Origin: Caulochytrium protostelioides
Lineage: Eukaryota; Chytridiomycota; Caulochytriomycetes; Caulochytriales; Caulochytriaceae
NCBI GenBank assembly: GCA_003615045.1
Contig: ML014144.1
Location: forward strand, 1-64,000
Direction of reading: 5' to 3'
Length of the DNA stretch: 64,000 nt
This document shows positions 1 to 64,000 of this stretch, piece after piece; the first letter of the stretch is position 1; each line of letters opens with the position of its first letter. A model generated the notes under the pieces. That model searched no databases. It was given only the letters and a program-made list of their open reading frames with translations, and was not told where the DNA came from. The translations under genes were made by a program, and so were the position numbers.

Positions 1-165
1 CCCGTCAGACCTGCGGCGCTATGCCGCGTCCCCAGGCGAGCCCCACTGCAGCCCGTAGTCGGCAAGCTCATCCGGCGATAACCCTAATGCGGACTGCTGC
101 TTTGGGGGACACCTCGGGGACAACAGCGAGGGCATGGCGTTCGTGTTAGGTCGTCTCAAGGGCCT
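1..165 (+). mobile_element. Fanzor-like element, C-terminal tail and 3' end (copy A, cut by window edge)
   Basis: The first 78 bases read as an open frame (PVRPAALCRVPRRAPLQPVV then GKLIRR) ending in TAA at 79-81. This is identical to the C-terminus of the fragment near 6.6 kb and about 95% identical to the copy near 19.3 kb. It continues into the same 3' flank (CCCTAATGCGGACTGCTGCT, then TTTGGGGGACACCT). Homology with copy B fades after about 165. The upstream part lies outside the window, so this copy may be a fragment or the end of a full gene. The family call comes from the longer copies, which show the NRDLxAAxNIRR motif of Fanzor/TnpB-like nucleases. The 3' end of the element faces the 3' end of the ATAD2-like gene, 52 bases away. 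Confidence 0.6.
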
Positions 166-216
166 ATATTGAATACACATACATTGGCACGTATGTGAAA
201 AAATGAATATACAACT

Positions 217-3200
217 TTAAAGATCACCATGTAACGCGTGAAGCCATGGAAGGGCTGGTGTCGTTAAGACATGGTCCAAGTGCATATAGTCCCATGCCAT
301 GATGTGCTGTAATACGGTCGACGTCAGTTGCGTGATTCGATCGACCGTTCGCGTCGACATAAGCGTCGTGGACGATGTTGAAGTGCACCGGCCGGAATCA
401 TCGGATGCTCTTAAGGGCGGCAAGAAGGCGCTAAGCACGGTATCGTCTTGAAGCCACGCTTGCATGTCGCACACCAGCTCATGACACCGACGACGCTGGA
501 TGGCGTCGCTGCCCAATTCTTCAGGTAGAAAATTCAGTCTTCCCACAGTCTGTGCGTCAGTCAGATTCGGCAGGATGTGAAGAATGGGTGTATCATCCGA
601 ACAGGGTGACGCGGAGCCATCGCTGTCGGCAGCTGGTCGACCACTCTCCTTCCCGCCAAGCGCTTTGCTCTGGATCAGGCTATCGCATGGCGGTGGCGTC
701 ACAGAATTATGATTCGACTCACCACATGGCTCCATGGCGTTCCTATCAGAGCTGCCTCGAGGTAGTCGTGATGACGGGTGCGGACCCACGACCAAGCTTC
801 GGCCGTTCAGAGTTGGTGGCGCTGATTCGAATCGCACCGACTCGGATCGCGCCGATGAAAGGGCCGCGACTTCATTGATTTCATTCTGCGGAGGACAGTC
901 CGGCCGATCACGACGACGCAGACGAGTCGCCGCGTGCTCACAATCTCGGATGAATGATTCCGAGAGCTGGCCCACCATGAATAACGCATAGTCTTGCATG
1001 TCGCGGGCACGGTTATATGCCTCTAGCTCACCTTGCTGGCGGATGGATTCAACCAACAGAGAAAGATCAAACAGCCATTCATCAACCGTCAAGTAGCGAT
1101 TGTTACCGATCTCATTGTGGATGGTAGCCAGGGTGAGTGCATGCATACGATGCACGAGATCAGACGCATGGATGTCCTGCGCGGCTTGCTGATTGAGGGA
1201 TGTCAGTATCTTGGCGTCATGTGAAGGCATTGCATTGTTAGTCATGGCCAGCGAGGCCGCATCAGGGCGCCCGCGAGCTCGCTTGGCCCCCGCCGGCGCA
1301 TAACGTTTGAGCTGTTTGGTCATTTCCCGCAACTCCATGCGCAGCTCGACCATCGTTTTCTGGTCCAGATGTGCTCGCTGGATGGTCATATCCGATGCCA
1401 GAAAGCCTCGCGTTTTCTGTGGCAACGGATCGTCTTGAGGAAGGTCCCGGAACGTCGTTGGGTCCCACGGATTCACGTGACTTGGCGAGGATGCCGAGCC
1501 GCTAGCTGTGGTGCGCGAATGACCCACGTTCCAAGCACACAACCGCAGTTGCATGTAGCGATTCAGAACAGCTTCCTCGACGCTGCCAAGGTATGACGGA
1601 ACATCCAAATCGGAGCCGGAATATTGAATGTGGTAGGCGGCGCTTCGACGCCAGATCTCGCTATATGAAGCGCTCGGCATGGCGTCAGAGCCGTTCATCA
1701 GATGTGCGGAACCGCCATCCGTCAAGATGACGACGATAGCATGGCTGTGAATGAAATCGATCAGAATATGCTGTGCTGTGGTGGTCAGGTTTGGCCACAA
1801 GTGGTCAAACTGCGGCAAGAACAGCACCACATTGTTGATGCCACCCGTGCGACAACTCGACAAAATCTGTAGTACCGCGGCTTCCAACGTTCCTGCATCC
1901 GCAGAAACGGCCAGCGTGACGGAGCTTAGTTCCACGATGCGATATGATGCCTCTTGAGCGACATGAAGCAGGTGGCTTGCAATACTGGACTGACCTAGAT
2001 CGGCATGGTCGCAGCCAATTCTGATGACACTGGAACGAGGCGGACATATATGCCGAATGGAGGCTTGAAACGTGAGAGAGTCTGTTAACTGACGCCAGGC
2101 TGCGAGCACGCGACGCAAAACAGGAGCCATGAGGGATGCCAACCCTTTCATCGGGGCGGGCTTAATCAAGGCCGATCCACCTGCCCATGACTTCGGACCT
2201 GCCCGGTTTTGAGAAGGCGTGATGTCACGAAGAGCTGCTTCAAAATCAACGCGCTCGGTGCGTAGAGAATTAGTGTCGATCCGGTAGCGTTTGGTCGACA
2301 CGTAGATCTCAGGATAAAGTCGACGAATCGAGCGAAGTGCTGCTTCCGTGACGAGACCCTTGATATCAGCGCCACTGAATCCATGAGTGACGGACGCCAG
2401 CCATGTCAGGAGATGTTCGGATGGCGGTACGGCCCAAGAAGCGGTATTGACTTTGATGATATGGCGTCGTGCTTCTTCATTGGGCAAACCGAAATAGAAC
2501 TCACGGTCGAAGCGCCCAGGCCGACGCAGAGCCGGATCGATGGAATCCAGACGATTCGTCGCACCCACCACGACGACCTGTCCACGCGATTCCAGCCCAT
2601 CCATCATGGTCAGCAAGGTACTGACCATCGAGGCATGAACTTGGTCCTGCTTGGAGGTCCGTGCTGGGGCGAGGCCATCGATTTCGTCAAAAAAGATTAA
2701 CGAAGGCTGCCAACGGCGGGCTTGCTCAAACAGCATACGAATGCTGCGCTCGCTTTCGCCCACATACTTGTTCAAAAGCTCAGAGGTATGGGCCAGAAAG
2801 ATAGCTACTTTTTGATTCGCCTCAGAAGAGCAGCTATACGCTAGCGCTGTGGCCGTCATCGTCTTGCCAGTGCCTGGCGGACCGTAGAAGAGCACACCCT
2901 TGGGGCTTTGAATGTTGTATGCCTCGCAAATATGAGGATACTGCAGAGGTAGTTTCATCATTTCGAGCAGTGACAAAATCTCTTTGTTGAGACCTCCAAT
3001 CATGCTGAAATCCACGGGAGGCAGGCTCGGCTTGGAAGCAGTTCCTGACCCCGTCGAACACCATGCCTCCGAGCGGTCATCGGATGCGAGGCCCTCGGCT
3101 CGGCGGAGATCATCGATGTTGATGGGCTGAAACATGTCGGGCGTGATTTCAGGGTCGTCTGCGCTTGTCCCACCACCGGACAAAACACCGGGAAGCAAGG

Positions 3201-4202
3201 GAGCCTTTTTCTCGGAATCGTTTGACTTTCTCTCCTCATTCGATGGATCACCGTCATTAACCTGAGTTATATGCCCGGCGTATCGATGACGCCTTTGAAG
3301 CGAGTTCATGGCGATGTCGCTCCCAGCAGGCGTTGTCTCTTCCGAATACGGACCGAAGATGGGCCCCGATCGGGGCGGCAGAGCCGACCGAGGAGCGCTC
3401 TGCGCTGCTCTTTCACGAAGTCGCACAGTCCAGAGCGATGGATCGCGTGATCGCTGCGAGGCCGCGCGGGTATCCTCACCACGACCTTCGTCAGTCTGCT
3501 TACGTACGAGCCCCTTTTCAGCACTTTCGTCATCTGAGGACTGAATGGCAATTACACCCCGACGCTTTAGACGGGACGGCGCAGCGTGCTTGGCATCGTA
3601 ATCCGAGTCAGAAGTACTCATTTCCATGGTCTGACTGATCGCCTCAAGTTGTTTGCTTCGCTTCTTGTCAGAAGTGCGACTATGTGTCGATCGATCACTC
3701 TCTTGTAGACGTCGTTTGTGGCGCTCCTGACGTTCTTGGTACTGTCGATTCCGCCGCCGCTCACGGGCTGAAGTACGAGCTGATGGAGGGGCATGATCAC
3801 TACTCTCCATTTCCTCATCGCTGTCCATTACCAACGGGCGAATCCTGGGGAGGTGTTGTCGCACGGCGCGGCGAATCGGCTGGTCGGATACATCACTACC
3901 AGAGTCGTGGCTGTTATCCGTCGTACGGGCGCCCATGCGGCGGGTATTGCGACGTACGACCCTGCCACCTCTAGAAGCTGGTGACGCATCGGGCAACTTG
4001 TGGATAATATTGGATGTATTGATGACCGAATGCTCGTTTGACGAGGCGTTGTCCACTGAGCGGTCCGAGTCTTCCTCGCTGGTGGTGCCCAGCGATTCGC
4101 CGAGTTCGTGGATCGCATCTTCATCTTCTGGTTCGGTGACAATGTCGTCTTCATCGATGGAAGATGCGCTCTCGTCAATAAAGGGGTGAGAATAGCGGTT
4201 GT

Positions 4203-4233
<31 letters not shown>

Positions 4234-5907
4234 ATCCTTGTCCTCGTCTTTCGCATCACTATCCCTATCGGCTTCATCGTCGGAAGAAGTTTTTTCATCA
4301 AAGAAGGAATCGGAGCGTCGTTGATGATTCGCCTGGTGGTTTTCAGCAACTGTATCAGCATCGATGGACGTCACAGGTAGCGATTTGGTCGAAGGCAGCT
4401 GGGGTTCGCGTACAGGACCGTTATGTTTCTCACCGTCTTCATCGCTGCTCATTGGGATCGCTCGCGACCCCCGAAGCACAGTCCCTTTCCCTGGCTTGAC
4501 GGCTTGTACGCCAGCCTGAGCCAAGCCACGAGCGCGCTGATCTGCGCCGTCGATGCCAGGGGTCGACTTGCTCATGGGACCCGTCGTATCTGAAACAGGA
4601 ACCACTTCTCCATCCGAGGGCGCTTCATCCCGATTCGATTGCCGTGCTATAGGGGTTTTCTCAAGCACGGATGTGACTCGACGGACATCGCCACGGGCTC
4701 CTGCTGCCCATGAAGCCCCTTGCGATGCTGCGCCCCTTGAATCGCCGTCGACGTCCGAGGTGTGACCCTTGGGGGCCGGCCGATCACTGGATGGCGGTGG
4801 CGACGGTGGCGGGACCGTGCGGTGAAGCGCTGCGGATTGTGAGCTGGGAAGAGGCGCGTCAGCGAGTGCGGCAGAACTCGTTACCGTGCTGTCGCTGTCG
4901 GCGTGGCCACCGCGCGGGGGTGGAGAGGGTGCATCACGAGTCGATGGCTGGCCGTGCGCACTCTGGTCATGCGGATCGTCGTGCTCACTGGGGCCCGAGA
5001 GGTCGGCATCCGAGAGAGCGTCGTTACAAAAAGACATGAGCCGGGCACGCATCGACGGCCGAGGTTTCGTGCGCGGGCCATCCCGAGAAGGGCGTGACGC
5101 CTGCGGCGGATCCGAGGCCCGTGGTTCCGCTCCTACCGGCACTGGAGGTGCCGGTGGTGAAACGCGGGGTGGCAGCACGGCGTGTCCGGCGGTCGGGACG
5201 CTGGTCTCGGCGTGGGCAGGCAGGGCGTCGCCTCGGGCTGCATGCTTGACTGATGTCGGCGAAGACTTTGATGGATGGACCGCGGCCGCGGGGTCGTGGT
5301 GATAGCGTTGATGGGTCTTCACTGCACTAGGTGCCGACTCCGCTCGCCGTGGGGCCGATGCGGTCGTCGACGTATCCTTCATCTGAGACGCCGAGGGGTC
5401 GCCGTTCGTCTGGGAAGGGTTACGCGGCTCTACTGCGTCGTGCGGCTTCGATGCGCCGTGGTGATGCAACTTGGAGGCGGACTTACCCTTGTGCTTGGGC
5501 TTGGAGCGGAGTTGGGCCAAATCGTACAACTTCGGAATAGTCTGCAGCAGGGGCAGCGACCCTTTGGAGAGGGCGCTGTGAGCCAGCGGTATAGAGGCGG
5601 CGTCCGATCCTGATGATACCAGATGCGCTGGGATCGGCTTCTTCACGCTTGGCTGGCCGTCCAGCGTCGCTGTCTGAATGCGCTTTTTAACACTCCGCGG
5701 CCGATCGGCCGCGTCGGATGATGAGGCGACGCCATCCGGGCGCTGGGGAGTGCTCTGGTCGATTGAGGGACGAGAAGGGGGGCACTCAGGGTGGGGATTG
5801 CCCTGATGAGAGCGATCGCGATCGCCCTCAGGACCTTTCAAGGGTTTCGCGGACGGCGCTCCCGTCACAACATTGGCGATGGAGCGCTTGCGCCGTTTGA
5901 AGCCCAT
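217..5907 (-). CDS. YTA7: ATAD2/Yta7-like chromatin AAA-ATPase with bromodomain
   Basis: Nuclear AAA-ATPase with a bromodomain; in this family it binds chromatin and handles histone H3-H4. The 1896-residue frame begins MGFKRRKRS. Residues 1 to about 930 are low-complexity, Ser/Arg/Asp-rich, and include a run of ten aspartates coded near 4200-4240. The first AAA domain (about 970-1240) has Walker A GPPGTGKT near residue 1010, Walker B LIFFDEIDG near 1075 and the arginine-finger segment RRPGRFDREFYFG near 1130. The second AAA domain (about 1330-1480) has lost a recognisable Walker A, as is usual in the family. Around residues 1580-1670 the stretch with RYLTVDEWLFDLSLLVESI, EAYNRARDMQDYA and SESFIRDCE matches the ATAD2 bromodomain layout and keeps the YN pair that contacts acetyl-lysine. 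The length is above that of human ATAD2 (about 1390), mostly from the acidic N-terminus. Single exon as read. Confidence 0.9.
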
Positions 5908-6454
5908 CGGGGATTGTCGGATACGAAGGCGTTCGCGGGAAAAAGGGGGTTCGTTCGTGACGACGGCAAGGACGATGGCGAGGCAATGTAAAACACCCCT
6001 ACCCTGGTGCTATATCGACGATCGAGTACGGCGATGGGGTCTCTAGGATCCATGGGGGCGACGTGCGACGCTGATACGGACAGATAACTCCGACATGTGT
6101 GGTGCCACATCGACACGATACCCAGGGCCCTTCCCGTAGAGAAAAGGCGAAGCAAAAGCGACCCCAAACAAGCCACAAGCCACTAGCGACCCGCCACAAA
6201 CGCTGAAGGAGCGAGCCGTAAGATCCGAAAACCCATACGAGCTCGGGCCGGCGCGAGACCGGAACGTCCATCCGGAAGCGGGCTGATGGGGCAGTCAACG
6301 GGGGAGAAAAGGAGGGCGTACGGGCACGCGGCGTCGTGTTTGGTCACGCAGCTTCAAGTGGTTGGGCCGGCCTGTGGCACTCCGTGGCGCCTGACCTCCG
6401 CTGCGGCATCAGAAGGAGTGATCGCCCTGGCTAGTGGAGTTTCGGCGGAAACTG
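5908..6454. other. Intergenic, no gene seen
   Basis: Upstream region of the ATAD2-like gene. It holds only short overlapping open frames with no recognisable motif. It probably contains the ATAD2 promoter and 5' leader on the minus strand. Confidence 0.5.
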
Positions 6455-6700
6455 GGTCTGCAGGACCGGGGCCGCCAAGACGACGGGGGTCCTAAAAAAG
6501 GGCAACGCCGGCGCAAGGGGACCGTGGTTCGAGGTTTGCTGTGGTGTAATGCCACCCACGGCAAGTTGGTGAACCGGGATCTCATTGCCGCGTTCAACAT
6601 CCGACGCAGCCTGGCCTCACCCGTCAGACCTGCGGCGCTATGCCGCGTCCCCAGGCGAGCCCCACTGCAGCCCGTAGTCGGCAAGCTCATCCGGCGATAA
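6434..6700 (+). pseudogene. Truncated Fanzor-like nuclease C-terminus
   Basis: This is the open frame (88 codons from the ATG at 6434) inside copy B. The first seven or so codons are unique flanking sequence and the rest is the element. Only the C-terminal RuvC-III segment survives, so it cannot be a working nuclease. The frame is uninterrupted, unlike copy C, which suggests a younger truncation. No paired CxxC zinc-ribbon cysteines are visible; the single Cys lies in RGLLWCN. Confidence 0.6.
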
Positions 6701-6783
6701 CCCTAATGCGGACTGCTGCTTTGGGGGACACCTGGGGTGCACCAGCGGGGGCATGGCGTTCGTGTCAGGTCGTCTCAAGGGTG
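6455..6783 (+). mobile_element. Fanzor-like element fragment, RuvC-III end plus 3' flank (copy B)
   Basis: An open frame from about 6455 to the stop at 6698-6700 encodes a basic stretch (PKKGQRRRKGTVV), then RGLLWCNATHGKLVNRDLIA and AAFNIRRSLASPVRPAAL, ending VVGKLIRR. The RGLLWC / NRDLxAAxNIRR block is the third RuvC-like motif, with its Asp, at the C-terminus of Fanzor proteins, eukaryotic relatives of TnpB/IS607-type OrfB. Homology to copy C begins at about 6455 (GTCTGCAGGACCGGGG), so the copy is 5'-truncated. RuvC-I, RuvC-II and the target-recognition lobe are missing. After the stop, about 80 bases match copy A and less strongly copy C, ending near GGTCGTCTCAAGGG. It lies between two host genes and has no catalytic potential by itself. 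Family assignment is from motif recognition. Confidence 0.68.
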
Positions 6784-7509
6784 GACCTGTATGTTTTTTT
6801 AAATATTGAAGGCCCGTTAATCCATCTCTGCCCTTGTGCCCGAGCCATGGGCTGATTCCACCGCTGCTGGTCTCATGAGGCGTTTCTTGCGTCCTGGATG
6901 CTCTCAAACCGTATCGGATCCTATCGAATCCTATCGCGATTCAGCGCGTACGGAAGCGGCAAGGGGGAGTATTTACGTTGCTCGTTGGCATGGCGCAGTG
7001 GAAAGCATCGGAAGGGACGGGGCCGCCGCGCCTCAGGCGCGCTTGCCGTGATCTCGGGAAAAAAAGGGTGGCCCAGTCGGCCTTGCGGATGCGCGTAGAG
7101 ACGAGCAGTGACTCAGCGTATTGCCCCCTTAGCGCCAGGCTCAAGCGTCCATTGTGGAGGAACGCCAAACACATGTGTTGACACCGAGAACGGTTTGCCA
7201 TGAGCTGATTTCAGCCCCCGACGCCCACAATAGAAGCCCATCGCTGGACGCCGCGGACCTGGCGCCGACACGGCCAGCAGCCGTACAAGATCCTGAGTGA
7301 CGATCCGGCACATCACCGTACGATCCATGCTCCTGCGATAGGAAGGCGCGCGATGATGATGACGATGATGACGAGGCGATCATATGCCGTCCACCGGTCG
7401 GAGAGCCATGACCCAATAAACTCTTGCCGTCTCGTAATCTGCCTTCGAGAATGGGGTCGCTGCATCGCTTCCGTCGCCATTCCTATCCTTCCCTATTTGA
7501 TCTATCGCC
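6784..7509. other. Intergenic, no gene seen
   Basis: Spacer between the element fragment and the next gene. It begins with an AT-rich patch (TATGTTTTTTTAAATATTG) directly after the element end. A GAT-rich stretch lies near 7352-7380. No coding signal is recognised. Confidence 0.4.
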
Positions 7510-9531
7510 ATGAGTGACTACCCTGCAACGGGAGACGATCTCAAAAAGCAAGCCGAACTCAAGCGCATCGACAAGCTCGAACCTGTGCTGCCACCGCACG
7601 TCCATAGCAATCCGCAGTCACTACCGTTGCCATTGCAGCATCTCTATCGGCATCAGCGGCACCATGACCGTCTCTACCAAGCAGCCGCGCTGGGCGCCGC
7701 GACCGCCCGCCGTTTAACGGCGACCGAGACGACTATGACCCGCGCTTTCCTCGAGCAATGGCACTGGAAGCAGATCTCTCAGTTTGTCGATCGATTGAAC
7801 ACGCTCAAGACGCCCGTGGTCACGGCAGACGAGGACAGCACGGCGAGTAGTGACGAAACCGACAGCATTCCCGACAGCGATCAGATCGCCGCTCGTGCGA
7901 CCTCCAAGACGCGTACACAGGTTGTCGCAGATTCCGAAACATTCGGGGATAGCCCCGAACTTTTGACTTCCACCTCGCCGCGGCTGATGCGAAGAGCGAC
8001 GTCAGTCTTGAGTATGCTCGAGCCCGAAGCGATCCGTCATTCGCGGCAGGAGGTCTATCAAGCCGTGATGGCCGCGACGCGTGACGACGCCAAACAAGTG
8101 AGCATGAGCTTTAAAGGCGCATTGCTGCTTGGCCGCATCTTGCGCCAGACGGTGCACGTCGGTACCAAAGCGAGTTGGCAGCAGAGCAAGCTCTTGGTCA
8201 AGCAAGTGTTTACCAGATCTCCCAAAAAGTCGACCGTCCTCACCGCGGAAGAAACGAAAACCCTCAAGCTGCTCCACGTGCTCCAGTCGGTGAAAGACGA
8301 AGTCGATCGGGAGCAGGTCCAGCCTGATGAGCAGCTGCTGGAGCGTTGGTCCGATGTGATCGAAGCGCAGCGCCTCGCCATGATTCCTCAAGCGCCGCCG
8401 CCCCCGCCGCCTCCACCTCCGCCGCCTCTCCCTCCCATGAATCTTCCAGGCACGGCCATGCGCGGAGGATCGAACGTCGCCATGGTACGCCCCACCTCAC
8501 ACCATGTGGCATGCCCGTCCGCCTCTGAGCATGCGGGACCCCACCGCGGCATCCAGCTGCCCGACGTGACGGTCGGTGGATTGTCCCCGTCGCGGGAGCC
8601 TCGAGACAAGCTGGCGCCGGCCGGTTTGGCCGCCGGCCAGTTCCCGGAGGGCCTCCAGCAAGAAATCAGCAAACGGTTCGGGCAGCTGAGGCCGACCCGA
8701 GTCCCGAAGTCGCCGGGCGGAACACCACAGCGCGTCGCGTCGTCGTCTGACCGTCTGTCGCCCGCGCGGAATGGTCCTGAGCTGGAGCAAGCGATCTGGG
8801 AAGGAGTCCGCCGCAAGTTCATGCAGGTCAAGGCGCTGGCATCGTGTGAGGAAGATGAGCCGACCAGCGACGTGTCCGAATGGGTGGATCCCCGCGACGC
8901 CGCGCCTGTGATGGACCCGCCGGTTACGCTGCGCGAGGCCCCCGGTCCACGGGTATCGCTGCGGCCGCTGTCACAGGGCAAGCCGGTCGCGAAGTCTGAT
9001 CTTCACCGCCGTCGTCCCACCCCGACGATGCCCATTCCGGCTCCATTCCGGCCTTCGCGGTTGGACCGGCAGACCGCTCTTCCGGCGACCGTCGCCGACG
9101 CGTCTGCAGGGACAACAGCTGTAGCAACTGCAGCCCCTGCTCCTGCAGAGTTGAACTCGATTCCGCGCCGTGCCTCGCCATCGACAGCCGGTGAAACCAC
9201 CCGGGCTCCAGGTAGGTCAAACCATATGGCGTGGACCGAAGCAGCGCAGCGACTGCGCAGAGAAACCGTCGTCCAGCCAAAACCGCGGAGAAGCATTTCG
9301 GTGGACTTGCTGTCATCGTCGGCGCTTGCACCGCGCACGAAAGACCCGATGGGCCGGTCCACCAGTGCCAGTGGGACTCGCGCCGTCGCGTTGGCTAGTG
9401 GCGAGTCCTCGGCCACTCCGCTGGCTATCCAGACGGTGCCCGGTTCGGTGGTGACCGTCCCTTTGCCGCTTGATTATGCCCAGCTGCATACGGCTCCTGC
9501 GGCCGAAGCTCGGCGACACAATGTTTCGTAG
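7510..9531 (+). CDS. Proline-rich protein of unknown function
   Basis: A 673-residue frame starting at MSDYPATGDD, which I do not recognise. Visible parts are: an N-terminal segment (about 20-100) predicted mostly helical, with LPPHVHSNPQSLPLPLQHLY and an EQWHWKQISQFVDRL stretch; an acidic Ser/Asp patch (about 112-140); a second probably helical region (about 155-290) ending LLERWSDVIEAQRLAMIPQ; and a run of eleven prolines just after it (about 298-308). The remainder is disordered, Ser/Pro/Arg-rich sequence. The proline run resembles profilin- or SH3-binding segments, but there is no FH2 domain, so it is not a formin. The uninterrupted 2 kb frame and codon use like its neighbours support a real gene. 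The first ATG after a stretch without open frame was taken as the start. Confidence 0.7.
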   Translation: MSDYPATGDDLKKQAELKRIDKLEPVLPPHVHSNPQSLPLPLQHLYRHQRHHDRLYQAAALGAATARRLTATETTMTRAFLEQWHWKQISQFVDRLNTLKTPVVTADEDSTASSDETDSIPDSDQIAARATSKTRTQVVADSETFGDSPELLTSTSPRLMRRATSVLSMLEPEAIRHSRQEVYQAVMAATRDDAKQVSMSFKGALLLGRILRQTVHVGTKASWQQSKLLVKQVFTRSPKKSTVLTAEETKTLKLLHVLQSVKDEVDREQVQPDEQLLERWSDVIEAQRLAMIPQAPPPPPPPPPPPLPPMNLPGTAMRGGSNVAMVRPTSHHVACPSASEHAGPHRGIQLPDVTVGGLSPSREPRDKLAPAGLAAGQFPEGLQQEISKRFGQLRPTRVPKSPGGTPQRVASSSDRLSPARNGPELEQAIWEGVRRKFMQVKALASCEEDEPTSDVSEWVDPRDAAPVMDPPVTLREAPGPRVSLRPLSQGKPVAKSDLHRRRPTPTMPIPAPFRPSRLDRQTALPATVADASAGTTAVATAAPAPAELNSIPRRASPSTAGETTRAPGRSNHMAWTEAAQRLRRETVVQPKPRRSISVDLLSSSALAPRTKDPMGRSTSASGTRAVALASGESSATPLAIQTVPGSVVTVPLPLDYAQLHTAPAAEARRHNVS

Positions 9532-9913
9532 CCTTGTTCGCGGAAGCACACAGACACCTTCGTTTTCCCTCTACTGCCCGTACAGGGTGTGGGTACCACC
9601 ATGGTCCCGCTGCCGACGGCCTCTTTCCTCTCGGAGGACCCTTATGCCAACGACTTCGCCCGGACCTGTTGCACCCGACTCGTATAACCCCTTGTCAGGG
9701 TGATCATTCGTCTGCCAAAATTCGGCGCCATTTATCTGATATCTATGCTTTTCATTTGAGATCCACCAAAACCACGCGGTTATGGCTAGCCGACTCTAAT
9801 TTTATTGCCTTCGGATCTCAGCCACGTGGCGGCTGGAGCGGTGAGACAATCAACGATGCGGCCATCCTTACCGCTGGAGCCGAGCATCTTCGACGATTTT
9901 GCGTCTGATGCCA
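9532..9913. other. Convergent intergenic spacer
   Basis: Shared 3' spacer of the proline-rich gene and Trm13. It is lower in GC than the flanks (for example TTTATCTGATATCTATGC near 9730). Nothing else is seen. Confidence 0.4.
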
Positions 9914-11737
9914 TTACGGATGAGCTATCAACGCTCGGTTTTCTAAGGTCGTTGAGCGATCGACATAGGAGACTAGCTTGACGGAGGACCAGCCCGCCTT
10001 TTTCAAGTAATGGACACGGCCAGCGTTAAGCAATTGTTTGGCTTTAAGACCCAGCAGTTCTCGCTCCTCAAAGGGAAGCCCAGACCAGTGCTCATCTTCC
10101 AGCGCCGCCTTGCTAGCCTCTGGTTCTGTAGCAGGGTCATTTCGATGGTTCGGATCGGCCGATGCTCCGGAATGCTCTTCGGCATGTTTGCGAGCACTGA
10201 ACGGAAGCACACGACCGCATGTAGCCCACGACGTCAGACTAACGAGCGTGTTAAAAACGTCCAGATCGGGCACCGGCGCATCGGGCGCGGGAAGAGCGAT
10301 TCCCAACGACTGAAGGTACTCCATCCCCACATAAGTAGATGGGTTGCAGACGTGGTGGCAGCACAATGCCACCACAATGCCGCTGCATCGCTTACTTGGC
10401 GAGCTCTCGCTGACAGCAGCCTCGAATTTGATCAAGCACCGCAAGGTCAGATCAGTGGCTGCACCACACAGATGCTTCGAGATGGCCATAACGTTCAACG
10501 CCGCTGCCGTTTCAGGGACGGCTTGAATGAAAGGTGCTGCGGCCAGGTTCAGGTCCTGGATGTCCATGGTCAAGCGCTGCAACTCTGGGTGCGACTCGTC
10601 AGCGGCGACTAGGCGGAGTTCTGCAGCATCGGTAGTAGCTGTAGCATCTACGACATGATCAACATCCGTGGGGGTTACAGCATCCGGAAGATTCGGCGAG
10701 TTCCGTGAACCGGTAGGTTGATTGTTGTTGTGTTGCTTGTCGAGCCAGTTCCGCATACAACCATCCCGCTTGTGCCTGAAATGTTGGCGGTCAACCAGTA
10801 AATACCGAACATCTGCTGGCGCGGTGCTGCGTGATGCACCGGTGTGGTACGCGATCGCGTGCTGGACACGCTCCGTCAGATCGCCCTTACCTGCGCCAAA
10901 GTCGACAAATACCCGAGAAAACGGAGGGCCCTCGGAGGCACCACCGATCCAGTCCAACTTTTCCATCCAATGCAGCAGGGCCCCTTGTTGACGAAGATGC
11001 TTGTTCTCTGGAGCCCTGCCGCCGCTAGTTTTCAGAGAAGAATGACACTGCTCTTCCACGGGCGCGCGGAGCTCGTGCTCGAGTGCCGTCGGGTGCTCAA
11101 CATGCCGCGAGAATGCCGCTTCGATCTGAGCCACATGCTGCTTGAACACGGCGAGTGGCAGGGACGGCAGCCAGCTCCGAATTAGCGGATCCGCCAGCGG
11201 CACGTCGCAGGGTTCCGACGCGTCCTGCAGTTGCTGCTGAAGCTCGTCCGCCTCCGGCGGAGTCGCCGCAGGTATCGACACGGGTACCGACCGAGACGGC
11301 GCGGGCTCCGGCTTGGTCAGGTACTGCCACGCCGGACGGATGACATTGACGCAGGAGGCATGCCAGGACGGCCGCGGCCGTTGGCGCGCGTTGCATTTGG
11401 CCATGTGGCGGTCCAGATCGGCTACGGCTACCGTGTGCTTAGGATCGAGCGGGCACAGGATGCGCTGCTGCGCGCACTTTGGGAACCGCTTGCGCTTGCG
11501 CTCCGTCCCTGGCGCGTTTGGTGCGGTGGTTGGAGCAACCGTGGGCATCGCGGGTGTCGGGGCATCAAGCGGGCGATGCTCGCCGCAGTAGAGGGATCCG
11601 TGGCGGACGAGCAGTCGGCACCAGCGGCCACGCTTCGTCACCCAGAAGTGGCACAGCGTGCGGCCGTCTGGGCCGACCGGCGGCGGCCGCTCAGGTGGCG
11701 GCGCCGACGCCGACGCCGCGGCAAGCTCGGCGCCCAT
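9914..11737 (-). CDS. TRM13: Trm13-type tRNA 2'-O-methyltransferase
   Basis: Methylates the ribose 2'-OH at position 4 of certain tRNAs with S-adenosylmethionine. The 607-residue protein opens with the two zinc fingers typical of Trm13. The first is CCCH-type (Cys29, Cys40, Cys51, His54 in LCHFWVTKRGRWC...YCGEH); the second is CHHC-type (Cys95, His101, His111, Cys115). The methyltransferase part follows, with the SAM-binding motif FVDFGAGKGDLTERV near residue 277, SKHLCGAATDLTLRCL near 410 and the family signature ALCCHHVCNPSTYVGMEYL near 450. Alanine/proline-rich and acidic inserts lengthen it relative to yeast Trm13 (about 475). It runs convergently with the proline-rich gene and divergently from the helicase gene. 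La and exportin-T, also tRNA-related, lie further along the window. Confidence 0.92.
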   Translation of the reverse strand: MGAELAAASASAPPPERPPPVGPDGRTLCHFWVTKRGRWCRLLVRHGSLYCGEHRPLDAPTPAMPTVAPTTAPNAPGTERKRKRFPKCAQQRILCPLDPKHTVAVADLDRHMAKCNARQRPRPSWHASCVNVIRPAWQYLTKPEPAPSRSVPVSIPAATPPEADELQQQLQDASEPCDVPLADPLIRSWLPSLPLAVFKQHVAQIEAAFSRHVEHPTALEHELRAPVEEQCHSSLKTSGGRAPENKHLRQQGALLHWMEKLDWIGGASEGPPFSRVFVDFGAGKGDLTERVQHAIAYHTGASRSTAPADVRYLLVDRQHFRHKRDGCMRNWLDKQHNNNQPTGSRNSPNLPDAVTPTDVDHVVDATATTDAAELRLVAADESHPELQRLTMDIQDLNLAAAPFIQAVPETAAALNVMAISKHLCGAATDLTLRCLIKFEAAVSESSPSKRCSGIVVALCCHHVCNPSTYVGMEYLQSLGIALPAPDAPVPDLDVFNTLVSLTSWATCGRVLPFSARKHAEEHSGASADPNHRNDPATEPEASKAALEDEHWSGLPFEERELLGLKAKQLLNAGRVHYLKKAGWSSVKLVSYVDRSTTLENRALIAHP

Positions 11738-12366
11738 AATGGAGATCGCACGTGGGCGGCGGGGTTTACAGTCAGCAGGCGGGGGTTCAGCTAATAGGCG
11801 GGTGTTCAGTCAACAGGCCGGGCGCGATGCGCTCACAGCAGAAATGAAAATCTGATGGTGGAAAAATCCTCATTGAAACGTTTTGACGCTGAGAGCGGAG
11901 GAGAGGCCGGCGGAGCAGAGACCCGTGATCGTCGCTGTGATGATGCCGCTTCGTTTTGCCGACGAGTCATGCCAGCGGCTCGGCTAGCAAAGGCTGAATA
12001 TCTGACAAAAAAAGCTCAGCCCTGTGGGTTGGCGTTCCGTGGTGGCGGCGCTTGATGACGGTGGACCCAGGGGCACGCCACCTTTGCTCGCCGTAAAAAT
12101 GTCCGACACCATTCGTCTCACGGCCATTTCTCCTTGCCACTCGACTCAGCGAGGACGATTCGGAGTGACAGTGACCCACGAGTCGAGCGTTGTCAGTATC
12201 AAGCGACGCAACAAACCATGCCAATGGTGCTGGTCGTGATGCAACGACCATTCGCGACTGACCCCTCTTCCTTCTCCATCATTGAATCATATCCGCTGCG
12301 ACAGCGAACTCCGACGGTGCCCCTCCGACGATTCTGACGCCGATCCCTGCGGAGGCGTACCCCAGG
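11738..12366. other. Divergent promoter region, Trm13 / DHX33-like
   Basis: A 629-base spacer between divergent starts, which must hold both promoters. No clear TATA box, repeat or further gene is seen. Confidence 0.4.
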
Positions 12367-14532
12367 ATGGGCCGCGCATCCAAAAGCAAGCGCCTCTTGG
12401 CCAGGCAGGGTATGAAGCAGAACGATCATGCATACTCGCAAGAAAAGGCCAGCATGAAGCGGCTTTTTGCCGTCGAGCCGTCACCAGCTGAGCCGCCGCC
12501 GACCCCGATGAAGAATGCGAAGAACTACCCTGCACCCCCAGCAACGGTTTCCCCAGCGACCGCGCACTCGGTATCGGTCGCCACCGCAAAGCGCCGCGAC
12601 CACGTCGCGAGCAACCCCGAAGCTGAAGTAGCGCTGTCGGCGCTTCAACAGTCGCGGCGGAGCCTGCCTATCTACACGGCGCGCACACAGCTCATCAACC
12701 AGATCCGCGGGTCGACGAATCTAGTCATTGTCGGCGAGACCGGTTCGGGAAAGACCACTCAGATTCCGCAGTATATCTACGAGGCGGGCATTCTCGGGCC
12801 TAACGCAATAGTTGCTATCACGCAGCCGCGTCGTGTCGCCGCCACCTCGATTGCGGCCCGTGTCGCCCAGGAAATGGGCGGCAAGCTCGGCGAGAAGGTC
12901 GGCTACAGTATCCGCTTTGACGACTGCACCTCGTCGGAGACCCAGATTAAGTACATGACGGACGGCATGTTGCTGCGCGAGTTTCTCAACGACCCGCTGA
13001 TCCGCAAGTACAAAGTCGTGATTCTCGACGAGTGTCACGAGCGCACGCTGCGCAACGATATCCTGCTGGGCATGCTGAAGGGCCTCCAGAAGACGGGCAA
13101 GCGCCCGGACCTGAAGATTATTGCCATGTCGGCGACCCTCAACGCCGATCAGTTCGCGAGCTTTCTTGATGCGCCCGTCCTCTATGTCGCGGGGCGGCAG
13201 TACCCGGTGTCCATCTATCACACTGAAAAGCGCCAGAGCGATTATCTGGACGCCGTGTATGTGACGCTGTTCCAGATTCACCGGACCGAGCCGCCGGGCG
13301 ACATCCTAGTGTTCCTGACGGGCCAGGAAGAGATTGAATCCTTGGCGGAACTGATGGAATCTACGCGACGTGTCATGCCGCCGGACATACCGGATTTGCT
13401 GGTGCTGCCGCTGTATGCGGCCCTGCCCGCGTCACAGCAATCCAGTATCTTTGGGCCGACACCGCCGGGCACGCGGAAAGTCGTTCTGGCGACCAACATT
13501 GCCGAAACATCGATCACGATCCCCAATATTCGCTATGTGATCGATGCGGGTCTGTCCAAGACGAAGAGCTATCAAGCCCGTTTGCTGATGGACACGCTGG
13601 AGGTGATGCCCATTTCGCAGAGCGCTGCGCGCCAGCGTGCCGGGCGCGCAGGCCGTGACGGCCCTGGCGTGTGCTACCGCGTCTACACCGAGCAGGGCTT
13701 CCAGTCGCTGGACGAGGAGACTGATGCGGAGATCAAGCGGTGCAACCTCGCCAGTGTCGTCCTTCTGCTGTTTGCGACGGGCGTCACGGACATCATGAAC
13801 TTTGACTTCCTCGAACCACCACCACGAGACGCGTTGCGGGGCGCGCTTGCGCAGCTCTTGTTCCTGGGGGCGTTCGACAGCAGGAGCGGCAGCGTCACGC
13901 CGCTCGGTATCCGGATGGCAGAGTTTCCGCTCGACCCACCGCTGGCGCGGGTCCTCATTGCGAGTGCAGATCTCGGGTGCACAAGCGAAGTTATCGACAT
14001 CCTCAGTCTACTCAGTATGGACAGCGTCTTCTATGCGCCCGTCGAGAAGCGTGAGCAAGCCGCCGAGGCACGCCACCCCCTGATCAACTACGAGGGTGAC
14101 CATCTGACGCTGCTCAAGGTCATGCGCGACTACCTTGCGGCCAAGGATCCGGCCAAGTTCTGCACCCAGTTCTTTGTAAGTCTTCGGTCGATGCGCCAGG
14201 CTGCCGACATCAGGCAGCAGCTGCGCGAGTTTACGGCGCAGCGCGGGATGGATCCCGATCTGTCCTGCGACGGGATGCTTTATACCGAATCGATCATTCG
14301 CTGCTTCCTTTCCGGCTTCAGCAACAATATGGCCCTGCTCCAAACCGACGGGCGCTACCAGACCGTCCAGGGCCAGCACATGGTCCAGATCCACCCGACC
14401 TCGGTGCTGTTTGGACGCAAAACGCCGTGCGTTTTCTACAATGAGATGATTCATACGACGCGCACCTTCCTGCGCGGCGTCTCGGCCGTGCACCCCGACT
14501 GGCTTGACTTTGGCTCGATGGATACTCGGTAA
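12367..14532 (+). CDS. DHX33-like DEAH/RHA-family RNA helicase with a DECH box
   Basis: ATP-dependent RNA helicase of the DEAH/RHA family, 721 residues. After a basic N-terminus come motif I GETGSGKT (123-130), Ia TQPRRVAA, motif II DECH (221-224), motif III MSATL (about 254), IV ILVFLTGQEEIE, V TNIAETSITI and VI QRAGRAGRDGPG. The HA2/winged-helix region and the OB-fold region (SVLFGRKTPCVFYNEMI) follow. The RSLPIYTARTQLI opening, the spacing and the short C-terminus match DHX33 (ribosome biogenesis, nucleolar) better than Prp2/16/22/43, which have long N-termini or other insert patterns; the DHX33 assignment is from overall similarity. Motif II reads DECH rather than DEAH (codons GAC GAG TGT CAC). 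Start at 12367: good context and no upstream in-frame ATG recognised. Confidence 0.88.
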   Translation: MGRASKSKRLLARQGMKQNDHAYSQEKASMKRLFAVEPSPAEPPPTPMKNAKNYPAPPATVSPATAHSVSVATAKRRDHVASNPEAEVALSALQQSRRSLPIYTARTQLINQIRGSTNLVIVGETGSGKTTQIPQYIYEAGILGPNAIVAITQPRRVAATSIAARVAQEMGGKLGEKVGYSIRFDDCTSSETQIKYMTDGMLLREFLNDPLIRKYKVVILDECHERTLRNDILLGMLKGLQKTGKRPDLKIIAMSATLNADQFASFLDAPVLYVAGRQYPVSIYHTEKRQSDYLDAVYVTLFQIHRTEPPGDILVFLTGQEEIESLAELMESTRRVMPPDIPDLLVLPLYAALPASQQSSIFGPTPPGTRKVVLATNIAETSITIPNIRYVIDAGLSKTKSYQARLLMDTLEVMPISQSAARQRAGRAGRDGPGVCYRVYTEQGFQSLDEETDAEIKRCNLASVVLLLFATGVTDIMNFDFLEPPPRDALRGALAQLLFLGAFDSRSGSVTPLGIRMAEFPLDPPLARVLIASADLGCTSEVIDILSLLSMDSVFYAPVEKREQAAEARHPLINYEGDHLTLLKVMRDYLAAKDPAKFCTQFFVSLRSMRQAADIRQQLREFTAQRGMDPDLSCDGMLYTESIIRCFLSGFSNNMALLQTDGRYQTVQGQHMVQIHPTSVLFGRKTPCVFYNEMIHTTRTFLRGVSAVHPDWLDFGSMDTR

Positions 14533-15105
14533 CCCTCGTGTTCCTCGTGCTTCGCGTCGGCGTCAACTGCGTTATCTAAAGCATGATATCCTTTTAGTTA
14601 TAGATGTTCGCGGGGTCCTTCGCTCATGCCCATCCCTCATCATGGGGTCAATGGTGGTCCTCGTCTGTCAAGCGCAGGGCCCTCCCTCTCTGTGATGTCT
14701 GACTCACGAGCCTGCCCTTGAGACGGCGATCATGGATGGCCTCCCCCGGCGGCGGTCTCCGACGCTGCCGAGACGGCTTGTGGTTGTATGAGGCTTGTTG
14801 TGCGTGTCAAAACAGGGGCGTTTGGCGCATCGCCAGCGTGGCGTAAGAGCTCGGTGCACCGTCCAGCACGGGGGTGCTTGTAGCGGTGCTTTCCTTCCCT
14901 TTCCTTATTTATCTTATGTTCTTTTGCGGTACGGGTCAGGGTCGTATAGTCCGCATTGACGAGCGCCTCTCGTGCCCGTAGCATGCTCGCACATCGCGCA
15001 TAGTCACCGCACGTGCATGCGTTCGACCCGATCCTGTTCTCCTTACCCCTTTCCCCTATCGTGGCTTCGTCTCTCGTGGACCGCTGCGGCCGCGCTGACG
15101 GGACA
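14533..15105. other. Intergenic, MSH6 upstream region
   Basis: Tandem-gene spacer of about 570 bases. It contains a pyrimidine-rich, AT-leaning patch (CCTTCCCTTTCCTTATTTAT near 14890) about 250 bases before MSH6, and nothing that codes. Confidence 0.4.
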
Positions 15106-15159
15106 ATGTTGGGGTCTCCTCATCGCCAGACGCCAACCAAAGCCACGGCCGCCGGGAAA

Positions 15160-18100
15160 ATGGCGACGCCGGGCAAGCAGCGCTCCCTGCTGTCCTTCTT
15201 TGGCAAATCGCCGGCTTCGGCATCATCCACCAAAACCGCCCCGGCGATCTCGCTGACCCCGGCATCGCAGCCCTTCTCGCAGGGTCCAGCCGCAGCCAGC
15301 GGCCCCCCGTCGCCGATCCGTCCATACCAACGACAGGATGCTGCGGCCTCCGCTTTTCTAACACGTTGTGCCGGCGCCCCGGCCAAGGCGTCAGCATCCC
15401 CGGCCACAGAGGGCGCCTGGATGCTCGGATCGCCGCCGGCGTCGTTTCCGGAGCGGTCGCAAGCGTCCTCCATCGGGATCGCATGCTCGCAGGTCATCAA
15501 TGAGCCGGCCTGGGCGGAGCCGATCACGGAAGAGGATCTCGACTTGGATTCCCTGGATGCGTCCGTGGTGCAAGTTCCTGCAGCGGTCCCCGTGGACACG
15601 ACGTCGTCGCGGCCGAAACGCGCGCGACAACGGATTCTCTCCGATGATTCGAGTGACGACGAGCCGCTGGCCCACGTGCGCCGCAAACGCTATCACGCCA
15701 GCGGCGGCGACGACGACGATGGCGACGGTGATTACCCTGCGGATGTGGCGCCCGCGGCAGGCGCGGCGAGCGACGATTCGGAACAAGAAATGCTGATCCA
15801 GCGGTTCCGCAAGTCGCGGGCGGCGGCGGCGTCCTCGCCGCGGGCGCCGTTCGTCGGCCCCGGACAGCGCCCGATGCCGTCGTCGCCGGGCGTCCGTCCG
15901 AGTGCCTCCGAATCCGCCGATCGAGCTCGTGACCGCTGCGAGGAAGGCGCACCATCTTCGATCCCGGGCTCGGGGCTGCCGGGCGCTGCCTTGTCCGACT
16001 ATACGTTCTCCCGGCCGGACTTGGAAGAGAGCCTGGATGCGGCGCAGATCAAGGATCTCCGTTCGCAGTTGGCGAACCGCGATCGCGACACGCGCGGCGT
16101 CGCGGGACGGGGGGTGGCCTCTGCGGACGCGACCCGTCTCTCGATGGCCGCGGACCGCGTCGATGCGTTCTGCACGCGCAATGCCGAGCGCTACAGCTGG
16201 CTCGCGCACATCAAGGACGCCGACGGCCATCCCGAGGGCCATCCCGAGTATGATCCGCGCACGCTGTACATTCCGCCGTCCGCGTGGCGGTCGATGTCCT
16301 CGTTCGAGAAGCAGTACTGGGAAGTCAAGTGCACGCACTGGGACTCGTTGGTCTTTTTCAAAAAGGGCAAATTCTACGAGCTTTACGAGAAGGACGCCCG
16401 CATCGCACACCAGGAGTTCGGTTGGAAGATAACGGACCGCGTCAACATGGCAATGGCTGGCGTGCCTGAGAGCAAGTTCGAGTTCTGGGCTTCGCAGGCG
16501 ATTGGCGCGGGCTACAAGGTCGCACGCGTCGACCAGCTCGAGACCGCTCTGGGCAAGTCACTGCGCGACCGCGGCGAGCTAACGCCCGTGAAGGCCGCGG
16601 GCGCCGCAAGCGACAAGATCATCCGCCGCGAGCTGACATGCGTGCTGACGTGCGGCACGCTCACAGATCCTGACATGCTGACGTCCGATATGCATACCTA
16701 CTGCCTGGCCTTAAGGGAGCGCATCGCTTGCGACCCGGTGACGAAGGCGGAGACCGTGTACGTCGGTGTGGCCTTTGTCGACACCGCGACGGCCGCGTTC
16801 AGTCTCACGTGGGCTGCCGACGGGATGGACCGGATCCAGCTCGAAACGTTGCTGCTGCAGCTGACGCCGCGCGAGGTCGTGCTGGTGAAGGGCCAAACGT
16901 CAGCATCGACGATGCGCCTGCTTCGTAGCACGCTGCCGGCTGGCACGGTTTTCAATACGCTGTCCGACGGCAAGGAGTTCTGGGATGCCGAGACCACGCG
17001 CCGCGAACTCCGACAGGACGCCGTGTTTGGCTTGGACGAAGCGGCTTGGCCCGCCGTCCTCCAAACGCTGGTCGGCCAGATGCTTGCGGCGCAGGACATG
17101 GCCTCGTTGGACGCGGCGTCGGACGGCGCCGCGCCACCGGACCAGGCCGCAGCCCCATTGGCCCTTTCGTCCCTGGGTGGCTTGATCTCTTATCTGCGCG
17201 ACTTGAAGATCGACGGGCCGCTGCTGTCCGCGCGCAACTTTACGCGGTACCACCCATTGCACCAGCGGGGCCAAGACCATCTGATCTTAGATGGCCAGAC
17301 GCTGCTCAATCTCGAGATCTTCCACAACTCGGCGGACGGCACCGCCAGGGGCACGCTCTTCGAGATGCTCAATCACTGCATCACGCCGGCGGGCAAGCGC
17401 AAGATGCAGCGGTGGATCTGCCATCCGCTGCGCCACCCGGCGGCGATCTCGGCCCGGCTGAACGCCATCCACGACCTCGAACAGCATCCGGAGCTCTATG
17501 ACTTCCTGCATCGCCACCTGGCTAAGCTGCCCGACCTCGAGCGCATCGTGTGCCGCGTCCATGCCGGCACGTGCTCGGCCCGCGACTTCGTTACAGCCGT
17601 GCATACCTTCGAGCGGCTACTGTCGGACCTTTGGGACCGCACGGACCCCTGGCTCGCAGACGCGACATCGCTCGAATCGACACTGCTGCAGGCTTTGCTG
17701 CAAGGCCGGCGTGCGCCAATGCCGGCGGTCCGCGCGGCACTCGCGGAGATCCAGGCGCGCATGCATCTGGCGCAGTCCTCGACCGAGAACGCGTGGATCG
17801 CACGGTCGGGCCACAATGCGCTGATCGATCAGGCCCAAGCGGGCGTCGATGCTATCGAGCAGGAAATGGACCAGTACCGCCGCGATCAAGCGCGCGCCCT
17901 CGCGTGCCGCGATGTCGTCTACCACCACCACGGCAAAGAATTGTTCCAGCTCGAAGTCCCCGCGAAAATCAAGGTGCCGGCTTCGTGGATCAAGATGGGT
18001 CATACCCAGAAAATCACCCGGTACTGGAACCCGACGCTGTCCAATGCGTCGATCGCCATGCAGGAAGCCAACGAGCGCCTCCAAGACGCGCTGCGCGTCT

Positions 18101-19161
18101 TCCGCCTCGAGATGATGCAGTTTTTTGACACGCTGTACAGTGCGTGGCTGGACCTCGTGGACCGGACGGCCGATCTCGATTGCCTGATGAGTCTCTTCGA
18201 GGCCCGTCGCCACATGGGGTATCCCAACTGCCGCCCCGAGCTGGTCGAGGCCAAGACCGAGGCGGCGATCTTTGAGTGCGAGGGGCTGCGCCACCCGCTC
18301 ATCGGCACCGCGTATGCGATGGCGGCGTGCCGGCGGGACCCGATCCCGAATGATATCGTGCTCGCTGACCCGGGCGCGTCCAGCCTCGATCCGGGCAGCG
18401 GCCGCATCGCGCTGATCACGGGACCCAACATGGGCGGCAAGTCGACGACCTTGCGCCAGACGTGTATCGCGGCGATCCTCGCCCAGATTGGCTCCTATGT
18501 GCCGGCCACGCGCTGCCGCTTGTCGCCGATCGACCAGATTTTCTGTCGCCTCGGCGCGTCCGACAACATCATGAAGGGCCACTCGACGTTCATGGTCGAG
18601 CTGACCGAGACGGCCAAGATCCTGCAGGAGGCGACGCCGCAGTCGCTCGTTGTGCTGGACGAGCTGGGCCGCGGAACCTCGACCTTCGACGGCTACGCGA
18701 TCGCGTATGCGACGCTCATGCATCTCGCCCTGCGCAACCGATGCTTGGGTCTGTTTAGCACACACTACCACACCTTGTGCGATGATGTCGTCGGGGTCCC
18801 CGTGGTCCGGCCGATGTATATGGATTTCGAGGCCAACCCGGCGACGCAGGACATCACGTTCCTGTACAAACTCGTCCCCGGCGTGTGCCACGAATCCCAC
18901 GGCATGCGGGTCGCCGCGATGGCCGGCCTGCCGTCGGAGCTGGTGGCGCATGCGTGCCGCATGTCACGCATGTTCCAGGCCGAGATGCCCCAGCGAGACG
19001 CCGCCACCGAGCAGCGCAACACCCTTTGCGATGTGCAGACCCAGAGCCTATTTGCCACCATCGCCTCGGCCCTGACAACGTCGCTGCCATCCACCAATCC
19101 CATCTGCTTGAAGCGAGTCTACCGGGCGCTCCATGCCCCAAAGGTCGCGTCCTCCCTTTGA
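15160..19161 (+). CDS. MSH6: DNA mismatch repair protein MSH6
   Basis: MutS homologue that pairs with MSH2 (MutS-alpha) to recognise base-base mismatches and small loops. The chosen start gives MATPGKQRSLLSFFGKSP, which places the PCNA-binding QxxLLxFF box at residues 7-14 as in other MSH6 proteins; an in-frame ATG 54 bases upstream (15106) is possible. Residues 20-350 are disordered and acidic. The mismatch-binding domain has the Phe-x-Glu wedge in KGKFYELYEKDA (about 403) followed by the MSH6-type ITDRVNMAMAGVPESKF. The connector, lever and clamp follow. The ATPase has Walker A GPNMGGKSTT (about 1088), DNIMKGHSTFMVE, Walker B VVLDELGRGTSTFDG (about 1165) and FSTHYH. The 1333-residue length is normal. 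A decayed Fanzor-like copy begins about 50 bases beyond its stop codon, tail to tail. Confidence 0.96.
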   Translation: MATPGKQRSLLSFFGKSPASASSTKTAPAISLTPASQPFSQGPAAASGPPSPIRPYQRQDAAASAFLTRCAGAPAKASASPATEGAWMLGSPPASFPERSQASSIGIACSQVINEPAWAEPITEEDLDLDSLDASVVQVPAAVPVDTTSSRPKRARQRILSDDSSDDEPLAHVRRKRYHASGGDDDDGDGDYPADVAPAAGAASDDSEQEMLIQRFRKSRAAAASSPRAPFVGPGQRPMPSSPGVRPSASESADRARDRCEEGAPSSIPGSGLPGAALSDYTFSRPDLEESLDAAQIKDLRSQLANRDRDTRGVAGRGVASADATRLSMAADRVDAFCTRNAERYSWLAHIKDADGHPEGHPEYDPRTLYIPPSAWRSMSSFEKQYWEVKCTHWDSLVFFKKGKFYELYEKDARIAHQEFGWKITDRVNMAMAGVPESKFEFWASQAIGAGYKVARVDQLETALGKSLRDRGELTPVKAAGAASDKIIRRELTCVLTCGTLTDPDMLTSDMHTYCLALRERIACDPVTKAETVYVGVAFVDTATAAFSLTWAADGMDRIQLETLLLQLTPREVVLVKGQTSASTMRLLRSTLPAGTVFNTLSDGKEFWDAETTRRELRQDAVFGLDEAAWPAVLQTLVGQMLAAQDMASLDAASDGAAPPDQAAAPLALSSLGGLISYLRDLKIDGPLLSARNFTRYHPLHQRGQDHLILDGQTLLNLEIFHNSADGTARGTLFEMLNHCITPAGKRKMQRWICHPLRHPAAISARLNAIHDLEQHPELYDFLHRHLAKLPDLERIVCRVHAGTCSARDFVTAVHTFERLLSDLWDRTDPWLADATSLESTLLQALLQGRRAPMPAVRAALAEIQARMHLAQSSTENAWIARSGHNALIDQAQAGVDAIEQEMDQYRRDQARALACRDVVYHHHGKELFQLEVPAKIKVPASWIKMGHTQKITRYWNPTLSNASIAMQEANERLQDALRVFRLEMMQFFDTLYSAWLDLVDRTADLDCLMSLFEARRHMGYPNCRPELVEAKTEAAIFECEGLRHPLIGTAYAMAACRRDPIPNDIVLADPGASSLDPGSGRIALITGPNMGGKSTTLRQTCIAAILAQIGSYVPATRCRLSPIDQIFCRLGASDNIMKGHSTFMVELTETAKILQEATPQSLVVLDELGRGTSTFDGYAIAYATLMHLALRNRCLGLFSTHYHTLCDDVVGVPVVRPMYMDFEANPATQDITFLYKLVPGVCHESHGMRVAAMAGLPSELVAHACRMSRMFQAEMPQRDAATEQRNTLCDVQTQSLFATIASALTTSLPSTNPICLKRVYRALHAPKVASSL

Positions 19162-19209
19162 AGACGGTTCTCATCTCAGCGCGGTCACAGCTCGTTGACT
19201 ATATTTTTT

Positions 19210-19828
19210 AATGAATACATGTGCTCATATATATAGGCCCCACCTTACCTAAGGCGAACACCATCCCCTCCGTAGTGCCCCCGCCGCTGCCCCGCCCCTC
19301 TCCCCAGGTGTCCCCCAAAGCAGCAGTCCGCATTAGGGTTATCGCCGAATGAGCTTGTCGACCACGGGCTGCAGTGGGGCTCGCCCGGGGATGTGGCATA
19401 GCGCCGCAGGTCTGACGGGCAAGGCCAGGCTGCGTCGGATATTCATGCGGCAATGAGATCTCGGTTCACAAACTTGCCGTTGGTGGCATTACACCACAGC
19501 AAACCTCGGACCACGGTCCCCTTGCGCCGGCGTTGCCCTTTTTTAGGACCCCAATCGTCTTGGCGACCCCGGTCCTGCGGACCTGGTCGACCGCCCTTGA
19601 CATGATTGGGTAGGTGCCCGCCCGGGACGCGCGAGAGATCGGCACGGCCGTCGTGTCCCGGATTTGCACCTTTGTCAGGTGTAGATCCACCGATTTTTCT
19701 GGGCATGCACCTGGTCCGTTCAGAACTTGTCGACAAGGACGGTGCCGAAACGCTGGCCGCACGCCTGGTACGCCCGAGCTGTTGGAACGGTGATCTCGCC
19801 TTAGTCGCCGCGGGCAAACTTAAAAGCA
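19210..19828 (-). mobile_element. Decayed Fanzor-like element, RuvC C-terminal third (copy C)
   Basis: The longest copy, on the minus strand. Reading from about 19828, the remnant gives KFARGD, stop, GEITVPTARAYQACGQRFGT, VLVDKF, stop, then after frameshifts KGTVVRGLLWCNATNGKFVN and RDLIAA. At that point a one-base loss relative to copy B (GCCGCATGAATATCC against GCCGCGTTCAACATCC) makes a TGA. The order VPTxRxYQ / VLVDxFRT / RGLLWC / NRDLxAAxNI is that of the C-terminal half of Fanzor proteins. It is preceded immediately by a trinucleotide microsatellite, and the N-terminal part of the protein is absent. The final 115 bases of shared 3' sequence are about 95% identical to copy A, and the six differences are all transitions. 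Clearly non-functional as protein. Confidence 0.7.
19443..19828 (-). pseudogene. Fanzor-like nuclease pseudogene, several stops and frameshifts
   Basis: Coding remnant of copy C. In the first frame at least three stops fall within about 50 codons (after FARGD, after VLVDKF and after RWIYT). The frame then shifts to the one carrying QDRGRQDDWGPKKGQRRRKG and NRDLIAA. It is recognisable only by alignment with copy B and family motifs. Confidence 0.62.
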
Positions 19829-19884
19829 CCTAGCAGCTTTAGGGACATTACTTTCTCTAGTAATGATGATCATGATCATGGTCG

Positions 19885-19964
<80 letters not shown>
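19885..19964. repeat. (TCA)n trinucleotide microsatellite
   Basis: About 27 uninterrupted copies of TCA/ATG-type trinucleotide, flanked on the left by imperfect GAT/CAT units. It lies between the 5' break of Fanzor-like copy C and the 3' end of the Mei4-like gene. It is open in all frames, which explains the poly-Met and poly-His shadows here; it is not coding. Confidence 0.95.
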
Positions 19965-19980
19965 GAAAGAGTGTGGCGAG

Positions 19981-21930
19981 TCACAAGGAGATTGAGCGAT
20001 CTAGCGACTGAATGAGACGGAAAAGGGTACTCGCCTGCGACGCTGAAAGCATCGCTGACACGTCCACCAGATCCTGAATCAGCTCTTCGATAACGCGCGG
20101 AATACGGCGGGTGGCTGGTGCTTGTAGGACGCCTGCAGCGCCGTCGGCCGGGGGACATGTCGTTGTATCGACAGCGATTTGGAAAGGGCGTGCCGGGTCG
20201 CTGTCCCTTCTGCGCACTCGCAGCAGGAGCGTCGACTCCGGGGTGCCGCGTTCCCAGAGGGCTGTCTTCGCGCGGCACATGCTTCGGTCGAGCCACTGCA
20301 GGCAGACCAGGAGCAGCGCATGCGCCGCGTCGCCGGACGCCTCGCTCGCGGCCGGGTGCTCACCCGCCGCGCCGCCAGACGCCTCGCCTGCGGCCGCGGC
20401 GAACAAGACGAGCGCCGCCCGCACGAGGACCTGGATCATGAGCGGCGTCAGCGACTGCATCCACGGCGGCTCGGCCAACGACGGCGCCTCGATCCACTGG
20501 AAGGGGATCGCCCAGACGGCGTGGGCGATGGCGTCGTTCTCGGGGTCCGCGTGCCACGGCAGGTCCAGCACCGGGTAGGCCTCGCTGGGGACGACGACGA
20601 CGGCGGCATCGCCAGGGGCATCGGCGACGGCATCGGCAGCGGCGGTGGCGGGCTCTGCCATGCCGTCGCGCAGAAGATGCGTGCGGTGGGCGGCCAGCAC
20701 GTCGGCGTAGAGCTCGACCATCACGCCGCTGAATGCTGCGAAGCGGGCGAGGAAGCGGGTCCCGCCGGGCGCATAGGCCAGCCAGCCGTGCCGATGAAGG
20801 GCCGCTGCGACGTGGCCAGCGTCCGAGGGGATCACATGGGCCGTGGCGGCGGTCCAGATCTGCAGGACGGCGTGGCGCAAGGCTCCGAGCCCGCGCCGGA
20901 CCTCCAGATACGTTTGCTCCCATCGCGCGAGGAGCCGAGGCCACGGCACGCTGTGCTGCGGGAGGGCGGCCCGATTTTTGTGATGATCGAGAAACCGGTC
21001 CTCTTCGCCCGCAGCCAGTTGCAGCCCGGAGCGGTACGCGCAATTGGCCTGCGCCAGCCGCGCCTCGGCCAGCGTGAAGATGCCGTCGACCGTCTCCACG
21101 AGCGCTTGCGTATGAGCGGGTGCCAACAGGACGATTGATCGATGCGCCGGCGACCACGCGGCGTCGTGCTCTCCGGTGCGCACCGCCGCGGGGCCGGGCC
21201 CGGGCATTGCCTCCCGCAGCGCCGCGCAGAGCTCGACGAGGCTGCGGATCGATTCGAGGAACGCGGCGTGGTCGGCCCAGGCAGCGGCGTCGCGGGACGC
21301 GGCGTCGCGGGCGGCGGCGGCGACGGCGGCGGATCCGTGCCCCCGTTTCGGACGGCCGCGTCTCGGCATCTGCCGCCGCCAAAACTGCTTTAGGCGCTCG
21401 GCGCTCGTCGGCAGCCGCGCCGCCCGCAGCGCCTTCGGACGGCGGGCGGCGCCCGCCTCTGCCATGTCGGTGGCCGCTCCCGGCTCGGTGGCCGCTCCTG
21501 GCTCGCCGGTGGCGCCCGGCAACGCCGCCGGCCGCGCCGCGTCGTTCACCGCGGCCAGATAGGCTGACTCTAAGGCTGCGGCGCGCAGATCCGCAAGCGT
21601 GATGGTCTGCCGGGCCTGGGCCAGCTGCGCTTCCAAGCCGCGGATCTGTGCATCGTGGTCCTGGCGCGCCCCCCGGAGGTTCTGTGGCAGCGCGGTCCCG
21701 GCCTCGGGGTCTTCGGGATCGGCCTCGGGGGGAGGCCGGGGAGGCTCTGCCGGCGCGGCGGCCCACGCCGTCAGCTGTGCCAGGAAGACTGGCCACGGGA
21801 CATCCCGACGCCGCGCCATGACGAGCGCATAGGCAAGCACGAGCGGGATGCTCGCCGCTGGGGCGGTGTCAGGAGGCGGCGGCGGTATCATCGTGCCGCA
21901 AGGGTCTCGACGTTCAGGGCCGTGCAGCAT
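19981..21930 (-). CDS. Uncharacterised protein, possible Mei4-like meiotic factor
   Basis: A 649-residue frame from the first in-frame ATG (21930); the longer open frame upstream begins at a non-ATG codon. Near the N-terminus comes IPLVLAYALVMARRRDVPWPVFLAQLTAW, then a proline-rich gap and DAQIRGLEAQLAQARQTITLADL. An aliphatic helix with ALA-like alternation, then an aromatic W/F-containing segment, then a short coiled coil with LEAQL, is the layout of the first conserved motifs of Mei4 (with Rec114, needed for meiotic double-strand breaks). Later helical blocks (FLESIRSLVELCAALREA, HRSIVLLAPAHTQALVETVD, FLARFAAFSGVMVELYADV) would fit the rest of an all-helical protein. The match is weak and from memory. 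The gene may simply be lineage-specific. A gene here is well supported by the 2 kb frame and alternating hydrophobic blocks; the name is not. Confidence 0.55.
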   Translation of the reverse strand: MLHGPERRDPCGTMIPPPPPDTAPAASIPLVLAYALVMARRRDVPWPVFLAQLTAWAAAPAEPPRPPPEADPEDPEAGTALPQNLRGARQDHDAQIRGLEAQLAQARQTITLADLRAAALESAYLAAVNDAARPAALPGATGEPGAATEPGAATDMAEAGAARRPKALRAARLPTSAERLKQFWRRQMPRRGRPKRGHGSAAVAAAARDAASRDAAAWADHAAFLESIRSLVELCAALREAMPGPGPAAVRTGEHDAAWSPAHRSIVLLAPAHTQALVETVDGIFTLAEARLAQANCAYRSGLQLAAGEEDRFLDHHKNRAALPQHSVPWPRLLARWEQTYLEVRRGLGALRHAVLQIWTAATAHVIPSDAGHVAAALHRHGWLAYAPGGTRFLARFAAFSGVMVELYADVLAAHRTHLLRDGMAEPATAAADAVADAPGDAAVVVVPSEAYPVLDLPWHADPENDAIAHAVWAIPFQWIEAPSLAEPPWMQSLTPLMIQVLVRAALVLFAAAAGEASGGAAGEHPAASEASGDAAHALLLVCLQWLDRSMCRAKTALWERGTPESTLLLRVRRRDSDPARPFQIAVDTTTCPPADGAAGVLQAPATRRIPRVIEELIQDLVDVSAMLSASQASTLFRLIQSLDRSISL

Positions 21931-22676
21931 GACAACGGCGGGCCGGTTGCTGGCGGTTCGGCTAGCCGGCTCACTGCCGTCGGTGGGGAATCCGGGGTCG
22001 CGGGTCGCGCGTGAAAGCAGCGATGTCTCGTCAAACTCCGACGCACAGACATGAGGACGCCACAAATGATGATGCCGACCGGCGTGTGCGGGCGTCGACG
22101 ATACCGTCAACGGATCTTCAGGTGGCCGCCATCGAAAGCGATGCTGACGCGGCGGCGTTTCCGGAGCGCGGTTCGAAAAAGGCAGAGACCATGCTGCGCG
22201 TTTTGACAGGAGGCGTGTGGGGTGTCGGCATCACCCGTGCGGAACAGCATGCATTTTGTGCTTTGACAACGTCTTGACAGACCAGTGGTCGTCGTGGGTG
22301 ATCCATTCGATGGTTCGACGGACCGGTGAGTACGACCGTCATGCGACTCCATCATGCGACTTCGCCATGCAGAGTCGCATGACGGGGGGGCCGCGTCAGC
22401 ACGGTGGAAGGATGTCCTCATCAGCACGACCACGTCGCGACATCGTGTCGGATGCCACCCAGCTGCCCCAAAACGGAATGGACGGCGGAAGTATACTTTT
22501 TAAAGGCTCTGCGGCATACCTGGCGGCGCTGACGCCCCTGCTATCGACCCTCACGATCCTTTTTGGCGGTCCCCTTTCAATGACCGTTGCCGTGTCCTGA
22601 TGATGTGGCGGCGTGACGGAGTCCTCTCGCTCACTCCTCGCTCACCCCTCGCTCCCTCCCGTTCCAGGCTGTGACC
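21931..22676. other. Divergent promoter region with a 12-base inverted repeat
   Basis: A spacer of about 745 bases between divergent genes. Apart from the inverted repeat at 22338-22383, only short frames without recognisable motifs are present. Confidence 0.4.
22338..22383. repeat. Perfect 12-base inverted repeat, 22-base loop
   Basis: Left arm GTCATGCGACTC (22338-22349) and right arm GAGTCGCATGAC (22372-22383) are exact reverse complements. A third partial copy of the core, CATGCGAC, lies inside the loop at 22353. It sits in the divergent promoter region and could be a regulator-binding palindrome or a transcript hairpin. Confidence 0.6.
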
Positions 22677-24938
22677 ATGGCCTCTGCATGGATGACCCGC
22701 GTGGAGCAGCCGCATCCGTCCACGAAGCCCTCCTTGCTGGATGTGCTGCCCGCGGCGCCGCTGCCGGTCATCCGCCCGCCCGAGGACGGCGCGGAGACGG
22801 ATGAGCACGAGCAGAAGCAGGAAAGTCTCAAAACGCCCGATCTGTCGCTTGGGTCGGCGCCCAGCACGCCGTCGTCGCCGGTCCGCTTCCGCGCGATCAG
22901 CAAATGGACGGCGTCCATGCGCCGCCTCTCCTCGCAGGCGCGCAAGACCCTGAGCTGGACCACGCCCCTCGAGGGACGTCCGGGCGCCGCCGATGCTTCA
23001 CCGATGCGTGACGCGCCGCGGCGGGACAGCCGTGCGGCCGCGCAGACCGGACCGCCCAGCCTGGAGTCGGTCTGGACGCCGTCCTCGTCCTTCCTTCCGC
23101 CGGTGCCGGTGCCGGTGCAGCCGCGGCTCGACGTGACGTCGCTCGAGGTATCGTGTGGCGATTCTGCGCCTCCCGCGCCTCCCTTGTCCCATGGCTCGCG
23201 CGCTTCGCTCATGGCCGAGTATCCAACGAGCGCGGGGGCAGACGTCCTCGTGCCGTCGGCCTCGTATCGCGCACGGCCGGTCACTCCATCGTCGCATTCG
23301 CCGCCATTGATGTTTCCGTCTTCGCATTCGCCATCATTATTGCCACCATCGCCCGTTCCCCAACTGAGCCATGTGCGTGACGGCGATCGCATACTGTCCC
23401 ATGCAAAGGCTCCGCAGGCTGTCGACACCAGGGAGAGGTCGACAGCCGATCCGCATGAGGGCAAGCATCCTCGTCCGCTCCACGTGGCTTCCCACCCGGC
23501 GCGTCGCAGCGTCAGCTTCGCATCATCGCAACAGATCGGGCTGGCCGCGGCCCCCGCCTCGCCGGGGCTCGAGGAAAGGCCCCGTCGCGGCCTTATTGTG
23601 GCCTCACGGCCGTTTCCGATCCCGCCTCTCGAGCGCCGCTCCGACCGTCGTGTCGCCCGCGACACCGCCGCCGATGTCCCCGTGCCAACCGTGGAAACGG
23701 CCGAGGATGGTGTCGGCTATCGCCAGAGCCTGAGCCAGGGCCAGAACCCGAACCAAACGGTGTCACCTGAGGCGGCCGCGTCGGCCATCGATCAAGTCCA
23801 AAAGAGGATGCTGCGCAGCTTCCAGCCAGCGTCGACGCCGCACCGCGTGCGGCCGCTGTCGTCGTTCGCGGCTCCCGCCAAGGACCCGCACGAAGCAAGG
23901 GAGCGTCCGGCGCATCAATGGCCAGATACGGGCGTCTCGGAGCTGGCCAAGGCCGCGTTCTACACGCACGTGGCGCGCCGGCGTCCCGAAGTCATCCAGT
24001 ACATTGCGTGCACGATGCCGTCGCCGCGGGACTGGCTCGCGGCGTTCCTGGTCTGGTGCGACGGTGACGGCGACCGCGCGGCGCAGGCGGCAGGCAAGTG
24101 GTACCACGTGCGCCGCGACCAGCTCGGGCTGTCGGGGCGATCGCTGGCGGGGATCGGCGTATACCGCTCGGGCGGCGGCGCGATGCCCACCGACATCTGC
24201 GCGCTCTCCAGCGGATTCGTGCATCTGTTCCGGCTGGACGACCCGAGCATGGCGGCGCCCGACCGCCGGCACTCGCTGGCCGCGCTGCCGCCGACGTCCA
24301 AGCCACGCGACCCTAGTCGCCTCGTAATGCTCGTCGATCTCCGCAGGGTCCAGATGCACGTGACGCCCGCGGTGGAGTGGGTCCGGGGGCTCTTTATCGC
24401 GCTCGAGCGGACGGCGTGGATCGCCAGCGACCGGTGTCCGCAGCGCGTCGGCCGCCTGACGCTCGTCGTCCAGACGCCGCCCACTGCGGCGGGGGACCCC
24501 TCGGCCGTCGGCCACGCGTGCTGGGGCAGCGACCCGGAGCGCATCATCCCGTATGCTCTCGCCATGCTGACCGGCGGCATCCCCCTGCACCTCCAGGCCA
24601 TCCATCTCGTCGTTGGCACCGCCGACGCCGACCCGCCGAGCTCGCTCCCCTCGGTCACGGGCTCGTTGCCAGGCGGCGGGGAGCCGTGTGCGCCGCTCGG
24701 CGCGTGGCTCAGCCATGCGCGCGAGCAAGTCGCGCCGGACGTCTGGAGCCGGCTCCACGTGCATCACCGCGCCGCCACGCTGGTCCCCGACGTCTTCTAC
24801 GAGCTGCCGACGCATCTCGGGGGGTCGCTGCGTTTCACGTGCCAGCTCTGGGCGTCGCCCGACATGGATCCGGACCCGGGCCAGGCGGGGCGGGGGCCCT
24901 ATCAGTCTCTCTCACCCGGCGATCAAGCGCTCTTTTAG
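22677..24938 (+). CDS. Uncharacterised protein with possible divergent CRAL-TRIO (Sec14-like) domain
   Basis: A 753-residue frame starting MASAWMTRVE (the upstream GTG in frame is not a start). The first 400 residues are disordered Ser/Pro/Arg sequence. The C-terminal region (about 415-755) is folded-looking. AAFYTHVARRRPEVIQYIAC and WLAAFLVWCDGDGDRAAQAAGKWYHVRRD resemble the CRAL-TRIO N-terminal helices (a leucine/Phe stretch, DxxxA, then WR/HVRRD). RLVMLVDLRRVQMHVT, a long helix, ACPQRVGRLTLVVQTPP-like strand (RVGRLTLVVQTPP) and GGIPLHLQAIHLVVG follow the order of the lipid-binding fold. The match is by pattern only. If right, it would be a phospholipid-transfer or regulatory protein with an unusual regulatory N-terminus. 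The reading frame itself looks real. Confidence 0.55.
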   Translation: MASAWMTRVEQPHPSTKPSLLDVLPAAPLPVIRPPEDGAETDEHEQKQESLKTPDLSLGSAPSTPSSPVRFRAISKWTASMRRLSSQARKTLSWTTPLEGRPGAADASPMRDAPRRDSRAAAQTGPPSLESVWTPSSSFLPPVPVPVQPRLDVTSLEVSCGDSAPPAPPLSHGSRASLMAEYPTSAGADVLVPSASYRARPVTPSSHSPPLMFPSSHSPSLLPPSPVPQLSHVRDGDRILSHAKAPQAVDTRERSTADPHEGKHPRPLHVASHPARRSVSFASSQQIGLAAAPASPGLEERPRRGLIVASRPFPIPPLERRSDRRVARDTAADVPVPTVETAEDGVGYRQSLSQGQNPNQTVSPEAAASAIDQVQKRMLRSFQPASTPHRVRPLSSFAAPAKDPHEARERPAHQWPDTGVSELAKAAFYTHVARRRPEVIQYIACTMPSPRDWLAAFLVWCDGDGDRAAQAAGKWYHVRRDQLGLSGRSLAGIGVYRSGGGAMPTDICALSSGFVHLFRLDDPSMAAPDRRHSLAALPPTSKPRDPSRLVMLVDLRRVQMHVTPAVEWVRGLFIALERTAWIASDRCPQRVGRLTLVVQTPPTAAGDPSAVGHACWGSDPERIIPYALAMLTGGIPLHLQAIHLVVGTADADPPSSLPSVTGSLPGGGEPCAPLGAWLSHAREQVAPDVWSRLHVHHRAATLVPDVFYELPTHLGGSLRFTCQLWASPDMDPDPGQAGRGPYQSLSPGDQALF

Positions 24939-27036
24939 CTTTGGATGGAGCCGTCCAGCTCGGGGATCGTCGCGTCTCATGCCAGTAACAGATGTCGGCA
25001 TCCGACCAGAGTCGGCATCCGAAGGCGCCGGTGCCCATGATGAGCGTGAGCGCCAAGGGGGGCCACGAGGACACCTCACATCATCCGCCATCCTCGGGGG
25101 ATCGGTCAATAGATCGGTCAATAGATCATGGAAGTGAACCAGAGACCGACGGGTCGGTCCGGGTCATGCGGTGTGGGTGATGCGTGGGTGGTCCTACCAT
25201 AAAGCGTTGAATCCTTGCTGTGTTCCCTGGTGCGCTCGTAAGGGCCCTCAGCCAGGGTAATGGTTTGGGGGAGATCACGTGGTGCAACCAAACACGAGGG
25301 CATCAGGCGTATGTCACGAGACCCCTTCGCGTACGAGCCAGCAGCATGACTCACGGCCAGAGGTCTCATCTCGCGATCCCTCGATGCGGGTGTATGGTTC
25401 AGTATTTCGTTGCTTCATGCTTGGCCCGGCCATGAAGGGCGGATGAGGGTTACTCCATGAACAATCTCACGTTCTGCTTTCCCGTGTCGCGGTCGGCCAT
25501 CGCCGCCGTCGGAGCCCTGGCGGCGTCGCATCCGTGCAGAAACTCAAGTATTTCAGCATCCGGCATCGCGCTGATACCGCCACCCACGACGCCCCGCTGA
25601 TCGGGCCGGTCGCGCCGCATCGCCGTGGTTTACTTCACATGGGCCGTGGTGCGCTGGCGGATCGTGTGGATTTTTGTTTGGCTGTCTCCACACCATAGAA
25701 AAAAGGGGGGTGATCATGCTTTCATCAATCCCATATCACCTTAAGCCAGCCTGTGTTGACGACCACATCCAATCAGCAAAATGATACGACGGCCTCCGCC
25801 CAGCGCGCCATATGAGCTTTCATGGCGGGTGGCATCGGAGCACGGAGCAATGAGCCCCCCAAAACCGCCCCCCCGCCACATGGGTTGGTTCCCGTTCATA
25901 CGCAGCGAGGATCCCGCGTGATCTGTCAGGTGCCACGTCGTCGGCGTTGTGGCGGCGCCACATCTCGCCGCTCGTGGCCCGCAGAACTCCGCCCGAGCGG
26001 TGACGGGTAACACGGTGCTGATTGTGTTTGGTTCGGGCCTGGTGTGACACGCCGCCCTTCTCTGGGTCCATCGCCATGAAAGGAATAGGGGTGGTGCCCA
26101 AAACCTTGCGGCGCGTGAACGGTACGGCTGTGTTCGGAGCCCCGTCGGAGCCCAATCGTAACCCGATCGGAACCGGGCGGGACCGCGGGACAGCGCTATG
26201 CGGTACCCCGTTGATTCACCGTTTTTTTCCCCGATCGGAGCATCGCCGCCGGCTGGTCGCCGTCGTGCGCGCACATCGAACATTCCTGTGCAGCCCTTGT
26301 GGTGTCAGCATTCGGATCAAGACATTCGTGAGGGAGTGTGAGCCCGCCCGGATGCCTTGGCAATGACCTGGGCTCTGCTGACGCGGCTTTCTTTTTCGTC
26401 CTCGCTTTCATGTCGGCGCGCATCGGATGGGTCGATGTGCGGCCGTCGAGCGCCGATGCTCCGTTCGAGGGCGTGTTATGTATGACGATGCAATGCCGAC
26501 ATCGCCGATACTTATCTGCGGCCGCCATTTCCCCTTTTGTGTTTCTTTCACAGCATTCCTCCGTCTCGCCCATCGCCTTCCTCGCCGTCCGTGTCATGAT
26601 GCGGCGCACCCGCTGGCAGCGACGAGACGGTGTGGGAAGTCCCGGAGCAGGAGAGGGACCCGACTCCGCTGAGCGGGTGGGAAACAAATTCAATAACAAC
26701 GTATTTTGGGGCCCCGCGACTGGAAATAGCGGTAAAAAATGGGTGATCTGCAGCGCGGCCGGAGGAACCGGGATTGCTGACAGCGCCGGCGGGAACTCAT
26801 CGAATCGGGCGAAAATGGCGGATCTTGAATCGGAATTACGGGCGGGCACTGAACCAGGCGGACCTTGAAGCATGCGTATGCGCTCCGGTCGGCGAGGGAG
26901 ACGGTTCTGCTGGCCACGAGCGCAAGCATCCGGCGCGTCGGCGGCGGCGCGCGGATATGTCGCCCTGTACGGCCAGGTCATGTGGGATGTACAAGACGCC
27001 AGCGCCGCATGTGATGGGATATCGAGCAATGAGACA

Positions 27037-27044
27037 TATATAAA
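27037..27044 (+). promoter_or_regulatory. TATA-like box of the secreted Bim1-like gene
   Basis: TATATAAA about 290 bases before the ATG, followed by a pyrimidine/AC-rich leader typical of strongly expressed fungal genes. Position and sequence only; the transcription start is not known. Confidence 0.45.
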
Positions 27045-27168
27045 TGTCTGCGGACCGCGGTCATCTAGAATCCCTATCGTCGGTTCCATCTTGAAACTGT
27101 ACTCGCCACTCACCCCTCACTGCCCTCTATTCTCGATAGCCACTACCGACCACTCTACACTTTACACA

Positions 27169-27238
27169 CTACAGTCTAAACGCTACAGTCTAAACATTAC
27201 AGTCTAAACTTTACAGTCTAAGCTTTACACTCTACATT
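27169..27238 (+). repeat. Five tandem 14-base units in the leader of the Bim1-like gene
   Basis: Units read CTACAGTCTAAACG, CTACAGTCTAAACA, TTACAGTCTAAACT, TTACAGTCTAAGCT and a degenerate TTACACTCTACATT. The core TACAGTCTAA is kept in four. They lie 98-167 bases before the start codon, downstream of the TATA-like box, so probably in the 5' UTR. Confidence 0.8.
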
Positions 27239-27335
27239 CACTCCTCTCAACGACCCCCCACGCTACAGTACGCTCTGCACCCCCCACGACAGATTCTCGC
27301 TGCTCTCTAGACGCACCTCGACCTTCTTCATCACG

Positions 27336-28304
27336 ATGCTTCGCCACATCTTCACCGTTGCCACCTTCTTGGTGGCCGCGGCCTCGAATGTTCAGGCCCA
27401 CGGCCGAATGACTAACCCAGTCTCGCGCCAGCTGGCCGCCGACAGCGACCCGACCTCAGCCAACTACCCGATCAACGGGGCTGCGCAACGCATGATGGAC
27501 TCCGCCCCGGAGCCCTGCGGCGGCGTCTCCAAAGCCGGCTCGCTCGGCAAGGTGACCAACCTCACCACCGGTCCAGTCAACATCGAGTACCTCATCACCG
27601 CCAACCACAAGGGTACTGCCCAAATCTCGATCTCCAAGGATGAAGTCAACTTTGTCAATATCTCGGAACTCTTTGAGGTGCAGTCCGGCACCAACAGCGT
27701 CCCGGCGACCATCCCTTCGGGCTACGAGGGTGCCGCCATCATCCGCTTCAAATGGGACGCCGCCATCACGCCCGAGCACTACATCAACTGTGCCGATGTC
27801 ATGATCAGCGGCGGCGGCTATGGAGCCCCCACGGCCTCCACCACCGCCCCGGCCGCCGCCGCCGCAACCACCGCCGCCGCCGCCCCCGCCGCGACCACCA
27901 CCGCTGCTGCCTCGCCGGCCGCCACCGAGCCTGTTCCGGCTGCCGTCGGCGACGTCGCCGCAGGCGCCGGTGCGAACGCGAGCACCAGCAGCCAATGCAG
28001 CACTGCGTCGTCGCCGTCGGCGCCGGCCGCGAGCCCCATCAGCGCCGTGAAGCTGGATGTCGTCGCGCCGGGCGCTGAGACCGGCGCGTGCAAGCTCGGC
28101 GCGTTCCAGTGCTCGGCCGACCAGGCGGGCTTCGCGCGCTGCGTGTACCAGTCGGGGTCGGCGACCGGCTGGAGCGCCGTCCAGAAGTGCGCCGCGGGCA
28201 CGCTGTGCACCAACGACGCCTCGCCATGCACGACCCTCGCGTCCAGCAAGGCTAACAAGACCCGCCGCCGCCGCTGGGTCCAGGCCGAGGCCGAGTCCCA
28301 GTAA
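27336..28304 (+). CDS. Secreted Bim1/X325-like (LPMO-fold) copper protein with CBM19-like tail
   Basis: A 322-residue secreted protein. Residues 1-21 form a signal peptide whose cleavage after VQA would leave His22 as the first residue, as needed for a copper-binding histidine brace. The module 22-160 has HGRMTNPVSR, EPCGG, a strand-rich middle with ITANHKGTAQISIS, and YINCADVMIS. This order (N-terminal His, CGG, internal His91, CAD with Asp154) fits the X325/Bim1 family of LPMO-like proteins, known for copper uptake rather than polysaccharide oxidation; a true chitin- or cellulose-active LPMO is the alternative. A linker of Ala/Thr (about 165-250) follows. Residues 251-300 (CKLGAFQCSADQAGFARC, then KCAAGTLC) match the chitin-binding CBM19 pattern. 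No GPI signal is seen at the C-terminus. The leader carries tandem repeats and a TATA-like box. Confidence 0.75.
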   Translation: MLRHIFTVATFLVAAASNVQAHGRMTNPVSRQLAADSDPTSANYPINGAAQRMMDSAPEPCGGVSKAGSLGKVTNLTTGPVNIEYLITANHKGTAQISISKDEVNFVNISELFEVQSGTNSVPATIPSGYEGAAIIRFKWDAAITPEHYINCADVMISGGGYGAPTASTTAPAAAAATTAAAAPAATTTAAASPAATEPVPAAVGDVAAGAGANASTSSQCSTASSPSAPAASPISAVKLDVVAPGAETGACKLGAFQCSADQAGFARCVYQSGSATGWSAVQKCAAGTLCTNDASPCTTLASSKANKTRRRRWVQAEAESQ

Positions 28305-29757
28305 ATGCCACCCACCATGGCGAGCCCGCCGCGAGTGGGCGCTGCAGTTCTTTTTTATTCATTTCCTCATCTGTTCTTTATTTGTAAATAACCTGTTTAT
28401 CTCAACAACTTTCTTAGGATACATTCCTGCGGTGCTGATGTGGGTGACGGCCTTGATGTTCACGATACACGTTCAACTTTAAAGACGAATCTCGACGAAC
28501 GAAAGACGAATGCGCGAGGCCCAGCGGTCAGTCAGTCGATTCCGACGACTCATGTCGTCAAAAATTAGCGCGTCTGATCTGTTGGCAGGATTAGCCAGCC
28601 CGGCAGAATGAGCTGACCATCAAAGTCTAAAAGAAGACGATCAGCGGATAAAAATATGATGAGGGTCCGAAAAAATGCGTTGTACACAAATAGTTTGATG
28701 ACGCCTTCTTTCCTGTTAAAAGGCTTCGTTGGCTGGCTCAGCTCGTTGACCCCCGGAAATCCAGCATCGATACAGGGCATGCCAACAACGGGCAACCGCA
28801 TAGCACCCCCACTCAGCTTAGTAGCAGCAGTTCAAACTCTCTTCCGCGGGCCAGGTCAGCATGCCGCTCGCGAACCACGCAGGGCCACGATATGGTGCGG
28901 AGCAGCGTCAGCCGGTGGCGCCGCTTCGTGTGTGGTCATGATCCCTGGCCCTGGTCAGCCCAGTCATGCTGCACAGGCCGCCGACCGCAGCCGTTCCCGA
29001 CAGCGCTCACGGGCTCTCTCCCGAACGGTATTGGTATCACAGAGGCAGATTACGTCGATAGACCGATCACTTTAAACTCCGACAAAATCGGTGCGGCCGG
29101 CCGGCGACGGCAAGGCGCGGCATGCTGCAAGGTCGGACCCGCGAGTATGCAGGTGCCCCGCATCATGCTGGGGCCGTGGAGGGCTCTGCCCAGAGCGTGG
29201 CCGACATCCGACGCCACAGGGACGCTGCTCGGGATGCCGGGCGCGCCGCCGCGCGCCGCGTCGCTGCGCCCGGCCCGGCCCGGCCTCGCCCTGCCGGGGC
29301 GGCCCCGCGCTTCAGCGGACCGCGCAGGATGAAGATCAACAGCGGGTCCCGCTCCGATGTGGATGACACGCGCGTCGCGCACGCAGCTGACCCGGAAGCG
29401 GTCGTGCATCGCAAGCCGACTCGGCGGCTCGACCCCCCCGTAGCATCGCTGGTCAAGTCATACGGCGCATGGGTATGGGTACGCCTCGGTCGAGGAGGCG
29501 GAGACAGCGCGTGACCGCGGTTGGTCCCGCTCTAGTCGCCGACACCATCGTGTCCGTCCGCTGCTCATTAATACGGGAGCCATCCTGCCGCAAGATTATT
29601 TTTTGGGTATATATAACACAGATTACATACCGGTTCACCACGAGAATCATTTTTCCAATAGAGCGCTGCGTCGTGCTGCATAGCGGATTCGGCTGGCTGC
29701 GAGTGCCGTGCCCCCCGTTCATTTCGATTCTCCCCTCCCGCATCCGGTATCGGCACG
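28305..29757. other. Intergenic, no gene seen
   Basis: A 1.45 kb spacer with lower-GC patches at 28340-28480 and 28560-28740. A 78-codon minus-strand frame in the second patch (28565-28801) contains hydrophobic stretches but nothing recognisable. The last 150 bases are AT-rich and probably include the promoter of the TLC gene. Confidence 0.4.
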
Positions 29758-31164
29758 ATGCTTGACGCCTTTTTCAAGAGCGTGGGCCTACCCTTAATGG
29801 GCCCCTACCTCTGGCTGGTGCTCAGCTCCACCATCGGCTGCCAGCTGCTCTATTTGGGCAGCCGCGGGTTCTTCACGCGCTATAGCGTCACGTACCAGAA
29901 GCTGAGTCCGGTCAAGAAGATCGACTTTGCGATCCACATCGTATCGCTCGTCCATGCGCTCTTCTGCGTGATCGCCATTGTCCCGATGTTCCATGATCCC
30001 GAGCTCGCCAAGGATCGGCTCTTTGCCTGGACGCCGTACTCGTCGTCGGTGCTGTCCGTGGTCTGCGGCTATTTCTGGTGGGACGTCTTCATGACCTTCC
30101 GGTACTTCCGCAATTTCGGTATCGGCTTTGCCTTGCACGCGATCGGCTGCGTATTCGTGTTCACCTCCTGCTTCCGCCCCTTTCTGCACTACTTTGCCGC
30201 CTCCACGCTGCTCTTCGAGCTGTCCACGCCGTTCCTCAACATTCACTACTTCTGTGACAAGCTCGGCTACACGGGCTCGCGGCTGCAGCTCGTCAACGGC
30301 ATCCTGCTTCTGGTGACCTTCTTTGCCGCGCGCCTCGTCAACGGACCCATTCTGACCTACAGTTTCGTCCGCGAATGCTGGCTGCGTCGCGACGAGTCAA
30401 GCCTGCTCGCCGCGTCGCTCTTTATCTTTCCGAACTTGGCCCTGACCTCGCTCAACTTCTTTTGGTTCTCGAAAATGATCCGCAGCGTCCGCGCGCGCTT
30501 CAAGGTCGCCGATATCCATCCCGAGGAAGTCGTCCGCCGCCTGGCTTCTGGCCATGGCGCCGGGGCCGTTGGCGCCCACCGTGCTCAGCACGCGGGCGGG
30601 CGTGCTACCGGTGCCGGTGCCGGTGCCGGTGCCGGCGCCGGCGCGGCCGTGGGCGCGGGCCATGGTGCTGGCCACGGCTATCAGCCCGTGTCGACGGAGC
30701 TGGACGACCTCAGCAGCACGCAGCTGTCGAGTCCGTCGGCCTCCACGATGTCCGGCACGCCCCAGGGCAGCCCGCCGGCGCGCGCGTTGCGGCGGCTCTC
30801 GACGCCGACGGCGCTGTCGCCGAACGACGCGGCGATCCGCGACGACGACCTCGCGATGTTCCTGCAGGAGGACACCGACGCGCGGCCGGGCGACGCGCCG
30901 GCGACGCTCGGCGCGCTCGGCCGCACGGTCGACGGGCTCGTCGGCAAGGCGCGCGCCGCCGTCGAGCACCAGGCGGGTGAAGCGCTGCACGCGCTCGGTG
31001 AGACGGTGGCCGGCAAGTACCACGAGCTGTCGGCGTCGGCGAGCGCGCTCCACGCGGGGAAAGTCGCGGCCGCAGCCTCCCGCAAGGCCTCGGGATCGGG
31101 GCCCGCGGCCAGTACGAACATCCGCCACCGCAGCCCCCCAAGACCCGCGGACCGCGAGCTCTGA
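29758..31164 (+). CDS. TLC-domain multipass membrane protein (TLCD4/TMEM56-like)
   Basis: A 468-residue protein whose first 250 residues form a TRAM-LAG1-CLN8 (TLC) domain. It has seven or so hydrophobic segments (about 12-32, 60-82, 95-112, 125-140, 142-160, 180-200, 222-242), with YQKLSPVKKIDFAIHIVSLVHAL, GYFWWDVFMTFRYF and STPFLNIHYFCDKLG. The H-x3-ELSTPFLN block is typical of the TLCD4/TMEM56 branch. There is no ceramide-synthase Lag1 motif with paired His-Asp, so a ceramide synthase is unlikely. These proteins sit in ER or plasma membrane and are linked to membrane lipid composition. The C-terminal 215 residues are cytosolic-looking and disordered, starting with an Ala/Gly dipeptide run (coded by a GGTGCC repeat at about 30605-30640) and ending with an Ala/His-rich helical stretch. 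Confidence 0.85.
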   Translation: MLDAFFKSVGLPLMGPYLWLVLSSTIGCQLLYLGSRGFFTRYSVTYQKLSPVKKIDFAIHIVSLVHALFCVIAIVPMFHDPELAKDRLFAWTPYSSSVLSVVCGYFWWDVFMTFRYFRNFGIGFALHAIGCVFVFTSCFRPFLHYFAASTLLFELSTPFLNIHYFCDKLGYTGSRLQLVNGILLLVTFFAARLVNGPILTYSFVRECWLRRDESSLLAASLFIFPNLALTSLNFFWFSKMIRSVRARFKVADIHPEEVVRRLASGHGAGAVGAHRAQHAGGRATGAGAGAGAGAGAAVGAGHGAGHGYQPVSTELDDLSSTQLSSPSASTMSGTPQGSPPARALRRLSTPTALSPNDAAIRDDDLAMFLQEDTDARPGDAPATLGALGRTVDGLVGKARAAVEHQAGEALHALGETVAGKYHELSASASALHAGKVAAAASRKASGSGPAASTNIRHRSPPRPADREL

Positions 31165-31434
31165 AATGTTGCGTGCGGAGCGACCGCGCATCTCTCCTTC
31201 TCACCCCCAAAAAGGGCTTCGTGCTCTTTCACGGGACTGCTCGCGGCGTTGCGCGGCGTGCTGCTCCACGTCGTCGTCACGAATCTCAGTTTCTCTATGT
31301 ATATACGGGAAAGCCTCGGTTCGACTATCGTGCATGATGTATAGCCCATCAATGATCGTCCATGGTGCGTCAGCATCATGGCCATGGCCAAGGGTCTCTG
31401 CGCGCACACTTTTTTATACGTTTCACGCGTTTTT

Positions 31435-32946
31435 TTAGTCGACTTCAAACAGATCCGCAAAGGGATGAAAGATGCCCCATCCGGTCTCGGAAGTATCGAC
31501 GTCCTTGGCCGGCGTCGCATTCTTGGTCGCGTCCTTTGTCTCACCGGCCGTGGCATCAGATTTCGACGCGGAGACGATGATGTCGTCGCGGCGGGAGGCG
31601 CCGCGAGGGTGAGAGGGCCCAACCGCTGCGCGATCAGGCCCTGCGCCGCCCCCGCGCGGCGATGGGGACGGCGGTCGCGAGACGGACGGGAACGACGTCG
31701 CCTCGGTCTCTGCATCGGGCTGAGCGTCCACGCGTGCCACCGCGGCAGCCGCCGCGGGCGCAGCGGCCGCGGCAGACGCGGACGCAGAGGCGGCGGCGGC
31801 CGCGGCCAAGCGGTCCTGGAACGCCGCCGAGGCCGATTCGGTCGTGACGGTCGTCTCGAGCGCAGCGATGTCGCCTGCGAGCGTCTGCGTCAGCTCGACG
31901 AGCCGGTGGGCGCCGCGGTCGGCGGTCAGCGTGACAAACGCGGCGCCCACAGCGTCCCCGATCACGGGCGACCGGCGGCGGGCGGCGGGCGCCGCGGTCT
32001 GAGCGGCGGGTGCGGGTGCTGGCGGCAGCAGCTGCGAAGCTCCGGCGGCCGGCCGTTCCAGGACGTCGACCGGCGACGCCGCGGGGCCACGGGAAGGCGG
32101 CCGTCGCCGCACCATGGTCGAGGCGTGGTCCAAGGTCTGCAGCCACGCGAGAACCCGATCGGGCGGCGAGGACGCCGCCGCCGCCGCCGCGGAGGTGGCC
32201 GTGGCCGTGGCCGGCGCGGTCACCGGGTCCGGATCCCGCGGCCGCACCGAGGAAGCCGGGCCCAGCGACGGCAGGATGTGGCGCAGGGCATACGCTTGCC
32301 ACGCTTGCCACGTATGCCGCGGATACCGATGCGCCCACGCCACATAGATGCGCTCTTCGCGCCGCGTCCGGTCGTCGAGCCGGCGCAGCGCCGCCGTCAA
32401 GAGCGCGCGGTCTTCTGGAGTAAACGTGAGCGACGGCCGGGGCGCATCGTGCGCGGCGGAAGGCGCCCCGCTGGGCACTCTTGGGGCGTGGGCGGTCCCC
32501 GCCGGCGGCCGGCGACCGCCCGGCACGAGCTCATAGGGCCCCGGGTCCAGGTACCGCCCGCGCTCGATGCAATCATAGATAAACCGCGTATCGATGAGGC
32601 CCGCACGCGTGCCGACGAGCGGCGGCGTCGTCAAACGCAGCAGCGCCAAGTCGGTGCGCGGTGTTACGCGGCCACCGAACGACTCGATGAGGAAGCGGAC
32701 GGGGCCATAGTGGCCGCCGGCGGCGATCCAGAACGGGATCGGCTCGCCGAAGGCGGTAGTAAAGATGGCGCGCTGGTTCGTCGTCGGCGGCGGCAGCGGC
32801 CGCGCGCCATCGAACGACGCGGGCAAGGGCCGTTTCTTGAGCACCACCGGCGCAGTCATGGCGTCGCCGGCCAGCCCGCGCGCGGGAGCTACAAGAAAGC
32901 GTCGGAAGCGGCGAACGAGACGAGAAGTTCCACGGACAGAAGCCAT
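31435..32946 (-). CDS. RAP1: Rap1-like telomere protein (BRCT + Myb)
   Basis: A 503-residue protein with the Rap1/TERF2IP architecture. A BRCT-like domain lies at about 59-139 (FTTAFGEPIPFWIAAGGHYG, ESFGGRVTPRTDLALLRL, IDTRFIYDCIERGRYLDPGPYEL). The Rap1 Myb domain lies at about 174-226 (LTFTPEDRALLTAALRRL, EERIYVAWAHRYPRHTWQAW); the HTWQ-W third helix is the most telling feature. Rap1 proteins bind telomeric chromatin or shelterin partners. The remaining 270 residues are Ala/Pro-rich, with a possible helical stretch at about 330-390. The C-terminal RCT domain is not obvious, though the end (ETGWGIFHPFADLFEVD) is conserved-looking. ATG at residue 30 (MTAPVVLKKRP) is an alternative start. Convergent with the TLC gene. 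Confidence 0.75.
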   Translation of the reverse strand: MASVRGTSRLVRRFRRFLVAPARGLAGDAMTAPVVLKKRPLPASFDGARPLPPPTTNQRAIFTTAFGEPIPFWIAAGGHYGPVRFLIESFGGRVTPRTDLALLRLTTPPLVGTRAGLIDTRFIYDCIERGRYLDPGPYELVPGGRRPPAGTAHAPRVPSGAPSAAHDAPRPSLTFTPEDRALLTAALRRLDDRTRREERIYVAWAHRYPRHTWQAWQAYALRHILPSLGPASSVRPRDPDPVTAPATATATSAAAAAASSPPDRVLAWLQTLDHASTMVRRRPPSRGPAASPVDVLERPAAGASQLLPPAPAPAAQTAAPAARRRSPVIGDAVGAAFVTLTADRGAHRLVELTQTLAGDIAALETTVTTESASAAFQDRLAAAAAASASASAAAAAPAAAAAVARVDAQPDAETEATSFPSVSRPPSPSPRGGGAGPDRAAVGPSHPRGASRRDDIIVSASKSDATAGETKDATKNATPAKDVDTSETGWGIFHPFADLFEVD

Positions 32947-33446
32947 GATGCCACGTCGTCTGCCGCGGCCGCCGGTGTTTCAGGGGCGCCGCCACCGTTT
33001 GTCAGATCGCTCGGTTGCCGGCGTGCGTCGCCTTTCTCTCTTTGTTTTTTTCCTTTTTCATGCTTTCGCAAGCATGGCATCGGACGCGCCGGTTGTGCGA
33101 CCATGCCGCGCCCGCCGGGGACCCTCGCCCGCAGCGGGTGGGACCGAACGGCCACCCTGCTGGCCGTGGCGGGCACAGCCCTGAGGCAGACTCCCGACTG
33201 CGGGCTTTGTTGCGGGCATCGACGGCGGTCGCAGGCTCACGCCGCAGCGGACCATGCACCACGCGCTGCAGGAGCCTCTGCCCGCGTTATCCGGATGGGA
33301 AGGCCTCGCATGCCCGCATCATCGGCTGGCCGACAGCTTCAGCCGCACGCATCAACGCCCATCAAGCGGACTTTCCACCGGCTGCCCACGGTCGCTCTTC
33401 CTGATTCTCTGTTTTCCCACGACCCCGGCGCGACATTATTAGCACG
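32947..33446. other. Divergent promoter region, Rap1-like / ITPase
   Basis: A 500-base spacer between divergent starts. It has a T-rich patch (TTTCTCTCTTTGTTTTTTTC near 33035) and no gene. Confidence 0.4.
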
Positions 33447-34016
33447 ATGGCGGAAAAGACGGTCACGTTTGTGACGGGCAACCTGAACAAACTCCGGGAA
33501 GCTCAGTCCATTGTCTCGCGGTTCAGCGCGCCCGTGGCCCTCGTCCACCGCGGCATCGACCTCGACGAGATTCAGGGCAGTGTCGACGAGATTGCGGAGG
33601 CGAAGTGCCGACAAGCGGCCGCGATCATTGGCGGCCCCACCCTCATTGAGGATACGTCGCTCGGCTTCCGAGCCATGGGCGGGCTGCCCGGCCCCTATGT
33701 GAAGTGGTTCATGAAGGCCCTGGGCGCCCCGCAGCTGCCGCGGATGCTTGCCGACTTCGACGACAAGCACGCCACTGCCATGTGCGTCATGGCCTACACC
33801 GAGGGTCCTGGCGCACCGATCCATGTCTTTAAGGGCACCTGCGACGGCCGCATCGTCACTGCGAGCGGACCGACCACCTTCGGCTGGGACTGTGTGTTTG
33901 CCCCGGAGGGCCAGGACGGCAAGACGTTCGCGGAGATGACGCCCGAGGCTAAGAATCAGATCTCGCACCGCTCCAAGGCGTTCAAAATGCTGGCCGCCTT
34001 CTTTGCCAATGCCTAA
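33447..34016 (+). CDS. HAM1: Inosine triphosphate pyrophosphatase (ITPA/Ham1)
   Basis: Hydrolyses ITP, dITP and XTP to the monophosphates, keeping deaminated purines out of nucleic acids. At 189 residues it has the usual length. The N-terminal nucleotide-binding motif is FVTGNLNKLREA (residues 9-20), followed by IDLDEIQG, EIAEAKCRQAA, the central IEDTSLGFRAMGGLPGPYVKWF, FKGTCDGRIV and FGWDCVFAPEGQDGKTFAEM near the C-terminus. The last helix is ISHRSKAFKMLAAFF. All key parts of the family are present, in a single exon. The ATG at 33447 gives the canonical short N-terminus before the first strand. Confidence 0.97.
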   Translation: MAEKTVTFVTGNLNKLREAQSIVSRFSAPVALVHRGIDLDEIQGSVDEIAEAKCRQAAAIIGGPTLIEDTSLGFRAMGGLPGPYVKWFMKALGAPQLPRMLADFDDKHATAMCVMAYTEGPGAPIHVFKGTCDGRIVTASGPTTFGWDCVFAPEGQDGKTFAEMTPEAKNQISHRSKAFKMLAAFFANA

Positions 34017-35655
34017 GCCCGTGTTCGCTAATGACCAGCCGAGCGCACAGGTCCGGCGACCTGCATCTCTATCATAGTCAATACATCACGGGCGTCATGC
34101 CCGCGTCATACACTGCCAAAGCACCGACTGGAGCAGCACGCTTCGAACTCCAGCGTTTCGATGAGACTGAGCACGTGGTTGATGGTATGCAGATCGCGAC
34201 GACGCGCCTCGACGGTCGTCTTGGCCGATCTCGCGGACATCACCACGGTCGCGGACGAGGACGTCGATGCCGACGGCGATGCCACGGCCGGCAGCGCCGA
34301 GAGGGGCGGCAGCCGCGTGCACGCTTTCTTGGTGGCCTTGGGCCCTGCGCGCGTCGTCAGAGCGGCTGTAGCATGAGCGGCACGGGCCGTATGGGCGCCG
34401 GCCACAGGCGGACGAGCGCCGCTGCGATGCCGTAGCCGTTGCTCCGACGACGCCACGGCGGCCTTCGCTCGGGACCCGCTCAAGCCCGATGGCCTTCGCG
34501 TCAGGGTCATGGTGCGCCAGCAACGCGGGAGAGCACCAGCAAAGGCGCGGTAAACCTGAAGGGGGAGGGCGAAGGCAGCGGGGGACATGGAATCAAACGA
34601 CGGATCATGACCATCCCACATCGCCAAAGCGACATGCGTCGTAACCATCCCGGGCCGTTCCTCAGGCGGGTATGGGCATACCACGACCTGACCTTGATGG
34701 CCACCGCTGTTTGGCCTGACCTGACCTTGATGGCCACCTTTTTTTTCTGCGGAACAGCCCCTCGCTGCGTATTGGATTCATTGCAGCGCGATGCCGACGA
34801 CTCACCCGTCCTCGAGAGGTGAAATCAAGGAGCGGTGACCTGGCGGATGGGCATCCGAGGGGAGAGGGTCGATCCACATCGCGCCTGAGGAAGGAGATTC
34901 CACTGTCGAGCGTTCAGCTGCAGACTTGCGACGAAACATGTCGATGCACCGGATGAATGGACCCGTCGATGTATCGCGCGGGATGACGAAGGACCGCGCC
35001 CGCTTCGCCTCCCGCACTCCGCCATCCCCGGCCGGGATGGGATAGGATGAGAGGGACGAGGCGCGGTGCGCTGGCGACGCCGCACCTTTCTCACAGCGGA
35101 GGCCGCTATCCGCTTTCATTCCCACCGCCGCCACGGCGGCCGCCGCCGGCGCCGGCGCCGCCGGCGCCGCCGCCCTGACTCCCGCGGGCGGCGGCCATGC
35201 GGAGGAGACGGCCCTCTGCGGCGGCCATGGCGCTGAGGCGGAGCGACGGAAGCCCCTTCCATTCTCCATTTTTGCGCCGCGACGCGGCCAAAATGGAGAC
35301 GTGCACCGGGCGACGGCTGCTCAGCCGACGCCGGCCCAGGCGGCCCGACTCAGACCGACAAGGGGCCTGAAGGCAGATAGTCGGCATGTGGCAGCGGGCC
35401 ATTCCGTCGCGAGCGCCCAGCGGATGTTCCTTCATAGCACCATCGTCGTGGCTGGCATTTCGTAGTCCTTGTTCAGTAACCGTCGTCTGAGGGCCTTCGC
35501 AACGGACTCCCTCGCTTGAACCCGTCCAACCCAACGGTCAGCCGACAGGAATACGTTGATTGCTCGTGCATCATACTAACGCCCTGGCACCCTTCTCTGG
35601 CTGATTGCTTTCTCTTATACCTCTCTCTCCCCTCTCTCCCCTTCATTAGCATACC
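34017..35655. other. Intergenic, no gene seen
   Basis: A 1.6 kb spacer. It has several short frames on both strands without recognisable motifs, a pair of 21-base direct repeats at 34685-34738, and a very GC-rich GCC/GGC patch at 35120-35180. The last 100 bases (TCTCTTATACCTCTCTCTCC) are pyrimidine-rich and look like the leader of the RRM gene. Confidence 0.4.
34685..34738. repeat. 21-base direct repeat pair
   Basis: GACCTGACCTTGATGGCCACC occurs exactly at 34685-34705 and at 34718-34738, separated by 12 bases. Function unknown. Confidence 0.8.
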
Positions 35656-38133
35656 ATGGACCCCGTTCCGGGCGCGCCGGCCTCGGCCGATGGCGCACCG
35701 GCCGACGGCGTACCGACTGCTCCGGACTTTGGGAATGCTTACGACCCGTCGGCGGCGCCGACGGTCGACACCACGCACGATCACGCCGCTGACGTGCCGC
35801 ACGCCGCGCCGGACGCCGGTGTTGCTCACCCGCAGCAGCCGGAAGACGGCGACGCCGTGAACACGATTCAGTTCGACTACCAGCCCGCTCTCAACGCTGG
35901 GGGTGCGCAGGCGGACGCCCACCCGCCGGTCGGCGATGCCGAGTACGATGTGAACGGCGATGCCGATGGTGATGCCGACGCCGATGGCGATGCCGACGCG
36001 GACGCGGATGGCGAGGCCGACGACGACGTCTTTGGAGGTCATCAGGACGCGGCTGCGCCGCCGTCCGGCTCGGCCAAGAGCGACACCCGCCACACCAAGG
36101 CCTCGACGACCGACGCCACCGTGCTGGTGACGACGCAGGACGGGTCCAAGCCCGCGATCGAAGAGCTGCGGGCATCCTCCATGCAGCACCGCCGCGTCTA
36201 CGTGGGCAACTTGGCGTACGAAGTCGCCAGTCAGGACTTGGCGGACCATATGGGCCAAGTCGGCACGGTCCTGGTCGCGGACGTCCTGAAGCTTGCGGGA
36301 GGCCGCTCCAAGGTAAGCCACGATTTGTGTGGATGTGGCCACGTGGCCGTTGTGGCACGGGACAGCCCCCCGGACTCATGGGGAACGCCTACGTAGGACA
36401 TACCCATGTCCACGCCGAGAAGGGACACACTCCACGATGGTTGGTGTGTATCGCACCTCGCCACGTGGGGTGGCATCGGAAGGATCAGCGTGGGTCGAAA
36501 ATGTTGCATTTTCACGGCCGCGTGACATCGGTGTCACCAGCATGAGATGCTACTGCGCGTCTCTCCTGTCGTGGGCAATGGCGGCCGCCATGTTCTGGGG
36601 GACACCTGACCCCGTTGGAGGGATTCTACGTGATGGATCACCACCATACGCAGGCATTACTGCGAGTCGGAAGGTCAGAATTACTCACACATCGGATGTT
36701 TGTTTTGTGGAGGACCGGTTACGTACTACCTGATGCTGCTGCTGATGCTGCTGATGCTTTCTTGTTGTTGTTGCTCTGGACAATGGTTGACGATGGTTTC
36801 GATGGTTGACGATGGTTGACGATGGTTGTTGGAAATTCTTTAGGGGTGTGGTATTGTGGAGTACGCGGATCCCGCGAGCGCCGAGCGCGCCATCCATGAG
36901 CTGTGCAACACGGAACTTTTCAACCGGCAGATCTTTGTTCGGGAAGACCGCGAGCAGGAAGCCAAGTATGGATCCAACCGGACCGACGCGCGCGGTTCCA
37001 GCGGCGGGTCGGAGCCGTCCAGCCACCAGCTCTTTGTAGGGAACCTGGCCTTTTCCGTGACGTGGACCATGCTGAAAGACTGGGCGCGCGAAGCCAATGC
37101 AGGCGAAGTTGCTCATGCCACCGTGCGCACCGACGATGCAGGACACTCCAAGGGTCATGGGATCCTTATCTACAACTCGGCCGAAGATGCCGCCCGTGCG
37201 GCCGAGGCCCTCAACGGCACCATGCTGCAGGGACGGCCCGCCGAAGTCCGCATCGACCGCGGGCCTCCGGGCCGCGGCGGCGGCGGTCGCGGCGGCGGCC
37301 GTGGCAGCGGTCGTGGCAGCATGCGGGGTGAACGCAATGATCGCGGCGGCCGTGGCTACGGCGGCGACCGTGGCGGCGACCGCGGCTACGGCGGTGATCG
37401 CGGCGGCGGTGGCGGCTACGGCGGCGGCGGCGGCGGCGGCGGCTACGGTGGACCCAACGACGGCGCAAGGAACGGTTATGGTGGCGGCGGCGGCTACGGC
37501 GGCGGCAGCGGCGCCGGCGGCTACGGCGGCTACGGCGGTGGCGGCGCATATGGCGCTGGCGGCGGCGGCTACGGCGGCGGCTACGGCGGCGGCTACGGCG
37601 CCTCGGCCCGCCCGGGCGGGTATGGCCAGCGTCCGGACTACAGCGGTGGCCCGAACGACGGCTACGGCGCGCCCGACATGTACGGCAACCGCGCCCACCC
37701 GCGCGCCGGCGGCTATGGCGCCGGCGGCGCCGGCGGCATGCGTCCCGCGGCGATCCGCGGCGCCAGCGGCGGCGACCGCGATCGCCGTCAGTCCGAGCGA
37801 TCGCCCTACCGCACGTGGAACGACCGCGGCCCGCCCGCGGCGTACGACGCCAACGCGGCCGCGGGCGGCGGCGCCGGCATGGCGGCCGGTATGCCGCCGC
37901 AGGGCATGGTGGCCGGCACGCCGTGGATGGTGCCGCCGACGGCGGCCGGCGCGGGCGGATATGCGTGGCCGGCGGCCGGCGGCGCGGGCGCGATGCCGCC
38001 AGCTGCCAGCGCGGCCGGCGGCGGCGCCGGGAGCGCGGCAGCCGCCGCTCCGAACTACTACGGCTACTTTGGTTTCCCGGGAGTGCCGGCAACGTCCAAT
38101 GGCCCGTCAGCCTCCGGTTCATCGAGTAAGTAG
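35656..38133 (+). CDS. Gbp2/hnRNP M-like two-RRM protein with GYGG-rich tail (spliced)
   Basis: Coding exons 35656-36312 and 36844-38133, giving 648 residues. The donor AAG|GTAAGC and acceptor CTTTAG|GGG restore RNP1 of the first RRM across the junction (RSK + GCGIVEY), which fixes the splice sites. The N-terminal 175 residues are acidic, Asp/Ala-rich. RRM1 (about 178-255) has RNP2 VYVGNL. RRM2 (about 278-358) has LFVGNLAFSVTWTMLKDW and SKGHGILIY. The GCGIVEY form and the VTW-LKD helix are typical of the Gbp2/Hrb1 and hnRNP M group of mRNA-binding and export proteins. Residues 360-648 are RGG, GYGG and Ala/Gly/Pro low complexity, of the kind that phase-separates. A nucleolin-like protein is an alternative because of the acidic N-terminus. 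Confidence 0.88.
36313..36843 (+). other. Intron of the two-RRM gene
   Basis: A 531-base intron (GTAAGC...TTTAG) in phase 0, splitting RNP1 of RRM1. It is about twice as long as the other placed introns. It contains GATGGTTGAC tandem units (36781-36830) and a TGCTGCTGATGCTG stretch near the 3' end. Confidence 0.85.
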
Positions 38134-39868
38134 ACGGCTCTCAATGTTGCTTGATGGGAAGCAGTAGGTGTGGCATTGATGCATGTTCGAAGCGCGGGTG
38201 TACTCACTTTCTCTCACTTTCATGTTCGTTGCTTGATGTAGATTACACATGGGGGCAGTAAACCCTTGTCTTAGGAAATATCCTTAGGCGATGCCCCGCT
38301 ATCCATCGTGGTGATGGCATTGCCAGGCAAAGCCCGAATGCCTTTTCACCGGTTATATATCAATACATCGTCCGACACGTGGTGTCATTTGAGAAACGTT
38401 TTCGGGAGCCCAGTGACAGACTGCAAGTCGTCTCCAACTTGTCCTTGAACAATCGCAATGTTCCCGTCGATGCTGATGCATGACTTTTTAATCATCTGCC
38501 CCTGCATGGCGTAACTTGACTGAAGGGGACTTAACCCTATCCATAGCCTGGAAGCCGAGGTCGCCTTGGACGTGGGGTGATGCATTCAAGGCGATGCCCC
38601 CCGGTTCCTGGCGATTCGCGATGAGAACTCCCACACATTCGAGACTCGTCTTTTCGCCATGAAACGTGTGCATCCAGTTCAAAAGAACGATCCTGTATCG
38701 CCTTGGTCCTCATCCGCGGTACGCTGACGTCGCAGTGCCACGCGTCATATGATCTGGCTGATGGGCCCATCATGAAGCGACGGCCACTCGTATCGAAGCA
38801 CCGAAAGCAGACGGGGCGCGCGTTGGTGCTTCTGAGTGCTTTAGCAGTCTTGCTCCCGCCTCATTCCATGGGCGGCAGAGCAGAACACGGCAAAGCAGGG
38901 TAGCGCAAGGCCTGCCCCGACGCGTCCGCGCCGAAGACGGGGGGCGGAGCCAGCCGCGGCCGGCCCCCAGTGGCCTTCACGTGTGGTGGTGACATGCGCG
39001 CCGCTCCTTGCCGCTCGCGTCACGTCGAAACGGCGACGGCAACCTGCCTAGTAGAGTCGACGCTTCCGCCATCCTGCTGATGGCTCGAGTATACTCGGCG
39101 CGTGTCGACTGCGTTTCCGTGGATGTCAATCACGCTGCTGGACGCCGCTTCGGTCGTGAGCTTCTTAAGTCGCCACACCTGCCTCCAGCACGGACGCGCC
39201 CCCTTCTGCGAGCTCGCTTTCGCTCGCCCCCCCGACCGGCCACGCCGCCCCAGCCCCCATTCCCCGCCCTCGCTCTTCCGCCGCCGTCGGCGTGCATCGC
39301 TCATCCGACGCATCCGACAGAATCGACATCCCACGCGACGGACGCGCCCTCTATTATTGTTTCTTTCAGCTGCCGATCACATCATTGATCACCCATCGTC
39401 TGCAGTCTCCGTGATCCATTCATACTCAGAACTGCCCTTCAGTCGGCCACATGGCATCTGGCACGGCCGTCTGATCCGACGAGTGCGGCGCGGAGAAGCG
39501 TCACATCCCGGAATTTCCCGATATCGGGGCCGCGGCCACAGTACTTGATTGCGACGCAGGGCCGCATTAGCGTGCTTGAGACAACACGGCGCGCACGGGC
39601 GTTCAGTGACGACCGCCGCGTGAAGCGGCAACGGCTTCTGTGCATCGGCTTCCCTGCAGCGGCTCCCATTGTAGGGCACGTGGCCGTCTCGACGACCGGT
39701 ACGGTGGTGACGATTGGCCCGGGCTCTGAAATCATGGGCTGCCGACGTCGTCTGCGCCTCTGAGCTCTGCGCCACGTGGTTTGCACCCGCGCTGTGACGG
39801 CGGCTGCGTCCACGTGGCGAAACCCGGTGCGTGCCCGTGCCTATTGAGCCGAGTCGAGCCGACGCGCC
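38134..39868. other. Intergenic, includes a lower-GC island
   Basis: A 1.7 kb spacer between the RRM gene and the Epl1-like gene. From about 38140 to 38720 base composition is clearly more AT-rich than the surroundings, and overlapping minus-strand frames (38385-38585, 38488-38682) look like a degraded reading frame with nothing recognisable. The rest is the probable promoter and leader of the Epl1-like gene. Confidence 0.4.
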
Positions 39869-45970
<6,102 letters not shown>

Positions 45971-46656
45971 TCATCACGGCCTAGCGCGTAATTGCAGCTA
46001 TGATGCTGCGAGTGTTTATGGTATGGTTTATAGAGGGTCATGATGATCTTTTTCGCGGTATTACAACCCAGCAACTGAATCATGTATCTCTTATTCAACT
46101 CCCCTCAATGCAGTGGTTGTCGGCCACCACGATGGCCAAGCTTGCGCTGGTCGACGGTATTCGTAGTACGGAAAGTCAAGGATTCCGATCGATTGACTGA
46201 TGCCAATGTGTCATGTGGAATGGCTTCACCGCGACGGGAATAGCATGCGGCTGTGGCGGAGGCGGAGGCGAAGGCGGAGCTCAGGTGGGGCTGGGGTCGG
46301 CTGGGCTCCGACCCCCTTTGCCTGACAGAGAGGCTCGGGCCTCAGGGTCCTCCGACCACGCGGATGACGGATTTTGGTGTTGCCACGCGGTGTTCTATGC
46401 GGAGGCATCGCGCGGGCTGATCCTGAGCGGAACCACAGCAGAAAAAAGGGGAAAAGAACATCCGCTTATCTTGCTTGTCTTTCTGCCGGGGGAGCACGCA
46501 GTATGGTGCATCGGAACGGTCGTGACGTTAGTCCATGAATTTCCTTCCTATCCCACCAGGTTCGCTGGTCCTTGCTCACACTTACGGTGACGGAGCCGCC
46601 TGCCGTAGTTTTCCGGTCTCCCTTCCCTGCCGATCACCCTCTAGAGAAAGTTCGCC
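45971..46656. other. Intergenic, no gene seen
   Basis: A 686-base spacer between tandem genes. The first 200 bases are AT-richer (likely the Epl1 3' UTR). A GGAGGCGGAGGCGAAGGCGG hexamer-like run is at 46256-46276. No coding signal. Confidence 0.4.
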
Positions 46657-47486
46657 ATGTCCGAGGACGAGCGCTCCGAGTCGGGCGAGACCGAATGGCC
46701 CCAAACCCGCGTTCTCGAGAACACGCTCTACTGTGGCGGTAAGTGGCAGTAATACCGATGGGTCGTGGCTACAACTCCGCCATCGTCGCCCATGGCGATC
46801 CTCTCCCTTGTCATCAGCGCGTGGCTGCCCGATACTCGCTACGAGAGCTACGCGGGCCTTCATTGAAATCAGGCTCTGCATGTGCATCATCAAGATGCAG
46901 ACAGAGACTTCTTTTATCACTCACACGTCTCTTTTTTGTACACTCTTATTCTGTCGATAAATGGCTGATCGTCTGGTCAGTCTGCCACCTGCCGCCAGAA
47001 TACTGCACATGGGGCCCGAACCCGGCGAAGTGCAAGGTCTGGCTGCGCGACAACCACCCGGACATGTTCACGGTGCTGTGGAACGATGCGGACTTGACGG
47101 CGGAGCTGGAGCAGCTGCAGATCTCGGAGGCGAAGGCCTCGGAGACGGCGCCAACGTTGACGCCCAAGCAGAAAAAGAAGGCCGAGCAGGCCAAGCGCGT
47201 CACGATCAAGCGTGTGGAGCGAACCAAAAGGAAATGCGTTGTCATCGTCACTGGCCTTGACAAGTTCGAGCCGGATCTCAAGCGCGTCGCCAAGCTCTTT
47301 GCGCAGCGCCTCGCCACAGGCGCCTCGGTCACCAAGTGCCCGCAGGGCGGCGAGGAAATCACGGTTCAGGGCGACTGCCAGGACGACATCTACGACATTG
47401 TGCTGGACAAGTTCCCCAACGTACCCGAAGAAGTGATCGAGCTGACCGAGGATACCAAGAGCAAAAAGAAGAGCGGCGGCGCGTAA
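46657..47486 (+). CDS. TMA22: Density-regulated protein DENR/Tma22 (spliced)
   Basis: Partner of MCT-1/Tma20; the pair recycles 40S subunits and promotes re-initiation. Coding exons 46657-46738 and 46981-47486, giving 195 residues. Exon 1 encodes MSEDERSESGETEWPQTRVL then ENTLYCG. The donor GGCG|GTAAGT and acceptor GGTCAG|TC join to make YCGVCHLPPEYC, restoring the zinc-binding Cys pairs typical of the DENR N-terminus, then CTWGPNPAKCKVWL. A coiled, Lys-rich linker (TPKQKKKAEQ) leads to the SUI1/eIF1-like domain (about 105-190) with VERTKRKCVVIVTGLDKF and ITVQGDCQDDIYDIVLDKF. Length and domain order are normal. Convergent with eS17, 315 bases apart. Confidence 0.95.
46739..46980 (+). other. 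Intron of DENR/Tma22
   Basis: 242-base phase-1 intron, GTAAGT...TCAG, inside the Gly codon-to-Val junction of YCG|V. Supported by restoration of the conserved cysteine motif. Confidence 0.9.
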
Positions 47487-47801
47487 TGATGATTGTTCCC
47501 GCACCCGCGCCTGGATCGCCATAGCCTCCCCTTTCCTCCTACTGTATCAACTAACATGCCATACCATCCAACCCCGATACTGCATCAGTTTACCTCGTTC
47601 GTGGAGCCGATGCGACAATGACCTCCCGCTGCCATCATCGCTGTCGCCGTCATCGGCGTCGTTGTTGTACTGTAATGGGTTTTTCATTTTACATCCTTCG
47701 ACGGCAGCGCCGCAGCCGCAAGGGCGGCAGGCTGGCCTAGCAGGGACGCGGCATGATCCCCGCGTCCCTCACAACGAAACGGACGCGGCACGGCGAGGTG
47801 C
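47487..47801. other. Convergent 3' spacer of DENR and eS17
   Basis: Contains TTTTTCATTTTACAT (near 47680) and a perfect hairpin at 47743-47769. No gene. Confidence 0.5.
47743..47769. repeat. 10-base inverted repeat (hairpin) in the eS17 3' region
   Basis: AGGGACGCGG (47743-47752) and CCGCGTCCCT (47760-47769) are perfect complements with a 7-base loop, 32 bases beyond the eS17 stop. A transcript-end structure is possible. Confidence 0.6.
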
Positions 47802-48218
47802 TTAGCGGGCGCGGCGGTTGCGGAAGTGGCCGCCGACGACGTGGCGCTGGCCAATGGCGGCAGTCACCTGCACACCGGCGGGCTTCTCGACGCCCATGGC
47901 CTTGAGGAGGGCCTCGGTGTCGGCATCGATGTCGATGGTGTCCATGGCGAGGGCCGAGACCTCCGGGACGTACTGGTCCTTGCGCTCGCGCTCCTCCTCC
48001 TGGAGGGCGAACGAGATGCCACGGACCGGGCCGCGCTGGATGCGCTTCATGAGGTGGGTGGTGTAGCCGGCAATCTTGTTGCGGAGACGCTTGGACGGGA
48101 TGAGCGCGACCTCAGAGCAGGTCTTCTTGTTGGTGTGGAAGTCCAGCGTCAGGCGAGGGTAGTACTTCTCGATCACGACGCGAGACGCCTTCTTGACGGT
48201 CTTTGTGCGGACACGGCC
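47802..48218 (-). CDS. RPS17: 40S ribosomal protein eS17 (start exon not resolved)
   Basis: Small-subunit ribosomal protein. The minus-strand exon 48218-47802 encodes [20 protein letters not shown] and continues [60 protein letters not shown], ending [10 protein letters not shown]: essentially the whole of eS17 except the initiator Met. The exon begins right after an acceptor (GCGAATAG|GGC), and an in-frame stop lies upstream, so the Met must come from a separate first exon, as in many ribosomal protein genes with an intron after ATG. I could not find an ATG followed by a canonical donor within about 700 bases. The nearest candidate is ATGGGACGG at 48347-48339, which reads Met-Gly-Arg but lacks a GT donor. 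The annotated span is the certain exon only. Confidence 0.93.
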
Positions 48219-50394
48219 CTATTCGCCAATTCCAGGAAAAGAAGCGATCATCAAGAAAATGAAAAGAAAGGTGAGTGCATGAATTTCCAAGGTCGTTCGC
48301 GGTTTGATCAGCGGATCATTGGCAGAGGCTCCTGCGTTCCGTCCCATTAAAGCGAGAACTCGGAGGCGAAGCGAGGGACGTAGAACCCGTTGATCCTGTG
48401 GCAGTCTCACAAAGAAGAACACGAACAGCACGAGGACAGCACGAGGACAGAACGACGGACCGGCATCACCGCGTCTGAACCCAGCCCGCGATCGGGTCGG
48501 CCTGGGGAGGCCCATCCAAACAGGAGTACCGATCGACGCAGGGAGGCCATATACCAAAACGAGCGAGCAGGGCCGAGAAGGGCATGCTGGCATCCGCGCC
48601 GACGGCTGCCCAGCTGCAAGACGGATCGGCCATGCCGGATTATCCATCCACGAAAGCAGGACCTGGAGGCTCTGAATCGCCACGGACTGCCAATCGGGCA
48701 GCCATCCGCGCGCGTCGCCGTCGTCTGGATAGCCGAGCCGAGCTTGTCTGTCACTCAACCAACAGGATGGCAACAAGGCAACCCACGAGACGGCACAGGA
48801 GCACAAGGCATCCGTCAAGAATGACGCCGACTCGCGCGTGACGATGGGCTTGGCCAGCAGAGCTGTCCGACCGACACCGATGCGATTACAGCGGGAATCG
48901 GACCGCTACGGCTGTGCCTATGGCGGCTGCCGCTCACATCAACGCGCCCGACAGGTCATGCGGGCCATGTCGAACAAGCGGCAACGTCGCTGTCTCGGGC
49001 GAACGGCGATCATCTCGATGGGCGCGATGATCACGCAGCGGCCCATTTGGCATGGCGCTTCCACCCGCCGGAGATCGGCATCTCCAGTCCTGCTTCCGCG
49101 ATCACGATAATGCGGTGCTGCGTGGGAGCCCGTGAAGGGAAATGGGACGACCGGTGTCACGGTCATTCTGCCCTGGAGTCCTGGTCTCGCCCGACCCAGC
49201 GGATAGTGATATCCTCCGTGCGGACGGCTCGGGCGGGCGCGCTACGCGTGGGTCCAGCCGGTTGGGAGACGGCCCTGCCGCTTCACGGGACATCGCATCG
49301 ACGAGCCCCGGAGCCACGTGGGGACGTCTCCATCCAGCGTGCGTTCGTTTGGTCTGGGTTCTGCGAAGCGCTCGTTCTTTGTGCCATTCAGGATGCGGGC
49401 GTCCGGGTCACGGCGGCAAGTTTACCATGGTGACTGTTCTTGACTGGAGGGTGTTGAACGGGGAAAGGGGTACGATGGAGGGAATCAGCAGCGCTTGACG
49501 ACCTCGGCTCTCTATAACCTCGTGACGCCGACCTGTGCGTCCTTGTTTCCCGCAGGGTCATACTCATCCTCATACTTGACGATTCGACGCCAAGCCGTCC
49601 GGTCGCCTCGTTTTCATATGTCATGACCCCTTCTCGGTCTGACCCCGTTTCCTCCACGCATGCCGTTGGACCGATGGCTGGATGGATGGATGGATGGATG
49701 GATGGATGGCCCGTCCAGGGCGAGCCGGGGGACGGGCCCGCCCGTGCCCGCGCCATCCCTTCGCTCTTTCGTCCGACCGACCGGCCTTGGGCCCGCCCAT
49801 GCGGCGGTCCGCAGCATGAAGCGACGGGGCCTTGGCGTGCTCCCTCGCTTGGAGGCCTGGCGCCTGTTCCTGGGCCCGTTCATGCCGTCGGAGCCGTCCG
49901 GCGTCCGCGATAGGGCGGCTGGCACCGACGGCACCGGCGCCGCCCATGCCGGCCGCGGTCGGGGGAACGGCCTGCGCCGCCATCGGCGCCGTCATTGGCG
50001 TCGACGCCGCGTCCGCCGCCGCTGCTCGCGAGTCGCCGGCCTCCTCGGCCCCCGCCGTCGCGGAACTGGCCCCCGGGTTGCGTGCTGGGCCTGCCGCCGC
50101 TGCTGGCACTCCCACGTGCGCGGCGCCACGTGGCGCTGATGTGCCGGTCGCGACGCGCGTCGGAGTTGCAAGTAGCCCGACGCCGGTGCCCACGCGAACG
50201 CGGCGTTCGCACGAGCCGCGGCAGCGGCCCCCGGCCGCCGCAAGGACGGCCGCCCCGCCCGGCAGCGAGGCGTCAACCGGGGGTCGGCCTTGCGATGGGA
50301 TGCCGTCGATCTGCGGCCGGGGACTGTGGATCGCCGACCGTGGCCCGGCCTGTGTCCTCCTTCCACCGCACCCGTTTGCCTCGGGTCCGCGCCC
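48219..50394. other. Long intergenic region, eS17 leader and PPIL4 upstream
   Basis: 2.2 kb between divergent genes. It should contain the eS17 intron, first exon and promoter. Around 48410-48455 there is a GAACACGAACAGCACGAGGACA near-tandem repeat, and at 49674-49709 a (GGAT)n run. Large overlapping frames in the right half arise from GC-rich composition; I see no recognisable protein. Confidence 0.4.
49674..49709. repeat. (GGAT)n microsatellite
   Basis: About eight or nine tandem copies of the tetramer (TGGATGGATGGATGGATGG). A smaller, interrupted GGAT-rich stretch occurs at 56092-56120. Confidence 0.85.
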
Positions 50395-52059
50395 ATGTCG
50401 GTCCTGCTCGAGACGACCGCGGGCGTCCTGGTCATCGACCTCGACGTCGACGCGTGTCCCCGGTCGGCCGAGAACTTCCTCGCGCTGTGCCGGCTCAAGG
50501 CCTACCACTACAGTCCCGTGCACCGCGTCGATCCCGGGTTCGCCTGCCACTGGGGCAGCGTCCCGCAGTATGCGCCAGGCGCCGTCGGCCACTGCGTCTG
50601 GGGGCTCTTGGACGCCGCCGCCACGAGCCATACCGCCGCGGGCCATGCCGCCGCGGGCCATGCGGGTCGAATACCTGACGTCGATCGCGCGGCACTGCAA
50701 GCGGTGCTGCGCGCGCCGCCCGCGGCGTCGACGTTCTTCGAGCCCGAGATCGCGGCGGGTCTGACCTTCGCGCAGCGCGGCACGGTCGCGTGGACAACGA
50801 CGCGGACGGCGGCCGACGTGCCCGCAGCGTCGTCCCAGTTCTTTATCACGCTCGCGGACGGGCTGCGCCACCTGGACGGCAAACAGGCGGCCTTCGGCCG
50901 CGTCGTCGAGGGATGGGATGTGCTCGATGCGATTGGGGCCGCCGTCTGCGACGCCAAGGAACAGCGACCCTATGTCGATATCCGCATCACGCATGCGTTT
51001 GTGCTGCACGACCCGTTCCGTGCCAGGACGTCGTCTCCACCGCCGCCGTCGCCGACCTTGCCGACATGCCCGGGCACGACGGGCCTCCGGTGGACGGACG
51101 ACTGGCCGGCGTCACCCGAGCCCTCGCCGGCGATGCTCCGGCACGTGCGGCTCGCCCCCGGCGACGACGACGCGGAGGACGACGCCGCGAAGAGCGGCCG
51201 CCCGGAGGCCGACGCGGAGGCCGATGCCGCGGCGACGCCGGAGCAGGCCGCGGCACGGCAGCGCGCGCTCGAGGCCGAGGCGCATGCGCTGACGCTCGAG
51301 ATGGTGGGCGACCTGCCGTCGGCGGACGTGGTGCCGCCCGAGAACGTGCTGTTCGTGTGCCAGCTCAACGCGGCGACCGTGAGCGCCGACCTGGCGCTCA
51401 TCTTCAGCCGGTTCGGCCATGTCGCGCATTGCGACGTCGTCCGCGACCGCGCGACGCAGCGCTCGCTCGGCTACGCGTTCATCGGGTTTGCAGACCGCGC
51501 CGCTGCCGAGGCCGCGTACCTCAAGATGGACGGCGCGCTCGTCGACGACCGACGCATCCGCGTCGACTTCAGCCAGAGCGTGTCGCGGCTGCGCGACGCC
51601 GCCGAGCGCCCCGGCCACGGCGCCCGCGCCCGCTTCGGCGGCAGCGACCGGCTCCAGCGGCGCGGCGCCTACCGCGCCGACGCCCGCGACGACGCTGCCG
51701 CCGCCGCGGCCCCGAGCCGCGCGTTTGTCCACGGCCACGACCGGCGCGACACGGCCGCGCACCGGCGTCGACGACGCTCGCGCTCACGCTCGCGCTCACG
51801 CTCACGCTCACGCTCGCCGGCGCCGCGAGAAGACCGCCGGCGCCGCGCCCTCGACCACCCGGAGCGACCGCGTCACCTTCCGCGCGAGTCCGACCGGCAT
51901 CGCGACAGGGATCGCCACCGCGATAGGGATCGCCACCGCGATAGGGATCGCCACCGCGAGCGTGACCGTGGCGATCGTCGGGACCGCGTGCGTCGAGATC
52001 GAAGCAGCGAACCGTCTTCGGAACGGTCGTCACGGCACGCGCATCGGTCGTCGCGCTAA
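50395..52059 (+). CDS. PPIL4-type cyclophilin with RRM and RS/RD tail
   Basis: Peptidyl-prolyl isomerase of the spliceosome-associated PPIL4 class, 554 residues from MSVLLETTAG (a more upstream in-frame ATG at 50290 would precede the conserved start). The cyclophilin domain (1-200) has VLVIDLDVDACPRSAENFLA, VHRVDPGFACHWGSV, SSQFFITLADGLRHLDGKQ and AFGRVVEGWDVLDAIG, with an insert of about 35 residues (SHTAAGHAAAGHAGRIPDVD onwards) that is unusual. The linker has LEMVGDLPSADVVPPENVLF, a strong PPIL4 signature. The RRM (about 315-395) has LFVCQL and LGYAFIGF and ends DDRRIRVDFSQSV. The tail (about 458-552) is SR dipeptides followed by DRHRDRDRHR repeats, typical of splicing factors. The stop lies under 100 bases from the stop of USP39, another splicing protein. 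Confidence 0.93.
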   Translation: MSVLLETTAGVLVIDLDVDACPRSAENFLALCRLKAYHYSPVHRVDPGFACHWGSVPQYAPGAVGHCVWGLLDAAATSHTAAGHAAAGHAGRIPDVDRAALQAVLRAPPAASTFFEPEIAAGLTFAQRGTVAWTTTRTAADVPAASSQFFITLADGLRHLDGKQAAFGRVVEGWDVLDAIGAAVCDAKEQRPYVDIRITHAFVLHDPFRARTSSPPPPSPTLPTCPGTTGLRWTDDWPASPEPSPAMLRHVRLAPGDDDAEDDAAKSGRPEADAEADAAATPEQAAARQRALEAEAHALTLEMVGDLPSADVVPPENVLFVCQLNAATVSADLALIFSRFGHVAHCDVVRDRATQRSLGYAFIGFADRAAAEAAYLKMDGALVDDRRIRVDFSQSVSRLRDAAERPGHGARARFGGSDRLQRRGAYRADARDDAAAAAAPSRAFVHGHDRRDTAAHRRRRRSRSRSRSRSRSRSPAPREDRRRRALDHPERPRHLPRESDRHRDRDRHRDRDRHRDRDRHRERDRGDRRDRVRRDRSSEPSSERSSRHAHRSSR

Positions 52060-52157
52060 GCCATCGGGGGTGGGGGGCCCCTCCCGAGTCGTGATCGTGA
52101 AAGGCGGTCTTGCCGTGATACCCGGCCCCATGATCCCATCCTGAATTATAGAGTTAT

Positions 52158-52743
52158 TTACGATGGTGCAAAAGAAGACGCAGGCCCGGCGATCCGCTCC
52201 CAGATCTGGACGCAACACTCGGCCAGCGGGATCATCTCCGCCGCGATCGGCGTCACGCGCATCCCCTCCAGGACAAACCACTTGCCCTGCGTCGTCGACC
52301 GCAGATGGGCCAGATAGGGACTCTCGCTCAGGCTGCCGCGGAGGGAGTGCGCCACGTTCGCGATCAGGCGGTACGTGGCCGGCGGCCCATCCGCGGCCGC
52401 GAGCGTCAGCCGCTCCGGGTCAAAGTGGACAATCGTGGGATTGTGCTCGGGCATGGCGTCGGCGGCGCTCCCGTGCGGCCCGGCGGCCGCCGCAGCCGCG
52501 GCCGAGACGGCGGCCATGGCCCGCGCCGGCTGCCGCCGATACGTCAGGATCAGGTACGACGGCAGCGCGACCAGCGCATATCGCACTGGCGCCCCACGCT
52601 GGACCTGCCACGTCGACGGCTGCGTGTATTTGGCGAGCAGCGCGCCCAGCTCGACCTGCGGCACGACCTGGGTGTCGTGGTCGTCCTGGAAGACCGGCGG
52701 GACCGGCAGATCGAGCGCCAGCGTGACGAACGGCCGCAGTGTT

Positions 52744-52789
<46 letters not shown>

Positions 52790-54011
52790 TCGCGGGCGCG
52801 ACGGCCGCAGACTGCGACTCGATACGGATCTGGCCCGTGATGGCGCGCGCGAGAACGGGCGGTGCCCGCGCGGCTGTGAGACCGCTGTTGACCATGTGGA
52901 TCAGCGACATCAGCGCATCGATCGGGTGGCGGGGGCGGCTCGAGGCGGCCGCGGCCGACGACGACGACGCCGTGGCGCCGGCGCCGCCGGCGGGACGCCC
53001 TTCGAGGAGCTGGAGCAGGTAGTCGACACTGACGTGGGCGCGGAAGGCGCGCGCGTTCCACAGGCGCCGCGTGAACGCGGTCAGGACGGCCACGATCCGG
53101 CGGTGCGTGGCGCGCTGCTGGACGAGCGCGGGGGGCCCCGCAGCGCCCGCGGGCGCTGCGGGGCCCGCGGCAACGGCGGCGGCGGCGTCCCCGGCGACGG
53201 CGTCAATGTCATGCAGCAGCAGATAGTCCCGCAGGGGCGGCATATGCGCCAGCATTAGCAAGACGACGGTCGCATACGCATGGGTCAGGCTGTTCGTGAT
53301 GCCCATGAATCCCGGCAGATAGGGCTTGCCGTCGAGGTCGCGCGGCCACGGCGCGACGGCGGCGCCGTCGCGCAGCGCCTCGCTGGGCGGCGGCCGGTGC
53401 AGCGCGGCTACGTCGGCGCGGGTGTACTGCGGCTTGAGCACGTGGCGGATGTCATCGAGCGATCGGTCCACGACGCGCAGGTTGTCCGGCAGGATGTAGA
53501 CCTCGAGCGTGTCGGTATGGATGAACACGTGGTGGCCTTCGTTCAGCGCGTGCAGCGCCGCGTGGGTCGTGGGGCCCCGCCCGTGGAAGTACTGCCCGCA
53601 GACGAGGCACGCGTAGCAGTTGAACTCGCGCAGACAGACCGAACACTGGTTCCGGAAATCGAAGTCCAGCCGCGATCGGTCCACCGTGTGCAAGTACAGG
53701 CCCGAGGCCTCCGTCGCGGCAGCGTCGGCCGTGCGCGCACGCTTCGAGCGGCGCCGTGGGCCATGAATGGCGCCCTCGGTGTCGCTGTCGCTGTTGCTGT
53801 CGCTGTCGCTGTCGCTGCTGCTGCCGGCGTCGCGATGAGGACGCCGCATGTCGGAGTTGGCGACGCCCGATCGCGAAGGCGTTCGATCGGCCGCCGAGGT
53901 CACGCGTGCGGCGCCGTCTTTCGGACGCGAAATGGATGCATCTGGTATCCTCGACGCGACCGTGGTCGACGCCGCCGCCGCCGCCGCCGGCGAGTCGGGC
54001 GCGGTCGTCAT
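52158..54011 (-). CDS. SAD1: USP39/Sad1-like U4/U6.U5 snRNP assembly factor
   Basis: Catalytically inactive ubiquitin-protease homologue needed for tri-snRNP and splicing. Start taken at MTTAPDSPAAA (54011); the open frame extends 122 codons further up but that part is Arg/Pro-rich with no similarity. The protein is then 617 residues. An acidic Ser/Asp run is followed by the UBP zinc finger (about 115-165) with CSVCLREFNCYACLVCGQYF, HGRGPTTHAALHALNEGHHV and YILPDNLRVVDRSLDDIRHVL. The USP-like domain starts YLPGFMGITNSLTHAYATVV; the catalytic Cys position of active USPs is not Cys here, as in USP39. It ends FVLEGMRVTPIAAEMIPLAE and CVQIWER. Ala/Thr-rich inserts expand the middle. Convergent with PPIL4. 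Confidence 0.92.
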
Positions 54012-54942
54012 GGCAGCGCCGCGGAGATGCCTGCAGCCGTCAGGGCCGTCGCTCTTCAGGGTCCGTGAGAGGCCGGGCGCTGCCGTGCGCTGGACGGGAG
54101 TATCGCGGGGTCGTGACGAGCTGTCGTGATACCGACCACGTGGGAGACGCGTGATCTGCCCGTCGTGACGATTGACCTCCAGTATGGCACGGCTGCGACC
54201 CGGCGGCGGCCGTCCGGCCAGCGCGAGGATCGGCGGACCGTGTGCTTTCCGTGCGAGCCTTTTCTTTGGCGGGGCGTGCCGGGCCGCCGCGCGTTGCGCG
54301 TTGCGCGCTGGACGCCGCTCGTGGCGCGGGCGAATGTGGCGGCGCTTGGCCCCTCGCGCGAGCGCCATTTCCGGCACGGAAGCGCCGGGCCCGGCAGCGT
54401 CGCTCCATGCCGCGCCTGCGACGGGCCCGATGCGCCAAGGCCATTCGTCCTCCCCAAGGCCGTGGCGGATCGGCCGATGAACACCCCCTCACGCTCGCGA
54501 CGAGTCGGCAGCGAGCATACTCGGCGTCCAAGCCTTCTGGACGCGTCGACGACGGCCACTGGCCTGGACGACCTGACACAAAGCAGGTGCTGGGCCTCGC
54601 GACGTTACGCGTGCCGCCTCACGCCCAACGGGTTCTCCTCTTCCTCGACCGGCCGTGTTGCCACCAAACGCTTATCCGACGCTCCGCAGACGGATCACCT
54701 GTCGGCGTCGCTTTCCCTTAGCTGCTCGGGCGTGCGTGGCGCATGAACGGCGAAACGGCGCCGATTCCTCCCGATTCGCGACGTTTCTGATCCCCCCGAT
54801 CCTCGGCCCGCCTCGAGCGATCGCTGCCGCGGCGTCGGCGTCGGCGTCGGCGCGTCCGCATCCCTCTTTCTCTCTCTCGACCTCGCTCGCCCGCCGCGTC
54901 CCGTCCGCCGCCTCCACCGCCACCGCGGCGCTCGCGACCACC
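54012..54942. other. Divergent promoter region, USP39 / Tvp23
   Basis: A 930-base GC-rich spacer. Frames continue upstream of both chosen starts but carry no conserved sequence. GGCGTCGGCGTCGGCGTCGG occurs near 54832. Nothing else is seen. Confidence 0.4.
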
Positions 54943-55773
54943 ATGGGCGACCACCTCCGTCTCGTCGACGATACCGCGTCGATCGCCGGCGCCGACCTCG
55001 AGAGCGGCTTCGGGGCCCACCTGTCGCCCGATCCGCGCGTGAGCAGCAGCGGCAGCGCCCGCGGCAGCGGCGTGCCCACGGGGTCCATGGCGCCGCCGCC
55101 GCCGCCGGCGGCGGGCGTGGCGACGGCGCAGGGCGGGAGCGCCGCCGGCGTGCCGCAGGGCTTCGGCCCGGGTCAGACGCCGCCGAGCCTGCTGCAACAG
55201 AGCGCACACCCCGTCGCGCTCATCTTCCACCTGCTGTTCCGCACGCTCGCGATCCTCGCGTATATCCTCGGCGGCCTCTTTTCCGACAGCTTCATCATGC
55301 TGTTTGTCGTCATTATGCTGCTGCTGGCGTGCGACTTCTGGGCCGTCAAGAACATCACGGGCCGCTTGCTCGTGGGGCTGCGGTGGTGGAATGAGATCGA
55401 CGAGGAGGGCAACAACATGTGGGTCTTCGAGGCCCACCCCTCGCGCGTCGTGAACCAGGTCGACTCGCGCATCTTCTGGACGACGCTCTATGTCACGCCC
55501 GCCATCTGGGTTCTGCTCGGCTTCATCACCCTCATTCGCCTGCGCTGGTCGTGGCTGCTGACCGTCGCGATGGCGCTGAGTATGACAAGCGCGAACCTCG
55601 TCGGCTACTCGAAAGCCCACTCCAAACAGACCAACAACAAGTCTGGCTACGCGCTGCCGGGCTCGGGGCTGGTCCAAGGCTTTGTCGGCAATCTCGTCAC
55701 GAGCCGCATCACCGGGTTCTTTGGCGGCGGCAACAGCAATAACAGCGGTGGCTTCGCGGGCTTCGGCCGCTAG
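54943..55773 (+). CDS. TVP23: Tvp23/FAM18 Golgi membrane protein
   Basis: Late-Golgi membrane protein involved in vesicle traffic. 276 residues from MGDHLRLVDD; the frame opens earlier but the extension is Ser/Ala-rich and not conserved. The first 85 residues are Gly/Ala/Pro-rich and cytosolic. The Tvp23 domain follows: HPVALIFHLLFRTLAILAYI, FSDSFIMLFVVIMLLLACDF, WAVKNITGRLLVGLRWWNEI and DEEGNNMWVFEA, then VDSRIFWTTLYVTPAIWVLL and a last membrane segment with SWLLTVAMALSMTSANLVGY and the KAHSKQTNN motif. The WAVKN-GR-LVGLRWWN block is diagnostic. About four membrane spans; the C-terminus is Gly/Asn-rich. Longer at the N-terminus than yeast Tvp23 (199). Confidence 0.95.
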   Translation: MGDHLRLVDDTASIAGADLESGFGAHLSPDPRVSSSGSARGSGVPTGSMAPPPPPAAGVATAQGGSAAGVPQGFGPGQTPPSLLQQSAHPVALIFHLLFRTLAILAYILGGLFSDSFIMLFVVIMLLLACDFWAVKNITGRLLVGLRWWNEIDEEGNNMWVFEAHPSRVVNQVDSRIFWTTLYVTPAIWVLLGFITLIRLRWSWLLTVAMALSMTSANLVGYSKAHSKQTNNKSGYALPGSGLVQGFVGNLVTSRITGFFGGGNSNNSGGFAGFGR

Positions 55774-56275
55774 ACGGGCGTGGGCTTACTGGAAAATTCC
55801 TGCTCGTAGCGCGCGGAGCATCGGTCCACGCTCTTTCTCGGTATCCCTACTTGGCGACGTGTCGAGAACGCGGCATCCGGGCGGATCGATGTGGTCGGCG
55901 CGGTCGACTTGCCACGCCATCCGCATACGTGTCAGATTGACCGTCGATGACAGCAGAGGTTCTGGCAGTCGCCAGAGCCAGGTCGTGTCCATCATACCAG
56001 CAATCGGAGTGTTTTCCTCTGTTTCCCGGTGTTGTCTCTCGATAATTTTTAGTTGACCGTGGCCAGTTGTGCGGCTCCATGGTGGTGGACGATGGATCTG
56101 GATGGATCTGGATGGATGGTGATCTCGACCCTCTGGGCGTCGATGCCATCCTCCTTCGACTGGGACGGATTAAGCTCGGGGGCCACCCCCGACGTCCCAG
56201 GCGCAGGGGCGCAGTTGGTGGCGCGCAGCGGCGCGCGGCGGAGCCTGCGGCCGCGCTCTCGCTCGATGGAGCATT

Positions 56276-56303
56276 GGGCTTTGGCTTTGGCTTTGGCTTT
56301 GGC
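56276..56303. repeat. (GGCTTT)n hexamer repeat
   Basis: About five tandem copies of GGCTTT in the spacer upstream of exportin-T. Confidence 0.8.
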
Positions 56304-56581
56304 GCGGGCTCGGCTCAGCGGGAGGGCCACGCACCCACACCGAAGCGCACGCCGGCACCCGCGCAACACCGGATGCCTGCGGACAGCGCCCATCAGGAAC
56401 CCTCGAGAGGCAGAACAGCGCCGTCGCGGCTGATATCGCGCGGGTGTTGGCCGTTGGTTCGACCCGCGGTCGCCGCTGGCTCGTTCGGCCGCGCGCATAC
56501 GAAGGGCGGGACGCAGAACAGCGGGTCGCGTGACGGCAGTCTGCCTTCCTTACCCTCAATGTCTCCAACAACCCCACTCGG

Positions 56582-56582
56582 T

Positions 56583-56613
<31 letters not shown>

Positions 56614-56642
56614 TCTGCTTCTGCTCCTGCGCCTGCTCCTGC
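56582..56642. repeat. (CTCCTG)n hexamer repeat
   Basis: Ten units of CTCCTG/CTTCTG/CGCCTG in tandem, about 380 bases before the exportin-T start. Confidence 0.85.
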
Positions 56643-57019
56643 ACGAGGCCTGTGCTGTGGCCAACGTCGCCTCACTCGCGCTGAACCACTGTGGCATCTC
56701 CCTTGGTTTCATTGACGCGCGCCCTGGAACGACCTCCTGGGACTCGGTGAACCAAGGCGGTGGACCGGCTCTCACCAGGAACCCCTCATACGCTCGCCCG
56801 TCGGCCGTGTGCGGCCATTCGCCAGGAGGCCGTCGCTCGCCGTCTCGCCACTGCAGCAACGGGTAGACCCATCATTGCTTCTTGCTGGCTAGCATCGTCT
56901 TTTGACGGCTGCGCCGGGCTTGCGTGCGGCAAGCCGCCGTTCGATCCTGAGCCTCGCGTGGCCTCGAAGAAACGCGCCTCCGCCACCCCTTCCCCCCGGA
57001 CGGGGTCGACGCTTCCGCG

Positions 57020-60000
57020 ATGGAGGAGCTCGAGCGAGCCGTGTCGGTGGCGCTGAGCCCACAGGCTGACCCGCAGTTCAAGCAGCAGGCCACGCAGTAC
57101 TGCGAGCAGGTGCGCACCTCGCCCGATGGCTGGCGCACGTGCCTGCAGCTGTTCACGCGCATGCAGCCGCAGCCGGCCGAGACGCAGGTCCGGTTCATCT
57201 GTCTGCAGATCCTGCAGGACGTCGTTCGCAACCAGAGCGACCGACAGACGCCCGAGGAGCGCGCGTTCCTGCGCCAGACGCTGTGGCAATGGCTGACCAC
57301 GTGCCTGCGACCATCGGAGCCCGCGTTCCTCAAGAACCGGCTCGCGAACCTGCTGCTCGTGATGGCGGTGCACCACCCGCAGGAGTGGCCTGGGTTCTTC
57401 GATGATATGATGCGGCTTGTCTCGGACCCGCCGCAGCCGACGCCCGGCGGCAGCAACAACATGTACGTCGACATCTTCCTCCGCGTCGCGCTCGACGTTG
57501 AGGAGGAAGTCGTGTCCTCGCTGGTGGTCCGCACGCCGGAGCAGCTCGCGCGCAATATGGCCTTCAAGGACGCCATGCGCGAAAAGGCCATCGGGCCCTG
57601 GATCCAGATCCTCTACCAGACCCTCGCCGGCTCGGCGCACCAACCCGAGATCCCCGCGCTGTGCCTGCGTGCGCTCGCCACCTACATCCCGTGGATCGAT
57701 ATCCAACTCATCGACCAACCGCATCTCTTGCGGCTGCTCTTCGAGCTCTGCCAGCTTGAGGCTTACCGCAACGACGCACTGCAGTGCCTCATCGAGATCG
57801 TGCATAAAGGCATGAAGCCCGCGGCCAAGGTCGCCCTGATCCTGCGCCTGAAGTTTATTCCATTCGCCACGCAGCTTGTGGCCCAGGTCCGCCGCGCCGG
57901 CGCCGGTGCGGGCATGGGCGCCGTTTCGTTCGGCTCGACTGGCACCCTTCTCAACGGCTCGCCAGCCTCCGGACTCGGCGGGCCGTCAAATGCGCAGAAC
58001 GATGACGACGACGACGCGGAGGAGCCCGACGACGAGATCCTCACGTATGTGGAGCGTATCGCCAAGTTCGTGAACGCACAGGGCGAGGAGCTGCTGAAGG
58101 CATGGAACGATGCGGCGCAAGCCATCGCGCTGCAGTACAGCAACGGCAGCAACCAGCTGGGCAGCACGGCGAACCTGCCCTTCGAGCGGGTCTTTGCCCC
58201 AGCGGGCATGCCAACGCCCACGATCCAGAGCGAGACCGACATGCAGGCGGTGCTTTTTGTGTCCTACCAGGCCATCACGGAGCTCCTGCCGATCGGGATC
58301 GAGCTGCTGACGCACAGCTTCGACGAGACCTCCGCGGCCGTGCTGCCCTTCCTCAACGCCTACACGACGCTTATGAAGCGGCTGGCCCGGATCGCGGGGA
58401 CACACCCAACCTCCAACGCGCAGCTCCGCGGCTCGAACGCGCCCGCGTGGCGCGCCCTGCTCGGGGCGCTGCTCACCAAGATGCGGTATGACCCGGCGCA
58501 GGCGTACGGCGTCGGCGGCGGCGCGAGCGAAGAGCAGGCCGAATTCCTCGAGCTCCGCAAGGAGCTCCGCATCGCGTTCGACGCGATGGGCGTGATCGAC
58601 GAGCCGCTCTTCATGGACGTCGTGCTCGGCGCCATTCACCGGACGCTCGACCGCGCGCTGGCGACCGCGCCGACCGCGCTTCACTGGACCGACGCCGAGC
58701 ACGCGCTCTACCTGCTGTACACCGTCCCGGAGACGTTCCGCATCCCGCTCAACTTCAGCCCGTCCCACGCGACGGCCGCCGCCGCCGCCTCGGCGCGGTT
58801 CAGCGAACCCTTCGCGCCGCTGTGGACGAAGCTACTGTCGTCGCATCTGATCACGCACCCGCACCCCGCGGTGGCGCTGATGTACTTCGAGAACGTGACG
58901 CGGTATGCCGCATTCTTTGAGGTCCACCACGACCAGCCGCTGCTCCAGGTGCTTCACGAGTTCGTCGGCGCCACGGGCCTCCACCACGCCCTGCCCGCGG
59001 TCCGCTGCCGCATCAACTATCTGTTTCTGCGCTGCGTCCGCATGTGGCGCAACCGCCTCGTCCCTATTGCGCCCGACCTGCTGGTCGCCATCCACGATCT
59101 GCTTACCATCGACCCGCCCACGGCCAGCGCCACGGCCGCCGCCGCCGCCGCATCATCCTCGTCGGCCGCCGCGGCGACTCCGGTGCCCACAGGGGCCGCG
59201 TCGTCGGGCCTCAACACGGCGACGGGCAACACATCGTCGCCGTCGTCGACTCTCTTTGATAGCCAGCTCTATCTGTTCGAGTCGGTCGGCGTCCTGATTG
59301 CGCTGGATAATGTGCCGATCTCCAAGCAAGTCGAGCTCCTGCGCGCCGCGCTGACGCCGTCCATGACGGCGATCGCGGCCCACGTCGAGAGCGGCGCGTT
59401 CCGCCGTGAGCCCGCGGCGGCTCCCGCCGATCCGAACGATCAGGTCCTGCAGTGCCCGCAGACGCTGCACCTGCACCGCTTGCTCATGTCCATGGGCTCT
59501 GTGTTCCAGGGCTTCCCGTCGTGGGATGTCATGGAGCGCGTCGTGACGCGCAGCGACAGCGCCGACCAGCTCGCCGCGCTGTGCCAGCAAATTCTGGACC
59601 AGATGCTGATCGGCCTCAACCAAGCCTCCGACCGCGGCCTCATCCGCGAAGCCATCCGCTCGACCTTCAAGCGCATGACGGCCTCCCTCGGCCCGGCGGT
59701 GCTCTACCACATCGAGCCGTTCCTCTCGGCCGGCCTCATTGCGGCCGACAGCGTGCCAGATATGCTGGACCTGCTGCCGTTTATCGGCATGATTGTGTTC
59801 CGCTTCAAGGCGAGCCTGACCGATACGCTGGCTAAACTCTACCTGCCGCTGTTGCACCGCCTGCACTTCTTGCTGCGGCGGCCGCCCGCGGGCACCGACG
59901 AGCTGGTCGAGCAGACGGAGCTCAAGCGGGCATACCTGACCTTTTTTGGCAACATCTTCATGGCAGATATGGAGAACGTGCTGGTGATGGGTGAGAACGG

Positions 60001-60757
60001 CGGCGAGCTTATGGCCGTGATTGAGATCCTCGAAGCGATCGCGCTCGATCCGGCGGACGGCACGATCCAGAAGATGGCCTTCAACATCCTCAACCGCATG
60101 ATCCTCGCGTGGCTCGACCAGACTGACGGCGTGCCCCTCGAGACCACGACCGTGCCGCTGACCGCGCCATCTTTGACGAACTCGGTCTCCAACGGCCATC
60201 CGACGGGCACGCCGTCGTCGAATATGAGCCGCTCGGGCTCGACGTCGTCGCTGTCCAAACTGCCCAAGACTGCCACGCCGGCGGGCGCCGCCAAGACGAA
60301 CGGCGCCGGGGGCGCGCAGGCCGGCGACACCGCGGGATCGACAGCGGCAGCGGCATCGTCGGCGCCGAAGCCCCCCAAGACGCCGCTGCCGGGCTTCGAC
60401 GCCGTCGTCAAGAACCAGATCATCCCCGTGCTCTTCCGCGCGTTGCTCAACCCGCGCCTGCGCCTCGGCGACGGCGTGACCCTCGTCGTGCTGAGCGAGA
60501 TGAGCGCGATCCACCGCCACCTGCTGATGTGTCTTGGCTGGGCTTACTTGTCCTATCTGCAGGACACCATGTTCCCGGCGCTGAACGCGGAGCTGACGGC
60601 CTCGAGGGGCGCCGCGGGTGCGTCGAGTGAAGCGGCTTCGCGGATGGCGCTGATCCAGTCGCAGTTCATTGAGGCCGTGCCCAAGCTCGAGCCCAAGAAA
60701 CTCCGCAAGGTGTTGAAGGAGCTCGCGACGACGATGCGCGCCGTCCAGGGCATCTAA
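57020..60757 (+). CDS. LOS1: Exportin-T (Los1/XPOT), tRNA nuclear export receptor
   Basis: Importin-beta family receptor that carries mature tRNA out of the nucleus with Ran-GTP. 1245 residues, helical (HEAT-like) throughout, starting MEELERAVSVALSPQADPQF. The N-terminal block KQQATQYCEQVRTSPDGWRT, TQVRFICLQILQDVVRNQ and the Xpo1-like stretch (WLTTCLRPSEPAFLKNRLAN, HHPQEWPGFFDDMM) are typical. The segment LARNMAFKDAMREKAIGPWI matches the XPOT NxxIKDxMR motif. An acidic loop (NDDDDDAEEPDDE, about 330) lies in the region of the family's acidic inserts. Two low-complexity inserts (about 700-740, Ala/Ser; about 1055-1125, Ser/Thr/Ala/Gly) explain the extra length over human XPOT (962). The C-terminus LEPKKLRKVLKELATTMRAV is clean. 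Convergent with La, another tRNA-biogenesis gene. Confidence 0.93.
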   Translation: MEELERAVSVALSPQADPQFKQQATQYCEQVRTSPDGWRTCLQLFTRMQPQPAETQVRFICLQILQDVVRNQSDRQTPEERAFLRQTLWQWLTTCLRPSEPAFLKNRLANLLLVMAVHHPQEWPGFFDDMMRLVSDPPQPTPGGSNNMYVDIFLRVALDVEEEVVSSLVVRTPEQLARNMAFKDAMREKAIGPWIQILYQTLAGSAHQPEIPALCLRALATYIPWIDIQLIDQPHLLRLLFELCQLEAYRNDALQCLIEIVHKGMKPAAKVALILRLKFIPFATQLVAQVRRAGAGAGMGAVSFGSTGTLLNGSPASGLGGPSNAQNDDDDDAEEPDDEILTYVERIAKFVNAQGEELLKAWNDAAQAIALQYSNGSNQLGSTANLPFERVFAPAGMPTPTIQSETDMQAVLFVSYQAITELLPIGIELLTHSFDETSAAVLPFLNAYTTLMKRLARIAGTHPTSNAQLRGSNAPAWRALLGALLTKMRYDPAQAYGVGGGASEEQAEFLELRKELRIAFDAMGVIDEPLFMDVVLGAIHRTLDRALATAPTALHWTDAEHALYLLYTVPETFRIPLNFSPSHATAAAAASARFSEPFAPLWTKLLSSHLITHPHPAVALMYFENVTRYAAFFEVHHDQPLLQVLHEFVGATGLHHALPAVRCRINYLFLRCVRMWRNRLVPIAPDLLVAIHDLLTIDPPTASATAAAAAASSSSAAAATPVPTGAASSGLNTATGNTSSPSSTLFDSQLYLFESVGVLIALDNVPISKQVELLRAALTPSMTAIAAHVESGAFRREPAAAPADPNDQVLQCPQTLHLHRLLMSMGSVFQGFPSWDVMERVVTRSDSADQLAALCQQILDQMLIGLNQASDRGLIREAIRSTFKRMTASLGPAVLYHIEPFLSAGLIAADSVPDMLDLLPFIGMIVFRFKASLTDTLAKLYLPLLHRLHFLLRRPPAGTDELVEQTELKRAYLTFFGNIFMADMENVLVMGENGGELMAVIEILEAIALDPADGTIQKMAFNILNRMILAWLDQTDGVPLETTTVPLTAPSLTNSVSNGHPTGTPSSNMSRSGSTSSLSKLPKTATPAGAAKTNGAGGAQAGDTAGSTAAAASSAPKPPKTPLPGFDAVVKNQIIPVLFRALLNPRLRLGDGVTLVVLSEMSAIHRHLLMCLGWAYLSYLQDTMFPALNAELTASRGAAGASSEAASRMALIQSQFIEAVPKLEPKKLRKVLKELATTMRAVQGI

Positions 60758-60942
60758 TCGCGGTCGCCCGTCCCGAACACATTCAGCTGAGTGAGAGGGG
60801 GCCATGAAACAATGGCATATAAATAATTCATACGTGATGCTAGAAATCAAAATCAAGAAACGAACGATCGAATGAACAGGGAACGGGGGTGGGGGGCGAA
60901 TGAAGAAGGGAAGACAAATGCAAGAGGAAGCCGAGACGGCTT

Positions 60943-62547
60943 TTACTCCTCGACACGGACCTTCTTGTCGCGGCCGCCGTCACGGCCACCGTACTGCTTG
61001 CGCTTGCCGCCCTGGAACTTGCCGCGGCCGCCGCCGTTACGGTTGCTATGGCGCGCAGCGTGCTTCTTGGCCTGAATCGAAATGACGACGGCCTCGTAGC
61101 GCTCCCAGAAGCCGGCGGCCTCGGCGGCGGGGCACACGCACATCGTGCACGCCGCGCCGTCCGGACCCGCCGCGACGGTCACCACTCCCTCGGCCACGCT
61201 GTTGCCCTCCTTGGCGGCGAGCGCCTCGATCAAGCCCGCGGCCGACTCCGGCTGCTGCATCAGCACGTACGCGGCGGTGGTCTTGGTAGCCTCGTCCTTA
61301 GCCTCGGTCTCGGGGGTGGTCTCCTTAGCTTCGGTCTCGGGAGTGGTCTCCTTAGCTTCGGTCTCGGGAGTGGTCTCCTTAGCCTCCGTCTCCGGAACGG
61401 CGGCGTTGGCGTCAGTGGCGGCGACAGCGGCAGCGGCACCCTCGGTCTCCGGCTCAGCAGCAGCGGCGGTCGCGGCCTCGGGCTCGGTCGCCGAGGGCTC
61501 GGCGATCATCTCGACCCAGCGGACGGTGTTGTCGTTGTCCTGGGCCTCGTTGAGGTAGGCCTTGATGGCGGCGTGGGAGACGGTGGCGGGCAAGCCGTCG
61601 ACGCGAAGGAGGGCGCCCTCGCTCTTCTCGAAGGCGAAGGCCTTGGTGGCGGGCGCGGCGCCGTCGGCGGCGGCGCCGTCGCGCTTGGCGGCCGGCAACT
61701 TGGCGTCGTCGCTGCCCTCGCGGGCGGCGCGCTGGGCGGCGTGGAAGTCAGCGCGGGAGACGATGGTAAGCTTGGTGCCGTTGTAGACGACGCCCTCCTC
61801 GGTCGCGGCGGCGGCAAGGATAGCGTTGACGGCGTCCTCAGAGGCCATGTCGACAAAGCCCTGGCCGGTGAAGGCCTTGGCCTGGCGGTCGCGGAAGGGA
61901 CGGACGAGCACGACGGCGCCGAAGGGCGCGAAGGTCTCCTGGAACGCGTCGATGGGGCTCTCGATCTCAGTGGGGAAGCCCGAGACGTGGATGACGTGGT
62001 TGGCCGGGCGAGCGGCGCGGGAAGCAACCGGTGTCGTGCGGCGAATCGAGAGCGGCAGGGCGTCGACGGGCGCGGCTTCGCCGGCGGGCTGCGCGGCGGC
62101 GGCGTCATGGACCTCGAGGAACGAGGAGCCCTTGATCGCCTCGGCAATCACGGTAGCATCAGTCGTGAGCTGCTTCAGGCGGTTGAAGCGGAGCAGCGTG
62201 TCAATCGGCACCCACCCCGAAGGGTTGCGCTCAATCTCAGCCTGCAAGAAGGCATCGCGGGGCAGGTTCGCGTCTAATTAACCGTTCAACGAAGTCACCA
62301 GGACAGCCAGGGGTATCAAACGCACCATTCCAGAGACATCAGAAGAACCAGAAATATCAGAAACAGAGTGATGGGTGAGCGATGGCCTCATCATCGTGGT
62401 GGAGACCGCAGAACCAAACAAAACAGTGAGAGAGGGGTCCAGTCGTCGGCATGGACCCCTATTCACTCGAAGTCTCGATCGCGATGGATTCTTACCGCCA
62501 AAGTAGAATTCGACCTGCTTCAGAATCTTTTCGGAAAGAGTGGCCAT
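60943..62547 (-). CDS. LHP1: La protein (Lhp1/SSB homologue), spliced
   Basis: Binds UUU-3'OH ends of new RNA polymerase III transcripts such as pre-tRNAs. Coding exons 62547-62496 and 62273-60943, giving 460 residues. Exon 1 encodes MATLSEKILKQVEFYFG. The donor GGCG|GTAAGA and acceptor ATTAG|AC join to restore the hallmark FYFGDANLPRDAFLQAEIE. The La motif spans 1 to about 85, with GWVPIDTLLRFNRLKQLT. RRM1 (about 105-200) has VIHVSGFPTEIESPIDAFQE and AFTGQGFVDMA. A second RRM-like domain begins about 230 (ALLRVDGLPATVSHAAIKAY) but is interrupted by about 75 residues of Glu/Ala/Thr sequence with four tandem KETTPETEA-like units before resuming (AAYVLMQQPESAAGLIEALA). The tail is basic and Gly-rich (GGGRGKFQGGKRKQYGGRDG). 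Exon 1 and splice sites were placed by hand. Confidence 0.93.
61295..61400 (-). repeat. 27-base tandem repeat coding KETTPETEA units in La
   Basis: Four units of 27 bases, nearly identical at the DNA level (CTCCTTAGCTTCGGTCTCGG plus GAGTGGT on the plus strand), in frame inside the La coding sequence. The two central units are identical. Confidence 0.85.
62274..62495 (-). other. Intron of the La gene
   Basis: 222-base phase-1 intron, GTAAGA...TTAG, interrupting the Asp codon of the FYFGDANLP hallmark. Supported by exact restoration of that motif. Confidence 0.9.
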
Positions 62548-63034
62548 GGTGGTAGAGATACGATTCGGTCGTGGGGTGAGGGCGGGGAAACGGTGGTCGG
62601 AAGTCGGGACGGCCTGCGGGGAGGATGTGTCAGACGAGGAAGAGAATCATGAGATACAAGCTTGAATCACGACATCGAGCAAACGTGGCCAGCGATGGCG
62701 ACGAGGGCTGTGTCACACAAGACGAGCATCAGCGGGTTCTCATCATGCGCAGACGTCCGCGATGGCTCCCAGATGACGACGCCGGCGCCCATCCTACGAC
62801 TGAGGGAGTCCACCGCCACTGGGCGCCTCGCCGTCGCTTGCCCGTCTCCTCCGTCGGCTCCGGCCGCCGCATCCGAGCTCGCGCTTGCACCCGATGCGCG
62901 GGGTGCGTGGCCCACGGTTTCCCGATGCTCCCGGGAGGGCCCGGCCTCACCGGTCGATGCGCGGCCGCCCGTCCCGGCATCCCCGCAGCGAAGGTCTCGC
63001 CATCGTCCGCCTCGGGGGCGAGTCCGACAGCGGT

Positions 63035-63067
<33 letters not shown>

Positions 63068-64000
63068 AGACGTACCGCATCGCATCGCGCCATCGCTGCC
63101 GCCGCTGTCGCTGTCGTCGTAAGTGCGATGGCACCGGCGATGCCAAGTCCGCTGCCACACGGCCAACGGCCGAGCGCTTGGCAAAACGGTGCGCCGCCCC
63201 AAGCCAACGCCGCCGGCCGGCCGGCCGGCCCCCGCCAGGGCCGATGCTTCAGCCGCCACCTCGTCAAAAATCGACGCGGCAAAGGCGTCCCTTGGGCGCG
63301 CATCCCGTGCCGGCACGCCTCCCGTCGACGGCGCAGCCCCTTCGTTGGTGCGTTTTCGCTTTCATGCTCAGGAACCCCCGAACGTCTCTTGCGCGCGCCA
63401 AAGCCGGCCAGCGAGCCAGCCGTCCAGCCAGCCAGCCGTCCAGCCGGAAGAGGACCCGAGGGCCCGAGCATGGCATGCGGTGGTGGGTCGAATCGGCGAC
63501 AGAGCCGCCGCCATCCACGGCGGCTTGGCGCGACCCCGCGGCTCGGTTCAAACCCCGGTCCATACGGCGACGGCTGGAACCCGACCGTGGAGGCGCGGCC
63601 GGCGGCGGCGACCGGCGGAGCAACATCGCCCCACCAGGAAACACAGCGGTGTCCCCGGTGCCGGCGCGTGACCAGCGCCGCCCGCGACGCATCGATTCCG
63701 CTCTCGGCGCCGACGACCGACACCCGTCGAGGAACGCCGCTTGTACGCCCGTCGGCGTCCCCGGGCCCCATGGCCAGCGGGCGGTGGCCCTTCGACGGTG
63801 GTCGTGGGTCGGCGGGCTGCCCCCCACCCACCCCAGGGCCCTGACCATCCAGAGAGCGGCCTCGGAAGCCGAGGAGACCACACCATACTCGGGCTTCGGC
63901 CGCAGTGGCCGCGCACTCGGCGCGCCGCGCCGCGCCGTGGAATCCGCGAGAGAAACGGGCGTGCGGAGCGGGCCGCGCGGCGGCCTGTTGCATCGGAGCG
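62548..64000. other. Right-end region, no supportable gene
   Basis: The first part is the La promoter on the minus strand. Beyond 62650 both strands have large overlapping frames caused by high GC and few stops, without conserved motifs. Simple sequences include (GTCGGC)n at 63036-63064, a GGCCGGCCGGCCGGCC palindrome at about 63211-63227 and an AGCCAGCC-type run at 63409-63444. A gene that continues past the right edge cannot be excluded. Confidence 0.4.
63036..63064. repeat. (GTCGGC)n hexamer repeat
   Basis: Nearly five tandem copies of GTCGGC. It reads as Asp-Ala or Val-Gly repeats in some frames, but no gene is recognised around it. Confidence 0.8.

Follow-up and report, generated by a model that had tools for sequence, protein, structure and literature searches.

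Decayed 5′-truncated copies of a high-copy mobile element in Caulochytrium protostelioides, very probably derived from a Fanzor1-type nuclease without a zinc ribbon

Three related sequences occur in the first 20 kb of contig C34

The window, i.e. the whole stretch of DNA analysed (64,000 nt; G+C content 65%), comes from Caulochytrium protostelioides (Caulochytriomycetes, Chytridiomycota; NCBI taxonomy). Single cells and an enrichment culture of this mycoparasite served as the material for sequencing (PMC6784888). Three related sequences had been predicted in the window from its letters alone; all three were present, and their ends were set at positions 162, ∼6807 and 19830. The features identified were:

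1..162, + strand: copy A, element 3′-end interrupted by the contig start, with the final ...VVGKLIRR codons, the stop and the 3′ noncoding tail
6455..6807, + strand: copy B, 5′-truncated, with the C-terminal coding end and the 3′ noncoding tail
6434..6700, + strand: copy B open frame, 88 codons closed by TAA, by translation
6572..6607, + strand: RuvC-III motif NRDLIAAFNIRR of copy B, aligned in relatives, with the catalytic Asp codon at 6578-6580
6701..6807, + strand: 3′ noncoding tail of copy B, common to the copies, putative omegaRNA scaffold
about 6713-6754, + strand: degenerate hairpin in the tail of copy B, counted on 49 of 63 copies
19210..19830, − strand: copy C, longer than B, 5′-truncated, with stops and frameshifts
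19723..19740, − strand: RuvC-II remnant VLVDKF of copy C, with Lys for the catalytic Glu of DEF and a stop after it
19446..19466, − strand: RuvC-III remnant NRDLIAA of copy C, in a frame other than that of VLVDKF

Copy A is incomplete because the first base of the window is the first base of its contig (C34). Copy B lies between an AAA-ATPase gene (217-5907, minus strand) and an open frame at 7510-9531. In DNA searches its homology started at 6454-6455 when compared with copy C and with a copy on contig C315, and at 6447 or later when compared with other places; the first ∼20 bases of the frame at 6434-6700 are probably flank. The right end of copy B is approximate: an A/T-rich stretch closes the tail, the boundary of which, taken from coverage, is rough. 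The 3′-end of copy C lies ∼50 bases beyond a MutS-family gene (MutS domains were detected), measured from its stop codon, and a long ATC/CAT trinucleotide repeat adjoins this copy at about 19877-19965.

Translation recovered the motifs originally read from the letters. The frame of copy B reads ...RGLLWCNATHGKLVNRDLIAAFNIRR...VVGKLIRR-stop and contains RuvC-III alone among the motifs, while copy C encodes RGLLWCN/NRDLIAA in a different frame from GEITVPTARAYQ and VLVDKF, which share one. The earlier description of these sequences as truncated or decayed was correct. Copy C has stops and frameshifts, and its RuvC-II Glu is changed to Lys; copies A, B and C are all dead. Pairwise DNA identity was 93% between B and C (283 bases), 96% between B and A (162 bases) and 94% between C and A (118 bases). 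Copy A was also 96% identical to the C315 copy. The 64 kb window contained no further copies, as judged by tblastn with family proteins (E up to 1e-3) and by blastn with copies B and C.

The window copies belong to a large family of relics

The original prediction of a three-copy family proved far too low. An assembly of this origin may include foreign contigs, but copies were distributed over many contigs of it (20.9 Mb, 337 contigs), long ones among them. With copy B as DNA query, at least 40 matches were scored, A, B and C included (456 first-look candidates); the weakest of these 40 had an E value of 2e-57, and chance is therefore excluded. Copy C also gave at least 40 scored matches (485 first-look candidates). 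Protein queries, in which a single copy may yield two matches, returned at least 179 matches for the C-terminal 169 aa (150 of 979 candidates scored), at least 152 for the 121 aa RuvC-I region (150 of 346 scored) and 53 for the N-terminal 74 aa (58 of 58 scored). This drop towards the 5′-end is qualitative, since the query lengths differ and two of the counts are lower bounds. It agrees with the variable 5′-ends seen in a comparison of 63 copies, picked by similarity and hence not a random sample, which spanned 169-1477 bases by coverage (the cut copy A counted) and had a common 3′-end.

The median pairwise identity of these 63 copies was 73%. The youngest cluster consisted of only four copies, A, B, C and that on C315, with 90-96% identity. 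The recent activity proposed earlier is therefore borne out only in part. Differences by codon position over the 63 copies were 0.21/0.21/0.26, indicating mostly neutral decay, and no active copy is therefore claimed. Three of the four youngest copies compared sit inside 20 kb of one contig, a clustering that may reflect local spread or gene conversion.

No intact full-length gene was seen among the 63 copies compared. On contig C326, copy L092 is open over at least 273 aa and retains all three acidic residues in that frame, where DLG replaces DPG. The match closest to relative P0037, at C226:11026-12123, covered P0037 residues 244-610 with one stop. A 685-aa frame on contig C206 was considered as an intact copy and rejected; the open frames listed show no intact Fanzor. 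An open frame of 526 aa was observed on contig C37. Used as a protein query, the copy on contig C43 (L062) matched an annotated C. protostelioides protein (P0002, CXG81DRAFT_23488), the N-terminal ∼140 residues of which are a Fanzor fragment 74% identical to L062, fused to a different C-terminal part; this fusion may be an annotation artefact or a captured exon.

Motifs, profiles and a predicted fold support a Fanzor1 identity

The original assignment to Fanzor, a eukaryotic nuclease related to Cas12 of CRISPR systems, relied on short motifs, and the longer copies strengthened it. These contain CIIGNDPGRTNIFMAMVG (RuvC-I) and then YGASKFAPGGKGEISVPTARAYQACAQRFRTVLVDEFRTT (RuvC-II; a string composed from different copies), with RGLLWC...FVNRDLNAALNIRR (RuvC-III) further downstream. 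The RuvC-I DPG was found by regex in five of the 63 copies, the others being too short or decayed; the window copies are too short to include it. Among the relatives, DPG or DTG was present in 115 of 126, and in all those of at least 550 aa save the chimeric P0002. The RuvC-II Glu occupies the alternative position beside the linker (DEFRT): E537 was invariant in 30 of 30 relatives and aligned with DEFRTS of PpFz1. The RD motif of RuvC-III (NRDxNAAxNI type) was present in copies B and C and in all 30 aligned relatives, and the catalytic triad was intact in these 30. DPG plus the alternative Glu is the published Fanzor fingerprint (PMC10711439).

Three Fanzor1 proteins have been solved: SpuFz1 of Spizellomyces punctatus (8gkh, 9ceu-9cez), PpFz1 of Parasitella parasitica (9cf0-9cf3) and GtFz1 of Guillardia theta (9cer-9cet). 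Profiles of the relatives matched all three. L062 showed no sequence match in the PDB, so the link to the solved Fanzors passes through metagenomic relatives that are 35-46% identical to L062. The predicted structure of one relative (the protein modelled was the relative, not that of the host) displayed the Fanzor1 fold with WED, REC and RuvC. It resembled the solved Fanzor1s over 486-531 residues, although with only 12-17% identity in the structural alignments. The proteins also share with these three a DPG-type RuvC-I, a RuvC-II Glu beside the linker and a RuvC-III motif.

The Pfam TnpB/Fanzor TNB model PF07282 counts against this assignment, being weak or absent on most of the proteins scanned. 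Copy B, searched alone, gave no Pfam match. PF07282 reached 0.0023 on L061, below the cut-off, and found no match on L062, P0007, P0012, P0015, P0017 (620 aa), P0018 (704 aa) or P0058, nor anywhere in the assembly, while the same search was positive in 6 of 14 control genomes. These weak or absent matches, together with the missing zinc ribbon, would be expected if the sequences belonged to a RuvC-like family unrelated to Fanzor in which DEF and RD motifs had arisen by convergence. The model of the relative, however, superposed far better on solved Fanzor1s than on Cas12 or TnpB, making such convergence very improbable. Motifs, profiles and the predicted fold of a relative together support a Fanzor1 identity of the copies.

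The parsed relatives have no CxxC in the linker

It had been suggested that the lack of zinc-ribbon cysteine pairs might mark a subgroup, and the relatives strongly support this. No CxxC was found between RuvC-II and RuvC-III in any of the 125 parsed relatives, 93 of which are at least 550 aa long (the set numbered 126, the sole unparsed member being the chimeric annotation P0002), whereas the linker segments of SpuFz1, PpFz1 and GtFz1, used as a control, all contain CxxC after RuvC-II (3/3). A looser Cx(2-4)C spacing occurred in two of the 125, and in 37 the linker had no cysteine at all. In the model of the relative the linker forms short beta strands (block pLDDT 87 to 93). The cysteines could in principle have been lost only through decay of the host pseudogenes, where stops and the loss of catalytic residues are evident. 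The metagenomic relatives are uninterrupted and likewise lack CxxC, and those aligned (30) retain the full triad, so the absence is not an effect of decay; we regard that reading as very improbable.

The linker was ∼45 residues longer in L062, L066 and L061 than in the relatives, while L092 had no insertion; judged by its sequence, copy C also seems to be of the long-linker type. When the insertion was scored for an origin by duplication of the stretch that follows DEFRTT (seven copies entered, five parsed), two of the five exceeded all 300 shuffles and three did not. The two linkers resembling an internal duplication were those of L062 and L075.

Bao and Jurka (2013) give the Fanzor/TnpB motif as D-X(125,275)-[TS][TS]XX-[C4 zinc finger]-X(5,50)-RD (PMC3627910), and according to Saito et al. 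a CCCC zinc finger is common to SpuFz1 and ISDra2 TnpB (PMC10432273). Yoon et al. refer to a zinc finger in 'many' Fanzors and use a search pattern that requires CxxC twice (PMC10711439), a pattern that cannot match the present relatives. The 2013 motif disagreed in one defining feature and the later fingerprint agreed; the proteins are therefore treated as a variant, not as standard Fanzor1. In the portions seen of the literature on Fanzor, on zinc finger/RuvC, on Caulochytrium and on chytrids, we noticed no description of a zinc-less Fanzor clade. The Pfam accession PF26935 was nevertheless attached to 29 of 120 listed relatives (among P0029 to P0124), showing that part of the clade is already built into a Pfam family, which counts against novelty; our own Pfam scans of three relatives annotated with PF26935 did not return it. 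A viral source was also considered and rejected: an IMG/VR scan with alignment A5 gave 115 stretches matched by pattern and none by tblastn.

Mode of spread of the element

Truncated 5′-ends and a common 3′-end could also arise if the copies stemmed from a LINE- or Helitron-type carrier in which the Fanzor gene was a passenger without a role in the spread, a possibility that would affect the mechanism of spread rather than the Fanzor identity. The Fanzor1 elements CRe-1, 2 and 3 of Chlamydomonas reinhardtii offer a parallel: they are high-copy, often 5′-truncated and mostly 3′-complete, have common Helitron ends and were assigned to non-autonomous Helitrons (PMC3627910). Many of the copy tails in Caulochytrium are A/T-rich at the end, and the assembly contains reverse transcriptase genes (19 matches, 15 over the cut-off). 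Few of these matches, however, lie near Fanzor copies by position; most do not. CRe-1, 2 and 3 also differ in having target-site duplications at ∼70%, 57% and 10% of their loci, whereas no excess was detected among the testable copies (60 of 63), the mean longest match being 5.43 compared with 5.17-5.55 in 20 shuffles. The ends used for this comparison were rough; they were taken from coverage, and at least one (L021) was misplaced on another repeat. A suggestive 9-base repeat at L073 was left out of the evidence. A search for Helitron_like_N (PF14214) gave no match and is uninformative, since the controls were silent too. Taken together, a LINE- or Helitron-type carrier has a little less than an even chance of being correct.

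A further resemblance is to CMe-1A, a Fanzor1 element of Cyanidioschyzon merolae, which is described as unclassified, with ∼150 copies ∼80% identical to their consensus and without terminal inverted repeats (PMC3627910).

Two other arrangements were observed. The region G000:C144:46455-48115 on contig C144 holds two same-strand Fanzor matches with a reverse transcriptase match (46892-47338) between them, as though this had been inserted in the relic. The stretch upstream of the L020 / L053 Fanzor copy (contig C51) has a YVDDLLII-type motif, which we take to be that of a Copia-type reverse transcriptase, and reads like a nested or adjacent retroelement.

The 3′ tail is a candidate omegaRNA region

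About 80 alignment columns beyond the stop codon are common to the copies, with differences of ∼0.26-0.35 per site that then rise to 0.52-0.59. The hairpin in this tail was scored on alignment A6, which holds 49 of the 63 copies, 14 having been dropped by hand prior to the count. In it, 79.9% of the cells were paired (0/500 shuffles as high), and the covariation score was 0.163, as against 0.131 for shuffled alignments (1/500) and at most 0.096 for slid versions; as the hairpin was picked by eye from the consensus before counting, the score leans in its favour. The count of pairs changed on both sides was reached by 56 of 500 shuffles, and that of further pair types by 27 of 500; sliding the hairpin by −1 gave more cells changed on both sides (20 versus 17). 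RNAalifold predicted no structure for the 3′ tail from A6, and single folds of four tails were not unusual (z from −0.71 to −1.58, the latter for copy B). Rfam recognized no known RNA family in the window or in four loci. Fanzor1 omegaRNA has a 7-bp first stem bound by the RuvC and TNB domains (PMC11423790). The 3′ tail of the present element may have served as an omegaRNA.

Proposed origin and significance

We conclude with considerable confidence that copies A, B and C are dead, 5′-truncated copies of a high-copy mobile element that encoded a Fanzor1-type nuclease from a clade lacking the zinc ribbon. Judged from the relatives, the parent protein would have had about 600-650 aa, with WED/REC and RuvC parts and a split D-E-D site. 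Between RuvC-II and RuvC-III, a short beta-strand segment without CxxC ligands would have taken the place of the zinc ribbon, and in the long-linker subfamily, which probably includes copy C, this segment would have been ∼45 residues longer. By analogy with the solved Fanzor1s, the nuclease may have bound an omegaRNA that comprised the element's 3′-end plus flank, and may have used it as a guide to cut DNA of matching sequence.

A broader proposal, for which we would give slightly less than even odds, is that a large clade of compact Fanzor1 proteins (hundreds, mostly ∼560-720 aa, from chytrid, green alga and environmental sources) represents RNA-guided nucleases with a metal-free beta segment instead of the zinc ribbon. 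This clade would have been little noticed because mining leans on zinc cysteines, and in Caulochytrium it would have multiplied to leave a population of Fanzor relics that ranks among the larger ones known.

In TnpB and the solved Fanzors, two catalytic residues flank the zinc ribbon, which also belongs to the motif by which these proteins are recognized. A natural zinc-less clade with intact catalytic residues would show the ribbon to be dispensable in that lineage, and would provide compact, zinc-free candidate RNA-guided nucleases. If the proposal of such a clade is true, any Fanzor census that relies on the cysteine pattern would be incomplete. The relics of Caulochytrium provide, in one small fungal genome, a record of the spread and death of an element.
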